NCBI GenBank assembly: GCA_947627455.1
Contig: CANQWC010000001.1
Span: 122,260 to 186,259 of the forward strand
DNA length: 64,000 nt
Direction of reading: 5' to 3'
DNA from: an uncultured Clostridia bacterium
GTDB lineage: Bacteria; Bacillota; Clostridia; Oscillospirales; Ruminococcaceae
The notes below the pieces were generated by a model. That model worked only from the letters and a program-made list of their open reading frames with translations. It was not told where the DNA came from and made no database searches. The position numbers and the translations under genes were made by a program. Position 1 is the first letter of the stretch, and each line of letters begins with the position of its first letter. Below, in pieces: positions 1 through 64,000 of this stretch.

Positions 1-13
1 TCGGGGGCTTTTT

Positions 14-394
14 ATGTCTGATTTTGCTTCGGCGGTCTCAAAGGGGCTGCTGTTTTCTCTTTTGGTGATGCTTCTTCTGTCCGCGGCGGTCGGCGCTGTC
101 GGTGTTTTTGTCGATATCTCCGACGCCGCTGTCGGGCTTTTGGGCGTGGTGATTCTCGGCGCGGCGGCATATTCTGCGGGAATGTTCTCAACCCGCCTGA
201 AGCGCTCGATGGGCCTTTTGCAGGGATTTGTCTGCGGCGCGGTTCTCTTTTTGTCGGCGATGATATTAAGCATAGCATTCTCCGAGTTCAGCTTTTCCGA
301 GATGACCGCGATAAAGGCGGCGGTGAGCGTAATCTGCGGGGTTATAGGCGGGGTGAGGGGAGTCAATGTCAAATTGACGGGCAAAAGTCATTAA
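14..394 (+). CDS. TIGR04086-like small membrane protein
   Basis: 126-aa ORF with several hydrophobic segments, Gly-rich last helix; sits upstream of spoIIIA as commonly seen in Clostridia. Confidence 0.6.
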   Translation: MSDFASAVSKGLLFSLLVMLLLSAAVGAVGVFVDISDAAVGLLGVVILGAAAYSAGMFSTRLKRSMGLLQGFVCGAVLFLSAMILSIAFSEFSFSEMTAIKAAVSVICGVIGGVRGVNVKLTGKSH

Positions 395-417
395 CCCCGC
401 CCGCCGAGCATAGAAAT
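387..417 (+). promoter_or_regulatory. Putative sigma-E-type promoter for the spoIIIA operon (TCATTAA - N14 - CATAGAAAT)
   Basis: -10-like CATAGAAAT at 409-417, -35-like TCATTAA at 388-394; spoIIIA is sigma-E dependent in Bacillus. Confidence 0.35.
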
Positions 418-446
418 ATACAAAGGACAAGTCAAAGGAGAAAATT

Positions 447-1319
447 ATGGATTCAAGAATTGAGTATGCCTTTGAGCTTTTAGAGCCGAGGCTTTCTTCG
501 GCGATAAAATCCCTCGGTGAGGAGACCGTCGGGAAAATCGACGAGATAAGGCTTCGGACAAACCGTGAGCTCTCGCTGTCCATGGGTTCTGAAGATATCG
601 TCTCGGAGGGCGTCACCGTCACGGCTGAGGACATCGACCGAACGTTCAAAACCGCCTTTTCCTATTCTCTCCATAGCTTTTCAAGAGAGCTCTCGGAGGG
701 CTATATAACCGTTCGGGGCGGAAACAGGGTGGGCATCTGCGGCACTCTTGCCCCCTCTGACGGCGTACGCGGCGACACTCTGAAATACATATCCTCGGTG
801 AATATAAGAATCGCCCGCGAGATAAAGGGCTGCGCAGAGGGTATTTTTTCCGAATGTTTTGCCGACGGCCCCTGCGGGCTTCTGGTGATAGGCCCGCCAT
901 CGAGCGGAAAAACCACGCTTCTTCGCGACCTTTCACGGCTTTTGGGCGGAAGATATAAGGTCTCGCTCATCGACGAGAGAAACGAGATTTCCGCCTCGCT
1001 TAGGGGCGTGCCTCAGAACGATGTCGGAAAGCTCACCGATGTTTTTTCGGGCTATGAAAAGCCGAAGGGCATTTCTGCGGCGGTGAGGGTGATGTCGCCG
1101 AGGGTGATAATCGCCGACGAAATCGGCACCCGCGCCGACTGCGAAGCTCTTGAATACGCGCATTGCTCGGGTGTGGCGCTTGTGACCGCGGTGCACGGTC
1201 TTAACCTTTCCGACGTCGAAAAGAATCCCGCTTTGAAGCGGCTCATCGGCTCGGGCGCGTTCAAATGGGCAGCCGAGCTCTCGCAAAGCCGCGTGTCGAG
1301 GGTGACAAGAATTGATTAA
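447..1319 (+). CDS. spoIIIAA: Stage III sporulation protein AA (ATPase)
   Basis: Walker A GPPSSGKTTLLRD, first gene of an eight-gene spoIIIA operon. Confidence 0.95.
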   Translation: MDSRIEYAFELLEPRLSSAIKSLGEETVGKIDEIRLRTNRELSLSMGSEDIVSEGVTVTAEDIDRTFKTAFSYSLHSFSRELSEGYITVRGGNRVGICGTLAPSDGVRGDTLKYISSVNIRIAREIKGCAEGIFSECFADGPCGLLVIGPPSSGKTTLLRDLSRLLGGRYKVSLIDERNEISASLRGVPQNDVGKLTDVFSGYEKPKGISAAVRVMSPRVIIADEIGTRADCEALEYAHCSGVALVTAVHGLNLSDVEKNPALKRLIGSGAFKWAAELSQSRVSRVTRID

Positions 1320-1797
1320 GCTTTTGCTCTGCGCGATGCTCAGCCTCTGCGCCCTGATGTCGTCGCTTGAAATGTACCGCGAGCGGCTCTGCGAGGCGCA
1401 GATACCGAGGGAGATGGCCGAAGCCCTTTCGCGAATGATATCTCGGCTTCGGTTTGACGCCGAGGACGTTTTCAGCCTCTGCGAGAATTCATTCGACGGC
1501 TTTGTCTGCGGCGATTTTTCGGAATTTCGGGCGATATCCTCGGGGGATTTTCACAAAAAGTGGGAGGCCGCCTGTAAAAATCTTGCCGCCGACAGGGAAT
1601 CAAAGGCGCTCTTTGAGTCGGCGGGCCGAATTCTCGGTTCCTGCGATTTGCAGACCCAGACCGAACGCCTCGCGGAAATATCGCGGGAGCTTTCAGAGCG
1701 CTCAAAGAAGCTACGCGAAAGGGCAGAGGGCAGCAAAAGGCTTTATACGGCTTTCGGCGCGCTCTCGGGAATAGGAATATCACTGATGATAATGTGA
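1312..1797 (+). CDS. spoIIIAB: Stage III sporulation protein AB
   Basis: Position and size in operon; overlaps spoIIIAA. Confidence 0.9.
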   Translation: MIKLLLCAMLSLCALMSSLEMYRERLCEAQIPREMAEALSRMISRLRFDAEDVFSLCENSFDGFVCGDFSEFRAISSGDFHKKWEAACKNLAADRESKALFESAGRILGSCDLQTQTERLAEISRELSERSKKLRERAEGSKRLYTAFGALSGIGISLMIM

Positions 1798-1805
1798 GGT
1801 AAAAT

Positions 1806-2000
1806 ATGGACGTAACGCTTGTATTTCAGATTGCGGGTCTCGGAATAATCGTCGCGGTGCTGAGCCAGCTTTTAAAGCGTGCCGAGCGCGACGAGCAGGC
1901 GCTCATGATAACGATAGCGGGGCTTGTCATCGTGATGCTGATGCTCGTCAACGAGATCTCGGAGCTCTTTGACACCGTAAGGTCGACATTCGGGTTCTGA
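1806..2000 (+). CDS. spoIIIAC: Stage III sporulation protein AC
   Basis: 64-aa two-TM protein in order. Confidence 0.93.
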   Translation: MDVTLVFQIAGLGIIVAVLSQLLKRAERDEQALMITIAGLVIVMLMLVNEISELFDTVRSTFGF

Positions 2001-2389
2001 TGGATATAGTAAAGGTCTGCGCGGTATGCCTTGTCGCGGCGGTCCTCGCGAAGGTGATTCAGCCGACAAACCGCGACCTTGCCGCGCTTCTGTCGATTTC
2101 GGCGGTGATCTTCGGCGCGTTCTGCGCGATCGAGGGCATATACTCTGTCTTCGGCGATATCCGCTCTCTCCTGAGCGGCACTTACATCAACGATGGGTAT
2201 ATTTCGCTCGCGTTCCGAGCCCTCGGAATATGCTATGTCTGCGAGCTTTGCGCCCAAAGCTGCCGAGACTGCGGCGAAACAGCCCTCGGAAGCGTTCTTG
2301 ACATCTCGGGCAGGGTCGCGATCTCGCTGATGTGCCTGCCGCTTTTGGGCGAATTCATGGAAGTTGTAAAAAAGGTTCTGGAGATTTGA
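2000..2389 (+). CDS. spoIIIAD: Stage III sporulation protein AD
   Basis: Multi-TM protein, operon order, TGATG junction with spoIIIAC. Confidence 0.93.
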   Translation: MDIVKVCAVCLVAAVLAKVIQPTNRDLAALLSISAVIFGAFCAIEGIYSVFGDIRSLLSGTYINDGYISLAFRALGICYVCELCAQSCRDCGETALGSVLDISGRVAISLMCLPLLGEFMEVVKKVLEI

Positions 2390-3490
2390 ATGAAAAGGAT
2401 TTTAACAGCGATAGCGGCGGTTCTTGCGGCACTCTGCCTGAGCGTCACCCTGAGCGCCGACGTCGAGGAATTCAAAGAAAATATTCTTTCCGAGCTTGAA
2501 GAGGCCGACACCTCGGGCGTTTCCGAGGGGCTTAAAAGCGCGGGGCTCGACCCCGATAACCCCTCAGACGTCAGCGGCCTGAGCGCGGGCGGAATTCTTT
2601 CATATGTCATGGGCATAGCCGCCGAAGCGTTCAGGCGGCCGATAAAAATTATTCTTATAGCGGCGGTGATGGCCGCTGTCTGCCAGGTCGCCTCTACACT
2701 TTCATACAAAGTCGGGCTCTACGGCGAGCTCTTCGTGATAATCTGCTTCATCGCGATAAGCCCCTACGCCCTCGACGCCTTCGATTCGGCCGTCAGCGCG
2801 ATGCTTTCCTGCCGAGCGTTCATGCTCTCGTACATACCTGCCTTTGCCGCGATAGCCGCATCATCGGGCAATATCGCCGCGGCGGTATCATACAACGCGA
2901 TGGTTCTCTATTTTTGCGAGATCGCCGCAAACTTCGCAGCCTCGGTTTTAAAGCCTATCCTTGCGTGTATGCTCGTGATGTCGGTCACTCAGGCCGTAAA
3001 CCCCGATCTTTCAAACATAACCTCGACGGTCAGGCGGGCGCTCACAACGGTCATCGGCTTCATAATGACGCTGTTTTTAGGGGTCATCGGGCTTCGTTCG
3101 CTCGCGGGTCAAGCCGCCGAAAGCCTCGCCGTAAAAGCGGGAAAATACGCCGTTTCAAGCTTTGTGCCGATAATCGGCTATTCTCTTTCAGAGTCCTACA
3201 AAGCCGTCAGCGTGAGCCTCTCGGCGATAAGAACCGCCGTCGGAACATTCGGGATAGTCGTTCTCTGCCTGTTCATGCTCTCGCCGATAATAACCCTCGC
3301 AATATACAAGGGCTCGTTTATGCTCTGCTCGGTGATATGCAGGCTCTGCGGCGCAGACAGGCTCGGCGCGATGATGGACGGCCTTGCCGACGTGTTTTCC
3401 TTCGCGGCGACGGTTCTGACGGTATTCATGCTGATGCTCACCGTCGCGACGGGAATGTTGATTCTTTTGGGGGGCGGTGCGGTTCTATGA
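2390..3490 (+). CDS. spoIIIAE: Stage III sporulation protein AE
   Basis: 366-aa multi-TM protein with signal peptide, operon order. Confidence 0.95.
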   Translation: MKRILTAIAAVLAALCLSVTLSADVEEFKENILSELEEADTSGVSEGLKSAGLDPDNPSDVSGLSAGGILSYVMGIAAEAFRRPIKIILIAAVMAAVCQVASTLSYKVGLYGELFVIICFIAISPYALDAFDSAVSAMLSCRAFMLSYIPAFAAIAASSGNIAAAVSYNAMVLYFCEIAANFAASVLKPILACMLVMSVTQAVNPDLSNITSTVRRALTTVIGFIMTLFLGVIGLRSLAGQAAESLAVKAGKYAVSSFVPIIGYSLSESYKAVSVSLSAIRTAVGTFGIVVLCLFMLSPIITLAIYKGSFMLCSVICRLCGADRLGAMMDGLADVFSFAATVLTVFMLMLTVATGMLILLGGGAVL

Positions 3491-3954
3491 GGTTTATTCT
3501 CGGCCTGACGCTGACGGTCTGCACCGTTTCGGTGATAAGCACCGCGCTGATGATGCTCACGCCCGACCGCTTTCGGCGCGAAATAAAGGCGGTGATATCC
3601 CTTATAACCGCCGTGGCGCTCTGCTCAGCAATTTTAAAGACCGATTTTTCCGGCCTCGCCGAGAAATTTTCTCTCCCCGATTTTGATTCCGAAGCCGTCT
3701 CAAACGACAGGCTCATTCAGGGCGAGCTTGAATCGAGGATTTCCGAGTATCTTCAATCTCTTTTAGAGGAAGAGGGGATAGATGTTAAAAAAGTATCCGT
3801 CGGGACTACTATTGACGGAAACAGGCGCATATCTATTACAAAGGCAAGTCTTCGGCTCGGCAGCGAAGAAAAACCCCGCGAAGAACAGGTTCGCTCGCTG
3901 ATCTCTCAGAAGATAGGTCAAATAGATGTAGAAATTTACTATGAGGGCAGTTGA
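3487..3954 (+). CDS. spoIIIAF: Stage III sporulation protein AF
   Basis: ATGA overlap with spoIIIAE; MRFILGLTLTVCTVSVIS... two N-terminal TM helices. The listed ORF 2914..3954 is over-extended. Confidence 0.88.
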   Translation: MRFILGLTLTVCTVSVISTALMMLTPDRFRREIKAVISLITAVALCSAILKTDFSGLAEKFSLPDFDSEAVSNDRLIQGELESRISEYLQSLLEEEGIDVKKVSVGTTIDGNRRISITKASLRLGSEEKPREEQVRSLISQKIGQIDVEIYYEGS

Positions 3955-4458
3955 ATGGGAATCGGACAAATAAAGGAAAAAATCGGCGGAATTTTCAGAA
4001 GCTCTCCGAAAATCGCGGTATATCTTTCGGTCGCGGCGGCCTGCGTTTTGCTTCTTCTGTTCATGAAAACGCCCAAGCCCGAAAGCGCGCCCGAACCCGA
4101 ATCGGCGGTTATAATGCCGACCAAAGACCGCGCCGAAGAGCTTGAAGATGAGCTTGAGGAAATCATCACGAAAATTCGCGGAGTCGGAAAAGTTTCGGTG
4201 ATGGTGACCGTTTCGGGCACGGAGGAAAAGGAGTATATCTCCGACGTCTCCGAGCGCGACGGGGCATCTGAAACAAAAACGGTCATCGCGGGTTCAAAGG
4301 AGGCGCTTTTAAAGGCAGAAAAATATCCCGAGGTCAGGGGCGTTCTGGTCGTCTGCTCGGGAGGGGATAAGCCGCAGATTCAAGAAAAGGTGGTAAACGC
4401 GGTTTCTACCGTGTTGGATATACCGACAAACAAAGTGTTTGTAACAAACGCAGAATAA
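3955..4458 (+). CDS. spoIIIAG: Stage III sporulation protein AG
   Basis: Single TM plus 'VKKILT-like' ring-forming domain, operon order. Confidence 0.92.
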   Translation: MGIGQIKEKIGGIFRSSPKIAVYLSVAAACVLLLLFMKTPKPESAPEPESAVIMPTKDRAEELEDELEEIITKIRGVGKVSVMVTVSGTEEKEYISDVSERDGASETKTVIAGSKEALLKAEKYPEVRGVLVVCSGGDKPQIQEKVVNAVSTVLDIPTNKVFVTNAE

Positions 4459-4474
4459 TTTTAGGAGGATACCG

Positions 4475-5038
4475 ATGAAAAGAGTATGCAGAAGTTTTAA
4501 TCTCAGAGTCAACAAGAAACATGTGATCTTAGCCTGCCTGACGCTTCTATTGGGCATCACGGTCTATGCCAACTACAGGCTCTCGAACGCAAAGATCCCG
4601 ACCACCGACGTCATCGACGGCGTCGACGTCGGCAGCACCTACGGCGAGGTTCAGTATGTCAACGGCACCGAGCTCGACAGCTATTCAAGCGAAGACTATT
4701 TCGCTCAGGCAAGGCTTGATAAGCTCACCTCGCGCGATCAGGCGGTCGAGACCCTCAAGATGGTTCTTGACGGTCAGGACATCACCGACGAGGAGCTCGC
4801 GACATATACGATGAGCGCGGTGACGCTTTCCTCGCTGGTCGAGAGCGAATCGGCGGTCGAGAATCTCATCATGGCCTGCGGCTATGAAGACTGCGTGGTC
4901 TATCTTGACGGCGAAAACGCCAGCGTAGTAGTTAAATCCGACGGCCTGACATCGGCACAAGCCGCCGAAATCAAGGACATTTTGCTCTCCGAGGTTTCGG
5001 TCGACAATGAAAATATCAGAATTTTTGAAGTAAAGTAG
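4475..5038 (+). CDS. spoIIIAH: Stage III sporulation protein AH-like
   Basis: N-terminal TM, operon order, Shine-Dalgarno GGAGG. Confidence 0.9.
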   Translation: MKRVCRSFNLRVNKKHVILACLTLLLGITVYANYRLSNAKIPTTDVIDGVDVGSTYGEVQYVNGTELDSYSSEDYFAQARLDKLTSRDQAVETLKMVLDGQDITDEELATYTMSAVTLSSLVESESAVENLIMACGYEDCVVYLDGENASVVVKSDGLTSAQAAEIKDILLSEVSVDNENIRIFEVK

Positions 5039-5067
5039 TTGTTTTCTGAAAAGATTTGTGCTATACT
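5039..5067 (+). promoter_or_regulatory. Sigma-A promoter TTGTTT-N17-TATACT upstream of asp23/nusB
   Basis: -35 5039-5044, -10 5062-5067. Confidence 0.6.
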
Positions 5068-5142
5068 AAATGATGTCTAAATCTGCGAGATTGAAAATTC
5101 TTATTTCGCCGACGGAAGTTTAATAAGGAGGGCCAAAAGCCT

Positions 5143-5508
5143 ATGGAAAAAACCGCAAATTCTCAGAAGGGAACTCTTCGGGTCTCAGAAAACGTAATTG
5201 TGACGATAGTCAAGAACGCCGCGTCCGAGATCGACGGGGTATATAAGATCGCGACAAAGCCGCTCAGCATCAAAAGCCTTTTGCAGTCGAGCTCCGATCC
5301 GAGCGATATAAAGGTTTCGATGCCCGATGGGGCGTGCAGAATAACAATGTCTGTCGTCGCGAAGAGCGGCTGCAACATCGTTTCGGTGTGCGAAAAAATT
5401 CAGGAAAAGGTCAAGGCCGCTGTCCAGTCGATGACAGGCGTTGCGGTCTCGAGGGTCGATGTCTCCGTCACCGACGTTCACTATTCCGACGGCGCCGACG
5501 AAGAATAA
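5143..5508 (+). CDS. Asp23/Gls24 family envelope stress protein
   Basis: Asp23 family pattern GTLRVSENVIVTIVKNAASEIDGVYKI. Confidence 0.9.
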   Translation: MEKTANSQKGTLRVSENVIVTIVKNAASEIDGVYKIATKPLSIKSLLQSSSDPSDIKVSMPDGACRITMSVVAKSGCNIVSVCEKIQEKVKAAVQSMTGVAVSRVDVSVTDVHYSDGADEE

Positions 5509-5581
5509 ATATCATCAGGCCGAGCGGCATAAAAAACCGCTTGGCCTCGGCTGCTTATAAATAAAAAACAGGACGGTTTTA

Positions 5582-5989
5582 ATGATGACAAGACATGAAA
5601 TTCGGGAGTGCGAATTCCTTCTTATTTACGAAAAGATGTTCCGCGACGAGTCGGTGTCTGAGCTTATAACTCAGCACGAAACCGACTATGAATACAAGTG
5701 CGACGACGAGGTCGAAAAAACCGTCGAAGAGGTTGAGAGCCGAGCCGAAGAGCTTGATAACGTCATCGCCGAGTTCAGCCCGAAGCGCACCGTGTCGCGA
5801 ATTCCGAAGGTCAACCTTGCAATCCTTCGCCTCGCGATCTTTGAGATCCTCTACCGAAAGGACGTTGTGCCGACAAACTCGGCGGTAAACGAAGCCGTCG
5901 GGCTCGCTAAGGCCTACGGGCGCGAGGCCGATATAAGGTTTGTCAACGGCGTTCTGGGCGCGTTCACAAGAAGTCTTAAAGATGAATAA
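5582..5989 (+). CDS. nusB: Transcription antitermination factor NusB
   Basis: MMTRHEIRECEFLLIYEKMF...INEAVGLAKAYG.. NusB signature. Confidence 0.95.
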   Translation: MMTRHEIRECEFLLIYEKMFRDESVSELITQHETDYEYKCDDEVEKTVEEVESRAEELDNVIAEFSPKRTVSRIPKVNLAILRLAIFEILYRKDVVPTNSAVNEAVGLAKAYGREADIRFVNGVLGAFTRSLKDE

Positions 5990-6914
5990 CTACCTCGGAA
6001 TCGACACCTCGAACTACACCACCTCGGCGGCTATATTTGACGGCGAAGCGGTGAGGCAGGAAAAAATGCTTCTTCCCGTCGGCGAGGGCGAAAAGGGTCT
6101 GAGGCAGTCGGAGGCGCTGTTTCATCATGTAAAACAGCTCCCGACGGTGCTTGACAGGCTCTTTAACGGCGAGAACATCACCGCGATAGGCGTCTCTTCC
6201 CGCCCGAGAAATATCGAGGGTTCATACATGCCCTGCTTTCTTGCGGGCGAGGGCCTTGCCGAAAGCCTCGGAAGCTTTGCGCGCGTGCCTGTCTATAAGA
6301 CCTCTCATCAGGTGGGTCATATCCTTGCCGCGCTATATTCCTGCAAAAGGCTCGACCTGATATCCGATAAAAAACCGTTCATAGCGTTTCATCTCAGCGG
6401 CGGCACCACCGACTGCCTTTTGGTCGAGCCGAGCAAAGATGAAATCATAAAATGCACCGCCGTCGCCTCATCTCTTGATTTGAAAGCGGGACAGGCGGTC
6501 GACAGGGTTGGGCTGATGCTCGGGCTGAAATTTCCCTGCGGCGCTGAGCTTGAAAAGCTCGCCCTGAGATCTCATAGAAAATTTTCGGTAAAGCCCACTC
6601 TCAAGGGCGGAAGCTGCTGCCTCTCGGGGCTTGAAAACATCTGCAAAAAAATGCTCGACAGCGGCGAACCGAGCTGCGATGTCGCGCTCTACTGCTTAAA
6701 ATATATCGAGGCCGCGCTCATCGCGATGACCGAATTCGCCCTGAATGAATACGGCGAACTGCCGCTCGTCTATGCGGGCGGGGTGATGTCCGACTCGATA
6801 ATAAGAGAATCTGTCAGAAAAAAATTCAGCGCTGAGTTTGCCGAGCCCGCCTTTTCGGCCGATAACGCCGCGGGGCTCGCGGTTTATGCTTATATAAAGG
6901 ACTGTTTTGATTGA
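5982..6914 (+). CDS. Kae1/TsaD-like (peptidase M22) paralog
   Basis: GIDTSNYTTSAAIF, SHQVGHILAAL, HLSGGTTD, AGGVMSD, DNAAGLAVYA resemble ASKHA motifs of TsaD. Confidence 0.8.
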   Translation: MNNYLGIDTSNYTTSAAIFDGEAVRQEKMLLPVGEGEKGLRQSEALFHHVKQLPTVLDRLFNGENITAIGVSSRPRNIEGSYMPCFLAGEGLAESLGSFARVPVYKTSHQVGHILAALYSCKRLDLISDKKPFIAFHLSGGTTDCLLVEPSKDEIIKCTAVASSLDLKAGQAVDRVGLMLGLKFPCGAELEKLALRSHRKFSVKPTLKGGSCCLSGLENICKKMLDSGEPSCDVALYCLKYIEAALIAMTEFALNEYGELPLVYAGGVMSDSIIRESVRKKFSAEFAEPAFSADNAAGLAVYAYIKDCFD

Positions 6915-8107
6915 GCTCGATTTTAACCGTTTCTCAGATAAATTCATATATCGCCCTGAAATTCAAGAACGACCCCAAGTTCAGGGGCATCGCCGTCAAG
7001 GGCGAGATCTCCGACCTCTCGCTCAACCGAAACGGGCATATCTTCTTCACGCTCTCCGACGGTTCGTCGAATATCCGCGCGATAATGTTTGCGGGCAGCG
7101 CCGCAAATCTGAGGTTTTTGCCGAGCGTCGGAATGTCGGTGATAGCCTACGGCTCGGTCGAGGTCTATGAGCGCGACGGCTCGTACAGAATAATCGTCGG
7201 CCAGCTTATCGAGGACGGCTCGGGCAGGTCGCTCGACGCCCTTGCAAAACTGAAACAAAAGCTTGACGCTCTCGGGGTGTTCTCCGCGCCGAAAAAGCCG
7301 ATACCGCGCTATCCCTCAAAAATCGCGGTGGTGACGTCGCCGACGGGTGCGGCGCTTCAGGATATTAAAAATATCGTCTCACGAAGATACCCTGTCGCCG
7401 AGCTTTCGGTTTTCCCGACGGCTGTTCAGGGCGCCGAGGCGGTCAGCGGAATAGTTTCTGCCCTCACAAGCGCCGACCGAAGCGGCTCAGACGTCATAAT
7501 CCTGACTCGCGGCGGCGGCTCTTCCGAAGATCTATCCGCCTTTAACGCCGAGCAGGTCGTGCTTGCGGTTTATAACTGCTCGACCCCGATCATTTCGGCC
7601 ATCGGCCATGAGATCGACTGGTCGCTTTGCGACCTTGCCGCCGATTTGCGTGCCCCGACGCCCTCGGGCGCTGCCGAGCTCGCCACCCCCGACATAAAAG
7701 ACATGTCCGCCGAGCTTGACGGCTTCAAGGCTCTGATATCGCAATACACCGCTTCAAAGCTCAGCAGGTGCAAAGAGCGCCTCGAACGGTTTGAATACGC
7801 GCTTTCGGCGATGTCTGTCGGCGAGAAGATATCTCACCGCCTGAGCGAGCTTGAATCGATTCGTGAGAACATAAAAAGGCAGGCCGCACACAAATATGAG
7901 GTCTCGCGGCTCGGGCTTGAAAGCATCGCCGAGATTCTTGACAGCCTAAACCCCGAAAACGTTCTTTCAAGGGGCTATGCCCTTGTATATAAAGACAGCG
8001 ACGTCATCGAGGAAGCCTCGGGGCTTTCGGTCGGCGACGGAATCAGAATAACCCTGCGCGACGGCAGCGTCGGCGCGGAAGTAAAAGAGATAAGAGGACG
8101 AAAATGA
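6911..8107 (+). CDS. xseA: Exodeoxyribonuclease VII large subunit
   Basis: OB-fold N-term, ILTRGGGSSEDLSAFN, PTPSGAAELATPD motifs; TTG start. Confidence 0.97.
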   Translation: MSSILTVSQINSYIALKFKNDPKFRGIAVKGEISDLSLNRNGHIFFTLSDGSSNIRAIMFAGSAANLRFLPSVGMSVIAYGSVEVYERDGSYRIIVGQLIEDGSGRSLDALAKLKQKLDALGVFSAPKKPIPRYPSKIAVVTSPTGAALQDIKNIVSRRYPVAELSVFPTAVQGAEAVSGIVSALTSADRSGSDVIILTRGGGSSEDLSAFNAEQVVLAVYNCSTPIISAIGHEIDWSLCDLAADLRAPTPSGAAELATPDIKDMSAELDGFKALISQYTASKLSRCKERLERFEYALSAMSVGEKISHRLSELESIRENIKRQAAHKYEVSRLGLESIAEILDSLNPENVLSRGYALVYKDSDVIEEASGLSVGDGIRITLRDGSVGAEVKEIRGRK

Positions 8108-8283
8108 ACTACGAAGAAACAATCAAACGCCTTCGCGAGATATGCGACAAGCTTCGCGACGAAAACACCACTCTCGACGAGACCGCAAAGCTTTACAAAG
8201 AGGGTATCGGGCTCTGCGACAGCTGCAAAAAAATGCTCGACGGCTACATGAGCGCTCTCAGCGGGGGAAAAGCCGATGAATAA
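8104..8283 (+). CDS. xseB: Exodeoxyribonuclease VII small subunit
   Basis: 59-aa ORF absent from the track: MNYEETIKRLREICDKLRDENTTLDETAKLYKEGIGLCDSCKKML...; ATGA overlap with xseA, overlaps ispA. Confidence 0.92.
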   Translation: MNYEETIKRLREICDKLRDENTTLDETAKLYKEGIGLCDSCKKMLDGYMSALSGGKADE

Positions 8284-9193
8284 AGCCTTTTCCGAGGAAA
8301 TAGCCCTTGAGGCCGAGAAGATAAACCGCTGCCTCGAAGAATGTAAATTTCTTGAAATCGCCGAAAACTCCCCTTGGGAGCGGGTTCTTGAGGCCGAAAA
8401 ATACGCCCTCTCAGCGGGCGGAAAGAGAATACGCCCAGTTCTGGCGATTGAATTCTACAAGCTTTTCAGCGGCGAAAAAAACGTTCCCGACTATGTTTAC
8501 AGCGCCGCGTGCGCCCTCGAAATGACCCACACGTTCTCGCTTATCCACGACGACATGCCCGAGATGGACGACGACGACCTTCGCAGGGGCAAGCCCGCCA
8601 CCCATGTTAAATTCGGCGCGGCAATCGGCCTTCTTTCGGGCGACGGCCTCGCGATACTTCCCTATGAGCTTCTCTCATCGCTCGCCCTCGATTCAAAAAT
8701 CAGCGCCGAAACCGCGGTAAAGCTCATAAAAATCCTTTCCGAGAGCGCGGGCAACCGCGGAATGATCGCGGGTCAGGTGCTCGACTTGTGGTCGGAGGAG
8801 CGCTCAGACGGCGTCGACTGCGCTTTTCTGCGAAAAATGTCAGATTTAAAGACGGGCCGAATGCTTCGGGCATCATGCGTTTTCGGGGCTGTCCTTGCGG
8901 GTGCCGATGATGAAAAGCTCAAAAGCGCCGAGGTCTATGCCGAAAAGGTCGGCCTCGCGTTCCAAATCGTCGATGATGTTCTTGATGTGACCTCGACCGC
9001 CGAAGCCCTCGGCAAGCCGATCGGCAGCGATAGCGAGAGAAAAAAGCTTACCTTTGCCGATGCCCTCGGAATCGACGGCGCAATTAAAGAAGCCGAAAAG
9101 CTCAGCAAAGAGGCGTCAGACGAACTTGAAAAATATTCGGGAAGCGAGCTCCTGCGCGAATTTGCGATATCGCTCGCCAAAAGAAAAAAATAA
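8276..9193 (+). CDS. ispA: Polyprenyl (farnesyl) diphosphate synthase
   Basis: DDMPEMDDDDLRRGKPATH and second DDxxD QIVDDVLD. Confidence 0.95.
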   Translation: MNKAFSEEIALEAEKINRCLEECKFLEIAENSPWERVLEAEKYALSAGGKRIRPVLAIEFYKLFSGEKNVPDYVYSAACALEMTHTFSLIHDDMPEMDDDDLRRGKPATHVKFGAAIGLLSGDGLAILPYELLSSLALDSKISAETAVKLIKILSESAGNRGMIAGQVLDLWSEERSDGVDCAFLRKMSDLKTGRMLRASCVFGAVLAGADDEKLKSAEVYAEKVGLAFQIVDDVLDVTSTAEALGKPIGSDSERKKLTFADALGIDGAIKEAEKLSKEASDELEKYSGSELLREFAISLAKRKK

Positions 9194-9213
9194 TCCGAAA
9201 AGAAAGTGATGAA

Positions 9214-11013
9214 ATGAAGTACAAGCTGCTTTCGAGGCTTGACCTGCCGCAGGATATAAAAAAGCTTTCTCTGAATCAGGAGGAGGAGCTTTGCCGCGAG
9301 CTCAGGCAGAAGATAATCGAGACGGTCGCGAAAAACGGCGGGCATTTAAGCTCGAACCTCGGCGCCGTCGAACTCACCGTGGCAATACATAGGGTGTTCG
9401 ACTCGCCGAAGGACAAGATCGTCTTTGACGTCGGCCACCAAAGCTATGCCCACAAGCTTCTCACGGGACGTTACGGCGAGTTTCACACTCTTCGGAAAAA
9501 GGACGGTATTTCCGGCTTCACTCGGCCGTCCGAGTCTGAGCACGACGCCTGCGTCAGCGGCCATAGCTCTAACTCGATTTCAATAGCCCTCGGAATGGCC
9601 AAGGCGATGAAGCTTTCGGGCGATAATCACCACGCGGTCGCGGTGATAGGCGACGGCGCGTTTACGGGCGGGCTTGCCTTTGAGGGCCTCAATAACGCGG
9701 GCAGCAGCGACACAAATATCATCGTCATTCTCAACTACAACGAAATGTCGATTTCCAAAAATATCGGCGGAATCGCGACGTATCTTTCCGAGCTGAGGAT
9801 GCAGCATAACTATAAACGCTTTAAAACGGGCGCGAAAAAGGTTCTCGGGGCGATACCCGTTCTCGGTCAGGGCATCGAAAAGGTGATAAGCGCCTCGAAA
9901 GACGGCCTAAAGGAGAAGCTTCTTCATAGCACGATGTTTGAGGACTTCGGCTTTGAGTTTGTCGGCCCTGTCGACGGCCATAACCTTGAAAAGCTCGAGG
10001 CGGCCCTGCGCTCTGCAAAAGAGATGAACTGCCCCGTGCTGGTTCAGGTCAACACCGTAAAGGGCAAAGGCTATGCCCCTGCCGAGGCCCAGCCAGGCGA
10101 ATATCACGGCGTCAGCGGCTTCAACGTCGAAACGGGCGAAAAACCCGCCGTTTCAAGCACATACCCCGACATCTTCGGAATGGAGCTTGCAAGGCTCGCG
10201 ACGGCCGACGAGAGAATCGTCGCGATAACCGCCGCGATGAAATACGGCACGGGCCTCAACCACTTCACGGGCATTTTGAAGAGCCGTCTGTTCGATGTCG
10301 GCATCGCCGAGGAGCACGCGGTCTCGTTCGCCGCTGGGCTCGCCGCGATGGGCCGAATCCCCGTCTTTTCGGTGTATTCTTCGTTCCTCCAGCGCTCTTA
10401 TGACGAGCTTATCCACGATATCTCGATTCCGAATCTTCACGCCGTTATCGCGATTTGCAACGCGGGAATCGTCGGCGAGGACGGCGAGACCCATCAGGGA
10501 ATTTTTGACATTTCATTCCTCACGACCATTCCGAATGTGACGATATACTCGCCCTCAAGCTTCAAAGAGCTCAAAGAATGCCTTGGCAAGGCGCTTTACG
10601 ACGACAGCGGCCTTGTCTGCGTGAGGTTCCCCAAGGGCAGCGAAGAAAAAGACCTCGCCCTTCCCGACTTTGAATCCTTCGGAAGCGGCGAGACCCTTGC
10701 GGTGTCCTACGGGCGGCTCTCCGCGAACGCCCATAAGGCCGCGAAGAGCGCAGGCGCCGACTTCTTAAAGCTGACAAGGGTATTCCCTTTACAAGACGCC
10801 GATATAGAAATAATCAAGCGCTACCGCCGAGTCGTGGTCTTTGAAGAGGTCTCACGGGCGGGCGGAATCGGCGAGAAAATAAGGCTTATCGCGCCTCAGA
10901 CCGAGGTCGTCGCGATTGACGGCTTCGTCCCTGCGATGACACCTTGTCAAGCTTTTGAGCTTTACGGTTTGTCTGTCGAGGCGATGACCGAAAAGCTCCT
11001 TGAAAACAAATGA
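9214..11013 (+). CDS. dxs: 1-deoxy-D-xylulose-5-phosphate synthase
   Basis: Full-length Dxs, TPP site GDGAFTGG. Confidence 0.97.
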   Translation: MKYKLLSRLDLPQDIKKLSLNQEEELCRELRQKIIETVAKNGGHLSSNLGAVELTVAIHRVFDSPKDKIVFDVGHQSYAHKLLTGRYGEFHTLRKKDGISGFTRPSESEHDACVSGHSSNSISIALGMAKAMKLSGDNHHAVAVIGDGAFTGGLAFEGLNNAGSSDTNIIVILNYNEMSISKNIGGIATYLSELRMQHNYKRFKTGAKKVLGAIPVLGQGIEKVISASKDGLKEKLLHSTMFEDFGFEFVGPVDGHNLEKLEAALRSAKEMNCPVLVQVNTVKGKGYAPAEAQPGEYHGVSGFNVETGEKPAVSSTYPDIFGMELARLATADERIVAITAAMKYGTGLNHFTGILKSRLFDVGIAEEHAVSFAAGLAAMGRIPVFSVYSSFLQRSYDELIHDISIPNLHAVIAICNAGIVGEDGETHQGIFDISFLTTIPNVTIYSPSSFKELKECLGKALYDDSGLVCVRFPKGSEEKDLALPDFESFGSGETLAVSYGRLSANAHKAAKSAGADFLKLTRVFPLQDADIEIIKRYRRVVVFEEVSRAGGIGEKIRLIAPQTEVVAIDGFVPAMTPCQAFELYGLSVEAMTEKLLENK

Positions 11014-11798
11014 GCCGCCTTGACAGAGCGGCGGTCGACAGGGGAATAGCCAAAAGCCGCGAACGTGCAAAGGAGTACATCGCCGAGGGGCGAGTATTCG
11101 TCAACGGCAAAGCGGTCACAAAGCCCTCGGCAGAGGTTTCCGACAGCGATGAAATCACCCTTTCGGGCGAGGAAATGAGGTACGTCGGCCGCGGCGGGCT
11201 CAAGCTTGAAAAAGCGCTCAACGAGTTTAAAATCGACGTTTCGGGGCTCACCTGCCTCGATATCGGCGCCTCGACGGGCGGCTTCACCGACTGCCTTTTG
11301 CAGAACGGCGCAAAAAGGGTCTATGCCGCCGATGTCGGCCACGGCCAGCTCGCCGAAAAGCTTCGCGCCGACGACCGCGTTGTATGCTCAGAGGGTGTAA
11401 ACGTCAAAGACTTTACAGCCGAAACTTTCCCTGAGCCCGTTGATTTCATCTGCGCCGACCTCTCGTTCATCTCCGCGCGTTTTGCCGCAGATGCCGCCGC
11501 GCTGCTTCTTCGCGAGGGCTGCTCAGCGGTGATACTCATAAAGCCTCAGTTCGAGGCGGGCCGAAAGAACATCGGCAAAAACGGCGTCGTGAAAGACCCG
11601 AAAGCCCACGCCGAAGTCATCGAGTCGCTCGTCGGCTACTTCAACTCAATCGGGCTGACGGTCTGCGGGCTCGCGGTCTCGCCGATAAAGGGCGGCGACG
11701 GCAACACCGAGTACCTCGCGCACCTCAAAAAACAGGAAAACATCGCCGAATTTGCCATAGATTTCAAGAAATTCTGCCTCAACGCTCTGAAAGGATAA
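11010..11798 (+). CDS. TlyA family rRNA (cytidine-2'-O)-methyltransferase
   Basis: S4 domain + FtsJ-like SAM fold (CLDIGASTGGFTDCLL). Confidence 0.93.
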   Translation: MSRLDRAAVDRGIAKSRERAKEYIAEGRVFVNGKAVTKPSAEVSDSDEITLSGEEMRYVGRGGLKLEKALNEFKIDVSGLTCLDIGASTGGFTDCLLQNGAKRVYAADVGHGQLAEKLRADDRVVCSEGVNVKDFTAETFPEPVDFICADLSFISARFAADAAALLLREGCSAVILIKPQFEAGRKNIGKNGVVKDPKAHAEVIESLVGYFNSIGLTVCGLAVSPIKGGDGNTEYLAHLKKQENIAEFAIDFKKFCLNALKG

Positions 11799-11801
11799 AG
11801 C

Positions 11802-12668
11802 ATGAAAGTTTTCATCTACCCGAATTTTGAAAAAACGCACTCGCGCTCCTGCACCGAGAGCGCCTGCAAAATCCTCGCCTCGTTGGGCTGCGAGATTCTC
11901 ATGCCCGAGGCCAAAAGGCGCGATTTTTCCTTTGACGGCGTAATTTTCTGCGATGTCTCCGAGGCGGTTTCCTCCTGCGATCTGATGATATCGGTCGGCG
12001 GCGACGGCACGATATTAAAATGCGCGAAGCTTGCGGCTCGGCAGGGCAAAAAGCTTCTCGGCATCAACTGCGGGCGGCTCGGGTTCATGGCCACTCTCGA
12101 ACGCACCGAGCTTTCGCTGCTCGAGCGGCTTATATCGGGCGATTACCGCACCGACGAGCGCATGATGCTCGAGGCCGAGATAACCTATTCCGACGGCAGA
12201 AAGGAGTCGCACCTTGCCCTAAACGAGGCCGTTTTATCGGGCGGCTACGGCACAATCCGTGATTTCACGGTTCTTGCCGACGGCATCACCGTTTCATCTC
12301 TTCGGGCGGACGGGCTCATCTTCTCGACCCCGACGGGAGCCTCGGCATATTCTCTTTCGGCGGGCGGCCCGCTTATCGAGCCATCGCTCGATTGCATCGA
12401 ATTCACCCAGATCTGCCCCCATTCTCTTTTCGCGAGGTCTATGCTCTTCTCGCCCGAGACCGAGCTTGAGGTCAGATATAAGGCCGACGGCAGCGCCGCA
12501 TCGCTGAGCGTCGACGGCCAGAAGCCGATAATTCTAAACGAAAACGACAGGCTTATAATAAGGCAGGCCGAACAGCGGCTCATGCTTATAGATATAAGAG
12601 GCGGAAGCTATTTCAGGGCGGTAAATTCAAAGCTTATGCAGCCCGCGAAGCCCGCTGAAAACGATTAA
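11802..12668 (+). CDS. nadK: NAD(+)/NADH kinase
   Basis: GGDGTILKCAKL, NEAVLSGG, TPTGASAYSLSAGGP. Confidence 0.95.
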   Translation: MKVFIYPNFEKTHSRSCTESACKILASLGCEILMPEAKRRDFSFDGVIFCDVSEAVSSCDLMISVGGDGTILKCAKLAARQGKKLLGINCGRLGFMATLERTELSLLERLISGDYRTDERMMLEAEITYSDGRKESHLALNEAVLSGGYGTIRDFTVLADGITVSSLRADGLIFSTPTGASAYSLSAGGPLIEPSLDCIEFTQICPHSLFARSMLFSPETELEVRYKADGSAASLSVDGQKPIILNENDRLIIRQAEQRLMLIDIRGGSYFRAVNSKLMQPAKPAEND

Positions 12669-12681
12669 GGGAGAGACAAAA

Positions 12682-13131
12682 ATGAAAAACGACAGAAAAA
12701 AGGCAATTCTTGACATCGTGAGCCACTACGAGGTCGACACTCAGGAGACGCTGCAGGCGCTTTTGCTCGAGCGCGGGTTCTCGGTCACTCAGGCGACCGT
12801 TTCGAGAGATATAAAACAGCTCTCGCTTGTAAAGACTATGAGTGAGAGCGGAAGCTATAAATATTCGCTGCCGAGGGGAGAATACGATGGCGGCTCGCGC
12901 TCGGGTCTGATGAGGTTTTTTGCCGATGCCGTCTACGCGGTCGACAGGGGAATGAACACCGTTGTTATCCACTGCCACTCGGGAATGGCCAACGCCGTCT
13001 GCGCAAGGCTTGACAACGCGGGCTACGGCGACATCGTCGGAACGCTCGCGGGCGACGACACGATTTTTGTCCTGATGCGCACCGAAGATGACGCGTTGAA
13101 AATGCTCCGCGAGCTTGAAAAGCTGATTTGA
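12682..13131 (+). CDS. argR: Arginine repressor ArgR
   Basis: wHTH + GTLAGDDTIFVLMR C-terminal domain; precedes recN. Confidence 0.95.
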   Translation: MKNDRKKAILDIVSHYEVDTQETLQALLLERGFSVTQATVSRDIKQLSLVKTMSESGSYKYSLPRGEYDGGSRSGLMRFFADAVYAVDRGMNTVVIHCHSGMANAVCARLDNAGYGDIVGTLAGDDTIFVLMRTEDDALKMLRELEKLI

Positions 13132-13154
13132 TTTTTTGAAGGGAAGTCTGTCCG

Positions 13155-14834
13155 ATGCTGAGAGAACTCCACATCGAAAACCTCGCCGTCATCGAGAATG
13201 CGACGATAACCCTCGGCCCGAATTTAAACGTTTTCACGGGTGAAACGGGCGCGGGCAAGTCTATTCTCATCGGCGGAATAAACGCCGTTTTGGGCCGAAG
13301 GGTCTCGCGCGATATTGTCCGCGCAGGGGCTGAAAAGGCATATGTAAGCGCGGTTTTCGACGGCGTTCCCGACGATGTGAACCAAAAGCTTGCCGAGATC
13401 GGGATCGAGCCCGAGGACGAGCTTATAATTTCCCGCGAGATTTCTGCCGACGGCAAGGGCACCGCAAGAATAAATTCCCGCGCAGTAAGCGTCTCCTCGC
13501 TGCGCGACATCGGCGACTTTTTGGTGAACATTCACGGCCAGCACGACAGCCAGATCCTTCTTGACCCGCTCAAACACCTCGATATTCTTGACAGCTTCGG
13601 TCAAACCGACGAGGTTTTAAGCGATTACCGCGAATCTTTCAAAGAGCTCCAGTCTGTCGCGAGGCAGATATCCGCGCTCCGTCAGTCAGAGCGCGAAAAA
13701 GAGCGCAGAACGGCTTATCTGAAATCAATTGTAGACGACATCGGCCCGCTGAATCTTGAACAGGGCGAGGACGACGAGGTCGAGCGAAAATTCAACCTTA
13801 TCGATAACGCGGTCGAGCTTTCGGCGGCGATAAAATCCGCGGTTTCGCTATTAAGCGGCGGCGATGAGGGCGGCGGCGCGGGCGAACTTATTTCCGACGC
13901 CTCGGCCGAGATCTCGGGCAACGAAGAGCTCATGCCCCAACTTAAACCGCTTTATGAGCGCCTCAGCTCCGCGGGGATAGAGATAGCCGACATTTCCGAC
14001 GAGCTTTCACGGCTCGCAGAATCGCTTGATATCGACGCTTCCGAATACGGCCGCCTCTCCGAGCGAAGGGACGAGCTTGCCCGCATAAAGCGCCGATACG
14101 GCCCCGAGCTTTCCGACGTCATAAAGCTATATGAAGACTCCGCCGAAGAGCTTGAAAAGCTCAGCGGCTCAGAGCTTGAGCTTGAAAACCTCTCAAAGAA
14201 AAAGGACGCCCTTTTGGCGACGGTCACGAAAAAGGCCGAAAGCCTCAGCAAGCTTCGGGCCGAGGCCTCAAAAAAATTCAAGAGCGAGGTCGAGGGCGAA
14301 CTCAGGTTTCTGAACATGCCCGACGTGAGAATCGAGGTCAGCAACACCAAAGGAAAGCTCACCCACAACGGCATGGACAGCGTTGAATTCCTGATCTCGG
14401 CCAACCGCGGCGAAGAACCCAAGCCCCTCGCGAAGATAGCCTCGGGCGGCGAGCTTTCGCGAATAATGCTTGCGCTGAAAAGCGTTCTTGCCGACCGCGA
14501 CGGAATACCCACCCTGATCTTTGACGAGATTGACTCGGGCGTAAGCGGCCGCGCGGCTCAGAAAATCGGCGTCAAGCTTCGCGAGATTTCCCGCAAGCGC
14601 CAAGTCATATGCGTCACCCACCTTGCCCAGCTCGCGATAGTCGGCGACGACCATATACTTATAGAAAAACAAACGGGCGATGAGCGCACCGTGACCGAGA
14701 TAAAGCCGCTCGATTTTGAAGGCAGAAAGCTTGAGATCGCTCGAATTCTCGGCGGCGACAACATCACCGAAACCGTACTTAAGGACGCGGAGGAGCAGCT
14801 TCTTTCCGCGCAAAGAGGGGAGCAGTCATTATGA
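13155..14834 (+). CDS. recN: DNA repair protein RecN
   Basis: SMC-like ATPase GETGAGKSILIGG, FDEIDSGVSGRAA. Confidence 0.97.
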   Translation: MLRELHIENLAVIENATITLGPNLNVFTGETGAGKSILIGGINAVLGRRVSRDIVRAGAEKAYVSAVFDGVPDDVNQKLAEIGIEPEDELIISREISADGKGTARINSRAVSVSSLRDIGDFLVNIHGQHDSQILLDPLKHLDILDSFGQTDEVLSDYRESFKELQSVARQISALRQSEREKERRTAYLKSIVDDIGPLNLEQGEDDEVERKFNLIDNAVELSAAIKSAVSLLSGGDEGGGAGELISDASAEISGNEELMPQLKPLYERLSSAGIEIADISDELSRLAESLDIDASEYGRLSERRDELARIKRRYGPELSDVIKLYEDSAEELEKLSGSELELENLSKKKDALLATVTKKAESLSKLRAEASKKFKSEVEGELRFLNMPDVRIEVSNTKGKLTHNGMDSVEFLISANRGEEPKPLAKIASGGELSRIMLALKSVLADRDGIPTLIFDEIDSGVSGRAAQKIGVKLREISRKRQVICVTHLAQLAIVGDDHILIEKQTGDERTVTEIKPLDFEGRKLEIARILGGDNITETVLKDAEEQLLSAQRGEQSL

Positions 14835-15376
14835 TTCTTGTATTTTTGGCCAACGGATTTGAAGAGATTGAGGCGCTGACGCCTGTCGACTGCCTCAGAA
14901 GATGTGAAAAAGAGGTCAGGACCGTCGGCGTCGGCAACCGAGTTGTCGTCGGCTCTCACGGAATCAAGACCGTTTGCGACCTTGACGATTTTGAGGTCAT
15001 TCCCGACAAAAGCATTGAAATGATAATTCTTCCCGGGGGAATGCCGGGCACCCTGAACCTTGAAAAGAGCGAAACGGTTCAGAGCATGATAGACTACTGC
15101 GTTGAAAATGACCTGCCTATCGCCGCAATATGCGCCGCGCCGTCGATTCTCGGCCACAAGGGCATTTTAAAGGGCAAAAAGGCGACCTGCTATGTCGGCT
15201 TTGAAGATCAGCTCATCGGGGCCGAGGTCATCACCGACCGCCCATGCGTCACCGACGGCAATATAATAACTGCCTGCGGAATGGGCAATGCGCTTGATTT
15301 TTCCTGCGCGATAGTTGAGAAGCTGATTTCAAAAGAGCGCGCCGAAACGCTGCTGAAAGCGCTCAACAAAAAGTAA
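14831..15376 (+). CDS. DJ-1/PfpI family protein
   Basis: FLANGFEEIEA...ICAAPSILGH nucleophile elbow. Confidence 0.93.
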   Translation: MILVFLANGFEEIEALTPVDCLRRCEKEVRTVGVGNRVVVGSHGIKTVCDLDDFEVIPDKSIEMIILPGGMPGTLNLEKSETVQSMIDYCVENDLPIAAICAAPSILGHKGILKGKKATCYVGFEDQLIGAEVITDRPCVTDGNIITACGMGNALDFSCAIVEKLISKERAETLLKALNKK

Positions 15377-15395
15377 TATCCGAAAGGACTTCATT

Positions 15396-16727
15396 ATGAA
15401 CGACGATGTATTCGATAAATTCCTCTATGACATGGTCAACAACAAAAACGCCGACCGTTCGCCCGTCGCAACCGAGGAAAGCGGCGTCGACGACATGACC
15501 AAAATCAACGGGGAGAGCCTTAATTTCACCGACGAAAGCGATGAGCCGAGCGTCAGCGAAAAGACGATTCGCTTCACCGACGGCGACGTCACAAAGATGG
15601 TTTCCGCCATCAAGAACAGCGGGGACACCCAAAAAGTTCCCGAGCCCAAGCCAAGAAAAAAGAAGGTCAGAAAGGCCAACTACACCGCATACGGCGGGCT
15701 TGTTCTCGCGACGATCGTTCTCTGCGCCTCGATAGTTATTTCTCTCTTTGTGATAGTTGTCGGCCGCGATTTTCTCGGCATCGACACCAACGACAACGGC
15801 TTCACGCTTTACATCGAGAGCGGGTCGGATATCGAGTCGATAGCCGATCTTCTCGTTGAAAACGGCATAATCGAATATCCCGAGGTCTTTGTCAGGTTCG
15901 CGAGGTTCAGGCTCGGCGCCGACGGCATGATCTACCCCGGAGACATCGACGTCAAGCCCTCGATGAGCTATGCCGACCTTATCGATTCTCTTTCCGAGAT
16001 GAGAGAGGCCCACAAGACCATCACCGTGACGATACCCGAGGGCTATACTATCGACGCCGCCGCGAAGCTTCTGGAAGAGAGCGGTGTCTGCTCTGCCGAT
16101 GAATTCATATTCGCGTTCAACACCAACGTCTACGGCTTTGACTTCGAGACCTATGTAAGCTCTTCGAGCCTGAAATACTACAAATACGAGGGCTATCTCT
16201 TCCCCGACACCTACGAATTCTATGAGGGAGATTCGGTTTACAACATCGCCAAGAAGATAAAAGAGCGCACCGATGAAATCCTCAACGCCGATGTTATCCG
16301 CCGCTGCAACGAGTTAGGCTATACCCTCGACCAGATAGTCACGCTTGCGTCTATATTAGAGCTTGAATCTGGCAGAGAATCCGAGATGAAAGAGATCGCG
16401 GGCGTATTCTACAACAGGCTTTCAAACCCTGCCGAGTACCCGAGGCTCCAGTCCGACACCACGAGCAGGTATATTGAGAACGTCATCAAGGCCGATTCAA
16501 CCGTCGCGTATCAGGAGATGTACGACGCCTATGACACCTACGTCTGCGTCGGCCTGCCCGTCGGCGCTATCTGCAACCCGGGCAAAGCCGCCATCGACGC
16601 CGCGCTCTACCCCAACACCAACAGCTATTACTACTTCTGCTCAAGCCCCGAAACGGGCGAGTTCTACTACGCCGAGACCTACGACGAGCACCTCGAAAAC
16701 ATTGAAACAGCAGGGCTCGAAGTATGA
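15396..16727 (+). CDS. mltG: Endolytic transglycosylase MltG
   Basis: TM + YceG/MltG domain (LASILELESGRESEMKEIAGVFYNRL, LQSDTT). Confidence 0.95.
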   Translation: MNDDVFDKFLYDMVNNKNADRSPVATEESGVDDMTKINGESLNFTDESDEPSVSEKTIRFTDGDVTKMVSAIKNSGDTQKVPEPKPRKKKVRKANYTAYGGLVLATIVLCASIVISLFVIVVGRDFLGIDTNDNGFTLYIESGSDIESIADLLVENGIIEYPEVFVRFARFRLGADGMIYPGDIDVKPSMSYADLIDSLSEMREAHKTITVTIPEGYTIDAAAKLLEESGVCSADEFIFAFNTNVYGFDFETYVSSSSLKYYKYEGYLFPDTYEFYEGDSVYNIAKKIKERTDEILNADVIRRCNELGYTLDQIVTLASILELESGRESEMKEIAGVFYNRLSNPAEYPRLQSDTTSRYIENVIKADSTVAYQEMYDAYDTYVCVGLPVGAICNPGKAAIDAALYPNTNSYYYFCSSPETGEFYYAETYDEHLENIETAGLEV

Positions 16728-17926
16728 AGCCCGAAGTCCTTTCACCCGCGGGCGATTTTGAGTGTTTAAAAGCCGCCCTGATGTTCGGCGCTGATGCCGT
16801 ATATCTCGCGAAAAAAAACTTCGGAATGAGGGCCGCGCCGAATAATTTCACCCAAGACGAGCTTGTTGAGGCCTGCCGCCTTGCCCATGAAAAGCAAAAG
16901 CGTGTATACCTCACCTGCAACACTCTGCCCCACAACCGCGAGCTCTCCTCCCTCGAGGCTTTCGCGAAAGAAGCTGCCGAGGCGGGCGTCGACGCGTTTA
17001 TTGTCAGCGATATCGGCGTGATGTCCCTGCTGAAAAAATACGCCCCCGATATCGAGCTTCACATCTCGACCCAAGCGGGAGCGGTCAACTATTCCTCGGC
17101 CTGCGAGTTTTACAAAATGGGCGCAAAGCGTGTCGTTCTTGCGAGGGAGCTCACCCTCGGTGAGATCCGCGAGATTCGCGACAAAACCCCGCCCGAGCTT
17201 GAAATCGAGGCATTTGTCCACGGCGCGATGTGCGTTTCCTTCTCCGGCCGATGCCTGATTTCCCAATATCTTACAGGTCGAGACGCCAACAGGGGAGAGT
17301 GCGCCCAGCCCTGCCGATGGAGCTATTCGCTGATGGAGCAGACCCGCGAGGGCGAATATTTCCCGATTGCCGAGGCTGACGGCGGCGCCTATATCCTCAA
17401 CTCAAAAGACCTCTGCATGATTAGGCACCTCGGCCTTTTGGCCGACGCTGGCGTTTCAAGCTTCAAAATCGAGGGCCGCGCGAAGTCGTCATATTACGTC
17501 TCGGTGATAACCAACGCCTACCGCGCCGCAGTCGACAGTCTCGGCGGGCCGCTTCCCGAATGGGTCGCCGAGGAAACTGAGAAGGTCTCTCACCGCGAAT
17601 ACTGCACGGGCTTTTATTTCGGCGAGGGCGATAAAATGCAGAACACCCGCGACGGCGGCTATGTCCGAAGCTATGACGTCGCCGCGGTCGTCGAAAGCTC
17701 AGACGGCGAATATCTAACCGTTTTAGAGAGAAACAGGTTCTTCAAAGGCGAGCACCTTGAAATATTAGAGCCCTCAAAGCCCCCGCGAGAGCTCATCGCC
17801 GACGAAATCACCGACCTCAGCGGCGAGCCCGTCGAATCAGCCAACCGCGCCGCCGAGCACTATAAAATAAAATCCCCGCTGAAGCTTTCGGCGGGAACTA
17901 TACTTCGCATGAAAAATCAAAGATAG
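16724..17926 (+). CDS. U32 family peptidase
   Basis: E-x-F-x-H-G-A-M-C-x-x-x-S-G-x-C signature: EAFVHGAMCVSFSGRC. Confidence 0.96.
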   Translation: MKPEVLSPAGDFECLKAALMFGADAVYLAKKNFGMRAAPNNFTQDELVEACRLAHEKQKRVYLTCNTLPHNRELSSLEAFAKEAAEAGVDAFIVSDIGVMSLLKKYAPDIELHISTQAGAVNYSSACEFYKMGAKRVVLARELTLGEIREIRDKTPPELEIEAFVHGAMCVSFSGRCLISQYLTGRDANRGECAQPCRWSYSLMEQTREGEYFPIAEADGGAYILNSKDLCMIRHLGLLADAGVSSFKIEGRAKSSYYVSVITNAYRAAVDSLGGPLPEWVAEETEKVSHREYCTGFYFGEGDKMQNTRDGGYVRSYDVAAVVESSDGEYLTVLERNRFFKGEHLEILEPSKPPRELIADEITDLSGEPVESANRAAEHYKIKSPLKLSAGTILRMKNQR

Positions 17927-17936
17927 GAGGATTCAT

Positions 17937-18890
17937 ATGTATCCTGTACTTTTAAAAGCTCCGCTAAAAGACTACATCTGGGGCGGTCAGAGGCTGAAAA
18001 ACGAATACGGCTTTGAAACCGACCTCGAAAAGGTCTCCGAGGCATGGGTTCTTTCCTGCCACAAAGACGGCGAGTGCGTCATCGAAAACGGCGAGCTCAG
18101 CGGCAAGACCCTCACCGAGGCATTAAAAATCTGGGGCGATGCCGCCATCGGCGAGCGCGCCGCGAAATTCCCTTATTTCCCGCTCCTGATAAAGCTCATC
18201 GACGCCTGCGACAGGCTTTCGCTTCAGGTCCATCCCGACGACGAATACGCCATGCGTGTCGAGGGCGAGTTCGGCAAGACCGAAATGTGGTATGTCGTCG
18301 ACTGCGACGAGGGCGCAAGCCTCATCTACGGCCTCACGAAGAGAATAGACAAGGCCGAATTCGAGCGCAGAATCCGCGACAACACGATTGAAGAGGTCTG
18401 CAACTTTGTGCCCGTCAAAAAGGGCGATGTCTTCTTCATTCCTGCGGGAACTCTCCACGCCATCGGCAAGGGTATCCTCATCGCCGAGGTCCAGCAGAAT
18501 TCCAACACTACATACCGCGTCTCCGACTACGGCCGCCTCGGTGCCGACGGCAAGCCGCGAGCTCTTCATATCGATAAGGCTGTCGATGTCACCAAGACCG
18601 AGCCGCCCACGATGCCCTACGGCGCTGTCGGAAATATTCTCACCTACGGCGATTCCGAGGTCAGGCTTCTGGCCGAGTGCCCGCTTTTCACTGCCGAGGC
18701 TCTGAACCTCAGCGGCGAATTCACAATTCAAAGCGACGGCTTTGTCTCCGCGGTGGTTCTTTCGGGCGAGGCGGCGGCCTCATGGGTCGGCGGCAGCGTC
18801 GAAATGAAAAAGGGTTCAAGCCTCTTCATTCCCGCAGGCGTGAAGACCGTTTTAAGCGGCAGGGCGGAGGTTCTTTTGAGCCGAGTTTAA
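17937..18890 (+). CDS. manA: Mannose-6-phosphate isomerase, class I
   Basis: YIWGGQRL, LSLQVHPDDEYA, IPAGTLHAIGKG. Confidence 0.94.
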   Translation: MYPVLLKAPLKDYIWGGQRLKNEYGFETDLEKVSEAWVLSCHKDGECVIENGELSGKTLTEALKIWGDAAIGERAAKFPYFPLLIKLIDACDRLSLQVHPDDEYAMRVEGEFGKTEMWYVVDCDEGASLIYGLTKRIDKAEFERRIRDNTIEEVCNFVPVKKGDVFFIPAGTLHAIGKGILIAEVQQNSNTTYRVSDYGRLGADGKPRALHIDKAVDVTKTEPPTMPYGAVGNILTYGDSEVRLLAECPLFTAEALNLSGEFTIQSDGFVSAVVLSGEAAASWVGGSVEMKKGSSLFIPAGVKTVLSGRAEVLLSRV

Positions 18891-18908
18891 AAAAATTTCC
18901 GAAAGGGC

Positions 18909-18937
18909 TTGATTTTTTAATTCGGTTGTGTTATAAT
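18909..18937 (+). promoter_or_regulatory. Sigma-A promoter for tRNA-His: TTGATT-N17-TATAAT
   Basis: -35 18909-18914, -10 18932-18937, 33 bp before tRNA. Confidence 0.75.
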
Positions 18938-18969
18938 CAACTTCGCTGTCCGAAAGGGCGGCGAGCTAT

Positions 18970-19047
18970 GGTGGATATAGCGTAGTTGGTTAACGCGTCA
19001 GATTGTGGTTCTGAAGACCGTCGGTTCGAGTCCGACTATCCACCCCA
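18970..19047 (+). tRNA. tRNA-His (anticodon GTG), CCA encoded
   Basis: GTGGATA/TATCCAC acceptor stem with extra G-1 opposite C73; anticodon GTG at 19005-19007; T-arm GGTTCGAGTCC. Confidence 0.96.
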
Positions 19048-19051
19048 CAAG

Positions 19052-19080
19052 CGGCATTTTCTGCGGAAGATGCCGTTTTT
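19052..19080 (+). terminator. Rho-independent terminator after tRNA-His
   Basis: CGGCAT...ATGCCG stem followed by TTTTT. Confidence 0.75.
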
Positions 19081-19144
19081 ATTTTTAAAAATGTAACCCC
19101 GCCCCTTGAAAATTGCGTCATAATAAGTAGAATATAAACAGGGG

Positions 19145-19696
19145 GTGAGCCGCTTGGAAGATCGCGAAATTATAAATCTTTATTTTTCCCGCGATGAGTC
19201 CGCGATTTCCGCGACAGATTCAAAATACGGCGCCCTCTGCCGAAAGATAATAAAGAATATCCTTTCCTCCGACCACGACGCCGAGGAATGCCTCAACGAC
19301 CTTTACCTCTCGATCTGGAATAAAATCCCGCCGACCGTCCCCGACAATCTGAGAAACTACCTCTGCAAGTCGGCGCGAAACGCCGCCCTCTCGATGCTCC
19401 GAAAAAACTCCGCCCTAAAGCGCGGCAGGGAATACGAAATATCCCTTGAAGAATTGGGCGAGCTTTTGCAAACCGATTTTCCGCCCGATTCCGCTCTCGA
19501 AGAGGAAATAAACGCCTTTTTGGGGCTTCTTGAGCCGCCGACGCGCCGGGTATTTGTCAGGCGCTACTGGTTCTTCGACTCAATAAAAGAGATCTCTGCC
19601 TCAAGCGGCTTCGGCGAGAGCAAGGTCAAGCAGATGCTTAAGCGCACTCGCGAAAAGCTCAGAAAATATCTCACCGAAAGGGGAGTGAAGCTATGA
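19145..19696 (+). CDS. Sigma-70 family (ECF-like) RNA polymerase sigma factor
   Basis: Sigma region 2/4 pattern (SSDHDAEECLNDLYLSIWN..., RRVFVRRYWFFDSIKEISASSGFGESKVKQMLKRTREKLRKYL). Confidence 0.88.
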   Translation: MSRLEDREIINLYFSRDESAISATDSKYGALCRKIIKNILSSDHDAEECLNDLYLSIWNKIPPTVPDNLRNYLCKSARNAALSMLRKNSALKRGREYEISLEELGELLQTDFPPDSALEEEINAFLGLLEPPTRRVFVRRYWFFDSIKEISASSGFGESKVKQMLKRTREKLRKYLTERGVKL

Positions 19697-20226
19697 AAAT
19701 ATCAGATGCCCTCGGCAATATCGACGACATTTATTTAAGCGAAGCCCTCGGCCCCGCGCCAAGGCCGAAAAGCCATAGAAGCTTTAAAATCGCCGCTCTT
19801 GCCGCCTGCCTTGTCTTGGCGATAGGCTCGGCAATTTTCCTGCGGCTCTTCAACGCTCCCGAAAAATTCACCCCGATATCCTACGAAGAGGCCTGCGAAT
19901 ATAAGCCCTGCGCCGAAATTATTCCGATGCTGCTCTCCGACGGCTATACCCTCGACGGTGAAATCGGCATCAGCGGCAAAAATGTCATCAGCGCCGAATT
20001 TTCCGCCAACGACGGCTCGACGGGTCTGAGCGTCACCTTTGCCGACAGCAGCTACTTCGGCGACGTCATCAGAAACATAATAATCATCGAGGGCAACACC
20101 TGCCGTTACTATGCCGATTTCGGCGACAGCGTCGTGATGTATTCACTCGACACCGTTGATTTCACCGAGCTCGAAAAAATCTACCGCACCTTCGCCACAG
20201 CAAGGCCCGAGAAAGGAGCGCTTTAA
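19693..20226 (+). CDS. Membrane protein, probable anti-sigma factor partner
   Basis: Overlaps sigma gene; N-terminal short motif ALGNIDDIYLSEA then one TM and an extracellular domain. Confidence 0.6.
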   Translation: MKISDALGNIDDIYLSEALGPAPRPKSHRSFKIAALAACLVLAIGSAIFLRLFNAPEKFTPISYEEACEYKPCAEIIPMLLSDGYTLDGEIGISGKNVISAEFSANDGSTGLSVTFADSSYFGDVIRNIIIIEGNTCRYYADFGDSVVMYSLDTVDFTELEKIYRTFATARPEKGAL

Positions 20227-20817
20227 ATGGGAAACCCCGTTCTTGAAACCGTCCTGAAGCTATGCTTCGTCTTTCTGATAGTTCTTCTTGTTGTCATCGG
20301 CGGCGCGCTGATTATCAACAAGCTCATAAAAAAAGCCCGCCCCGAAAAAGAGCGCCCCGATCTGCCCATCTTCAAAAAGCTTTTCAAGATTTTGTCCGCC
20401 GTGATATTCATAGCTGTCCTTGCCTTCGCGATTAGGTATCTTTCGGGCATCGTCTACAGGGCCAACCACCCGATAATCTCGATAATCCGAATGGACATCT
20501 CAACCAGCGAGCGTTTTTCGGGCGAGCCCTATCACGACGAGCGAATCATGGCCGTCACCTCGACTTCATGGTTCACCCCGAAGAAGGTTCGCGATGAGCT
20601 CAACGAGTTCAGCAAGTGGTATCACGACGTAGACAACGAGCTTTACAACAACTACGTCGCGCCGTATGACATCAGGGTTTTCGGTGAGGTCAAAGACGGC
20701 AAAACCACGATCCGCTTTGAGGGCTATGTCACAACGCCCGACGGCGAAACGGTCGACTATAAAAACGAGCGAACATTCGACATCGAGTTTTCCGACAAAA
20801 GCGACCTTTTCAACTGA
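20227..20817 (+). CDS. Hypothetical membrane protein (third gene of sigma operon)
   Basis: 196 aa, two N-terminal TM helices. Confidence 0.6.
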   Translation: MGNPVLETVLKLCFVFLIVLLVVIGGALIINKLIKKARPEKERPDLPIFKKLFKILSAVIFIAVLAFAIRYLSGIVYRANHPIISIIRMDISTSERFSGEPYHDERIMAVTSTSWFTPKKVRDELNEFSKWYHDVDNELYNNYVAPYDIRVFGEVKDGKTTIRFEGYVTTPDGETVDYKNERTFDIEFSDKSDLFN

Positions 20818-20826
20818 ACAAAAAAG

Positions 20827-20850
20827 AGGGGAGCACCGCTCCCCTTAATT
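20827..20850. terminator. Bidirectional terminator between convergent genes
   Basis: AGGGGAGC-ACC-GCTCCCCT stem with T-run on one side and A-run on the other. Confidence 0.75.
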
Positions 20851-21846
20851 TTATACAAAAACGCCCTTTCGCCGCTTGATCTGCCGAATATCCTCGCCGA
20901 TGAACCTAAGCGTATAGAACATTCCCGTTATCCGCGATATAATCCTGTCGTCATATTTTTTTGATAGCTCTTCAAGCGAAAGGTTCGAGCTCACGATGGT
21001 CGGTTTACCCATATTCAGCCGCGAGTTGATGATGTTATATACCGCCGACTGGTTGAACGGCGTCTGAAATTCGCTGCCGAGGTCGTCAAGAATCGCAAGG
21101 TCCGCGCTGAGAAGAACCCCGAGGGTGTCGCCCTCAGAGCGCCCGAAGTGCTCGTTTTCAATCTCGCGAAGATAATTCTGAATCGAGTCAAAAGCAACGC
21201 TGAACCCCCGATTCAAAAGCTCTCTCGCGATGCAGCCCGACAGAAAAGTCTTTCCGAGGCCCGTCCCGCCGTAGAAGAACAGCCCGACAGAATTCTCCGA
21301 AAAGTTTTTCGCATAGCTTATGCAGAATCTGAGGTTCTCGGCCATTTTTTCTCTTGCATTGAATTTCGCGCCCTTATATTCAAAGCTCTCGGGGTAGTAA
21401 TCAAGGTCGAAATCCGCAAAGCCCGAAAGCTTTATCCTGCACATTTCGTTGAGTTTTTCCACCGCGAATTTATCAAGAAGCGCGGTCACGCATTCGCAGC
21501 GATTTCCGCCGCAAACGCCCGTATCCATGCACTTTTGGCAGCTGTATTTGACTTCAAGATAATCCTCGGGCAGCGAGTGCTTTTTCAAGAGTTTCTTAAG
21601 CTCGCCCTGCTGAGCGATATTTTTGTCCCTGATTTTCTCGATGGCCGCACGAACGTCGCCGCCCTTTGAAAGAATCACTTCCGCGAGCCTGTCCTTTGTC
21701 GAGAGTATCTCGGAATAAACCCCGTAGATATCGGGAAAGCTTATTCTGACCTCTTCAACTCTTGCCTCGTGAAGCGATATCGCGGCCTCGCGGCGCCTGT
21801 CGAGCTCATCATAAGCCGATTTAATTACTTCATTTGAATAGTTCAT
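20851..21846 (-). CDS. DnaC/DnaI-like helicase-loader ATPase
   Basis: Walker A YGGTGLGKTFLSGCIA, Walker B LAILDDLGSE, N-terminal Cys cluster CQKC...CGGNRCEC. Confidence 0.9.
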   Translation of the reverse strand: MNYSNEVIKSAYDELDRRREAAISLHEARVEEVRISFPDIYGVYSEILSTKDRLAEVILSKGGDVRAAIEKIRDKNIAQQGELKKLLKKHSLPEDYLEVKYSCQKCMDTGVCGGNRCECVTALLDKFAVEKLNEMCRIKLSGFADFDLDYYPESFEYKGAKFNAREKMAENLRFCISYAKNFSENSVGLFFYGGTGLGKTFLSGCIARELLNRGFSVAFDSIQNYLREIENEHFGRSEGDTLGVLLSADLAILDDLGSEFQTPFNQSAVYNIINSRLNMGKPTIVSSNLSLEELSKKYDDRIISRITGMFYTLRFIGEDIRQIKRRKGVFV

Positions 21847-22766
21847 GTCGTCTCCTCAGTCCCGAGCGTAAATCTGTCGAATTCGTCAAGGTCAAAGCTT
21901 CTCTCGGTCTTTGCCGCTGTCGGTTTTCTCTCCGAAAGCGCCGCCTCAACGGTTCCGATGTTTTTCTCGTGCCATGATTTCAGAATTTTGTCGATATACG
22001 CGAATGAAATCTTGTTGGTCGCGTCGGTGCAGCGCTCCCTCGCGAGCGAGATCATATCCACCCCGAAGCCCATGTCTCTCCACTCGTTTATCAAATTCTT
22101 CTGCTTCTGCGAAAGCTTGACGTCGATGCCGAAATCCCGTTTTATCTGCGATTCAAAGCTATGCCGTTCCCTCATTCTCTCGAATTCCGCCTCGATATCT
22201 TTAAAACCGACAATGCCCTTTTCAAAAAGGCTCTTCGCGACGGTCTCATAATATCTTGCCGATGTCTTTTCAAGCTCGGCGCAGTAGCCGAGAATCAGCA
22301 CCACCGATTCCTCGTCGAAGCCGTAGTAGTCGGTGAGGTTTATAAGCGTCTCCCTGTCGGCGTGCTTAAGAATCCTCCCGAGGGTGGTCTCCGCTTCGTC
22401 AAAAAGTTCCCGAAGCTTCGGGCTGTTCTGAATCATCTCGGCCATATCCTTCGGTGTATATCGCGAGTGAACCACCTTTGTAACTGTCTCTTCAGATGCT
22501 TTTTCCGCGATTTCTTCCCGAGCGCCCGCTTCCGAGCCGCTAATGACCCCGAGCTCGCGCCAGAACATCACGGCTTCTTCAAGCTCTGATTTTTTAATTC
22601 CCGTCGCCGAAATTATTTTTTCCTCGTCGGGCGAATCCTCACAAGATGCCAAATACAGAAAAAGCTTCAGCGCGGGGCCGCTCGCGAGCTTAAGATAGCT
22701 GTCGACAAGGGCGCAGGGCACCTGAAAATATCTTTTCCAACTTCCCCCGTTAAGCTTAAGTGACAA
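21843..22766 (-). CDS. DnaD domain primosome protein
   Basis: MSLKLNGGSWKRYFQVP... with TTG start at 22766 supported by SD GGGAGG and upstream promoter; overlaps dnaC-like gene. Confidence 0.85.
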   Translation of the reverse strand: MSLKLNGGSWKRYFQVPCALVDSYLKLASGPALKLFLYLASCEDSPDEEKIISATGIKKSELEEAVMFWRELGVISGSEAGAREEIAEKASEETVTKVVHSRYTPKDMAEMIQNSPKLRELFDEAETTLGRILKHADRETLINLTDYYGFDEESVVLILGYCAELEKTSARYYETVAKSLFEKGIVGFKDIEAEFERMRERHSFESQIKRDFGIDVKLSQKQKNLINEWRDMGFGVDMISLARERCTDATNKISFAYIDKILKSWHEKNIGTVEAALSERKPTAAKTERSFDLDEFDRFTLGTEETT

Positions 22767-22798
22767 GGTTTTCGCCTCCCGAAAAATACTCTGATATA

Positions 22799-22827
22799 AA
22801 TATAGCACACCTGCCCGATTTTTTCAA
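22799..22827 (-). promoter_or_regulatory. Sigma-A promoter TTGAAA-N17-TATATT for dnaD/dnaC-like operon
   Basis: -35 at 22827-22822, -10 at 22804-22799 (minus strand). Confidence 0.6.
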
Positions 22828-22905
22828 GCCTGTCGAAAAATAAACGAAATATTTCTCCCGTCCGACCCTCGCGATGGGAATTCCGCAATATTTAGAAAAA
22901 ATCTA

Positions 22906-22934
22906 TTGTAATTTTCAACAAGTTGTGGTATAAT
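22906..22934 (+). promoter_or_regulatory. Sigma-A promoter TTGTAA-N17-TATAAT
   Basis: -35 22906-22911, -10 22929-22934, upstream of lipoprotein gene. Confidence 0.65.
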
Positions 22935-23010
22935 ATTTCCATACAGTGGCTTTGCCGAGTTCGCGTGTAAGTCGACGGGCAGGTTCAGCTGAATAGAGGA
23001 GTGTTATACA

Positions 23011-23601
23011 ATGAAAAAATTTTTATCAATCGCTATCGCGGCAATCTGTCTTTTCACGATGGTAATATTTGTAAGCTGCGGTAAAGAAGCAGACAGTGAG
23101 GACGTCGCGGCCCTTTCAAACGAGATTTTTGAAGGTCTTGAAAGCGATTTCAACACCGCCGTGTCAATTCTCGCAAATCAGGCGTGCAAGCCCGTTGATT
23201 ATTCCGACGGTGTCGACAAAAACGGCAATCTTCTTGAGATCGACGGCGGCTGGTATATCCCGCTTGTGGAGGAATATGACACCGCCGATGAGATCAACGC
23301 TGTTTTAAAGAGGGTTTATACCGAGCAAAAATGCGGCGCTCTGTCTTCAAAGCTTTTCGGCGAGGGCGGCAGGCTCAAAGAAATCGACGGTGCGCTTTAT
23401 TGCGAAGCGGGCGACATAGTTTATACACCGTTCAACCTGCCTTTTGAAAGCGAAAGCAAGGTCAGCGACACCGAAATACTTGCAAAAACATCAGTGACCT
23501 ACGATTCGGGCGATGTTCCGTTTGAGATCACTTTCAAAAACGAGAACGGGGACTGGAGAATCGATAAACTTACCGAGGACGGCCGTGAGGTTGACTATTG
23601 A
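23011..23601 (+). CDS. Putative lipoprotein of unknown function
   Basis: Lipobox MKKFLSIAIAAICLFTMVIFVSCGK. Confidence 0.75.
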   Translation: MKKFLSIAIAAICLFTMVIFVSCGKEADSEDVAALSNEIFEGLESDFNTAVSILANQACKPVDYSDGVDKNGNLLEIDGGWYIPLVEEYDTADEINAVLKRVYTEQKCGALSSKLFGEGGRLKEIDGALYCEAGDIVYTPFNLPFESESKVSDTEILAKTSVTYDSGDVPFEITFKNENGDWRIDKLTEDGREVDY

Positions 23602-23689
23602 CATATACTTAACCCGCTCCCGATCAGCAAAATAACTGTTTAATAAAATACGCCGTATCATCGGCGAAATAAAGAAAGGAAATATTCAG

Positions 23690-24091
23690 ATGAACGTTAT
23701 CGAACTTACACGCGAACTCGGCAAGGCCATTCAGGCCGACCCCGCATATGCTGCCTATAACGCCGCGAGGCAGAAGAATGACGCCGACGAAGAGCTTCAG
23801 AAGCTTATCGGCGAATTCAACATGGGCAGAATGCAGCTCAACCGCGAGATGTCAAAGACCGACAAGGATCAGGACAAGATCGCCGAGATGAACCTTAAGA
23901 TCCGCGAGCTCTACGGCAAGATCATGGAGAACCCGAACATGGTCGCCTTCAACGAGGCGAAGTCCGACTTCGACGACTTAATGATCCGCGTCAACGGAAT
24001 TTTGCAGCTTTGCGCCAACGGTCAGGATCCCGAGACCTGCGAGCCGTCAAACTGCACGGGAAGCTGCTCAACCTGCGGCGGCTGCCACTGA
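23690..24091 (+). CDS. YlbF family regulator
   Basis: MNVIELTRELGKAIQADPAYAAYNAARQKNDADEELQKLIGEF; Cys-rich C-term CTGSCSTCGGCH. Confidence 0.88.
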   Translation: MNVIELTRELGKAIQADPAYAAYNAARQKNDADEELQKLIGEFNMGRMQLNREMSKTDKDQDKIAEMNLKIRELYGKIMENPNMVAFNEAKSDFDDLMIRVNGILQLCANGQDPETCEPSNCTGSCSTCGGCH

Positions 24092-24112
24092 ATCACAAAC
24101 ATCAAGGGGTGA

Positions 24113-26728
24113 ATGAACTTGGCACTTCTGCTCAAGGACATTGATATGTCAAGGCTGTCTCAGGGAATGAGGCAGTATGTTGAATTCAAGCGCGCTCACA
24201 TGGATAAGATAGTCTTTTTCCGTCTCGGCGATTTTTACGAGATGTTTTTTGACGATGCCATCATCGCCTCAAATGTCTTAGAGCTCGTCCTGACAGGCAA
24301 GGACTGCGGCCTTTCCGAGCGTGCGCCGATGTGCGGCGTGCCTTTTCATGCCTGCGATATCTACATCAAAAAGCTGATAGAGAACGGCTATAACGTCGTA
24401 ATATGCGAACAGATGGAGGACCCTGCCCAAGCCAAGAGCATCGTCAAGCGCGATGTCGTCAAGATAGTCACCCCGGGCACCCTCACCGACAGCACCATGC
24501 TCGACGAGGGCACAAACAACTGGCTCTGCTCGGTATACCTTGACGGCGGCGCCTATATCTGTATGGCAGACATGTCGACGGGCGAGGCCCACCTTTTCCG
24601 CATCGGCCAAAAAGACACCGAGCAGGAGATAATCAACTGCCTCTCCCGATTCAGCCCGACCGAGATACTCTGCCAGCCGCGGTTTTCCCTGCTTGAAAAC
24701 GTTCTGAGGTTTATCGAGGTAAAGATGAAGACCAGCGTCAGCCGCCTCGAAGACAAGGACTTCGACCCGCTCTACCGTCGGGAGGATATTTTGAAGCAGT
24801 TTTCCGCCGATGATTACGAGAGCATCGGCATTTCCGAGGACGACCCCGCCCTATGCGCGGTTTCGGCGCTCTGCGGCTATATCTGCGACACCCAGCGTGT
24901 CGGCGTCGGAAGGTTTTCTTCCATCGAGTTTCACGACGGCGAGCAGGTCATGGACCTCGGCTATACCGCCCGCACGAACCTTGAAATCACCAAAACGATG
25001 CGCACGGGCGAGAAGCGCGGCTCGCTTCTCTGGGTTATTGACAAGACAAAAACCGCGATGGGTCGAAGAATGCTCCGCTCCTTTGTCGAGCAGCCGCTTT
25101 TGAGCCCCTACCGAATCATTCAGCGCCTCGACGCCGTTGAAGAGCTCACCGAATCGGGCGACGAGCTCGGCTTTTTAAGCGATTCTCTCGGCGGCGTATA
25201 CGACATCGAGCGCCTCATGACCCGCGTCATGTATAAAACCGCCTCGCCGAACGATTTAAAATCCCTCTGCGCAACGGCTTCAAGACTTCCCGAGATAAAA
25301 TCTCACCTCTCAACATTTAAATCTCAGCTTCTTGCCGAGTTAAATTACGAAATCTCTCCTCTTGAGGAGATAGCCGACCTCATCGGCAGGGCGATAGCCG
25401 ACGACCCGCCCGTGTCATATAAAGACGGCGGCGTTATCCGCGACGGCTTCAACGACGAGCTGGACAAGCTTCGGGACATTAAAAATAACGGCGAGGGCAT
25501 AATTCAGGAGATAGTTGAGCGCGAGCGTGAAAGAACGGGCATACGCAATCTCAAGGTCGGCTATAACCGCGTCTTCGGCTATTATATCGAGGTCACGCGC
25601 TCCTTCTACGACCTCGTCCCGAAGGACTATATCAGAAAGCAGACGCTTGCCAACGCCGAGCGCTTTGTCACCGAGGAGTTAAAGAACACCGAGGAGATGA
25701 TACTCGGCGCGTCCGAAAAAATCGCCTCGCTCGAGGCCGATATCTTCGCCGAAGTGCGCGATTTCTGCGCCGAGCGCCTCGACGAGGTACAGCGCACCGC
25801 CGCCGCCCTCGCGACGGTCGACGTTCTGGTCTCGTTCGCGACCGTCGCGCTTGAAAACAACTACACCAAGCCCGAAATCGCAATCGACGGCATTATAAAC
25901 ATCAAAAACGGCCGCCACCCCGTTGTCGAGCTCACCCTCAAAGACGAGATATTCGTCCCGAACGACACTTATCTCGACCTGAGCTCCAACCGAATGGCGA
26001 TAATTACAGGCCCGAACATGTCGGGCAAGTCTACATACATGCGTCAGGTCGCGCTCATCGTCCTGATGGCTCAGATCGGCTGCTTCGTTCCCGCCGACTA
26101 CGCAAAAATCTCGGTGGTCGACAAAATCTTCACAAGGGTCGGCGCTTCCGACGACCTCACCGCGGGCCAATCTACCTTTATGGTCGAGATGAGCGAAGTC
26201 GCCGAAATCGTCAAAAACGCCACCAAAAACAGCCTTGTAATCCTTGACGAGGTCGGCAGGGGAACCTCTACCTACGACGGCATAAGCATCGCCCGAAGCG
26301 TCGCCGAGTACATCGCCGACCCGAAGCTTATCGGCTGTAAAACCCTCTTTGCGACGCATTATCACGAGCTCATTTCCCTTGAGGGCGAGGTTGACGGCGT
26401 CCTCAATTACAGCGTCGCGGTCAAAAGAAGCGGCGACGGCGTAAGATTCCTGCGAAAGATAGTGCGGGGCGGCGTCGATGAAAGCTACGGAATCGAAGTC
26501 GCAAAGCTTGCGGGCCTGCCGAATAAGCTGATAAACAGGGCAAAGGCAATTCTCAAAACGCTTGAGACAAAGCCCGCCGCGGTTTCTGCCGATGATTCCT
26601 CCGACCAGATCTCCTTTGACAGAATCAGCGAAAGCGACGCCCTCAACCGCCTGAAAAAGACAAATATCGACGAGCTCAGCGACACTGAGCTTCGCGAGCT
26701 CATCTCAGATATAATCAAAAACGTTTAA
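24113..26728 (+). CDS. mutS: DNA mismatch repair protein MutS
   Basis: Full-length MutS, Walker A GPNMSGKSTYMRQ. Confidence 0.98.
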   Translation: MNLALLLKDIDMSRLSQGMRQYVEFKRAHMDKIVFFRLGDFYEMFFDDAIIASNVLELVLTGKDCGLSERAPMCGVPFHACDIYIKKLIENGYNVVICEQMEDPAQAKSIVKRDVVKIVTPGTLTDSTMLDEGTNNWLCSVYLDGGAYICMADMSTGEAHLFRIGQKDTEQEIINCLSRFSPTEILCQPRFSLLENVLRFIEVKMKTSVSRLEDKDFDPLYRREDILKQFSADDYESIGISEDDPALCAVSALCGYICDTQRVGVGRFSSIEFHDGEQVMDLGYTARTNLEITKTMRTGEKRGSLLWVIDKTKTAMGRRMLRSFVEQPLLSPYRIIQRLDAVEELTESGDELGFLSDSLGGVYDIERLMTRVMYKTASPNDLKSLCATASRLPEIKSHLSTFKSQLLAELNYEISPLEEIADLIGRAIADDPPVSYKDGGVIRDGFNDELDKLRDIKNNGEGIIQEIVERERERTGIRNLKVGYNRVFGYYIEVTRSFYDLVPKDYIRKQTLANAERFVTEELKNTEEMILGASEKIASLEADIFAEVRDFCAERLDEVQRTAAALATVDVLVSFATVALENNYTKPEIAIDGIINIKNGRHPVVELTLKDEIFVPNDTYLDLSSNRMAIITGPNMSGKSTYMRQVALIVLMAQIGCFVPADYAKISVVDKIFTRVGASDDLTAGQSTFMVEMSEVAEIVKNATKNSLVILDEVGRGTSTYDGISIARSVAEYIADPKLIGCKTLFATHYHELISLEGEVDGVLNYSVAVKRSGDGVRFLRKIVRGGVDESYGIEVAKLAGLPNKLINRAKAILKTLETKPAAVSADDSSDQISFDRISESDALNRLKKTNIDELSDTELRELISDIIKNV

Positions 26729-26738
26729 GGAGTTTACT

Positions 26739-28652
26739 ATGGCCGAGATCCATCTTCTCGAAAAAAGGGTTTACGAGCTTATAGCTGCGGGCGAGGTCAT
26801 CGAGCGCCCGTCGAGCGTTATCAAAGAGCTTCTTGAAAACGCCATCGACGCGGGCTCGACCGCCATAACCGTCGAGATTAAAAACGGCGGGCGAACCTAT
26901 ATGCGCGTCACCGACAACGGCTCGGGCATCGCCCATGAAGATATCCCCGTTGCCTTTTTGCGCCATGCGACCTCCAAGATACGCCGAAAAGACGACCTCT
27001 CCGCGATAACCACCCTCGGCTTCAGGGGCGAGGCGCTGGCCTCAATATGCGCTGTTTCCCGCGTCGATATGATAACCAAGTGCCCCGAAGACGACCTCGG
27101 AATCCACTACCGAATCGAGGGAGGGGAGGAGACCTGTTATGAAGACAGCGGCTGCCCCAACGGCACGACAATAACCGTCCGCGACCTCTTTTACAACGTC
27201 CCCGCGAGGCTTAAATTCCTGAAAAAAGACGTCAGCGAGGGCAACGCGATCGCAAATGTCGTCTCGAAGATCGCGCTCTCGCACCCCGAGATCTCTTTCA
27301 AATTCATTCGCGACAACCGCTCTGAGCTCGTCACCTCTGGCGACGGAAAACTCATGTCCGCGATATACGCCGTTTTCGGCAAGGAATTCAGCGGCTCGCT
27401 TATCCCCGTCGACTACACGCTCAACGGCGTTTCGGTGAGGGGCTATGTCACAAAGCCGCTGATGTCAAAGGCCAACCGCTCGTTCCAGAATTTCTTTGTC
27501 AACTCGCGATATGTCAAATCCGTCACCTGCATGGTTTCTCTTGAAGAGGCCTACCGCAACAGAATAATGACTGGAAAATTCCCCGCCTGCGTCCTGATGA
27601 TAACCCTTGACCCCGCCAATATCGACGTCAACGTCCACCCCGCGAAAATCGAGATAAGGTTCAGCGACGAAAAACCCGTCTACGACGCCGTATATTTCGC
27701 CGTCAAGAACGCGATGATGACCTTTGACAGCCCGATGGAAGCGAGTATAGATGTTCCCGAGCAGCCCGCAAAAAAATCTCTCACTCTTGAAGATATCTAC
27801 GGCAAGCCCGAGGAAAAGCCCGCCGACCAGCTTCGGTTTGCCTCGGGCCCGACCGCTTCGTTCAATCATAAGCCGCCGAAGCCCTACGGTCCGCTCTTCG
27901 CTAAGACCCTGATTTTCGACAAAGACGGCAACTTCACCTATGAAAACGAGTCGCCGATATCGCCCTCATCTCAGAAGAGCTATAAAACCGAGCCCGCCCC
28001 CGCGAAGATATCCTACAAGTACATAACCGACACAAAGCAGACCGAGCTATGCGTCGAGCAGCCCGAGGTCAAAAAAGACGACGGTCCGCCGATAACCCTC
28101 TGCGGCGAGGTTTTCAAGACATATATCATCGTCCAGCGCGGCGACGAAATGTTTCTTATCGACAAGCACGCCGCCCACGAGCGCTACAACTTCGACACGC
28201 TCAAGAGGGGAGTCACTGGCGCTGATATCCAGACCGTGCTGAATCCGTTCGAGGTCACGCTTTCATACGACGGCCACGCCGCTGCGGCCGAAAACATCAA
28301 GCTTTTAAGGCGCTTCGGTTTTCTTCTTGATATTCTCGACGCTCCGCAAGTGCTTGTCTGCGGCGTCCCGATTCTTCTTACAGATGAAGACCCCGCCGAC
28401 CTGCTCACGAAAATTGCCGACAGCCTTGCGCTCGGCAAGAAAAGCGGCGGCGATGAGATCTATGACGACCTCTACCATTCGATAGCCTGCAAGGCGTCGA
28501 TAAAGGCCAATTCTTTCACTACCGATGAGGAACTCGCGTACCTTGCAAAGCTTGTCATCGACGACGAAATTCAGTACTGTCCCCACGGCCGACCCGCGGT
28601 GATTAAATTCACAAAGCGCGAGATCGAGAAGCTCTTCAAGAGGATAGTATGA
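26739..28652 (+). CDS. mutL: DNA mismatch repair protein MutL
   Basis: GHKL ATPase ELLENAIDAGST, GFRGEALASI. Confidence 0.98.
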   Translation: MAEIHLLEKRVYELIAAGEVIERPSSVIKELLENAIDAGSTAITVEIKNGGRTYMRVTDNGSGIAHEDIPVAFLRHATSKIRRKDDLSAITTLGFRGEALASICAVSRVDMITKCPEDDLGIHYRIEGGEETCYEDSGCPNGTTITVRDLFYNVPARLKFLKKDVSEGNAIANVVSKIALSHPEISFKFIRDNRSELVTSGDGKLMSAIYAVFGKEFSGSLIPVDYTLNGVSVRGYVTKPLMSKANRSFQNFFVNSRYVKSVTCMVSLEEAYRNRIMTGKFPACVLMITLDPANIDVNVHPAKIEIRFSDEKPVYDAVYFAVKNAMMTFDSPMEASIDVPEQPAKKSLTLEDIYGKPEEKPADQLRFASGPTASFNHKPPKPYGPLFAKTLIFDKDGNFTYENESPISPSSQKSYKTEPAPAKISYKYITDTKQTELCVEQPEVKKDDGPPITLCGEVFKTYIIVQRGDEMFLIDKHAAHERYNFDTLKRGVTGADIQTVLNPFEVTLSYDGHAAAAENIKLLRRFGFLLDILDAPQVLVCGVPILLTDEDPADLLTKIADSLALGKKSGGDEIYDDLYHSIACKASIKANSFTTDEELAYLAKLVIDDEIQYCPHGRPAVIKFTKREIEKLFKRIV

Positions 28653-29605
28653 AAAAGATACCTCTGATTGTTATTGCGGGGCCGACCGCCTCGGGCAAGA
28701 CCGCCCTTTCTGTCGAGCTTGCCGCCCGCCTCGGGGCCGAGATAATAAGCGCCGATTCGATGCAGATCTATAAAGAAATGAACATCGCCACCGCAAAGCC
28801 CACTGAAGAGGAAATGCGCGGCATAAGGCATCACCTGATCGATTTTCTGCCGACAGATAAGCCCTTTTCTGTCGCCGATTACTGCGAGCTCGCGCATAAG
28901 GCGGTCGAAGATATAGCCTCGCGAAAAAAACTCCCGATAGTCTGCGGCGGCACTGGCCTTTATATCGACTCGCTCACCCAAAACATTCAATTTGAAAAAA
29001 CCTGCTCCGCGACTGATATCCGCGCCGAGCTCAAACAGCTTGCCGAGGAAAAGGGGAGCGCCCATCTTCTTGAAATGCTCCGCGAGATCGACCCCGAAAC
29101 CGCCGAGCGGCTTCATGAAAACAACCTCAACCGAATCATCAGGGCGATTGAAATTTACCGAACCACGGGCGTCACCATGAGCGAACAAATTAAAAGCAGC
29201 AAGCTTGCGGGCGCGCCGTATGACACGCTGATGCTCTGCCTCGATTACAAAGACAGAGGCGTTCTCTACGAAAGAATCGACCGACGAGTCGACATGATGC
29301 TTGAAAGCGGCCTTGTCGATGAGGCAAAAAGGTTTGCTTCCGACCCGACGCTTGCGACATCCCGACAAGCGATAGGCTATAAAGAGTTAGCGCCTTATTT
29401 TTCGGGCGATATCTCACTCGACGAAGCCGTCGGGAATTTAAAGCGCTCCACCCGAAGATACGCAAAGCGCCAGCTCACATGGTTCAGAAGATATGAAAAC
29501 GCCGTATGGCTTTATCCCGACGAATTTTCGGGGCTCGGCGCGCTCGCCGATAAAGCCGAAGAGATAATAAAAGAATTCCTTGAAGGAGGAGACTATGAGA
29601 TATAA
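28649..29605 (+). CDS. miaA: tRNA dimethylallyltransferase MiaA
   Basis: GPTASGKTALSVELA, SADSMQIYKEMNIATAKP. Confidence 0.97.
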   Translation: MKKIPLIVIAGPTASGKTALSVELAARLGAEIISADSMQIYKEMNIATAKPTEEEMRGIRHHLIDFLPTDKPFSVADYCELAHKAVEDIASRKKLPIVCGGTGLYIDSLTQNIQFEKTCSATDIRAELKQLAEEKGSAHLLEMLREIDPETAERLHENNLNRIIRAIEIYRTTGVTMSEQIKSSKLAGAPYDTLMLCLDYKDRGVLYERIDRRVDMMLESGLVDEAKRFASDPTLATSRQAIGYKELAPYFSGDISLDEAVGNLKRSTRRYAKRQLTWFRRYENAVWLYPDEFSGLGALADKAEEIIKEFLEGGDYEI

Positions 29606-30809
29606 CAGGGTCCGCGACTGGCTTCTGATGGCGCTCATCGGCGCCTGCGTGTTTGCGCTTATACTTTCTCAGATCTATCTCGGAATGCACGGCACCGAAA
29701 ACACTCAGGACGCCGTTTTGTACACCTGTAAGGAGAGCCTGAGCTTCACGGGCGTATTTGTCCGCGATGAAACGGTGATCTATTCCACCCACATGGGCGA
29801 CGGCGTGATGAACTATTCCGTTTCCGACGGTTCCCGCCTTTCAAAAGATTCCACCATCGCGAAGGTCTACGACTCCTACTCCCAAATCTACAACCGCTAC
29901 CGAATTGAGCGCCTCAGCGAAGAGCTTGACAACCTCCGCAAGGCCCAAGACCGCAACACCACCGACTATGCCCAGCCCGAGTTCATCAATAACCAAGTCG
30001 TCGCGAGCTATAAAAACCTGCTTTTAAATCTCACCGAGGGCCATTTTTCCGATGTCTACGACGAAAGCCTCGAGATGATAAAGCTTATGAACATCTACAA
30101 CGTCGCATCGAATATTGAGAGCGACTATGAGCTGAGAATTCAGGCCCTTGACAGCGAGCTCAAAAACCTCGACGCTTCCCTCAAAGAGCCCATCGCGACG
30201 GTCTCGTCGACCGACACGGGCTACTTCACTTCCGAGGTCGACGGCTACGAGGACGAGCTCAGCATCGAGGGCATACCCGACCTCACCGTCGATAAGATAA
30301 AAGAGATCATCGCGAACCCCTCAAAGACCACCGAATCTCAGAAAAACGCCGTCGGCAAGGTTTTCAGCAACTATGCGTGGAAGATGGTCGGCGTTATCGA
30401 CGTCGCGAACAGATATTTCGTGAACCAAACGCTTCGTTTCTCGATCGATTCCTCCGAGAATATCCACACCGTCAACGTCGACAGCATCACCCCGACGGGC
30501 AACGGCAACGAGGCGATAATAGTCATCTCCTGCGACGAGCTTGACAGCGAGCTCGCGAGCACCCGTGTTGCCGATGTCGAACTCACCTTCGTCGAGGAAA
30601 CGGGAATCCGCGCCCCAAGAAGCGCAATACGCTTTGTCAACGACGTCAAGGGCGTCTATGTGATGGTCGGTGAGCAGCTCGAATTCAAGAAGCTTGACGT
30701 AATTTACGAGGGCGATGATTACGTTCTGTCGAAGAACACCTCCGACAGCGAGTACCTGAATCTCTACGACCGAATAGTCATCGACCCGATTTCGACTGCT
30801 TCGACATGA
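29595..30809 (+). CDS. HlyD-like membrane fusion / periplasmic adaptor-type protein
   Basis: N-terminal TM, coiled coil, barrel-like domain; position upstream of sepF. Confidence 0.7.
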   Translation: MRYNRVRDWLLMALIGACVFALILSQIYLGMHGTENTQDAVLYTCKESLSFTGVFVRDETVIYSTHMGDGVMNYSVSDGSRLSKDSTIAKVYDSYSQIYNRYRIERLSEELDNLRKAQDRNTTDYAQPEFINNQVVASYKNLLLNLTEGHFSDVYDESLEMIKLMNIYNVASNIESDYELRIQALDSELKNLDASLKEPIATVSSTDTGYFTSEVDGYEDELSIEGIPDLTVDKIKEIIANPSKTTESQKNAVGKVFSNYAWKMVGVIDVANRYFVNQTLRFSIDSSENIHTVNVDSITPTGNGNEAIIVISCDELDSELASTRVADVELTFVEETGIRAPRSAIRFVNDVKGVYVMVGEQLEFKKLDVIYEGDDYVLSKNTSDSEYLNLYDRIVIDPISTAST

Positions 30810-30847
30810 AATTTTCGTGATATTTGATAAAAAATCTCGCTAATATC

Positions 30848-30876
30848 TTGACATTCGGCCGAAAATATAAGATAAT
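30848..30876 (+). promoter_or_regulatory. Sigma-A promoter TTGACA-N17-GATAAT upstream of sepF
   Basis: -35 30848-30853, -10 30871-30876. Confidence 0.7.
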
Positions 30877-30930
30877 AATAACATGGATTTATTGTATCTT
30901 TAGTTATTAAGATAAAGATGGAGGATTATC

Positions 30931-31350
30931 ATGAGCATTTTAGATTCTGTAAAAGGGTTCCTCTTAGGCGAGGACGACGAAGCGGAGTATCAGCCTATTT
31001 ACGAAGATACCGCTCAGACAGTTGATGTTGCCGAGGAGCGCAGAAACCGCGAGGTCAAGATCGCTACCACCGCAACCGTTCAAATCGTTTTGGCAAGGCC
31101 TACCGATTTTTCCGAGGTCAAGTCCATCGGCGACGACCTTAACCACCAGAAGACCGTTCTTCTGAATCTCGAACAGGTCAAGGCCGACGATGCCAAGCGC
31201 ATCATGGACTTCCTTTCGGGAGTTGCCTATGCCAACGACGCCACCATCAAGATGACCGCCCAGAAGACATTCGTCATCATGCCGAAGAACGTCGGCTTCA
31301 GCGGCGTCGACCTCATGAGCGAGCTCGAGAACAACGGTTACAGCTTCTGA
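30931..31350 (+). CDS. sepF: Cell division protein SepF
   Basis: VLLNLEQVKADDAKRIMDFLSGVAYA..F.I.P core. Confidence 0.93.
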   Translation: MSILDSVKGFLLGEDDEAEYQPIYEDTAQTVDVAEERRNREVKIATTATVQIVLARPTDFSEVKSIGDDLNHQKTVLLNLEQVKADDAKRIMDFLSGVAYANDATIKMTAQKTFVIMPKNVGFSGVDLMSELENNGYSF

Positions 31351-31352
31351 CC

Positions 31353-32114
31353 GTGCCGCGTTTTCCGACTCCGCAGAGCGATGAGGACAAGCTTCTTTTG
31401 CGTCATATCCTTGATCTTGCCGAGAGAAGCGGCCGCACCGCCCAGCCCCTATATTCAAATTTTCTTGACGACAGGCAGCTTGCAATTTGCGAGACTGCCT
31501 TGAAGTCGGACCGGAAGGGTGCTTTTGTGTCGCTCGGCGGCTATCCCGATGCCGAAAGGCGTATTATTGCCTTTGGGGTCTGCGATGAGTCTGAAGCCTA
31601 CCCGCCGATAGAAGCTTTGGTTTTCAACTACCCGAGCTCGGCAGGGCTTTCTCATCGCGACTTTTTGGGCAGCCTGATGGCTCTCGGCCTAAAGCGCGAG
31701 CTTTTCGGCGATATTCTTGTCGGCGATGGCAGAACAGCCGTCTTTGTGACAGACACCGCCGTCCCGCTCGTGAAAGAAATGACCAAGGTCGGAAGCTGCG
31801 GCGTCACAATTACCGATGATTTTACCGACGCCGATATCCCGATTCAGGAATACGACGAAATTCGCTCGACTGTCGCATCGCTGCGGCTTGATTCGGTGAT
31901 TTCCGTCGGCTTTCGCATTTCGAGGGAGAAGGCGGCCGAGCTGATAAGAACCAAAGGCGTAATGCACAACAGGGTCATGAGCTGTTCGCCGTCCGACAAG
32001 GTCTCGGAGGGGGACAGATTTTCGGTGCGCGGCCTCGGTAAAATCGAGCTTTCAGAGGTTGGCGACCGCTCACGAAAGGACAGACTTTTCATAACCGTGC
32101 GAAAATTCAGATAA
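31353..32114 (+). CDS. YlmH family RNA-binding (S4 domain) protein
   Basis: YlmH N-terminal domain + C-terminal S4; sepF-divIVA context. Confidence 0.9.
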   Translation: MPRFPTPQSDEDKLLLRHILDLAERSGRTAQPLYSNFLDDRQLAICETALKSDRKGAFVSLGGYPDAERRIIAFGVCDESEAYPPIEALVFNYPSSAGLSHRDFLGSLMALGLKRELFGDILVGDGRTAVFVTDTAVPLVKEMTKVGSCGVTITDDFTDADIPIQEYDEIRSTVASLRLDSVISVGFRISREKAAELIRTKGVMHNRVMSCSPSDKVSEGDRFSVRGLGKIELSEVGDRSRKDRLFITVRKFR

Positions 32115-32135
32115 ATTTTTACAGGAGGTAGTAAC

Positions 32136-32876
32136 ATGAATCCGCAGGAAATTTCAAGCAAAAAGTTTTCCAAGTCCGCCGCGGGCTACAGGCCCGAAGA
32201 GGTCGAGGAGTATCTTCGCGACGTTGCGATTGCCTACGCGGCCGTTGTGAAGGAGAAGGAAGAAAACGAGCTTAAAATCGTCAAGCTTGTTGAGAAGATA
32301 AACGAATACCGCAACGACGAGGACGCCATTCGCGACGCTCTTCTTGTCGCTCAGAAGCAGGGCAACAAGATAATTGCCGACGCCAAGGAAGAGGCCGCAA
32401 AGATAGTCGGCGAGGCTCAGACCAAGCGCGATTCTCTTCTTGCCGATATCCAAAGCGACTGCGACGCCCTGAAAAGGTCTGAAATCGAAAAGGTCGCAAG
32501 CGCTATCCGTGCCGAAAACGATAAGCTTGCCGCGGTCGAGGCTGCCTCAAAGACCCAGCGCGAGCTCCAGACCGAGAAGCTCCGCGAGCTCCAGAAAGAA
32601 GTCACCGACTTCAAGAAGAAGCTTATCCTTATCCTTGAGGAGCAGACAAAGCTTGCAGTTTCCCTTCCCGAGCTCTCCGACGAGCAGATAAGCGAAATTC
32701 TCGCGGCCGAGCCCGCCCCCGCGCCCGTTGAAAAAGAACAGCCCGAGGCGCCCAAGCCCGAGAAAGAAGAAAAGCACGAGCACAAGCAGACTGACAATAC
32801 GTTCAGCTTTGCAGGCTTCAAGAGGCAGAACTATTCTGCCGATGAGCTTAAATTCGGCCAGAATAATCACAACTGA
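32136..32876 (+). CDS. DivIVA domain protein
   Basis: F.KSAAGYRPEEVEEYL followed by coiled coil. Confidence 0.92.
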   Translation: MNPQEISSKKFSKSAAGYRPEEVEEYLRDVAIAYAAVVKEKEENELKIVKLVEKINEYRNDEDAIRDALLVAQKQGNKIIADAKEEAAKIVGEAQTKRDSLLADIQSDCDALKRSEIEKVASAIRAENDKLAAVEAASKTQRELQTEKLRELQKEVTDFKKKLILILEEQTKLAVSLPELSDEQISEILAAEPAPAPVEKEQPEAPKPEKEEKHEHKQTDNTFSFAGFKRQNYSADELKFGQNNHN

Positions 32877-32905
32877 TACATACACACACGAAAGGAGCAT
32901 TTTTA

Positions 32906-35680
32906 ATGCCGCAGGATTATAACAAGACCCTGAATCTTCCCGAAACCGAGTACCCGATGAGGGGCAATCTTCCGACCAAAGAGCCGACGATGGTTTCGGA
33001 GTGGGAGGAAAGCGGTCTTTATAAAAAAATCTTGAAAAGAAATGAGGGCAAGCCCGAGTATATTCTCCACGACGGCCCTCCCTACGCCAACGGCGATATC
33101 CACCTCGGAACCGCGTTAAATAAGGTTCTGAAGGACATCATCGTCAAGCAGAAGAACATGAGCGGAATGTGCGCTCACTACGTCCCGGGGTGGGACACTC
33201 ACGGCCTGCCGACCGAGCTCAAGGCGATGAAGGCTATCGGCGTCGAGAACGGCGCTATCCCTCCTCTTGAGCTGAGAAAGCATTGCCGCGAGTTTGCGCT
33301 TTCATATGTCGATTCTCAGCGCGAGCAGTTCATGCGTCTCGGTGTTCTCGGCGATTTTGACGATCCCTACCTGACCCTCAAGCCCGAGTTTGAGGCGAGG
33401 CAGATAGAGGTCTTTGGCGAGATGGCAAAAAAAGGCTTCATCTATAAGGGTCTCAAGCCCGTCTACTGGTGCCCCGACTGCCAAACCGCGCTTGCCGAGG
33501 CCGAAATCGAGTATCAGGACGACCCCTGCTACTCGGTCTATGTTAAATTCAAGGTTGCCGACGACAGGGGAGTGCTCTCGAATCTCGGCATCGACCTTGA
33601 CAAAACCTATTTCGTCATCTGGACGACCACCACATGGACGTTGCCGGGCAACCTCGCGATATGCCTCGGTCCCGACTATGAATACACCGTCGTTCAGGCC
33701 AACGGCGAGAACTATATAATGGCTCGCGAGCTCATCGAGCCGACCCTCAGGGCCGCGGGAATCACCGACTACACCACCGTCGGCTCATTCACCGGCAAAG
33801 AGCTTGAATACTGCACCGCTCAGCATCCCTTCATGCCGAGAACCTCTCTTGTCATTGTCGGCGATCACGTCACTCTCGACAGCGGCACGGGCTGCGTCCA
33901 TACCGCCCCGGGCTACGGCGTCGATGACTTCGAGATCGGCAACAAATACAACGTCGGAATTGTCGTCGGCGTCGACGGCAAGGGCGTTCTTACCGAAGAA
34001 TCGGGCATGTTCGCGGGTCTTAAGACCGACGACGCGAACAAGGTCATCGCAAAGCATATGGCCGAAACGGGCGCTCTCTTCGCGACCGAGAAGATCACCC
34101 ACCAGTATCCTCACTGCTGGCGCTGCAAATCTCCGATACTCTTCCGCGCAACAGAGCAGTGGTTCTGCTCGGTCGACAGCATCAAGGAAGAAGCCGTCAA
34201 GGCCATCGAGAGCGTCAAGTGGATACCCGAGTGGGGCGAGGAGAGAATAAAAGGCATGGTTCGCGACCGTTCCGACTGGTGCATCTCCCGCCAGAGAACT
34301 TGGGGCGTCCCTATCCCAATCGTCTACTGCAAGAGCTGCCGCAAGCCGATAATAAACGACTACACCATCAAGGCCATCTCCGACCTCTTCAGAAAAGAGG
34401 GCTCCGACGCTTGGTGGGCTCACGATATCTCCGAGATCCTTCCCGACCTCAAGTGCGAGTGCGGCTGCACCGAATTTGAGAAAGAAAAGGATATCCTTGA
34501 CGTCTGGTTCGATTCGGGCGTCACCCATACCGCTGTTCTTGACCAGCGCGAGGGTCTCCATTCTCCCGCCGATCTCTATCTTGAGGGTGCCGACCAATAT
34601 CGCGGCTGGTTCCAGAGTTCGCTTTTGACGAGCGTCGCCCTCGGCAGAATGGCGCCCTACAAGGCTGTCTGCACCCATGGCTGGGTCGTCGACGGTCAGG
34701 GCAAAACGATGCACAAATCCCTCGGCAACGGCATTGAGCCCCGTGAAATCTATGACAAATACGGCGCAGATATCCTCCGCCTCTGGGTCGCGTCGAGCGA
34801 CTACCACTCCGACATCAGAATTTCAAAAGAAATCCTCGGCCAGCTTTCAGAGGCATACAAAAAGGTCCGCAACACCGCAAGATATATCCTCGGCAACATC
34901 TGCAACCAAGGCGGCTTCAACTACGACACCGACGCCGTTCCGCTTGATAAGCTCACCGAGCTTGACAAATGGGCGCTGATGAAGCTTGACCGCCTCATCG
35001 CTAAAACCGCCGAGGCCTACGACAGCTTCGACTTCCACATCGTTTTCAAGTCGATCCACAACTTCTGCGTTGTCGATATGTCAAACTTCTACCTTGATAT
35101 AATCAAAGACCGCCTCTACTGCGAAGCCCCTAACAGCGAGCTTCGGCGCTCCGCCCAGACCGCGATGTATATCATTCTTTCCGCGCTTGCAAGGCTCATC
35201 GCGCCGATAATCCCGTTTACTGCCGATGAGATCTGGAAATATATTCCTCATTCTGCGAGCGACAACACCGAGAGCGTCTTCCTCAACGACATGCCGAACG
35301 TCACGGGTGTTGAAGTCACCCCCGAGTTCGAGGAAAAGTGGGAGAGGATAAGCGCCCTGCGCGACGATGTCAAGAAGGCTCTCGAGCTTAAGCGCGCCGA
35401 AAAGGTCATCGGTTCTTCGCTTGAAGCCTGCGTGACCCTCAACCCCGCCGACAACTTCTTCGACGGCAGCGAAAAGCTCCTTGAGACCGTGTTTATCGTA
35501 TCCAAGGTCGTCATCGACCGCTCGGCCGAAACCGAGTTCAAGGGCGAGGCGACAGGCGTCGGCATAAGCGTCACCCGCGCCGAGGGCGAAAAGTGCGAGC
35601 GCTGCTGGACCTACTCCGACACCGTCGGAAAGTGCGCCGACCACCCGACCCTCTGCGAGCGCTGCGCCCGCACCGTGTGA
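32906..35680 (+). CDS. ileS: Isoleucine--tRNA ligase
   Basis: DGPPYANGDIHLG (HIGH), KSLGNG (KMSKS-like), C-terminal Zn Cys cluster. Confidence 0.98.
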   Translation: MPQDYNKTLNLPETEYPMRGNLPTKEPTMVSEWEESGLYKKILKRNEGKPEYILHDGPPYANGDIHLGTALNKVLKDIIVKQKNMSGMCAHYVPGWDTHGLPTELKAMKAIGVENGAIPPLELRKHCREFALSYVDSQREQFMRLGVLGDFDDPYLTLKPEFEARQIEVFGEMAKKGFIYKGLKPVYWCPDCQTALAEAEIEYQDDPCYSVYVKFKVADDRGVLSNLGIDLDKTYFVIWTTTTWTLPGNLAICLGPDYEYTVVQANGENYIMARELIEPTLRAAGITDYTTVGSFTGKELEYCTAQHPFMPRTSLVIVGDHVTLDSGTGCVHTAPGYGVDDFEIGNKYNVGIVVGVDGKGVLTEESGMFAGLKTDDANKVIAKHMAETGALFATEKITHQYPHCWRCKSPILFRATEQWFCSVDSIKEEAVKAIESVKWIPEWGEERIKGMVRDRSDWCISRQRTWGVPIPIVYCKSCRKPIINDYTIKAISDLFRKEGSDAWWAHDISEILPDLKCECGCTEFEKEKDILDVWFDSGVTHTAVLDQREGLHSPADLYLEGADQYRGWFQSSLLTSVALGRMAPYKAVCTHGWVVDGQGKTMHKSLGNGIEPREIYDKYGADILRLWVASSDYHSDIRISKEILGQLSEAYKKVRNTARYILGNICNQGGFNYDTDAVPLDKLTELDKWALMKLDRLIAKTAEAYDSFDFHIVFKSIHNFCVVDMSNFYLDIIKDRLYCEAPNSELRRSAQTAMYIILSALARLIAPIIPFTADEIWKYIPHSASDNTESVFLNDMPNVTGVEVTPEFEEKWERISALRDDVKKALELKRAEKVIGSSLEACVTLNPADNFFDGSEKLLETVFIVSKVVIDRSAETEFKGEATGVGISVTRAEGEKCERCWTYSDTVGKCADHPTLCERCARTV

Positions 35681-35682
35681 CC

Positions 35683-36246
35683 ATGAAAAAATCAACCACG
35701 CTGCCATCGGCGCTCTTTGTCGCGGCCCTCGTCGCAATCGACCAGTTCATAAAGCTCCTGATCGTGAAAAACTACGCCGTCGCGGTCAATTCTCAGCGAA
35801 GCTACTTCACTTTCCGCATCGGCAGCTTCAAAATCTTCAGCCTTACGCATATCCGCAACAACGGCGCAGGCTGGAGCATTCTCGGCGGCAAAACGGTCTT
35901 CCTGATCGTTTTCACGGTGATAATTCTCGCCGCGATACTTGTCTATGCCGTCGTGAGGCGCAAAAAAATAACCACCCTTGAGCAGATCTCGCTTTGCATG
36001 ATAGTCGCGGGCGGGGTCGGAAACCTCATCGACCGCTGCCGAATGCTGATTGAGGGCACCGATGTCTTTTCGGGCGTCATCGACTATATACGGCTCGATT
36101 TCATGAACTTCCCTGTCTTCAATTTTGCCGATTGCTGCGTGACCTTCGGTGCGCTGCTCTTCTGCATTTACGTCGTCGCCGACGAGGTAAAGGCGTCGAA
36201 GAAGCCGAAAAAGCCGACCGAAGAGCCTGAAACTGCCGATGAGTAA
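35683..36246 (+). CDS. lspA: Lipoprotein signal peptidase
   Basis: DQFIKLLI, NNGAGWSIL, GGVGNLIDR, FNFADCCV. Confidence 0.95.
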   Translation: MKKSTTLPSALFVAALVAIDQFIKLLIVKNYAVAVNSQRSYFTFRIGSFKIFSLTHIRNNGAGWSILGGKTVFLIVFTVIILAAILVYAVVRRKKITTLEQISLCMIVAGGVGNLIDRCRMLIEGTDVFSGVIDYIRLDFMNFPVFNFADCCVTFGALLFCIYVVADEVKASKKPKKPTEEPETADE

Positions 36247-37147
36247 TTACAGCTTCATTGCCGAAAAATCCGATGTCGGCATTCGCCTCGACAAGTGGCT
36301 CTCAGAGCAAGACGAGGTCGATATTACGCGCTCTGCGGCGATAAAAATTATCGAGAGCGGCGGCGTAAATGTCAACGGCTTTACAGCTAAAAAAAGCTAT
36401 ACTCTTTCCGACGGCGACATCATAACCGTCGAGCTCCCCGAGCCGATTCTGCCCGAGGCCGTTCCCCAGAACATTCCCATCGACGTTGTTTATGAAGACA
36501 GCGACCTCGCTGTCGTGAACAAGCCCCAAGGCATGGTCGTTCACCCCGCCGCGGGCAACCCCGACGGCACCCTCGTGAACGCGCTGATGTACCGCTTCGA
36601 GGGCAGCCTCAGCGGCATAAACGGCGTTATCCGCCCGGGGATAGTCCACCGCATTGACAAGAACACGAGCGGCCTTTTGGTCATCGCAAAGAACGACTTC
36701 GCCCATTTAAAGCTCGCCGAGCTTATAAAGGCCCATGACTTTACACGCGAGTACGAGGCCATCTGCGTCGGCCATTTCAAAGAGCCGACGGGCACCATCA
36801 ACGCCCCGATCGGCAGGGACAAAAAAGACCGCAAGCGAATGGCGGTCACGCCGACAAATTCAAAGGAAGCAATCACCCACTACGAGCTCATCGAGGAGCT
36901 TCGCGGCCACTCATATATGCGCTTTATCCTTGAAACAGGCCGAACCCACCAGATCAGGGTCCACTCGGCTTATGTCGGCCACCCGATTCTCGGCGATGAG
37001 GTCTACGGGAAGCCCTACAAAGGCTGTAAAGGTCAATGCCTTCACGCCAAGAAGCTGGGATTTGTCCACCCGAGAAGCGGGGAGTACCTCGAATTCACCT
37101 CCGAGCTTCCCGAATATTTCACCCAAATTTTAACAAGTCTGAGGTAA
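36239..37147 (+). CDS. RluA/RluD family pseudouridine synthase
   Basis: S4 + HRIDKNTSGLLVIAK. Confidence 0.96.
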   Translation: MSNYSFIAEKSDVGIRLDKWLSEQDEVDITRSAAIKIIESGGVNVNGFTAKKSYTLSDGDIITVELPEPILPEAVPQNIPIDVVYEDSDLAVVNKPQGMVVHPAAGNPDGTLVNALMYRFEGSLSGINGVIRPGIVHRIDKNTSGLLVIAKNDFAHLKLAELIKAHDFTREYEAICVGHFKEPTGTINAPIGRDKKDRKRMAVTPTNSKEAITHYELIEELRGHSYMRFILETGRTHQIRVHSAYVGHPILGDEVYGKPYKGCKGQCLHAKKLGFVHPRSGEYLEFTSELPEYFTQILTSLR

Positions 37148-37149
37148 CG

Positions 37150-37956
37150 ATGGATTTTTCAAAGACAGTTTTCGTGTCCGATCTCGACGGTACTCTTTTG
37201 ATGAGCGACAAGACCCTCAACCCCCTTGATGAAGCGGCTTTGCGCCGTTATTCAGACGGCGGCGGAAGGTTTGTTGTCGCAACAGGCAGACCTCTTCACA
37301 CCGTCACGAATTTCATACCGACCCTCGGCAAAAACCCGATGATACTCTGCAACGGCGGGGTCATCTACGACGCCTGTAAAGAAAAAATCCTTTACGAGGT
37401 CGATCTCCCCGAATCTGCAAAATACATAATGACCGAGGTGCAAAAAAACTTCCCCGACATCAGCCCCGAGGTCTATGCCTTCTCAAACCGCTACTATTTC
37501 CACATGAACACCGTCGAAAAGTGGCACCAGCACATTCTGGGCGACATCAGCTTCACCAAGGTCAGCGACCCGAGCGAGATCAACGAGCCGTGGAACAAAA
37601 TGCTCTTTGCCGACGAAGTCGAGACCATCAACGAGCTGATGGACTTCGTCAAAAGGTTTGAGGGCTGCGGCGTCCGCTTTGTGCGAAGCTTCCCCAAGTT
37701 TCTCGAGATTCTTCCCGAGGGCGTCTCAAAGGGGAGCGCTCTCAAAAAGCTTGTTGAGATCTGCGGCTACGGCGGCCTGACGGTCTGCGCGGCGGGAGAT
37801 TACGACAATGACATCGAGATGCTCGAGGCTGCGGATATAAGCTTTTGTCCCGCCGATTCTCAGGAATGTGTCAAAGAGATATCGACGGCAGTATTGAAAA
37901 ACACCTGCGACAGCGGCGCGATTGCCGAGGCTGTTGCATACTTGGAACAGTTATAA
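37150..37956 (+). CDS. Cof-type HAD-IIB family hydrolase
   Basis: DLDGTLLMSDKTL, AAGDYDNDIEML. Confidence 0.93.
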   Translation: MDFSKTVFVSDLDGTLLMSDKTLNPLDEAALRRYSDGGGRFVVATGRPLHTVTNFIPTLGKNPMILCNGGVIYDACKEKILYEVDLPESAKYIMTEVQKNFPDISPEVYAFSNRYYFHMNTVEKWHQHILGDISFTKVSDPSEINEPWNKMLFADEVETINELMDFVKRFEGCGVRFVRSFPKFLEILPEGVSKGSALKKLVEICGYGGLTVCAAGDYDNDIEMLEAADISFCPADSQECVKEISTAVLKNTCDSGAIAEAVAYLEQL

Positions 37957-38014
37957 AATTTTAGCAAACAGGTCAGATTGCTATTAAAATACAGATAAAC
38001 GGAGGTACCAAAAA

Positions 38015-38857
38015 ATGGACGAATTACTGAAAAAACAACTTCAAATCACCGCCTGCAAGGTCAGAATGGGCATCATTGAGGGCGTCTACAACGCCAAGAG
38101 CGGCCACCCCGGGGGCTCGCTTTCGATTGCCGACACCCTGACCTATCTCTACTTCAACAAGCTTAACGTATATCCCGAAAACCCCACGCTTCCAGACAGG
38201 GACCGCTTTGTGCTCTCAAAGGGCCACACCGCCCCTGCGCTTTATTCCGTTCTTGCTCATCGCGGCTTCTTCCCCGTTGAAGAGCTCAAGACGCTCCGCC
38301 ACATCGGCTCAAGGCTTCAGGGCCACCCCGATATGAAGCATATCCCGGGCGTCGATATGTCGACAGGCTCGCTCGGCCAGGGCATTTCCGCCGCCTGCGG
38401 AATGGCTCTTTCTGCGAAGCTTTCAAGCTATACTTATAAGGTCTATGCTATTTTGGGCGATGGCGAGATCGAGGAGGGTCAGGTTTGGGAGGCCGCGATG
38501 TTTGCCGCCCACAACAAGCTTGACAACCTCACCGCGATCATCGACAACAACGGGCTCCAGATCGACGGCAAAATTTCCGACGTCTGCTCGCCCTATCCCA
38601 TCGACGAAAAGTTCAGGGCCTTCGGTTGGCATGTCATCACCATGGACGCCCACGACTTCGACTCGATCGAAAAGGCGTTCAACGAGGCCGAGACTGTTAT
38701 GAACCAGCCCGTCGCAATCATTCAGACAAGCGTCAAAGGCAAGGGCGTTTCGTTCATGGAAAATCAGGTCTCATGGCACGGCAGCGCGCCGAACGCCGAG
38801 CAGTATGAACAGGCGATGGCCGAGCTTCGGGCTCAGCTTAAAGAATTGGAGGGATAA
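38015..38857 (+). CDS. Transketolase, N-terminal subunit
   Basis: GGSLSIADTLTYLYF, GDGEIEEGQVWEA TPP motif. Confidence 0.95.
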   Translation: MDELLKKQLQITACKVRMGIIEGVYNAKSGHPGGSLSIADTLTYLYFNKLNVYPENPTLPDRDRFVLSKGHTAPALYSVLAHRGFFPVEELKTLRHIGSRLQGHPDMKHIPGVDMSTGSLGQGISAACGMALSAKLSSYTYKVYAILGDGEIEEGQVWEAAMFAAHNKLDNLTAIIDNNGLQIDGKISDVCSPYPIDEKFRAFGWHVITMDAHDFDSIEKAFNEAETVMNQPVAIIQTSVKGKGVSFMENQVSWHGSAPNAEQYEQAMAELRAQLKELEG

Positions 38858-38859
38858 TA

Positions 38860-39807
38860 ATGGCAGATTTGGTAAAAAAGGCCACTCGTGAGAGCTATGG
38901 CGAAGCGCTTGCCGAGCTCGGCGATAAGTATGAAAATCTTTATGTTCTTGATGCCGACCTCGCGGGTGCGACTAAGACAGGCGTTTTCAAGAAGAAATTC
39001 CCCGACAGGCATATCGACTGCGGAATTGCCGAGGCCAACATGATGGGTATCGCCGCGGGTCTCTCGACAACAGGCAAGATCCCGTTCGCTTCTTCCTTTG
39101 CGATGTTTGCCGCGGGCAGGGCCTTTGAGATAGTCAGAAACTCCATCGGCTATCCTCATCTCAACGTCAAAATCGGCGCCACCCACGCGGGTATATCCGT
39201 CGGCGAGGACGGCGCTTCCCACCAGTGCAACGAAGATATTGCCCTGATGAGAACTATCCCGGGCATGACCGTCATCAACCCCGCCGACGACGTCGAGGCA
39301 AGGGCAGCGGTCGAGGCCGCGATTCTCCACAACGGCCCTGTATATATCCGCTTCGGCAGGCTCGCCGTCCCGATCTTCCACGACAAGGCGACCTACAAAT
39401 TTGAAATCGGCAAGGGCGAGCAGCTCACCGACGGCAGCGATGTCACCATCATCGCAACGGGCCTCATGGTATACGAGGCGATCAAAGCCGCTGAAGAGCT
39501 CAAAGCAAGCGGCATAAGCGCCCGCGTCATCAACATCGCGACCATCAAGCCGCTCGACAAAGAGCTTGTGATAAAGGCCGCGAAGGAGACGGGCCTCATC
39601 GTCACCGCAGAAGAGCACAGTATAATCGGCGGTCTCGGCGCCGCTGTCTGCGAAGCCGTCTGCGAGGAAGCCCCCGTCAGGGTCGTGAGGATCGGCGTCA
39701 ACGACGTGTTCGGTCACTCGGGCCCCGCCGCCGATCTTCTCAAAGAATTCGGCCTCTGCTCCGAAAACATTGTCGCGACAGTCAAAAAAGCCGTCGCCGA
39801 AAAATAA
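38860..39807 (+). CDS. Transketolase, C-terminal subunit
   Basis: DADLAGATKTGVFKKKFPDRHIDCGIAEANM. Confidence 0.95.
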   Translation: MADLVKKATRESYGEALAELGDKYENLYVLDADLAGATKTGVFKKKFPDRHIDCGIAEANMMGIAAGLSTTGKIPFASSFAMFAAGRAFEIVRNSIGYPHLNVKIGATHAGISVGEDGASHQCNEDIALMRTIPGMTVINPADDVEARAAVEAAILHNGPVYIRFGRLAVPIFHDKATYKFEIGKGEQLTDGSDVTIIATGLMVYEAIKAAEELKASGISARVINIATIKPLDKELVIKAAKETGLIVTAEEHSIIGGLGAAVCEAVCEEAPVRVVRIGVNDVFGHSGPAADLLKEFGLCSENIVATVKKAVAEK

Positions 39808-39869
39808 TTGAAATTATTCACTTTTCCGCCCTGATGAACATAAAATATCATCAGGGCGGGGGTGATTGA

Positions 39870-40517
39870 TTGAGAAGATACAGAAGCGGCCGAAAATCAA
39901 CAAGCCGCGAAATCAAAATTTTTGCCGTGATATGTGCGCTGCTTTCGGCGTCGGTGCTGACCGCTTTCAGCATAAACCGAACGCTTCGGCCGATAGCCTT
40001 CGACCTCGCCCAAAGCTACGGCTCGGCGGCGGTTTTAAAGGTCATAAACGACACCGTTTCCGACTATTTTGATTCGGCCGACATCGGTTATTCCGACCTC
40101 GTGAGGTTAAAATATACCTCGGGCGGCTTTGTAAGCTCGGTCGAATATAACAGCGCCGCCATCAACAAAATGAAGTCCGACTGCCTTTCACTTTTGTCGA
40201 AGAGCTTTTCGCGGCTTCGCGCCTCAAAGATAAAAGTCCCGCTCGGCGACATGTTCGACGATATTTCCCTGAGCGGCCGCGGCCCGACGGTCACGGTTAA
40301 AATAAGCGAATCCGCCGTTCCCGATATCGCGATTTTATCGACCTTTGAGGGCGTCGGCGTGAACCAGTCGCGCCATGAAATAAGAATGAGAGTATCTGCG
40401 CTCGTCTCGGTATATATCCCTCCGAAGAGCGCGGAATTTACCGTTTCGCAGGACTATGTCCTCGCCCAGACGGTTATTGTCGGCGATGTGCCTTCGGGCT
40501 GCGCCTTGGTTGAATGA
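39870..40517 (+). CDS. yunB: Sporulation protein YunB
   Basis: TM + YunB-like C-terminal region ...YIPPKSAEFTVSQDYVLAQTVIVGDVP; TTG start. Confidence 0.85.
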   Translation: MRRYRSGRKSTSREIKIFAVICALLSASVLTAFSINRTLRPIAFDLAQSYGSAAVLKVINDTVSDYFDSADIGYSDLVRLKYTSGGFVSSVEYNSAAINKMKSDCLSLLSKSFSRLRASKIKVPLGDMFDDISLSGRGPTVTVKISESAVPDIAILSTFEGVGVNQSRHEIRMRVSALVSVYIPPKSAEFTVSQDYVLAQTVIVGDVPSGCALVE

Positions 40518-42809
<2,292 letters not shown>

Positions 42810-42823
42810 GAGGGGAGCACAAG

Positions 42824-44287
42824 ATGGACAAAAAGCTTTACGAATACAACGCCTATGAGCTCTCCGAAATGCTCAGGGCGAAAAAAATCTCCTCGGTCGA
42901 GCTCACGAATTCGGTCCTCGACCGCGCCGAAGAGGTCGATGATAAGGTCGACGCCTATCTTCTTACCGACAGGCAGATGTCCCTTAAAATGGCCGAGAAC
43001 GCCGATAAGCTGATTTCTTCGGGCGAGGCAAAACCCCGCCTCGCGGGTATTCCCATCGGAATAAAGGACAACATCTCGACCACGGGTATCACCACCACCT
43101 GCGCTTCAAGAATGCTTGAAAACTACGTTCCCGTCTTTAACGCCACCGTTATTGATAGGTTGACAGCAGCGGGCAGCGTCATCTCGGGCAAGCTCAACAT
43201 GGACGAGTTTGCGATGGGCTCCTCGACCGAAAATTCATACTTCAAGACCACAAAGAACCCCTTTGATCTCAGCTGCGTGCCCGGGGGCTCATCGGGCGGC
43301 TCGGCCGCGGCGGTTTCCTGCGGCGAGGCTGTAATCGCCCTCGGCTCTGATACGGGCGGCTCGATAAGGCAGCCCGCGTCGCTCTGCGGCGTTGTCGGCC
43401 TGAAGCCCACCTACGGCAGCGTTTCAAGATACGGCCTTGTCGCGTTCGCCTCATCTCTTGACCAGATCGGTCCGTTCGGCAGATGCGTCAAAGACGTCGC
43501 GCTTTTGCAGGACGAAATTCAGGGCCACGACAAAATGGACGCCACCAGCGCCGACAGAAAGTATACTTCGCTCTATGACAACCTCTCCGAGGACATCTCG
43601 GGGCTTAAAATCGGCATGCCCGCCGAATATTTCGGCGAGGGCATCAAGCCCGAAGTCGCCGAGGCGGTAATGAATTCCGTCCGCGAGCTTGAAAAGAGGG
43701 GAGCGACCGTTGCTTCGGTCTCGCTGCCGTCAACGGGTTATGCGCTTTCGGCCTATTATATCATCGCCTGCGCCGAGGCCTCATCGAACCTCGCGCGCTT
43801 CGACGGCGTAAAATACGGCTACCGCGCGAAAGACTGCGACGGCCTCACTGACATGTATGAAAAGACCAGAAGCGAGGGCTTCGGCCGCGAGGTCAAGAGA
43901 AGAATAATGCTCGGCACCTTTGTGCTGAGCTCGGGCTACTTCGACGCCTACTACAAAAAGGCCAAGCTTTTGCAGAAGCGCATTCAGCAGGAATTCAGCG
44001 ACGCCTTCAAGTCGGTCGATGTCATCGTGACGCCGACCTCGCCCTCCGAGGCGTTCAAAATCGGCGACAGGGTCTCCGATCCTCTGGCGATGTACGCCGC
44101 CGACATCTGCACCGTCACCGTTAATATCGCGGGTCTTCCCGCCGTAAGCGTTCCCTGCGGCTATTCCGCGAGCGGCCTGCCGTTCGGAATGCAGATAATC
44201 GGCAGAAAATTCGACGAACAGACCATTCTTAACCTTGCCCAAGCGCATGAAAGCGCGTTCGGCGGGTTCAGGCGGCCGAAGCTTTGA
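42824..44287 (+). CDS. gatA: Asp/Glu-tRNA amidotransferase subunit A
   Basis: Amidase signature [33 protein letters not shown]. Confidence 0.97.
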
Positions 44288-44302
44288 GAGGGGTGAGTTT
44301 TT

Positions 44303-45742
44303 ATGATGATAAAAGGCTATGAAGTTGTCGTCGGGCTTGAGGTTCACGCTGAGCTCAACACAAAGACAAAGATCTATTGCAGCTGTAAAAACTCCTTCGG
44401 GCTTGAGGTCAATACTCAGGTCTGCCCGATATGCCTCGGAATGCCGGGCACGCTGCCGACGCTCAACGAAAAGGTCGTAGAGTATGCAATAAAAATGGGC
44501 CATGCCCTCAACTGCTCTATAAACCGAATCTGCAAGCAGGATCGCAAAAACTACTTCTATCCCGACCTCCCGAAGTCCTACCAGATCTCTCAGGCGGATA
44601 TTCCGCTCTGCCAGAACGGTTATCTCGACGTCATCATGGACAACGGCGACGTCAGGCGCATCGGCGTTGAGAGAATACACATTGAGGAGGACGCGGGCAA
44701 GCTTTTGCACTCGGATAAATTCGACGGCTCGCTGGTCGACTTCAACCGCTGCGGCGTTCCGCTCATTGAAATCGTCTCGAGGCCCGATATGCGCGGCTCT
44801 GATGAAGCTAAGGCCTATCTTGAGACCGTGCGGGCGATTCTCAAATACATCGACATCTCCGACTGCAAAATGCAGGAGGGCTCAATTCGCTGCGACGTGA
44901 ACGTTTCGGTTCATAAGCCCGACGAGCCGTTCGGCACAAGGTGCGAGATGAAAAACGTCAACAGCTTCACGGCGGCGGTTCGGGGCATCGACTATGAAGC
45001 CAACCGCCAGATTGAGATACTTGAAGCGGGCGGAACGGTAACTCAGGAGACACGCAGATGGGACGACCAGAAGGGCATCAGCGTCTCGATGAGAACCAAA
45101 GAGGACGCTCAGGATTACCGCTACTTCCCCGAGCCCGACCTTCTTACCATCGTCGTGCCGCAGGAAAAGGTCGACGAGCTCAAAAGAACTCTGCCCGAGC
45201 TCCCGAACGCTAAAATAATGCGCTATGTCAAGAGCTTCGGTCTCAACCACTACGACGCGAAGATGATTGTCGACGTTGTTGAAAAGTCAGCGTTCTTTGA
45301 AAAGTGCCTCGAAGCGGGTTGCAAGTCGCCGAAGATCCTTTCAAACTGGGTTTTGGGCGAGATCTCGAAGTTCATGAACGAGGGCACCGCGATCGAAGAC
45401 ACAAAACTCACGCCCGAAAACATGGCCGAGCTTGTCAATTTCATCGCCGACGGCAAAATTTCGACCGCCGCCGCGAAGACAGTCTTTGACGTCATCGTGA
45501 GCGAAGACGCCGACATCTCGAAGATAATCGAGGAAAAGGGCCTCGCTCAGGTTTCTGACGAGTCAGCGCTTGAAAAAATCGCCGACGAAGTCTTGGCGGC
45601 GAATGAAAAGTCAGTCTCCGACTACCTCGGCGGAAAAACCAACGCCCTCGGCTACCTCGTCGGCCAATGCATGAAAGCCTCAAAGGGCAAGGCAAACCCG
45701 GGCATCATGAAGGAAATAATCCTGAAAAAAATCGGCGGCTGA
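44303..45742 (+). CDS. gatB: Asp/Glu-tRNA amidotransferase subunit B
   Basis: YEVVVGLEVHAELNTKTKIYCSC, full-length. Confidence 0.98.
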   Translation: MMIKGYEVVVGLEVHAELNTKTKIYCSCKNSFGLEVNTQVCPICLGMPGTLPTLNEKVVEYAIKMGHALNCSINRICKQDRKNYFYPDLPKSYQISQADIPLCQNGYLDVIMDNGDVRRIGVERIHIEEDAGKLLHSDKFDGSLVDFNRCGVPLIEIVSRPDMRGSDEAKAYLETVRAILKYIDISDCKMQEGSIRCDVNVSVHKPDEPFGTRCEMKNVNSFTAAVRGIDYEANRQIEILEAGGTVTQETRRWDDQKGISVSMRTKEDAQDYRYFPEPDLLTIVVPQEKVDELKRTLPELPNAKIMRYVKSFGLNHYDAKMIVDVVEKSAFFEKCLEAGCKSPKILSNWVLGEISKFMNEGTAIEDTKLTPENMAELVNFIADGKISTAAAKTVFDVIVSEDADISKIIEEKGLAQVSDESALEKIADEVLAANEKSVSDYLGGKTNALGYLVGQCMKASKGKANPGIMKEIILKKIGG

Positions 45743-45743
45743 T

Positions 45744-46745
45744 TCATGTTTCCCTCTTTTCTTTCAGCGTGATGAATACCATCGCGCACACGCAAACTAT
45801 CGGAATAAGGCTCGGGCTTCGGCTGAGCCTTATTTTTGTTGCCGCCGATACCGCCCCGAATCGGGTGAGCATTATTTCAGATATCTTCGCGAAAACCGCC
45901 GTCAGAGCAAGCTGAATCGGCCTTGTCAAGTAAAAACGCTTTACAGAAAATCTCCCTCCGATGAGCGAAATAATCTGCGTATGCACACATATACCGCCGA
46001 ACGCAAGTATCACCGATACAGCGACAAGCGAAACGCCTTTACAGCCGCTCAGCGCCGCAAGATTTGAAATTTCCAGCACCGAGGCTATGTATGCGTTTTT
46101 AAGGCTCGGAAAAAGCTCTTCAAGCACCGCCCGAACCGCCGAAAAGAAGAGTATCATCGAGCAAACTGTCATCATCGCGCATGTCGCAGAGCTCACGCTG
46201 TCGGTCATGAGCTTTGTTGAAAACCCGCCCCGCACGATGCTCTTTTCGCCGCCCCGAATCCTGTTTTTTATGGCATAGATAAGAAACATCACAAAATTTG
46301 CCGTCATCGACGACATCATCGCGCAGATGCCGTATCTTACATCTCCGAACACCGCCGCCCCGACCACACCCGCAGCGAACGCGGGTCCGCTTCCGAAGCA
46401 GAATGAAAGCGCCTTTGAGGCCTCTTCGGGCGTGAGACGCCCCTTTTCGACCGCCTCAGAAAGCAGCTTTGCGCCGATGGGGTATCCGCCGATATTCCCG
46501 AAGACAAACGCCGAGAGAACATCGGAATTCAGGCTTTTAGGCTTCGGCAGCCTCTTAAAAACGCCGCTCTGAGCGACCGCACCCGATACCACCGTCATCG
46601 CAAAAAGCGACGGAATTATCGTGTAGACGCAGCTTTTAAGCGCCCCGATAACAGCCTCAGAGACCGCATCGCGGAACAAAATCAGCATCACCCCGATGGA
46701 AACCGCCGCGAACAGAAAAATCAAATCAGAAAGCTTTCTTTTCAT
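45744..46745 (-). CDS. ylbJ: Sporulation integral membrane protein YlbJ-like
   Basis: Multi-TM nucleoside-transporter-like Gate domains (SLFAMTVVSG.., NIGGYPIGAKLLSE). Confidence 0.85.
   Translation of the reverse strand: MKRKLSDLIFLFAAVSIGVMLILFRDAVSEAVIGALKSCVYTIIPSLFAMTVVSGAVAQSGVFKRLPKPKSLNSDVLSAFVFGNIGGYPIGAKLLSEAVEKGRLTPEEASKALSFCFGSGPAFAAGVVGAAVFGDVRYGICAMMSSMTANFVMFLIYAIKNRIRGGEKSIVRGGFSTKLMTDSVSSATCAMMTVCSMILFFSAVRAVLEELFPSLKNAYIASVLEISNLAALSGCKGVSLVAVSVILAFGGICVHTQIISLIGGRFSVKRFYLTRPIQLALTAVFAKISEIMLTRFGAVSAATKIRLSRSPSLIPIVCVCAMVFITLKEKRET
45804..45840 (+). terminator. Terminator for gatCAB lying inside the 3' coding end of convergent ylbJ
   Basis: Perfect 10-bp stem AATAAGGCTC/GAGCCTTATT followed by T-rich TTTGTT on plus. 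Confidence 0.65.
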
Positions 46746-46773
46746 AAAACACCGCCCGAATAGTTGTCTTTAA

Positions 46774-46802
46774 ATTCTATGCCGAAGGTGAGACGAGTAT
46801 AA
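46774..46802 (-). promoter_or_regulatory. Putative sigma-E-type promoter for ylbJ (TTATACT-N14-CATAGAAT)
   Basis: -10 CATAGAAT at 46781-46774, same -10 variant as upstream of spoIIIAA. Confidence 0.3.
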
Positions 46803-46843
46803 TTTAACGGGAAATTTTACTGATACTGAAAGGAAGCAAAGCG

Positions 46844-47119
46844 ATGGAAGTCTGGGAGAAAATAAAGGAACAGGCGAGGGCATCAACCTATACCGAGGTT
46901 TATGTGACGGTCTCGGGCGGGCGCGAGGTGATGATTGAGAACGCAACCCACGTCTATGAGTGCAACGAGATAATGGCAAAGGTAAAAACCCGCGACGGCG
47001 ATGTAATCATCTGGGGCGAGGAGCTTAAAATGTCGAGTTTCAGCGGTTCTGTCGTGAGGATAAGCGGGAGGATCACCTCGGTCGAGTTTATGAGAAAGGC
47101 GGGAATCAAGAATGATTGA
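46844..47119 (+). CDS. yqfC: YabP/YqfC family sporulation protein
   Basis: Small YabP-like fold; directly followed by yqfD. Confidence 0.85.
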   Translation: MEVWEKIKEQARASTYTEVYVTVSGGREVMIENATHVYECNEIMAKVKTRDGDVIIWGEELKMSSFSGSVVRISGRITSVEFMRKAGIKND

Positions 47120-48278
47120 GCGCCTTTTTCTTGGCGAGATTACCTTTAAAATCGACGGCTTCGACGCCCCGCTCCTCACCGAAAAGCTCTACCAAAGCTG
47201 TAAAGTAATATCACTTTACACTAAATCAGACACTCTCTTCGTGACGGTTTTCGGAAATCGGGCAAAGGCAGTCGAAAAGCTCTGCGAGCAAAATAACTGC
47301 ATCTGCGAAGTGATTTCAAAAAAGGGGTTCATTTTCACCGCCGCAAAGTATTTTCGCCGATTCGGGTTTTATGTCGGGACGTTGCTCGCGGCAATAATGA
47401 TTTTCTACCTCTCGAACACCGTCACAAAAATCGAAATCATCGGGACGGATAACCCCGAGACAATAGCCGAGATTCGCTCGATGCTCGCCGACAGCGGGCT
47501 CAGGGCGGGGGCATATATTCCCTCGCTGAACTTTTTAAAGCTGCAGACAATGCTCTTTAAGCGCTGCGACGGCATTTCATGGGCGTCGATCGGCGGGACG
47601 GGCTCGGTGATAACCGTCGATGTCGTTGAAAACACCCCGAAGCCCGAGCACGAAAACATGCGGATTCCCTGCAACATTGTGGCCGACAGGGACGCGGTGG
47701 TGGTCGGCGCAGAGGTGATGATCGGCCGCCTGAGCGTTCTTTTGGGCGATGCCGTCTACAAGGGTCAGCTTCTTGTCAGCGGCGTTGATGAGAGCTACGG
47801 CGGAATCGCGAAATATTACCACTCCTACGCCAAAATCACGGGCAGATACACCGAAACGGTCGAATTTTATCAGCCCTATGAGGAGCAGACCCAAACCGAG
47901 GGCAGAACCTTTTACCGCCGAAAATTCAACTTCTTTGAGCTTGAAATCCCGCTGCCGAGCGAGGTTATGCCGCGCGGCATGAACTGCTCGGTGAGGGTTC
48001 ATAGCGTGCCGATAAAGCTCTTCGGGCTGACGCTGCCGTTCGGAGTCACTACCGAGGAATATACCGAGCTGATCGCAGAGACAAGGCAATTCTCAACCGC
48101 CGAGGCGATGAACGAGCTCAGCCGAAAGTTAAACAACTATGAAGAGGGGATTTTGGCGGACAAAAAGATAATCGAGCGTTCGACCAAAACCGAGCAGACC
48201 GCCGACGGGGTAAGGCTGATCGCGGAATATACCCTTGAGGGCGAGATCGGGCACGTTTCGGAAATATATATAAAGTAA
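47112..48278 (+). CDS. yqfD: Sporulation protein YqfD
   Basis: TM + POTRA-like domain; yqfC-yqfD-phoH-ybeY-era synteny. Confidence 0.92.
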   Translation: MIERLFLGEITFKIDGFDAPLLTEKLYQSCKVISLYTKSDTLFVTVFGNRAKAVEKLCEQNNCICEVISKKGFIFTAAKYFRRFGFYVGTLLAAIMIFYLSNTVTKIEIIGTDNPETIAEIRSMLADSGLRAGAYIPSLNFLKLQTMLFKRCDGISWASIGGTGSVITVDVVENTPKPEHENMRIPCNIVADRDAVVVGAEVMIGRLSVLLGDAVYKGQLLVSGVDESYGGIAKYYHSYAKITGRYTETVEFYQPYEEQTQTEGRTFYRRKFNFFELEIPLPSEVMPRGMNCSVRVHSVPIKLFGLTLPFGVTTEEYTELIAETRQFSTAEAMNELSRKLNNYEEGILADKKIIERSTKTEQTADGVRLIAEYTLEGEIGHVSEIYIK

Positions 48279-48293
48279 ATTTTGAGATTTATA

Positions 48294-48322
48294 TTGAATT
48301 ATCGGAGGTTTTCTGCTATAAT
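48294..48322 (+). promoter_or_regulatory. Sigma-A promoter TTGAAT-N17-TATAAT upstream of phoH operon
   Basis: -35 48294-48299, -10 48317-48322. Confidence 0.7.
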
Positions 48323-48366
48323 AAATTTGAAGAAGTATGGTAAATTTCTGAAAAGGGGATTTTCAA

Positions 48367-49335
48367 ATGGCGGAAAAGTCTTTGGTCGTCACAAATATCG
48401 ACTCGCTGCTCAATCTTTTCGGCAGCTATGACGAGAACATCAAGATAATTCAGTCAGAGCTCGGCGTTGATATTTTGGCGAGGGGCAGCGACATCAGAAT
48501 AACAGGCCCTGACGCGGGCGTCGACAAGGCTTATACCTGTCTCAACGTGCTTTTGAGGATAGCCGAGAGGGGAGAGAGCATATCGGCCCAACAGGTCAGA
48601 TATTTCATCTCAATGGCCGATGACGGCGCTTCCGATGAAATTGCCTCGCTCTCAGACGGAGGAATCTGCGTCACGACAAGCGGAAAGATAATCAAGCCGA
48701 AGACCCTCGGGCAGAAAAAATACATCGACTCGATATCTCAGAACACGATTTCCTTCGGCATCGGCCCTGCGGGAACGGGAAAGACCTTTCTTGCGGTCTC
48801 GATGGCTGTCAAGGCTTTCAAGGCCCACACCGTCAGCAAGATAATTCTCACCCGCCCCGCGGTCGAGGCAGGGGAGAAGCTCGGCTTTTTGCCCGGCGAC
48901 CTTCAGAACAAGGTCGACCCTTATCTTCGCCCGCTTTACGATGCTCTTTTTGAGATGCTCGGGGCTGAGACCTTTGCAAAGCTTCAGGAGCGCGGCTCGA
49001 TTGAGGTTGCGCCGCTTGCCTATATGAGGGGTCGAACCCTCGACGAATCGTTTATAATCCTCGACGAGGCCCAGAACACCTCACCCGAGCAGATGAAGAT
49101 GTTCTTGACGAGGCTCGGCTTCAACTCGAAGATGGTCATAACTGGCGACGTCACCCAAATTGACCTGCCCAACCCGAAAAACTCGGGCCTTGTCGAGGCG
49201 ATAAAGGTTTTGAAGAACGTCAAGGACATCGGCATCAACCACTTCACCGAGAAAGACGTTGTGCGGCACAAGCTTGTTCAGGACATCGTAAAGGCCTATG
49301 AGCAGTATAACAGCGAACGGAGCAGGAGAAAATGA
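48367..49335 (+). CDS. phoH: PhoH family ATPase
   Basis: GIGPAGTGKTFLAVSMAV, FIILDEAQNT. Confidence 0.96.
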   Translation: MAEKSLVVTNIDSLLNLFGSYDENIKIIQSELGVDILARGSDIRITGPDAGVDKAYTCLNVLLRIAERGESISAQQVRYFISMADDGASDEIASLSDGGICVTTSGKIIKPKTLGQKKYIDSISQNTISFGIGPAGTGKTFLAVSMAVKAFKAHTVSKIILTRPAVEAGEKLGFLPGDLQNKVDPYLRPLYDALFEMLGAETFAKLQERGSIEVAPLAYMRGRTLDESFIILDEAQNTSPEQMKMFLTRLGFNSKMVITGDVTQIDLPNPKNSGLVEAIKVLKNVKDIGINHFTEKDVVRHKLVQDIVKAYEQYNSERSRRK

Positions 49336-49802
49336 AGCCGATAGTCAACATCTATAACAGGCAGAGGAAATTTTCGGTCAGCGGCGACCTCAAAAGCCTT
49401 GTCGAGTGCTGCTGCGAGGCAGCTTTAGAATGCGAGGGCTTTGACGACCTTGCGACGGTTGACGTAACCTTTGTGAGCAACCGCAAAATTCGCGAATATA
49501 ACAGGCAGTACAGGAATATTGACCGCGCTACCGATGTTCTTTCCTTCCCGCTCGGCGGCGAATATTTTGAGGCTGACCCCGACACGGGCGCCGCGCTTTT
49601 GGGCGATATTGTCATATCCCTCGAAAGGGCCGCTGAACAGGCCGAGGAATACGGCCATAGCTTTGAGCGCGAGGTCGGGTTTTTGACCGTTCACTCGATG
49701 CTTCATCTTCTCGGCTATGACCACATTGACGAAGCCGAGGGCGATGTTATGCGTGCCCGCGAGAAGAAAATACTCAAAAAAATAGGACTGACAAGGGACT
49801 GA
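49332..49802 (+). CDS. ybeY: Endoribonuclease YbeY
   Basis: TVHSMLHLLGYDH zinc motif. Confidence 0.96.
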   Translation: MKPIVNIYNRQRKFSVSGDLKSLVECCCEAALECEGFDDLATVDVTFVSNRKIREYNRQYRNIDRATDVLSFPLGGEYFEADPDTGAALLGDIVISLERAAEQAEEYGHSFEREVGFLTVHSMLHLLGYDHIDEAEGDVMRAREKKILKKIGLTRD

Positions 49803-49806
49803 AAAT

Positions 49807-50709
49807 ATGGACACAAAAAGCGCATTCATAACCATTCTCGGCCGCCCGAACGCGGGTAAATCCTCGCTTTTGAACGCCCTTATCGGCGAGAAAATAGCGG
49901 CGGTAAGCTCGAAGCCGCAGACCACAAGGACAAAGATAACGGGCGTTCTCACCGACGGCGACACCCAGCTTGTATTCATCGACACCCCGGGGATTCTCAA
50001 GGAGAAGGACAGGCTCTCGGCGCACATGATAAAGGCGATAGATAACTCGGTTAGCTCGATCGACGCTGCTTTTTTGGTCGTCGACGCCGAGAAAAGGGCA
50101 GGGGAGCAGGAAAAAGCCCTGCTGAGGAAAATATCGCCGATGACCCCGATAATTTTGATAATCAACAAGGTCGACCTCTTTGAAAACAAGGAGGACCTGA
50201 TGCCGATAATCGCCGAGTATTCGGCGCTCGGTGATTTTGCAGCGGTGATACCGATATCGGCCCTCAAAAACGACGGGCTTGACATCGTTTTGTCGACTGC
50301 CAAGGGCTTTGCGGTCGAGGGGCCTCATTATTTCCCAGACGGAAAATTCACCGACCGCCCCGAGCGCGCCATCGTCGCCGAGATGATTCGTGAGAAGCTT
50401 CTTGAGCTTTTAAGCGACGAGGTGCCCCACGGAATCGCGGTGGGAATCGACGAGATGGACGAGCGCGATACCCGAGGAGGGGAGACGGTTCTTGACATCT
50501 CAGCGACGATTTACTGCGAAAAGGAATCGCACAAGGGAATAATCATCGGAAAGGGCGGCGCGATGCTTAAAAACGTCGGCAGGCTCGCGAGGGCCGATAT
50601 CGAGAAATTCTTCATGATTCAGACAAACCTCAAGCTCTGGGTTAAGGTAAAAGAGGGCTGGCGGAACCGCGAGGCGCTCATCAAAAACTTCGGGCTTTCT
50701 GACGACTGA
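49807..50709 (+). CDS. era: GTPase Era
   Basis: GRPNAGKSSLLNAL, DTPGIL, C-terminal KH domain. Confidence 0.97.
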   Translation: MDTKSAFITILGRPNAGKSSLLNALIGEKIAAVSSKPQTTRTKITGVLTDGDTQLVFIDTPGILKEKDRLSAHMIKAIDNSVSSIDAAFLVVDAEKRAGEQEKALLRKISPMTPIILIINKVDLFENKEDLMPIIAEYSALGDFAAVIPISALKNDGLDIVLSTAKGFAVEGPHYFPDGKFTDRPERAIVAEMIREKLLELLSDEVPHGIAVGIDEMDERDTRGGETVLDISATIYCEKESHKGIIIGKGGAMLKNVGRLARADIEKFFMIQTNLKLWVKVKEGWRNREALIKNFGLSDD

Positions 50710-50739
50710 TTTTTCCATTTATATTTTCCCGATGTTCTG

Positions 50740-50770
50740 TCAAAGATAATCTTGTGACAAATATCTTTGA
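50740..50770. repeat. Inverted repeat (9-bp perfect arms) between era and yqzL-like ORF
   Basis: TCAAAGATA - 13 nt - TATCTTTGA. Confidence 0.7.
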
Positions 50771-50785
50771 AGGCAGGGCGTCAAA

Positions 50786-50923
50786 ATGGACGAGCTTTGG
50801 GAAAAATTCATGCAGACGGGTCTTGTATCCGACTATATAAAATATATCGGCTTTGGGCGGAGCGGTGAAAAAGATGCTGACGACTTTAAAAGGGCTGGTG
50901 CTTCGCGAGAGAAGCGTCGGTGA
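50786..50923 (+). CDS. YqzL-like small protein (45 aa), not in the ORF track
   Basis: MDELWEKFMQTGLVSDYIKYIGFGRSGEKDADDFKRAGASREKRR*; same position as yqzL between era and recO; overlaps recO by 50 bp. Confidence 0.6.
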   Translation: MDELWEKFMQTGLVSDYIKYIGFGRSGEKDADDFKRAGASREKRR

Positions 50924-51626
50924 AAACGACAAATTTCTTGATATTCTTACCGACAGCGCGGGGCTCATCGAGGTATCGGCTAAGGGCGTCAAAAAGCAGA
51001 ATTCAAAGAACGCTTCGGTCTCTCAGGCCTTTTGCTATGCGAATTACTGCCTGTCCGAAAGCGGCGGCAGGTATATCCTCAACAGCGCCGAGCCGATAAG
51101 AACATTCTTCGGGGTGAGCTTTGACCTCGACAAATTCGCGCTCGCAAACTATTTCGCCGAGATGGTTCTTTACGCCGAGACCGAGGAAAAGCCGAACGAC
51201 GAGGTTTTACGGCTGATTCTGAATTCGCTGCACTTTTTGGCGCTCGGCAACCGCGAAAACCTTCTATTGAAGTCGATTTTCGAGCTTCGGCTGATCTGCG
51301 ACATCGGCCTTACGCCAAACCTCATCGGCTGCTGCGAATGCTTTGAATATTCCGCGCCAGAGATGCAGTTTGACCTTAAAAACGGCAGGCTCTACTGCCA
51401 GAGCTGTTTCGGCGGGCGAAGCCTTGAAAACGTAGAGCTTCTTGATGAGCGGCTGCTTCACTTCATTCGGTTCATCGCGCTGAGCGATATGCAGAAAATC
51501 TTTAATCTCACCGTGCCGAGGGATTATCTTAAACTTCTTTCGGGCATTTGTGAGAGATATGCCGAAATTCAGCTCGGCAGACACTTTAAGACACTGGACT
51601 TCTTTAAATCACTACAGAACGGATAA
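50874..51626 (+). CDS. recO: DNA repair protein RecO
   Basis: MLTTLKGLVLRERSVGENDKFLDILT...; RecO Zn Cys motif. Confidence 0.93.
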   Translation: MLTTLKGLVLRERSVGENDKFLDILTDSAGLIEVSAKGVKKQNSKNASVSQAFCYANYCLSESGGRYILNSAEPIRTFFGVSFDLDKFALANYFAEMVLYAETEEKPNDEVLRLILNSLHFLALGNRENLLLKSIFELRLICDIGLTPNLIGCCECFEYSAPEMQFDLKNGRLYCQSCFGGRSLENVELLDERLLHFIRFIALSDMQKIFNLTVPRDYLKLLSGICERYAEIQLGRHFKTLDFFKSLQNG

Positions 51627-51630
51627 AGCT

Positions 51631-54009
51631 ATGAACGAACATTACATCACGCTTGAACTACATAAAATTCTTGAAATGCTTGTCGGAGAATGCTCTAACG
51701 AGGCGTCGCGGGCGCTTGCCGCGCAAATCGAGCCGAGCAGGGACGTCGAGATTGTCAGAAACGAGGTCTCAAAGACCTTTGACGCTTACTCGGCATCGGC
51801 AAAAATAGGCTCGCCGACATTCTTTAATTTCGCAGACGTCGCTTCCATCGCAAACAGGGCGCAGAGCGGCGCTCAACTGAGCCTTCGAGAGCTTCTTGAC
51901 GTCTCGAAGATGCTCACCCAGACCGAGGCGCTTATCTCATGGAGGCGCCAGCTTGAGGGCGATTTTAAGCTCGATTCGCTGTTTGAATGCCTCTTTGACA
52001 ACAGGCACCTCAACGACAGCATCACAAACGCGGTTATCAGCGAGGAGGAAATAAGCGACAACGCAAGCCCTGAGCTCGCCTCTATCAGGCGGAAAATCGC
52101 GGGGGCGGGCGTTCGCATTCGCGAGAGCCTCGACAGAATAATCAAATCCGACGCGAAGGATTATCTTCAGGACAGCTTTGTGGCCATGCGCGACGGGCGT
52201 TATGTTCTGCCCGTCAAGGCGGAGCATCGGAATTCGGTCGCGGGGCTGGTTCATGACACCTCGGCGAGCGGCCAGACCTATTTTATCGAGCCGCTGGCGG
52301 TGGTCGAGGCCAACAACGAGATCACCATTTTAAAGGGCAAGGAGCAGGAGGAGATCGAGAGGATTATTCGCGAGCTTTCGGCCGAATGCGCGGCTTTCGG
52401 CGAACAGCTTGTGTCGGACTATGCCGCCTGCGTGCAGCTCAACCTCTATTTCGCAAAGGCAAACCTCGGCGCGAAAATGGCGGCGACTATTCCCGAAATA
52501 AGCGACGACGGCGAGATTATCCTCAACAAGGCGCGGCACCCGCTCATCGACAAGGGCAGGGTAGTGCCTGTCGATTTCAGGCTCGGCGGAGAGTTTGACA
52601 GCCTTATCATCACGGGGCCGAACACGGGCGGAAAAACCGTTATTTTGAAGACTGTCGGCCTGCTCACGCTGATGACGATGTGCGGGCTGATGATTCCCGT
52701 GTCGGACGGCAGCAAAATAACGGTTTTTGATAAAATTCTTGTCGATATCGGCGACCAGCAGTCGATTGAGCAGAGCCTTTCGACCTTCTCGTCGCATATG
52801 AATAAGGTCATCGAGATTCTCGATACCGTCGACTATAAATCGCTCGTTCTGATCGATGAGCTCGGCTCGGGCACCGACCCCGTTGAGGGCGCGGCGCTCG
52901 CGGTAGCAATCATCGAGAGGATTAAATCGCTCGGGGCTAAACTCGTCACAACGACGCATTATCAGGAGCTTAAGATGTATGCCCTTGAGACCGACGGGGT
53001 TGAAAACGCCTCCTGCGAGTTCGACGTCAAGACCTTGCAGCCGACCTATCGGCTTATAATCGGCTCGCCCGGTAAATCAAATGCTTTTGCGATATCTGCG
53101 CGGCTCGGGCTGGACGAGAAAATCATCAAGAACGCCGAGGATATGCTCACGGGGGAATCAAGGCGGTTTGAAACCATTCTTGATAACCTTGAAGCGGCAA
53201 GGCAGCAGCTTGAAAAGAATTCAAAGCTTACCGAGCAGTATAAGGCCGAGGCGGAGAGGCTCAGGAACGAAATCGCCGAGGAGCGCAGGAAGCTCAGCGA
53301 GACAAAGGACAGGGAAATTGAGCTTGCAAAGCGCGAGGCACGCTCGATAATCGAACGTGTCAGCAGGCAGTCGGCGCAGCTTATGGACGAGCTTGAAGAG
53401 CTCAGAAAATCAAAGGATAAGGAAGAGTTTTCCAAAAAGGTCTCCGACCAAAAAATGCAATACAAACGGCAGATAAACGGGCTTTATGACGAGGCCGCAA
53501 AGCTCGGCGAAACGGGCGAAACTTATGTTCTGCCGAGGCCGCTTAAAAAAGGGGACGACGTTACCATCGCAGACGGCAACAAGAGCGGAATTGTGATTTC
53601 TCCGCCAGACCAAAGCGGCTTTGCGATGGTTCAGGTCGGCATCATGAAAACTAAGGTGCATGTCTCGAAGATCAGGCTCAAGGAAAAAGAGGTAACGTTC
53701 AACAATAAAAAGCTCAAGCCGAAAAACGGCGTCACGACAAACGCCGAAAGCCGCGCTACAAGGCGGCCTGAGCTTGAGCTTGATATAAGAGGTTACACCG
53801 TCGACGAGGGGCTTTATGAGCTCGACGCGTTTATCGACCGAGCGCTCATGAGCGGCAACAAGGTAGTGACAGTGATTCACGGCAAAGGCACGGGCGCACT
53901 CAAGGAAGCCGTGCGCAATCGGCTCAGGAAGAACCCCGCGGTGCTGTCGTCGCGCAAGGGCGTTTACGGCGAGGGTGAGGACGGAGTGACCGTGGTTGAG
54001 CTTAAGTAG
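51631..54009 (+). CDS. mutS2: Endonuclease MutS2
   Basis: GPNTGGKTVILKT, C-terminal Smr LDIRGYTVDEG...HGKGTGALK. Confidence 0.97.
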   Translation: MNEHYITLELHKILEMLVGECSNEASRALAAQIEPSRDVEIVRNEVSKTFDAYSASAKIGSPTFFNFADVASIANRAQSGAQLSLRELLDVSKMLTQTEALISWRRQLEGDFKLDSLFECLFDNRHLNDSITNAVISEEEISDNASPELASIRRKIAGAGVRIRESLDRIIKSDAKDYLQDSFVAMRDGRYVLPVKAEHRNSVAGLVHDTSASGQTYFIEPLAVVEANNEITILKGKEQEEIERIIRELSAECAAFGEQLVSDYAACVQLNLYFAKANLGAKMAATIPEISDDGEIILNKARHPLIDKGRVVPVDFRLGGEFDSLIITGPNTGGKTVILKTVGLLTLMTMCGLMIPVSDGSKITVFDKILVDIGDQQSIEQSLSTFSSHMNKVIEILDTVDYKSLVLIDELGSGTDPVEGAALAVAIIERIKSLGAKLVTTTHYQELKMYALETDGVENASCEFDVKTLQPTYRLIIGSPGKSNAFAISARLGLDEKIIKNAEDMLTGESRRFETILDNLEAARQQLEKNSKLTEQYKAEAERLRNEIAEERRKLSETKDREIELAKREARSIIERVSRQSAQLMDELEELRKSKDKEEFSKKVSDQKMQYKRQINGLYDEAAKLGETGETYVLPRPLKKGDDVTIADGNKSGIVISPPDQSGFAMVQVGIMKTKVHVSKIRLKEKEVTFNNKKLKPKNGVTTNAESRATRRPELELDIRGYTVDEGLYELDAFIDRALMSGNKVVTVIHGKGTGALKEAVRNRLRKNPAVLSSRKGVYGEGEDGVTVVELK

Positions 54010-54105
54010 CGCGAGGGGAGACTGAAAAATATACATGGAGATGTGCGCATAATAAAAATTATGTGAACATTAGGGGAGCGCATTTTAAAGAATGAAGGTG
54101 TTATT

Positions 54106-55140
54106 GTGCGCGATGAATATCGCAAGGACTGCCCAAGCTATCTCAGGGATTATCTGACTTATATTCGCGTTGTTCGTAACCATACCGAACGAACCGAAGA
54201 TGATTATTATATGGATCTCAGAACTTTTCTGAGATATCTCAAAATGATTAACGGCGACGTTTCTAAGGATACGCCGTTTGAGGAAATCGGCATTGCCGAT
54301 GTTCCGCTTTCTTATGTTGAAAGCTTCTCTCTTAAGGGTGCTTATGAATTCATGAGCTACCTCATGGACACCCGCGGCTTTGAAAGCTCGTCACGCTCAC
54401 GCATGACGTCGGCTCTTCGCCAGTTTTATGAATATCTTTCTAAAAAAGCTATGCTTATTAAAAGCAATCCCATTGAACAGCTTGAGCATCCTAAATCTGC
54501 ACAAAAACTGCCGAAATTCCTCGAGCTTGAACAAAGTCAACAGCTCCTCTCTGAAATCGACAGCAAAAATCGAGAGAGAGATTTCGCTATCATAACTCTA
54601 TTCCTTAATTGCGGTATGCGGCTTTCTGAACTCGTCGGATTAAATATCAATGATTTCAGCGAATCTGCAAGAACGCTGAGGGTCTTCGGCAAGGGCCAGA
54701 AGGAACGCATCATCTACATAAATGACGCCTGCATATCGGCAATCAAGGACTACCTCAGAGTTCGGCCCGAATCGCCGAGCGACCCCGACGCGATGTTCAT
54801 TTCGACACATTCGTATAACCGCAAAAGGCTCTCAAACCGCCGTGTTCAGCGGATCGTTGAGGATCAGCTTCAACGCGCGGGCCTCGGAAACCTTGGGCTT
54901 TCGACCCATAAGCTTCGGCATACCGCCGCAACTCTGATGTATGAATACGGCGGCGTCGACCCGATGGTTCTGAAAGACGTGCTCGGGCACAAAAGCGTCG
55001 CGACAACGCAGATTTATACTCACCTCTCGGACAGCGACCGCAGAAAAGCCGCTGAGAACTCCCCTCTTGCTAACTTTAAAGCGCCGAAGCGCGGCGGGGC
55101 GAAAGATGAAAAAGAAGATGCTGACAGCGATGAGGATTGA
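54106..55140 (+). CDS. Tyrosine recombinase (XerC/XerD-like)
   Basis: Catalytic set R (CGMRLSEL), HKLRH, GHKSVATTQIYTH. Confidence 0.92.
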   Translation: MRDEYRKDCPSYLRDYLTYIRVVRNHTERTEDDYYMDLRTFLRYLKMINGDVSKDTPFEEIGIADVPLSYVESFSLKGAYEFMSYLMDTRGFESSSRSRMTSALRQFYEYLSKKAMLIKSNPIEQLEHPKSAQKLPKFLELEQSQQLLSEIDSKNRERDFAIITLFLNCGMRLSELVGLNINDFSESARTLRVFGKGQKERIIYINDACISAIKDYLRVRPESPSDPDAMFISTHSYNRKRLSNRRVQRIVEDQLQRAGLGNLGLSTHKLRHTAATLMYEYGGVDPMVLKDVLGHKSVATTQIYTHLSDSDRRKAAENSPLANFKAPKRGGAKDEKEDADSDED

Positions 55141-55219
55141 CGCCCGAATAATGTCGGGCGTGAGGCTTTGCAGACGCAAAGCGAATAAAACCGGTTTCAC
55201 TAATACCCCCGAAAACGCC

Positions 55220-55248
55220 AAAAGTTGCACGCAAACGTGCAACTTTTT
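55220..55248 (+). terminator. Rho-independent terminator after the tyrosine recombinase
   Basis: AAAAGTTGCACG-CAAA-CGTGCAACTTTT + TTT. Confidence 0.85.
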
Positions 55249-55338
55249 TAAAAATTTTTTGAAAATCGGCCTCGGAGTACAAATTTTTGGACTTGAAGCT
55301 ATGGGTTCAGCCATATGTGACCCTGCGGGTAGAGCTTT

Positions 55339-55389
55339 TTATTTGCCGAGTTTTAATAGGGAGTTTGACATTGTGATTAGGTTGTTCAT
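55339..55389 (-). CDS. Candidate 16-aa peptide MNNLITMSNSLLKLGK with a very strong Shine-Dalgarno
   Basis: ATG at 55389 preceded by AAAGAGGTGATCCCC (55404-55390); GAGGTGATCC pairs perfectly with the 16S 3' end GGATCACCTC. Confidence 0.4.
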   Translation of the reverse strand: MNNLITMSNSLLKLGK

Positions 55390-55426
55390 GGGGATCACCT
55401 CTTTATGGGTTGTAATAACGTCTATG

Positions 55427-55465
55427 CGCGCCAATTAAAAGAACCCCATTAGGGGTTCTTTTAAT

Positions 55466-55472
<7 letters not shown>
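55427..55472. terminator. 21-bp perfect inverted repeat, bidirectional terminator overlapping tRNA-Arg 3' end
   Basis: CGCGCCAATTAAAAGAACCCC-ATTA-GGGGTTCTTTTAATTGGCGCG. Confidence 0.8.
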
Positions 55473-55542
<70 letters not shown>

Positions 55543-55585
55543 GTTTATAAAATATCGCGGCGAGCCTGAGTGGTGCGCCGCGACT

Positions 55586-55659
55586 TGGAGCGGGTGATGG
55601 GAATCGAACCCACGCGACCAGCTTGGAAGGCTGGAGTTCTACCATTGAACTACACCCGC
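55586..55659 (-). tRNA. tRNA-Gly (anticodon TCC), CCA encoded
   Basis: GCGGGTG/CACCCGC acceptor, anticodon loop CTTCCAA, T-arm GGTTCGATTCC. Confidence 0.96.
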
Positions 55660-55721
55660 GAATGCTCGGCATCAGGAAAAACATCGCCAAAAATAACAAC
55701 AGCCGCCCGAGCGCGTCATTT

Positions 55722-55750
55722 ATTATATCATTTGTTTTGTGCGTTGTCAA
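55722..55750 (-). promoter_or_regulatory. Perfect-consensus sigma-A promoter TTGACA-N17-TATAAT for the tRNA-Gly/tRNA-Arg unit
   Basis: -35 at 55750-55745, -10 at 55727-55722 (minus strand). Confidence 0.85.
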
Positions 55751-55884
55751 GCGATTTTATAATTTTAATTCAAATATTTTTTCTCGGTTCGACAAATTGC
55801 GATTGACCTCGCACATTTTAACGGTATACAATGCAAAATACAGCAAGGGCAGGCCGTCGCAACGAAAGAAATCACGAGGACACT

Positions 55885-56115
55885 ATGATACACTACAAAT
55901 TGACTGAAGACAACCGTTCGCTCGAAGGCAGAAATTACATCGCCTACGGTATCGCGGCTTTTTCTGAAAACGGCGAGATTATCGCGAAGATTGACGATCT
56001 TACCTCGGAAAGAGATAAGGCGGAGCTCTTCGCGAAAAGCTGCGAAAGGCTCGCGCTGTCGCCGATTCACCTTCGCGACGCCGCCGAGGATTTTATTATC
56101 TCGGATCTCTATTGA
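55885..56115 (+). CDS. DUF6514-like hypothetical protein
   Basis: 76 aa MIHYKLTEDNRSLEGRNYIAYGIAAFSENGEIIAKIDDLTSERDKAELFAKSCERLALSPIHLRDAAEDFI. Confidence 0.65.
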   Translation: MIHYKLTEDNRSLEGRNYIAYGIAAFSENGEIIAKIDDLTSERDKAELFAKSCERLALSPIHLRDAAEDFIISDLY

Positions 56116-56172
56116 CCTTGACAGGCTTTTGAGGTATAATTAGTAAAAATATGCCGAAAGGAAGTCAAGCTT

Positions 56173-56934
56173 ATGAAAACCGTCAGAATTACGCTTAACG
56201 AAGAAAGAAACTGCACCCTTGAGGGCTATATTCAGCCCGTCGGCGGCGAATATTGGGGCATGACCAAACGCCCCGCGCTTATCGTTCTGCCCGGGGGCGG
56301 ATATCAGTTCTGCTCGGACAGAGAGGCCGACCCTGTCGCGTTCCCCTATCTCGCGGTCGGGTATCAGGTGTTTATTCTGAGATATTCGCTGAACGACGAC
56401 GCGATTTGGGATAATCCGCTGAAAGACTACGATCAGGCGTTTGATTATATCAAAGAACACGCGGAAGAATGGTTTGTTGACGTCGAGAGGATAGCTGTTA
56501 TAGGCTTCTCGGCGGGAGGGCACCTTGCGGCATGTGCGGCGACGGCCGCAAGAAATATTCCGAGGGCGGCGATTTTGGGATACCCCGTTATATCGTCGGT
56601 GAGCACATGGAACAAGAGAAACGCGCCAGACCCCGCGGAGTTTGTCAGCGAAAAGACCTGCCCGTGTTTTGTGTTCGCATCGCGAAACGACGGAACGGTG
56701 CCGATTCAGGATTCGCTTAATTTTCTCAACGCGCTCAATAAATTCGGGATAGGCTTTGAAGCGCACATCTACTCGGGCGCAAACCACGGATTTTCAACCT
56801 GCGTGCCCGCCATCAACAACCGCGATTGGTGCTGCAACCGCACGCCGAATTGGGTCGCGGACAGCATTGAATGGCTCAGGGAGACCGTCGGGGACTTCAC
56901 CGACGGGGTTCTGGGCGACAAGAAAAGATGGTGA
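56173..56934 (+). CDS. Alpha/beta hydrolase (acetyl-esterase-like)
   Basis: LPGGGYQFCSDRE oxyanion region, GFSAGGHLAA nucleophile elbow, late GANHGFS. Confidence 0.9.
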   Translation: MKTVRITLNEERNCTLEGYIQPVGGEYWGMTKRPALIVLPGGGYQFCSDREADPVAFPYLAVGYQVFILRYSLNDDAIWDNPLKDYDQAFDYIKEHAEEWFVDVERIAVIGFSAGGHLAACAATAARNIPRAAILGYPVISSVSTWNKRNAPDPAEFVSEKTCPCFVFASRNDGTVPIQDSLNFLNALNKFGIGFEAHIYSGANHGFSTCVPAINNRDWCCNRTPNWVADSIEWLRETVGDFTDGVLGDKKRW

Positions 56935-56952
56935 CTCCCCTTTTATAAAATC

Positions 56953-56986
56953 ACGCCGAACCCTTTGCGGGCTCGGCGCTTTTTTT
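56953..56986. terminator. Terminator between convergent hydrolase and yitT genes
   Basis: GCCGAACCC-TTTGC-GGGCTCGGC then CTTTTTTTATT. Confidence 0.75.
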
Positions 56987-56987
56987 A

Positions 56988-57866
56988 TTATTCGACTGTG
57001 GTGCTTGTCTCTCTCGGGTATCTGAATCGCCCGATGGTGTAGCTTACGCTTGAAACATTGGCGAAGGTCTCGGGATATTTCGCGAGGATCTTCTTCATCT
57101 CGACTAACTGGTGCTTGTTCACAACGCAGATGAGCATGTTCTTTTTGTTGTGGGTGTAGCAGCCCTCAGCATTGATGAGCGTTGCGGAATGGCCGAGCTT
57201 TTCGATGACCTCGTGGGAAATCTCGGCGGGGTTATCGGTGACGATCTCAAACCTGATTGCCTCTTTTGTGCCCTTGAGCATTTTGTCGCTGACGACGCTT
57301 GAAGCGTAGCAGTAGATTATGCAGAGGATAACAGGCTCGAAGTTGAAGCCGAAAACGAAGAAGGACAGCGCCGCAACTATTATATTAAGCACAAAGGAGA
57401 CCCATACGAAATCGTAGGAGGGCTTGAATTTGTGGATAAGCGCGGCGACAAGCTCGGTGCCGCCCGAGCAGCAGTTCATCATGAACGCAAGGCCGAGGAT
57501 CATTCCGCCGATGACGCCCGCGACGACAGGGCCGAGGATAGTGCTTGTGCCCGTATCGGTCTGATACATTATCGGCGAAAGGTCGATGCGGTCAAATATC
57601 AGTATCGCGACGGAAAACGTCACGGTGTAGACCGCGGTGTTTATCGCGAAATGCTTATCGACAAGCAGGAAAACAGCTATCACAAGAGGAATATTGAAGA
57701 GCAGCGAGAGATAGCCGACGCTTATTCCGAAGAGGTGCTGGATCATTGTGGCGATGCCGTTGAAGCCCGCAGGCGCGAAGCTGTTCGGGAAGACGAAAAG
57801 CTGATAGGAAAGGGCGCTGAGCGTCGCGAGACCGATGAATATGAGATACCCGACAATTCTTTTCAT
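56988..57866 (-). CDS. YitT family membrane protein
   Basis: Multi-TM + DUF2179 C-terminal domain. Confidence 0.92.
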   Translation of the reverse strand: MKRIVGYLIFIGLATLSALSYQLFVFPNSFAPAGFNGIATMIQHLFGISVGYLSLLFNIPLVIAVFLLVDKHFAINTAVYTVTFSVAILIFDRIDLSPIMYQTDTGTSTILGPVVAGVIGGMILGLAFMMNCCSGGTELVAALIHKFKPSYDFVWVSFVLNIIVAALSFFVFGFNFEPVILCIIYCYASSVVSDKMLKGTKEAIRFEIVTDNPAEISHEVIEKLGHSATLINAEGCYTHNKKNMLICVVNKHQLVEMKKILAKYPETFANVSSVSYTIGRFRYPRETSTTVE

Positions 57867-57895
57867 ATTAAAAATTATTGCCTCCGAATCGGATT

Positions 57896-58669
57896 TTATG
57901 CTCTTGTGACCTTCGCGGCGTCGAGAGCGGCGTTGATTTCCTTGTCGAGCTCTTCAACTGCTTTGGCATAGTCGGCGCTATGGGCCCAAGCGTTGAGCTT
58001 TACGGTCATCTTGTCGGCAACATGGGTGGAAACGGTGGCGGAAGGAGCTTCGCCCTTGAGGATAAGGCTGTTACTTGAGGCGGTGCCGACGACGATGTTC
58101 TTGACGGCTTCGGCATCGGAATCGACCGAAACGGCATATTCAAGGACAACTCTGCGGTCGTTGCCGACGGAGGTGTTGACTATCGGCGCGTTGGTGAGCG
58201 TGCCGTTCGGGAGGGTGACGACGGTGTTGTCATCTGCAAGAAGAGTTGTGTAGAAGATAGAGATGTTCTGTACAACGCCGCTTGTGCCGTTGAGGGTGAC
58301 GTGATCGCCGACCCTGAACGGGTGGAATACCACAAGGAGAATGCCGCCTGCGAAGTTTGCGAGAGCGCCCTGAAGGGCAAGGCCGACAGCCAGGCCGACA
58401 GAGCCGAGAACAGTTACAAATGTAGCGGCGGGGATTCCGAGAGCCATCAGCGCGGTTATCAGGGTAAGAACCTTGATAGCCATTGAGGCGAAGTTCGCAA
58501 AGAAGCTCTTGGCGGTGGCGTCAAGCTTCTTGCTCTTTCTTATGAGACCCGCGACAACGCTCGCGATAACAAGACCTGCGACGACGATTATCACAAGCTT
58601 TATGATAACGGTCGCGATCGCAGTAAGGGCGGTTAGTAAGTTTGCCATTTTAAGTTCCTCACTTTTCAT
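57896..58669 (-). CDS. Mechanosensitive ion channel MscS family protein
   Basis: TM3-like VGLAVGLALQGALANFAGGILLVVFHPFRVGDHV. Confidence 0.94.
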   Translation of the reverse strand: MKSEELKMANLLTALTAIATVIIKLVIIVVAGLVIASVVAGLIRKSKKLDATAKSFFANFASMAIKVLTLITALMALGIPAATFVTVLGSVGLAVGLALQGALANFAGGILLVVFHPFRVGDHVTLNGTSGVVQNISIFYTTLLADDNTVVTLPNGTLTNAPIVNTSVGNDRRVVLEYAVSVDSDAEAVKNIVVGTASSNSLILKGEAPSATVSTHVADKMTVKLNAWAHSADYAKAVEELDKEINAALDAAKVTRA

Positions 58670-58704
58670 TAAAATTTATTTTGACGCGCAGTGCGCATAT
58701 CAAA

Positions 58705-59898
58705 CTAATAGAGCGATATTCCCCTCTTCTCGGCAACGGATTTGTCGATGAACGTGACCCATTTTACAACGGTTTTTGGGTCGCGGGGCTGGAGATATAA
58801 TAGCCGCTTGCGGTAGTAGATATCAAATTCGCGGTTCGGAGTGTAGGGGGTTCCGCCGAGGACGGAAAGCTCGACGGTGTGGTCGATTTTCTCGCCGAAG
58901 ACCTCGCCGACTAAGCTGAGGCGGTCGCGGTCGAGGCGAAGATGTCCGCTCCCAGCGTTGAAATCCATGTTGCCGTTTTTGCCGACAGCGCCGATAGTGA
59001 TGTCTTCTTCCATGACCTTACTGAGGTCGAGCTGATCGATCTGCCAATAGAACCACTCGTTGACAGATTTCATTTTGCCCGAGGTGAAGCGGTAGTCGTC
59101 GGTGAGAGTTGTCTCAAACCCGCAGGTGAGGCATTTTACGGTCGAATTCTCGGCGACAATCGTAAACTCGGCGCCGCACTCGGGACATTTATAGATGATT
59201 CCGTCAAGGCCGTCGACAGTGTCCTTCGCGGGGTAGCGATGACCGGCCATCGCCTTTTCGTCGTCGTGGAGGATAGCGGCGTCGATTTTTGAGCTTATCT
59301 CGGGGACGGAGAGGCTTTTGATCTCATCGGCAGAAAAAACTTTATAAGTTCTGACATCGACATTGCCCTTTCGGAAGCCCCTGTACCACTTCGGGTCGGC
59401 AAGAGCGGCGCCGTTGCCGACAACGCAATAGACGGGTATCGCGAGGCGCTTGACAAGCTCGGCAGTGCCTTGGGTAACGGGATAGGTGTGGGCAACCGCG
59501 TTCATTCGGCCCTCGGGGAAGAGAATTATCACATTCCCCTCTTGCTTTGCGCGCATTATGCCCATTATCGTGCCTGCGTCGGCGTCAAACATTCGCTTGG
59601 GTATCGCATGGGCAAAACGGCTCAGGATAAACCTTAAAAGAGGCTTTGAAAAGAGGTGCTCGCTCAGGACAAACGTCGGCCTGTATTTTTTACACGCGAC
59701 GCCGACCGAGATGTGATCTAACCCCGAAATGTGGGGCGCGATTATCAGCGCGGGGCCTTCTATTAAATCGGCAAGACCCGAGCGGTCGAAGCTGAATTTT
59801 GTTCCGACAAAGACGCGGAGGTAAAACCTCAGCAGCCAAAAGCCGAAATTATAGATGATTCGGTTCGGCCGACCGATTTTCTTTTTGCGCTCCGCCAT
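58705..59898 (-). CDS. Lysophospholipid (1-acylglycerol-3-phosphate) acyltransferase with a C-terminal zinc-ribbon extension
   Basis: PlsC-like N-half (LIIAPHISGLDHIS, FPEGRMN) then YKCPECGAEFTIVAENSTVKCLTCGFE. Confidence 0.85.
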   Translation of the reverse strand: MAERKKKIGRPNRIIYNFGFWLLRFYLRVFVGTKFSFDRSGLADLIEGPALIIAPHISGLDHISVGVACKKYRPTFVLSEHLFSKPLLRFILSRFAHAIPKRMFDADAGTIMGIMRAKQEGNVIILFPEGRMNAVAHTYPVTQGTAELVKRLAIPVYCVVGNGAALADPKWYRGFRKGNVDVRTYKVFSADEIKSLSVPEISSKIDAAILHDDEKAMAGHRYPAKDTVDGLDGIIYKCPECGAEFTIVAENSTVKCLTCGFETTLTDDYRFTSGKMKSVNEWFYWQIDQLDLSKVMEEDITIGAVGKNGNMDFNAGSGHLRLDRDRLSLVGEVFGEKIDHTVELSVLGGTPYTPNREFDIYYRKRLLYLQPRDPKTVVKWVTFIDKSVAEKRGISLY

Positions 59899-59992
59899 TC
59901 TCCCCTCTCCTCTCATACCGAGAATATATTAACACATTTGCGCAAAAATAGCAATATTATTCACGAAATTTTGCAAGAAATCTTTCAAAAAT

Positions 59993-60013
59993 AGCAGGGG
60001 TTGTGCCCCTGCT
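59993..60013 (-). terminator. Terminator downstream of the bactofilin-like gene
   Basis: AGCAGGGG-CACAA-CCCCTGCT then ATTTTTG on the minus strand. Confidence 0.75.
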
Positions 60014-60016
60014 GCT

Positions 60017-60850
60017 TTATACTTTTACTCTGTTTTTGACTTCGGCGGTTTCGTCGACGGTGAGAGTCTCGGAATATTCGACCGATTCTATCTCGCAGCC
60101 CTTGCCGATTCGGACGTTTCGGCCGCGGACGGTTTTGCTGACCGTATTTTCAAGGGTGATGTCGTCGCCCTCGATAACTCGGCAGGTGAAGATTTTATGC
60201 TCGGTTTTATTGAAGAGCTTGCTTATAATGTCGGGCGCTGAGCGGCTTGAATCGCGGACAGTGAGGGTAGTGCAGCCGATCTCACCGATTGTGATATCGC
60301 CGAGCTCTATCACGATGTTTTCGGCATTGAGAAGCCCGCTGACAGATGACGAGCCCGTGATGAAAGCCTCTTCGCAGGAAACGTCGCCTTTGATGTCGCC
60401 GCTGCCGTTCATCTCAAGCTTATGTGCTTCGACGCTTTTATCGATGTTTGCAGAGCCCGATACGCGGAGCGAACGGCAGGTAACAGTGCCCCAGATATCG
60501 CCCGAGCCGCTTATGGTGACATCGCCATTACAATCGACAGGGCCGTTGAGATTGCCCGAACCGCTCACGGTGATGTCGCCCTCACAAGTGACAGGGCCGT
60601 TTATATCGCCAGAACCAAATATTTTGAGAGATTTGCACCTCCATATCGGGCCGTTGATATCGCCTGAGCCGCTTATGGTGATGTCGCCCTCGCAAGTGAC
60701 TGGGCCGTGTATATCACCCGAACCTAAAATTGAAAGAGAACAGCAGTTCAACGGGCCGCAGATATCGCCCGAACCCGCTATCGTGACTTTTTCGTATAAC
60801 GAGCCGTCGGGAGTGAAATCGCTGCTGCCTAAAATATTTATGTTTGCCAT
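60017..60850 (-). CDS. Polymer-forming cytoskeletal (bactofilin/YhbF-like) protein with 18-aa repeats
   Basis: Repeated SGSGDINGPVTCEGDITI units. Confidence 0.8.
   Translation of the reverse strand: MANINILGSSDFTPDGSLYEKVTIAGSGDICGPLNCCSLSILGSGDIHGPVTCEGDITISGSGDINGPIWRCKSLKIFGSGDINGPVTCEGDITVSGSGNLNGPVDCNGDVTISGSGDIWGTVTCRSLRVSGSANIDKSVEAHKLEMNGSGDIKGDVSCEEAFITGSSSVSGLLNAENIVIELGDITIGEIGCTTLTVRDSSRSAPDIISKLFNKTEHKIFTCRVIEGDDITLENTVSKTVRGRNVRIGKGCEIESVEYSETLTVDETAEVKNRVKV
60500..60845. repeat. Imperfect 54-bp tandem repeats encoding 18-aa beta-helix rungs
   Basis: GGTGA(T/C)(G/A)TCGCC repeats at 60515, 60569 and 60677 (spacing 54 and 2x54). Confidence 0.75.
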
Positions 60851-60852
60851 GG

Positions 60853-61245
60853 TTATTCCTCCTCTGATTTATTGATTTTTTTGTTGATCTCGTCGATAAA
60901 GCTTATGCTGCTGTCGCCGATGTGGAGTATTACATCGCGGACATCGGAAAGATAAAACAGCTTGTCGCCCATCGACGTTACGATTCTGAGCTTCGGGATT
61001 TCGGCGGTTTTTTCGCCGAGCTCTATCTTAATATCGCCGAGCGACGAGACTTCTTTTTTTGAGAGTATCTCCTCTACCCTCTTGCAGATCAAATCGCGGT
61101 TGAAAAAGGTCTCCTGCCCCGTAAATGTCGACTTTTTTACGAGCCAGTCCTCGGGAATCAGCCCCATGCGCTTCCAGCGGTAGAGAGTTCCGTAGGAGAT
61201 TTTGTACTTTTCCAACAGCTCTTTTTTGGAGATCAGGTCGGACAT
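60853..61245 (-). CDS. YhbD-like (DUF4004, MerR-type wHTH) protein
   Basis: MSDLISKKELLEKYKISYGTLYRWKRMGLIPEDWLVKKSTFTGQETFFNRDLI; SD GGAGGTGA. Confidence 0.8.
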   Translation of the reverse strand: MSDLISKKELLEKYKISYGTLYRWKRMGLIPEDWLVKKSTFTGQETFFNRDLICKRVEEILSKKEVSSLGDIKIELGEKTAEIPKLRIVTSMGDKLFYLSDVRDVILHIGDSSISFIDEINKKINKSEEE

Positions 61246-61267
61246 CTGTTCACCTCCGTTTTTGAGT

Positions 61268-61316
61268 GTAACAATGTTACTGTCATCAGTGTAACATAAC
61301 ATTGTTACGCTGTCAA
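61268..61316 (-). promoter_or_regulatory. Promoter TTGACA-N17-TACACT with GTAACA/TGTTAC operator palindromes
   Basis: -35 61316-61311, -10 61293-61288; palindromes GTAACA-A-TGTTAC (61268-61280) and GTAACA-N6-TGTTAC (61291-61308). Confidence 0.75.
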
Positions 61317-61337
61317 TACCTTTTTGATAAAAATATA

Positions 61338-61368
61338 AAAAATCGGCGAAGTCATTCAACTCCGCCGA
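61338..61368 (-). terminator. Terminator overlapping the stop codon of the PD-(D/E)XK-like gene
   Basis: CGGCGGAGT...ACTTCGCCG then ATTTTTTATAT on minus. Confidence 0.65.
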
Positions 61369-62140
61369 AATCATCGGTAAAATATTTGTTCATGCGGTAA
61401 ATGTAGCGTCGGCCGACGTTTTTGAAGTGCTCGACAGTGCCGAGATAGCTCAGAATATTAAGCGTCATGTTCGAGAGAGGCGTTGTAACACCCGCTGCTT
61501 TGGCAAAATCGACAGAGGTAAACTCGCGCGGGAGGCCCTCGGGGACGAAAATCAGATAGTCGGCGGGGTTGTCAAGAACCGCGGAATCGCCGATTGCAAA
61601 GGGAATTCTGTCGACGCGGGTCGAGCGCCTGCGCCTTTTGCGGCCCGATTGCGACACTCCCCCGCCCGAGAGCTCGCGCATTTCTTCGACATCGAAGAGC
61701 ATCAGGCGGACTTCAAGTTTATCCCAATCGAGGAAATATTTGATCTTGTAGAGCTCGGGAATCGCGTCGTACCAGCTGCCAACATGCCTGTAACGCTGTT
61801 TGCGGATAATTTCGCCCGACTCGGAGTCGATATAGACGAGCCTGCGAACCCGAGGTATCGGGTGGACGACGGTGACGTCGTAGCCCTCGAGCATGTAATA
61901 CTCGAGCTTTTCGCGCAGGGCGTTGAGGTTTCGCGTCTGGATCTCGGTGATGTGGTTTTCGTTGCAGATATCGGCTGTAAAGCGGCCGGCCTTTACTTCG
62001 TGGCAGGCCTTGGAGGGCTCTAAATAATTCTTTAAAAAGATGTGAAGGTACTTCTCGGAGAGCGTTCCGACGCCGTTGTCCTCATGAAGCTCCTCGAGGG
62101 GCTTTGAGGTGAGCTCCTCGAAGCGAAGATAGTCAGCCAT
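61352..62140 (-). CDS. Hypothetical protein with PD-(D/E)XK nuclease-like core and C-terminal helical domain
   Basis: LSEKYLHIFLKNYL, GRFTADICNENHITEIQTRNL (D-X9-ExQ pattern); C-term SVDFAKAAGVTTPLSNMTLNILSYLGTVEHF. Confidence 0.6.
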   Translation of the reverse strand: MADYLRFEELTSKPLEELHEDNGVGTLSEKYLHIFLKNYLEPSKACHEVKAGRFTADICNENHITEIQTRNLNALREKLEYYMLEGYDVTVVHPIPRVRRLVYIDSESGEIIRKQRYRHVGSWYDAIPELYKIKYFLDWDKLEVRLMLFDVEEMRELSGGGVSQSGRKRRRRSTRVDRIPFAIGDSAVLDNPADYLIFVPEGLPREFTSVDFAKAAGVTTPLSNMTLNILSYLGTVEHFKNVGRRYIYRMNKYFTDDFGGVE

Positions 62141-62585
62141 AGGGGTGCTCCGTGATGTAATCTTCGAGGATTTCGGCGGCGAGGGCGATAAGCCTCGGGC
62201 AGGGACGGGTCTTGTAGAACTCCTCTGTTCGCGGGGGCGAATAGGGGTCGGAGGCACCGCTCAGGCCCAAAAGCTCGCGGCAGGAAAGCGAGCCCGATTT
62301 CTCGCAAAAGCGCTTGCAGAGCGACTGTATGAGCTTGTAGTGAGCGTGTTTGAGCTCGGGGTCGGAGGTGTCGGAGTAGCCGTAAATAGCGCTCGCGGCC
62401 ATTACCATGCCGCTGACGGCGCCGCAGGTCTCACGCAGTCTGCCTATTCCCCCGCCGAAGCCGCTCGAAAGCTTTTTGGCGAAGTCGATATCAAGCCCGA
62501 CGAGATCGGAAAATGCGCAGAAAACCGCCTGAGAGCAGTTGCAGCCCTCAAGAAAAAGATCATAAGCAAGCTTTTTGCGATCCAT
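62133..62585 (-). CDS. C_GCAxxG_C_C family protein
   Basis: LEGCNCSQAVFCAF, CGAVSGMVMA, CKRFCEKSGSLSCRELLG. Confidence 0.88.
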   Translation of the reverse strand: MDRKKLAYDLFLEGCNCSQAVFCAFSDLVGLDIDFAKKLSSGFGGGIGRLRETCGAVSGMVMAASAIYGYSDTSDPELKHAHYKLIQSLCKRFCEKSGSLSCRELLGLSGASDPYSPPRTEEFYKTRPCPRLIALAAEILEDYITEHPYG

Positions 62586-62621
62586 CGCCGCACCGCCTTT
62601 CAAAATTAATGTCAAGGTGTT

Positions 62622-64000
62622 TTACTTTACATAGTAGCTCTCGGGAGCGCCGAGGTAGCTTTCGGGAATTTGGGCGCCGCTCGGGCAGACGGTGAACTTT
62701 TCGAGGATTATGTTCGGGTCGCCGCCGTAGATTCTCAGCTTGTTGACGCCCTCGGCGACTTCGATCTCGGCCTTAACCTTTCTGATTTTGTCGAGGACCT
62801 CGTCGCCCCAAGCCGTGCTGCCGTGCATTCCCGGCTTGTAGCCCTTCGGGACGGTGCGAATGACGTCGATTTCGCCGCCGTTGAGGCTTACGCCGAGGCG
62901 GAGTGAGGCGTCGATCGCGACGGGGTTGCGGTTCGAGAGCCAGAGGGTGAGCTCGCTTTTGCCCGATTTTTGAGCGGTGAAGCTGTATTCGAGGTAGGGA
63001 ACGTCGTCATAAAGATATCTGTCCTCGGTCTTGCTGAGGTAGGCCTTTGTGGAGGGCAGGACCTTCATCGCGGGGGTGTCGAGCCGCGAAAGATGGTCGA
63101 TTTCAAGCCAAGCGGCGTCGGAAGCATCATGGCGTGAGGAGTAATGGCTCGCCTCGACCGAGACATATCCCTCGGTGTCAACAAAGGTCATCGCGGGGTA
63201 ATCATAATCGCCGCCAGCATAGATTTTAAGCTTTGCAAGCGTTCTGCCGATCGGCTTGTCGAACATCTCTTCGTCGGGGTCGAGGCGCTTGTCGGACTTG
63301 AATACGCACTTGACCGCGACATCGGCGCAGACAACTTCTTTGCCGAGCTTTGAGCGGTCGCATCTGACGGCGACAGAGACTATGCCCGTTTCGGTGCTCA
63401 GCGAGCCACTCTTGCGCTCAAAGCTGAGCCAAGGGGCATCGCAGGAAATTTCAAAATCGATGGGGGCTGAGCTGCCTGTCTCGATATTTATCGCGATGCT
63501 CTCGGCGTCGGGGTTTAAAAATTCCCTGTTTTCAAGCGTCGGCGAGGAGCACCAGAACGTGCCTATCGAATATTTCTCGCTGCCCGCGAAGGAGACGTAG
63601 GATTTCGGGGCGTCGACGGGGACAACCTCGCTGACGAGCGGGTAACGCCAGTCTTCGTTGTTCCAGCTTCTGAAGCCGTGGTGCGCGGAATCAGCCATGT
63701 GAACCCACTTGCCGTCAAGAAGGCTGTCAAACTCGTCTTTGAGTTCGAGGTCGCGCTTCACACGCTTTTTCACGCAGTCGAGATATTTATTCGCGGCGAG
63801 GCTGCCGTGGGAAGCGTAAAAGTTATTCATGCCCGCTTCTATCGACATCTGGACAAAGTTCAGAGACGCGACCGCGGGGTAATAGAGCTCATAGAACACT
63901 GAGGGTTTTATCTCGGCGGGGGCGTCGCGGTAAAGGCGCTCGGCGGTTTTGATTATCCTGTCGCACTCGGCGTGGACACGCTCGCCCTCGCGGAAATTGA
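62622..64000 (-). CDS. Glycosyl hydrolase family 115-like protein, C-terminal part (truncated by window edge)
   Basis: FRSWNNEDWRYP.., DTEGYVSVEASHYSSRHDASDAAWLEIDHLSR; frame stays open to 64000 (NFREGERVHAECDRIIKTAERLYRDAPAEIKPSVFYELYYP...). Confidence 0.75.
   Translation of the reverse strand, partial: NFREGERVHAECDRIIKTAERLYRDAPAEIKPSVFYELYYPAVASLNFVQMSIEAGMNNFYASHGSLAANKYLDCVKKRVKRDLELKDEFDSLLDGKWVHMADSAHHGFRSWNNEDWRYPLVSEVVPVDAPKSYVSFAGSEKYSIGTFWCSSPTLENREFLNPDAESIAINIETGSSAPIDFEISCDAPWLSFERKSGSLSTETGIVSVAVRCDRSKLGKEVVCADVAVKCVFKSDKRLDPDEEMFDKPIGRTLAKLKIYAGGDYDYPAMTFVDTEGYVSVEASHYSSRHDASDAAWLEIDHLSRLDTPAMKVLPSTKAYLSKTEDRYLYDDVPYLEYSFTAQKSGKSELTLWLSNRNPVAIDASLRLGVSLNGGEIDVIRTVPKGYKPGMHGSTAWGDEVLDKIRKVKAEIEVAEGVNKLRIYGGDPNIILEKFTVCPSGAQIPESYLGAPESYYVK

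Follow-up and report, generated by a model that had tools for sequence, protein, structure and literature searches.

Introduction

Does the gene at 61352-62140 of this stretch encode a DNA nuclease, and, if so, would such an enzyme serve restriction, phage defence or some more general part of DNA metabolism? The earlier note on the window (the whole 64,000-nucleotide stretch analysed here) had proposed a stand-alone PD-(D/E)XK-type nuclease with a C-terminal winged helix-turn-helix (wHTH)-like domain. Both the fold and the active-site type are known; what the libraries and literature searched do not contain is a clostridial family, widespread and unnamed, that pairs them with a winged helix. 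None of four family libraries (Pfam, NCBIfam, PHROGs and PADLOC) has a model for the family, despite its occurrence at no fewer than 563 loci. The DNA-processing steps of gut Clostridia are poorly known and genetic tools for them are scarce; if the protein is a CoiA-type nuclease, it would give these bacteria a candidate DNA-processing enzyme, for repair, recombination or uptake, that can be tested. The active-site signature shared with CoiA could also be of use in classifying other orphan PD-ExQ nucleases.

The gene and its locus

The open reading frame named in the earlier note was exact in its coordinates. It translates from the minus strand to 262 residues plus a stop, and all the peptides quoted from it are present. 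The ATG start is at 62140, with GGAG upstream as the ribosome-binding site, and the aligned homologues share this start methionine. The homologues lend no support to a longer GTG start at 62257. Neither Pfam nor NCBIfam has a match for the 262-aa protein, and comparison of the family with Pfam, PHROGs and PADLOC gave nothing of note. The features of the gene are collected in Table 1.

The gene immediately upstream (62133-62615, minus strand) encodes a C_GCAxxG_C_C redox-type protein and has 8 nt in common with the start of the nuclease gene; the two are therefore probably co-transcribed in the source lineage. The pair recurs within the genus only, and in part of it. On the other side of the nuclease gene, two near-palindromic GTAACAnnGTTAC sites were observed 28 bp apart (61265-61311; four strand matches, compared with 0.24 expected by chance). 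They are upstream of a MerR-like DUF4004 gene (60853-61245, minus strand) and a bactofilin gene (60017-60850, minus strand), and as a candidate operator they probably belong to the MerR-like DUF4004 regulator itself.

Table 1. Features of the nuclease gene, in window coordinates
Feature	Position	Strand	Evidence
CoiA-like PD-(D/E)XQ nuclease gene with C-terminal winged helix-turn-helix, 262 aa	61352..62140	-	Translation, homologues, alignment
Nuclease domain, residues 21-189, alpha-beta-beta-beta-alpha-beta core plus long beta-hairpins	61574..62080	-	AlphaFold2 models
Motif E29-x3-H33-x3-K37, start of core helix 1	62030..62056	-	Conservation in 122 sequences
D57, predicted metal-binding aspartate, core strand 2 (54-60)	61970..61972	-	122/122; AlphaFold2 model
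E66-I67-Q68 (ExQ motif), end of core strand 3 (63-67)	61937..61945	-	E66 and Q68 122/122; model
K78, core helix 2 (72-84), candidate substitute for the lysine that ExQ lacks (motif IV)	61907..61909	-	122/122; model
Basic stretch SQSGRKRRRRSTRVDR, loop between long nuclease-domain beta-strands 142-158 and 172-189	61601..61651	-	AlphaFold2 model
C-terminal winged helix-turn-helix, about residues 200-251	61388..61543	-	AlphaFold2 model; Foldseek

Conserved residues and predicted fold

Eleven positions are invariant in 54 aligned proteins of the family: E29, H33, K37, E48, A56, D57, E66, I67, Q68, K78 and P180. When the alignment is extended to 122 sequences, K37, E48, D57, E66, Q68 and K78 are each retained in every one, and E29 and H33 in 121. 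The two elements expected of a PD-(D/E)XK site, an aspartate in strand 2 and a (D/E)-x-(K or variant) motif in strand 3, are thus both present and without exception in the 122 sequences, as D57 and E66-x-Q68. This was the conservation that the earlier note had asked for.

An AlphaFold2 model of the full-length protein, built with the family alignment, has a mean pLDDT of 89.9 and a pTM of 0.85. Its core elements (helix 31-40, strands 47-51, 54-60 and 63-67, helix 72-84 and strand 88-105) follow the PD-(D/E)XK order, and the model places D57 in strand 2 and K78 in helix 2, with E29 to K37 at helix 1 and E66 and Q68 where strand 3 ends, ie each in the element predicted for a nuclease of this type. 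The model is therefore consistent with the fold that the earlier note had suggested. The structural comparison that was to accompany it gave a less definite answer. The Foldseek list for the full-length model was dominated by winged helices and contained no structure match that reached significance, and the search was repeated with the nuclease domain modelled alone (mean pLDDT 88.9). The top 50 PDB matches then included BglII, YaeQ, BstYI, SfsA and McrC, none of them below E 0.05, and no solved PD-(D/E)XK member was matched at E<=0.001. The order of the predicted core is as expected, and the fold match to solved enzymes is suggestive only.

The C-terminal wHTH-like domain was borne out by the model and is supported by Foldseek. 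Two helices (209-216 and 220-232) precede two strands (236-242 and 245-250) which form a two-stranded wing. The leading full-length matches are wHTH domains of the ArsR, MarR and eS25 types, with a Foldseek probability of 1.0 but E values of only about 0.02-0.1 (best 0.019). The 'basic linker' that was said to lead to this domain has to be reassigned: in the model SQSGRKRRRRSTRVDR is a loop inside the nuclease domain. In the alignment its first half is an insertion limited to close relatives, and two arginines of the stretch are widely conserved (R175 in 104/122 and R178 in 105/122 sequences). A separate observation concerns a fused form of the protein. At L046 (1-1598) a 531-aa open reading frame joins an apparent Cof-type HAD hydrolase, as read from the sequence, to a member of the nuclease family, and no second case was seen.

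Relationship to CoiA and other nucleases

PD-ExQ has been recorded as the active-site variant of CoiA and BglII (PMC1189080). The earlier note had overlooked CoiA, which is the closest relative: judged from the sequence motifs, its PD-ExQ site is the closest known active site for the family. The family and CoiA (PF06054, COG4469) have in common PD-ExQ and, in the same order, E-x3-H-x3-K, a glutamate, the aspartate, ExQ and a lysine or arginine in helix 2. The whole ordered motif (E-x3-H-x3-K..E..D..E-x-Q) was found in 121/122 family sequences, 18/33 CoiA sequences and none of 2138 unrelated background ORFs; the expression had been drawn up with knowledge of both families, which leaves the background count fair but the CoiA count not independent. 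E-x3-H-x3-K by itself was found in 121/122, 31/33 and 39/2138, respectively.

The motif order is more telling than the profile comparison, in which the similarity to CoiA is weak. The hhalign set included CoiA, DpnI, SfsA, Rpn/PDDEXK_2, UPF0102 and BglII, with 69 unrelated neighbour families as the null. CoiA taken from relatives ranked best of 79 and aligned in the correct motif register, but with a probability of only 11%, and a deeper profile of CoiA from Bacilli fell to tenth, with a probability of 0.7%. None of 54 members matched the Pfam CoiA model at E<=0.1. Because the deeper set lowered the score, the link is made on motif order and membership of CoiA is not claimed; common descent of the two families is likely but unproven on these sequence comparisons. 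Their flanking regions differ. The N-terminal region of CoiA is rich in cysteine and histidine, with CPxC and HFAH, and the C-terminal domain is a different one, whereas the present family ends in the winged helix, and its homologues begin about 20-30 residues ahead of helix 1, with no CxxC and no zinc-finger-like N-terminus. As a minor observation, a CoiA-like domain at L157 (around 1501-1665) shares one long ORF (open frame 932 aa) with what reads as a UvrD-type helicase.

SfsA, UPF0102, BglII and Rpn were each considered as the closest family and set aside, their hhalign ranks being no better than those of unrelated neighbour families. BglII and BstYI share the PD-(D/E)XK fold and are among the top Foldseek matches of the nuclease domain, and the BglII active site has ExQ, as in the present family (PMC1189080); they are, however, Type II restriction enzymes, the present family is without a methyltransferase, and the matches (E 0.05-0.26) are not significant. 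The YhgA-like or Rpn nucleases (PF04754, PF12784) also resemble the family in the ExQ of motif III, which in YhgA-like proteins is paired with a basic residue in motif IV (PMC1913061), but many genomes of the genus carry several of them, their C-terminus is different and they match only weakly in profile (2.8%).

Distribution and inheritance

A whole-genome search showed that each of the 31 genomes of the genus, the source genome among them, has the gene once. Homologues, again one per genome, are present in 55/99 related genomes, or 24/63 when counted by genus. Even the lowest-scoring of them matches at E 2e-22 with about 31% identity, so that the conservation greatly exceeds what chance would give. 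Since many relatives are without the gene, it cannot be essential throughout the order. In a phylum-wide sample it was found in 12/399 genomes, and a scan of named genomes gave at least 563 loci. The relatives listed among these have clostridial names (Oscillospiraceae, Lachnospiraceae, Ruminococcus, Anaerocolumna and others), apart from a few generic bacterial labels and one MAG labelled 'Gastranaerophilales' (L107). The contig of the latter has a gyrase-subunit neighbourhood in common with Lachnospiraceae-type loci, and it is probably mis-binned.

Pairwise identity of the nuclease tracks that of the UPF0102 housekeeping family in 22 genomes (Spearman 0.65, a value reached in none of 2000 permutations), a sign that inheritance has been mostly vertical. 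No copies were found in the viral contigs or the phage and plasmid collections searched. The nuclease is thus encoded by a widespread clostridial chromosomal gene with mostly vertical inheritance, and not by an island gene.

Proposed function

The family would comprise metal-dependent DNA nucleases with a PD-(D/E)XK fold and a PD-ExQ site of the CoiA/BglII type. In such an enzyme the metal would be bound by E29, D57 and E66. Q68 would occupy the usual position of the lysine, with the positive charge supplied by K78 (and by K37 and H33 on helix 1), and the C-terminal winged helix would hold or select the DNA. The most likely cellular role is housekeeping processing of chromosomal DNA, ie the repair or recombination of DNA that is damaged or has entered the cell. 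The conserved residues, predicted fold, distribution and lack of a defence context are shown by computation, whereas catalysis, the use of metal, DNA as the substrate and the cellular role are inferred from them. Catalytic activity on DNA is the firmest part of this proposal and we regard it as quite likely, while the assignment to repair or recombination is tentative and falls a little short of an even call. The reading as a whole, a metal-dependent PD-ExQ nuclease with a winged helix, employed in housekeeping DNA processing and not in restriction or phage defence, is on balance the one that we favour.

The neighbourhood contributes one hint to it. The neighbours of the gene vary by lineage and are unrelated housekeeping genes. 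No conserved neighbourhood extends beyond single lineages, and no recurring partner gene that would point to one pathway was found. In five loci of the Lachnospira/Eubacteriales type, from a few related lineages (L067, L119, L126, L130 and L135), a DinG/Rad3-type helicase with a Cas4-like N-terminus, as judged from its sequence, is next or next but one after the nuclease. This hints at a repair role and does not prove it.

A more specific form of the proposal would make the family an undescribed, widespread clostridial branch of the CoiA type, in which a winged helix replaces the ends of CoiA and which, in gut bacteria without CoiA, serves core processing of DNA, possibly of single strands entering the cell. 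We consider this conceivable but doubtful. A main rival goes further and takes the protein as the clostridial functional counterpart of CoiA, processing the single-stranded DNA that enters through ComEC in natural transformation. Besides the common active-site signature, the distribution of the two nucleases is in its favour, as CoiA proper is found in only 3/99 relatives, against 151/151 genomes of a CoiA-bearing order; the six genomes of that order in the phylum-wide sample are all without the present family. ComEC is in 95/99 relatives, but it is so nearly universal that its co-occurrence with the nuclease is uninformative. No com genes lie beside the nuclease, a winged helix is found in place of the zinc-finger-like N-terminus of CoiA, and many relatives have neither nuclease. 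We therefore think a transformation-specific role unlikely.

The protein could alternatively be a transcription regulator, its winged helix binding operators and its nuclease fold binding DNA or a ligand without cutting. The resemblance of the C-terminus to ArsR, MarR and eS25 winged helices would suit such a role, but a dead domain would not need the metal-site residues, which are all conserved throughout the 122 sequences, and the idea seems to us improbable.

Restriction and defence were examined at the level of both the protein and its surroundings. In the window, the genes adjoining the nuclease have no methyltransferase match, in agreement with the earlier note; their Pfam matches are to other families. 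There is no methylase among the 25 commonest of the 85 Pfam families of 77 nuclease neighbours, nor any recurring defence neighbour. With no methyltransferase among the neighbours covered, Type II restriction-modification was rejected. Another rival reading takes the protein for a stand-alone defence enzyme, for example a DpnI-like restriction enzyme that depends on modification (type IV-like). In DpnI (PF06044) the PD-(D/E)XK nuclease is followed by a winged helix, the same domain order as in the present family, and the DpnI proteins retrieved are of similar length (255-266 aa). The patchy occurrence of the nuclease across genera would also be in keeping with defence. DpnI itself differs in having E-x-K and a cysteine-rich zinc-binding region, and homology to it was rejected: there is no Pfam DpnI match, and the profile probability of 0.4% is no better than that for unrelated families. 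PADLOC gave no convincing match to 54 members (best E 0.004, in scattered one-off families), and most of its matches to the neighbours look like generic metallo-beta-lactamase and ATPase domains. A gene that is always single-copy and vertically inherited, whose product has no convincing PADLOC match and which was located neither in a defence island nor on a mobile element, was not accepted as an anti-phage gene, and a defence role of the DpnI kind is in our view decidedly improbable.

The C-terminus matches ribosomal protein eS25 weakly in both profile and fold, which might suggest an RNA-processing enzyme with a winged helix of that type, but this is very improbable indeed, as DNA-binding regulators match the same winged helix equally well and, of the most similar known PD-ExQ enzymes, BglII cuts DNA and CoiA has been linked to its uptake (PMC1189080).
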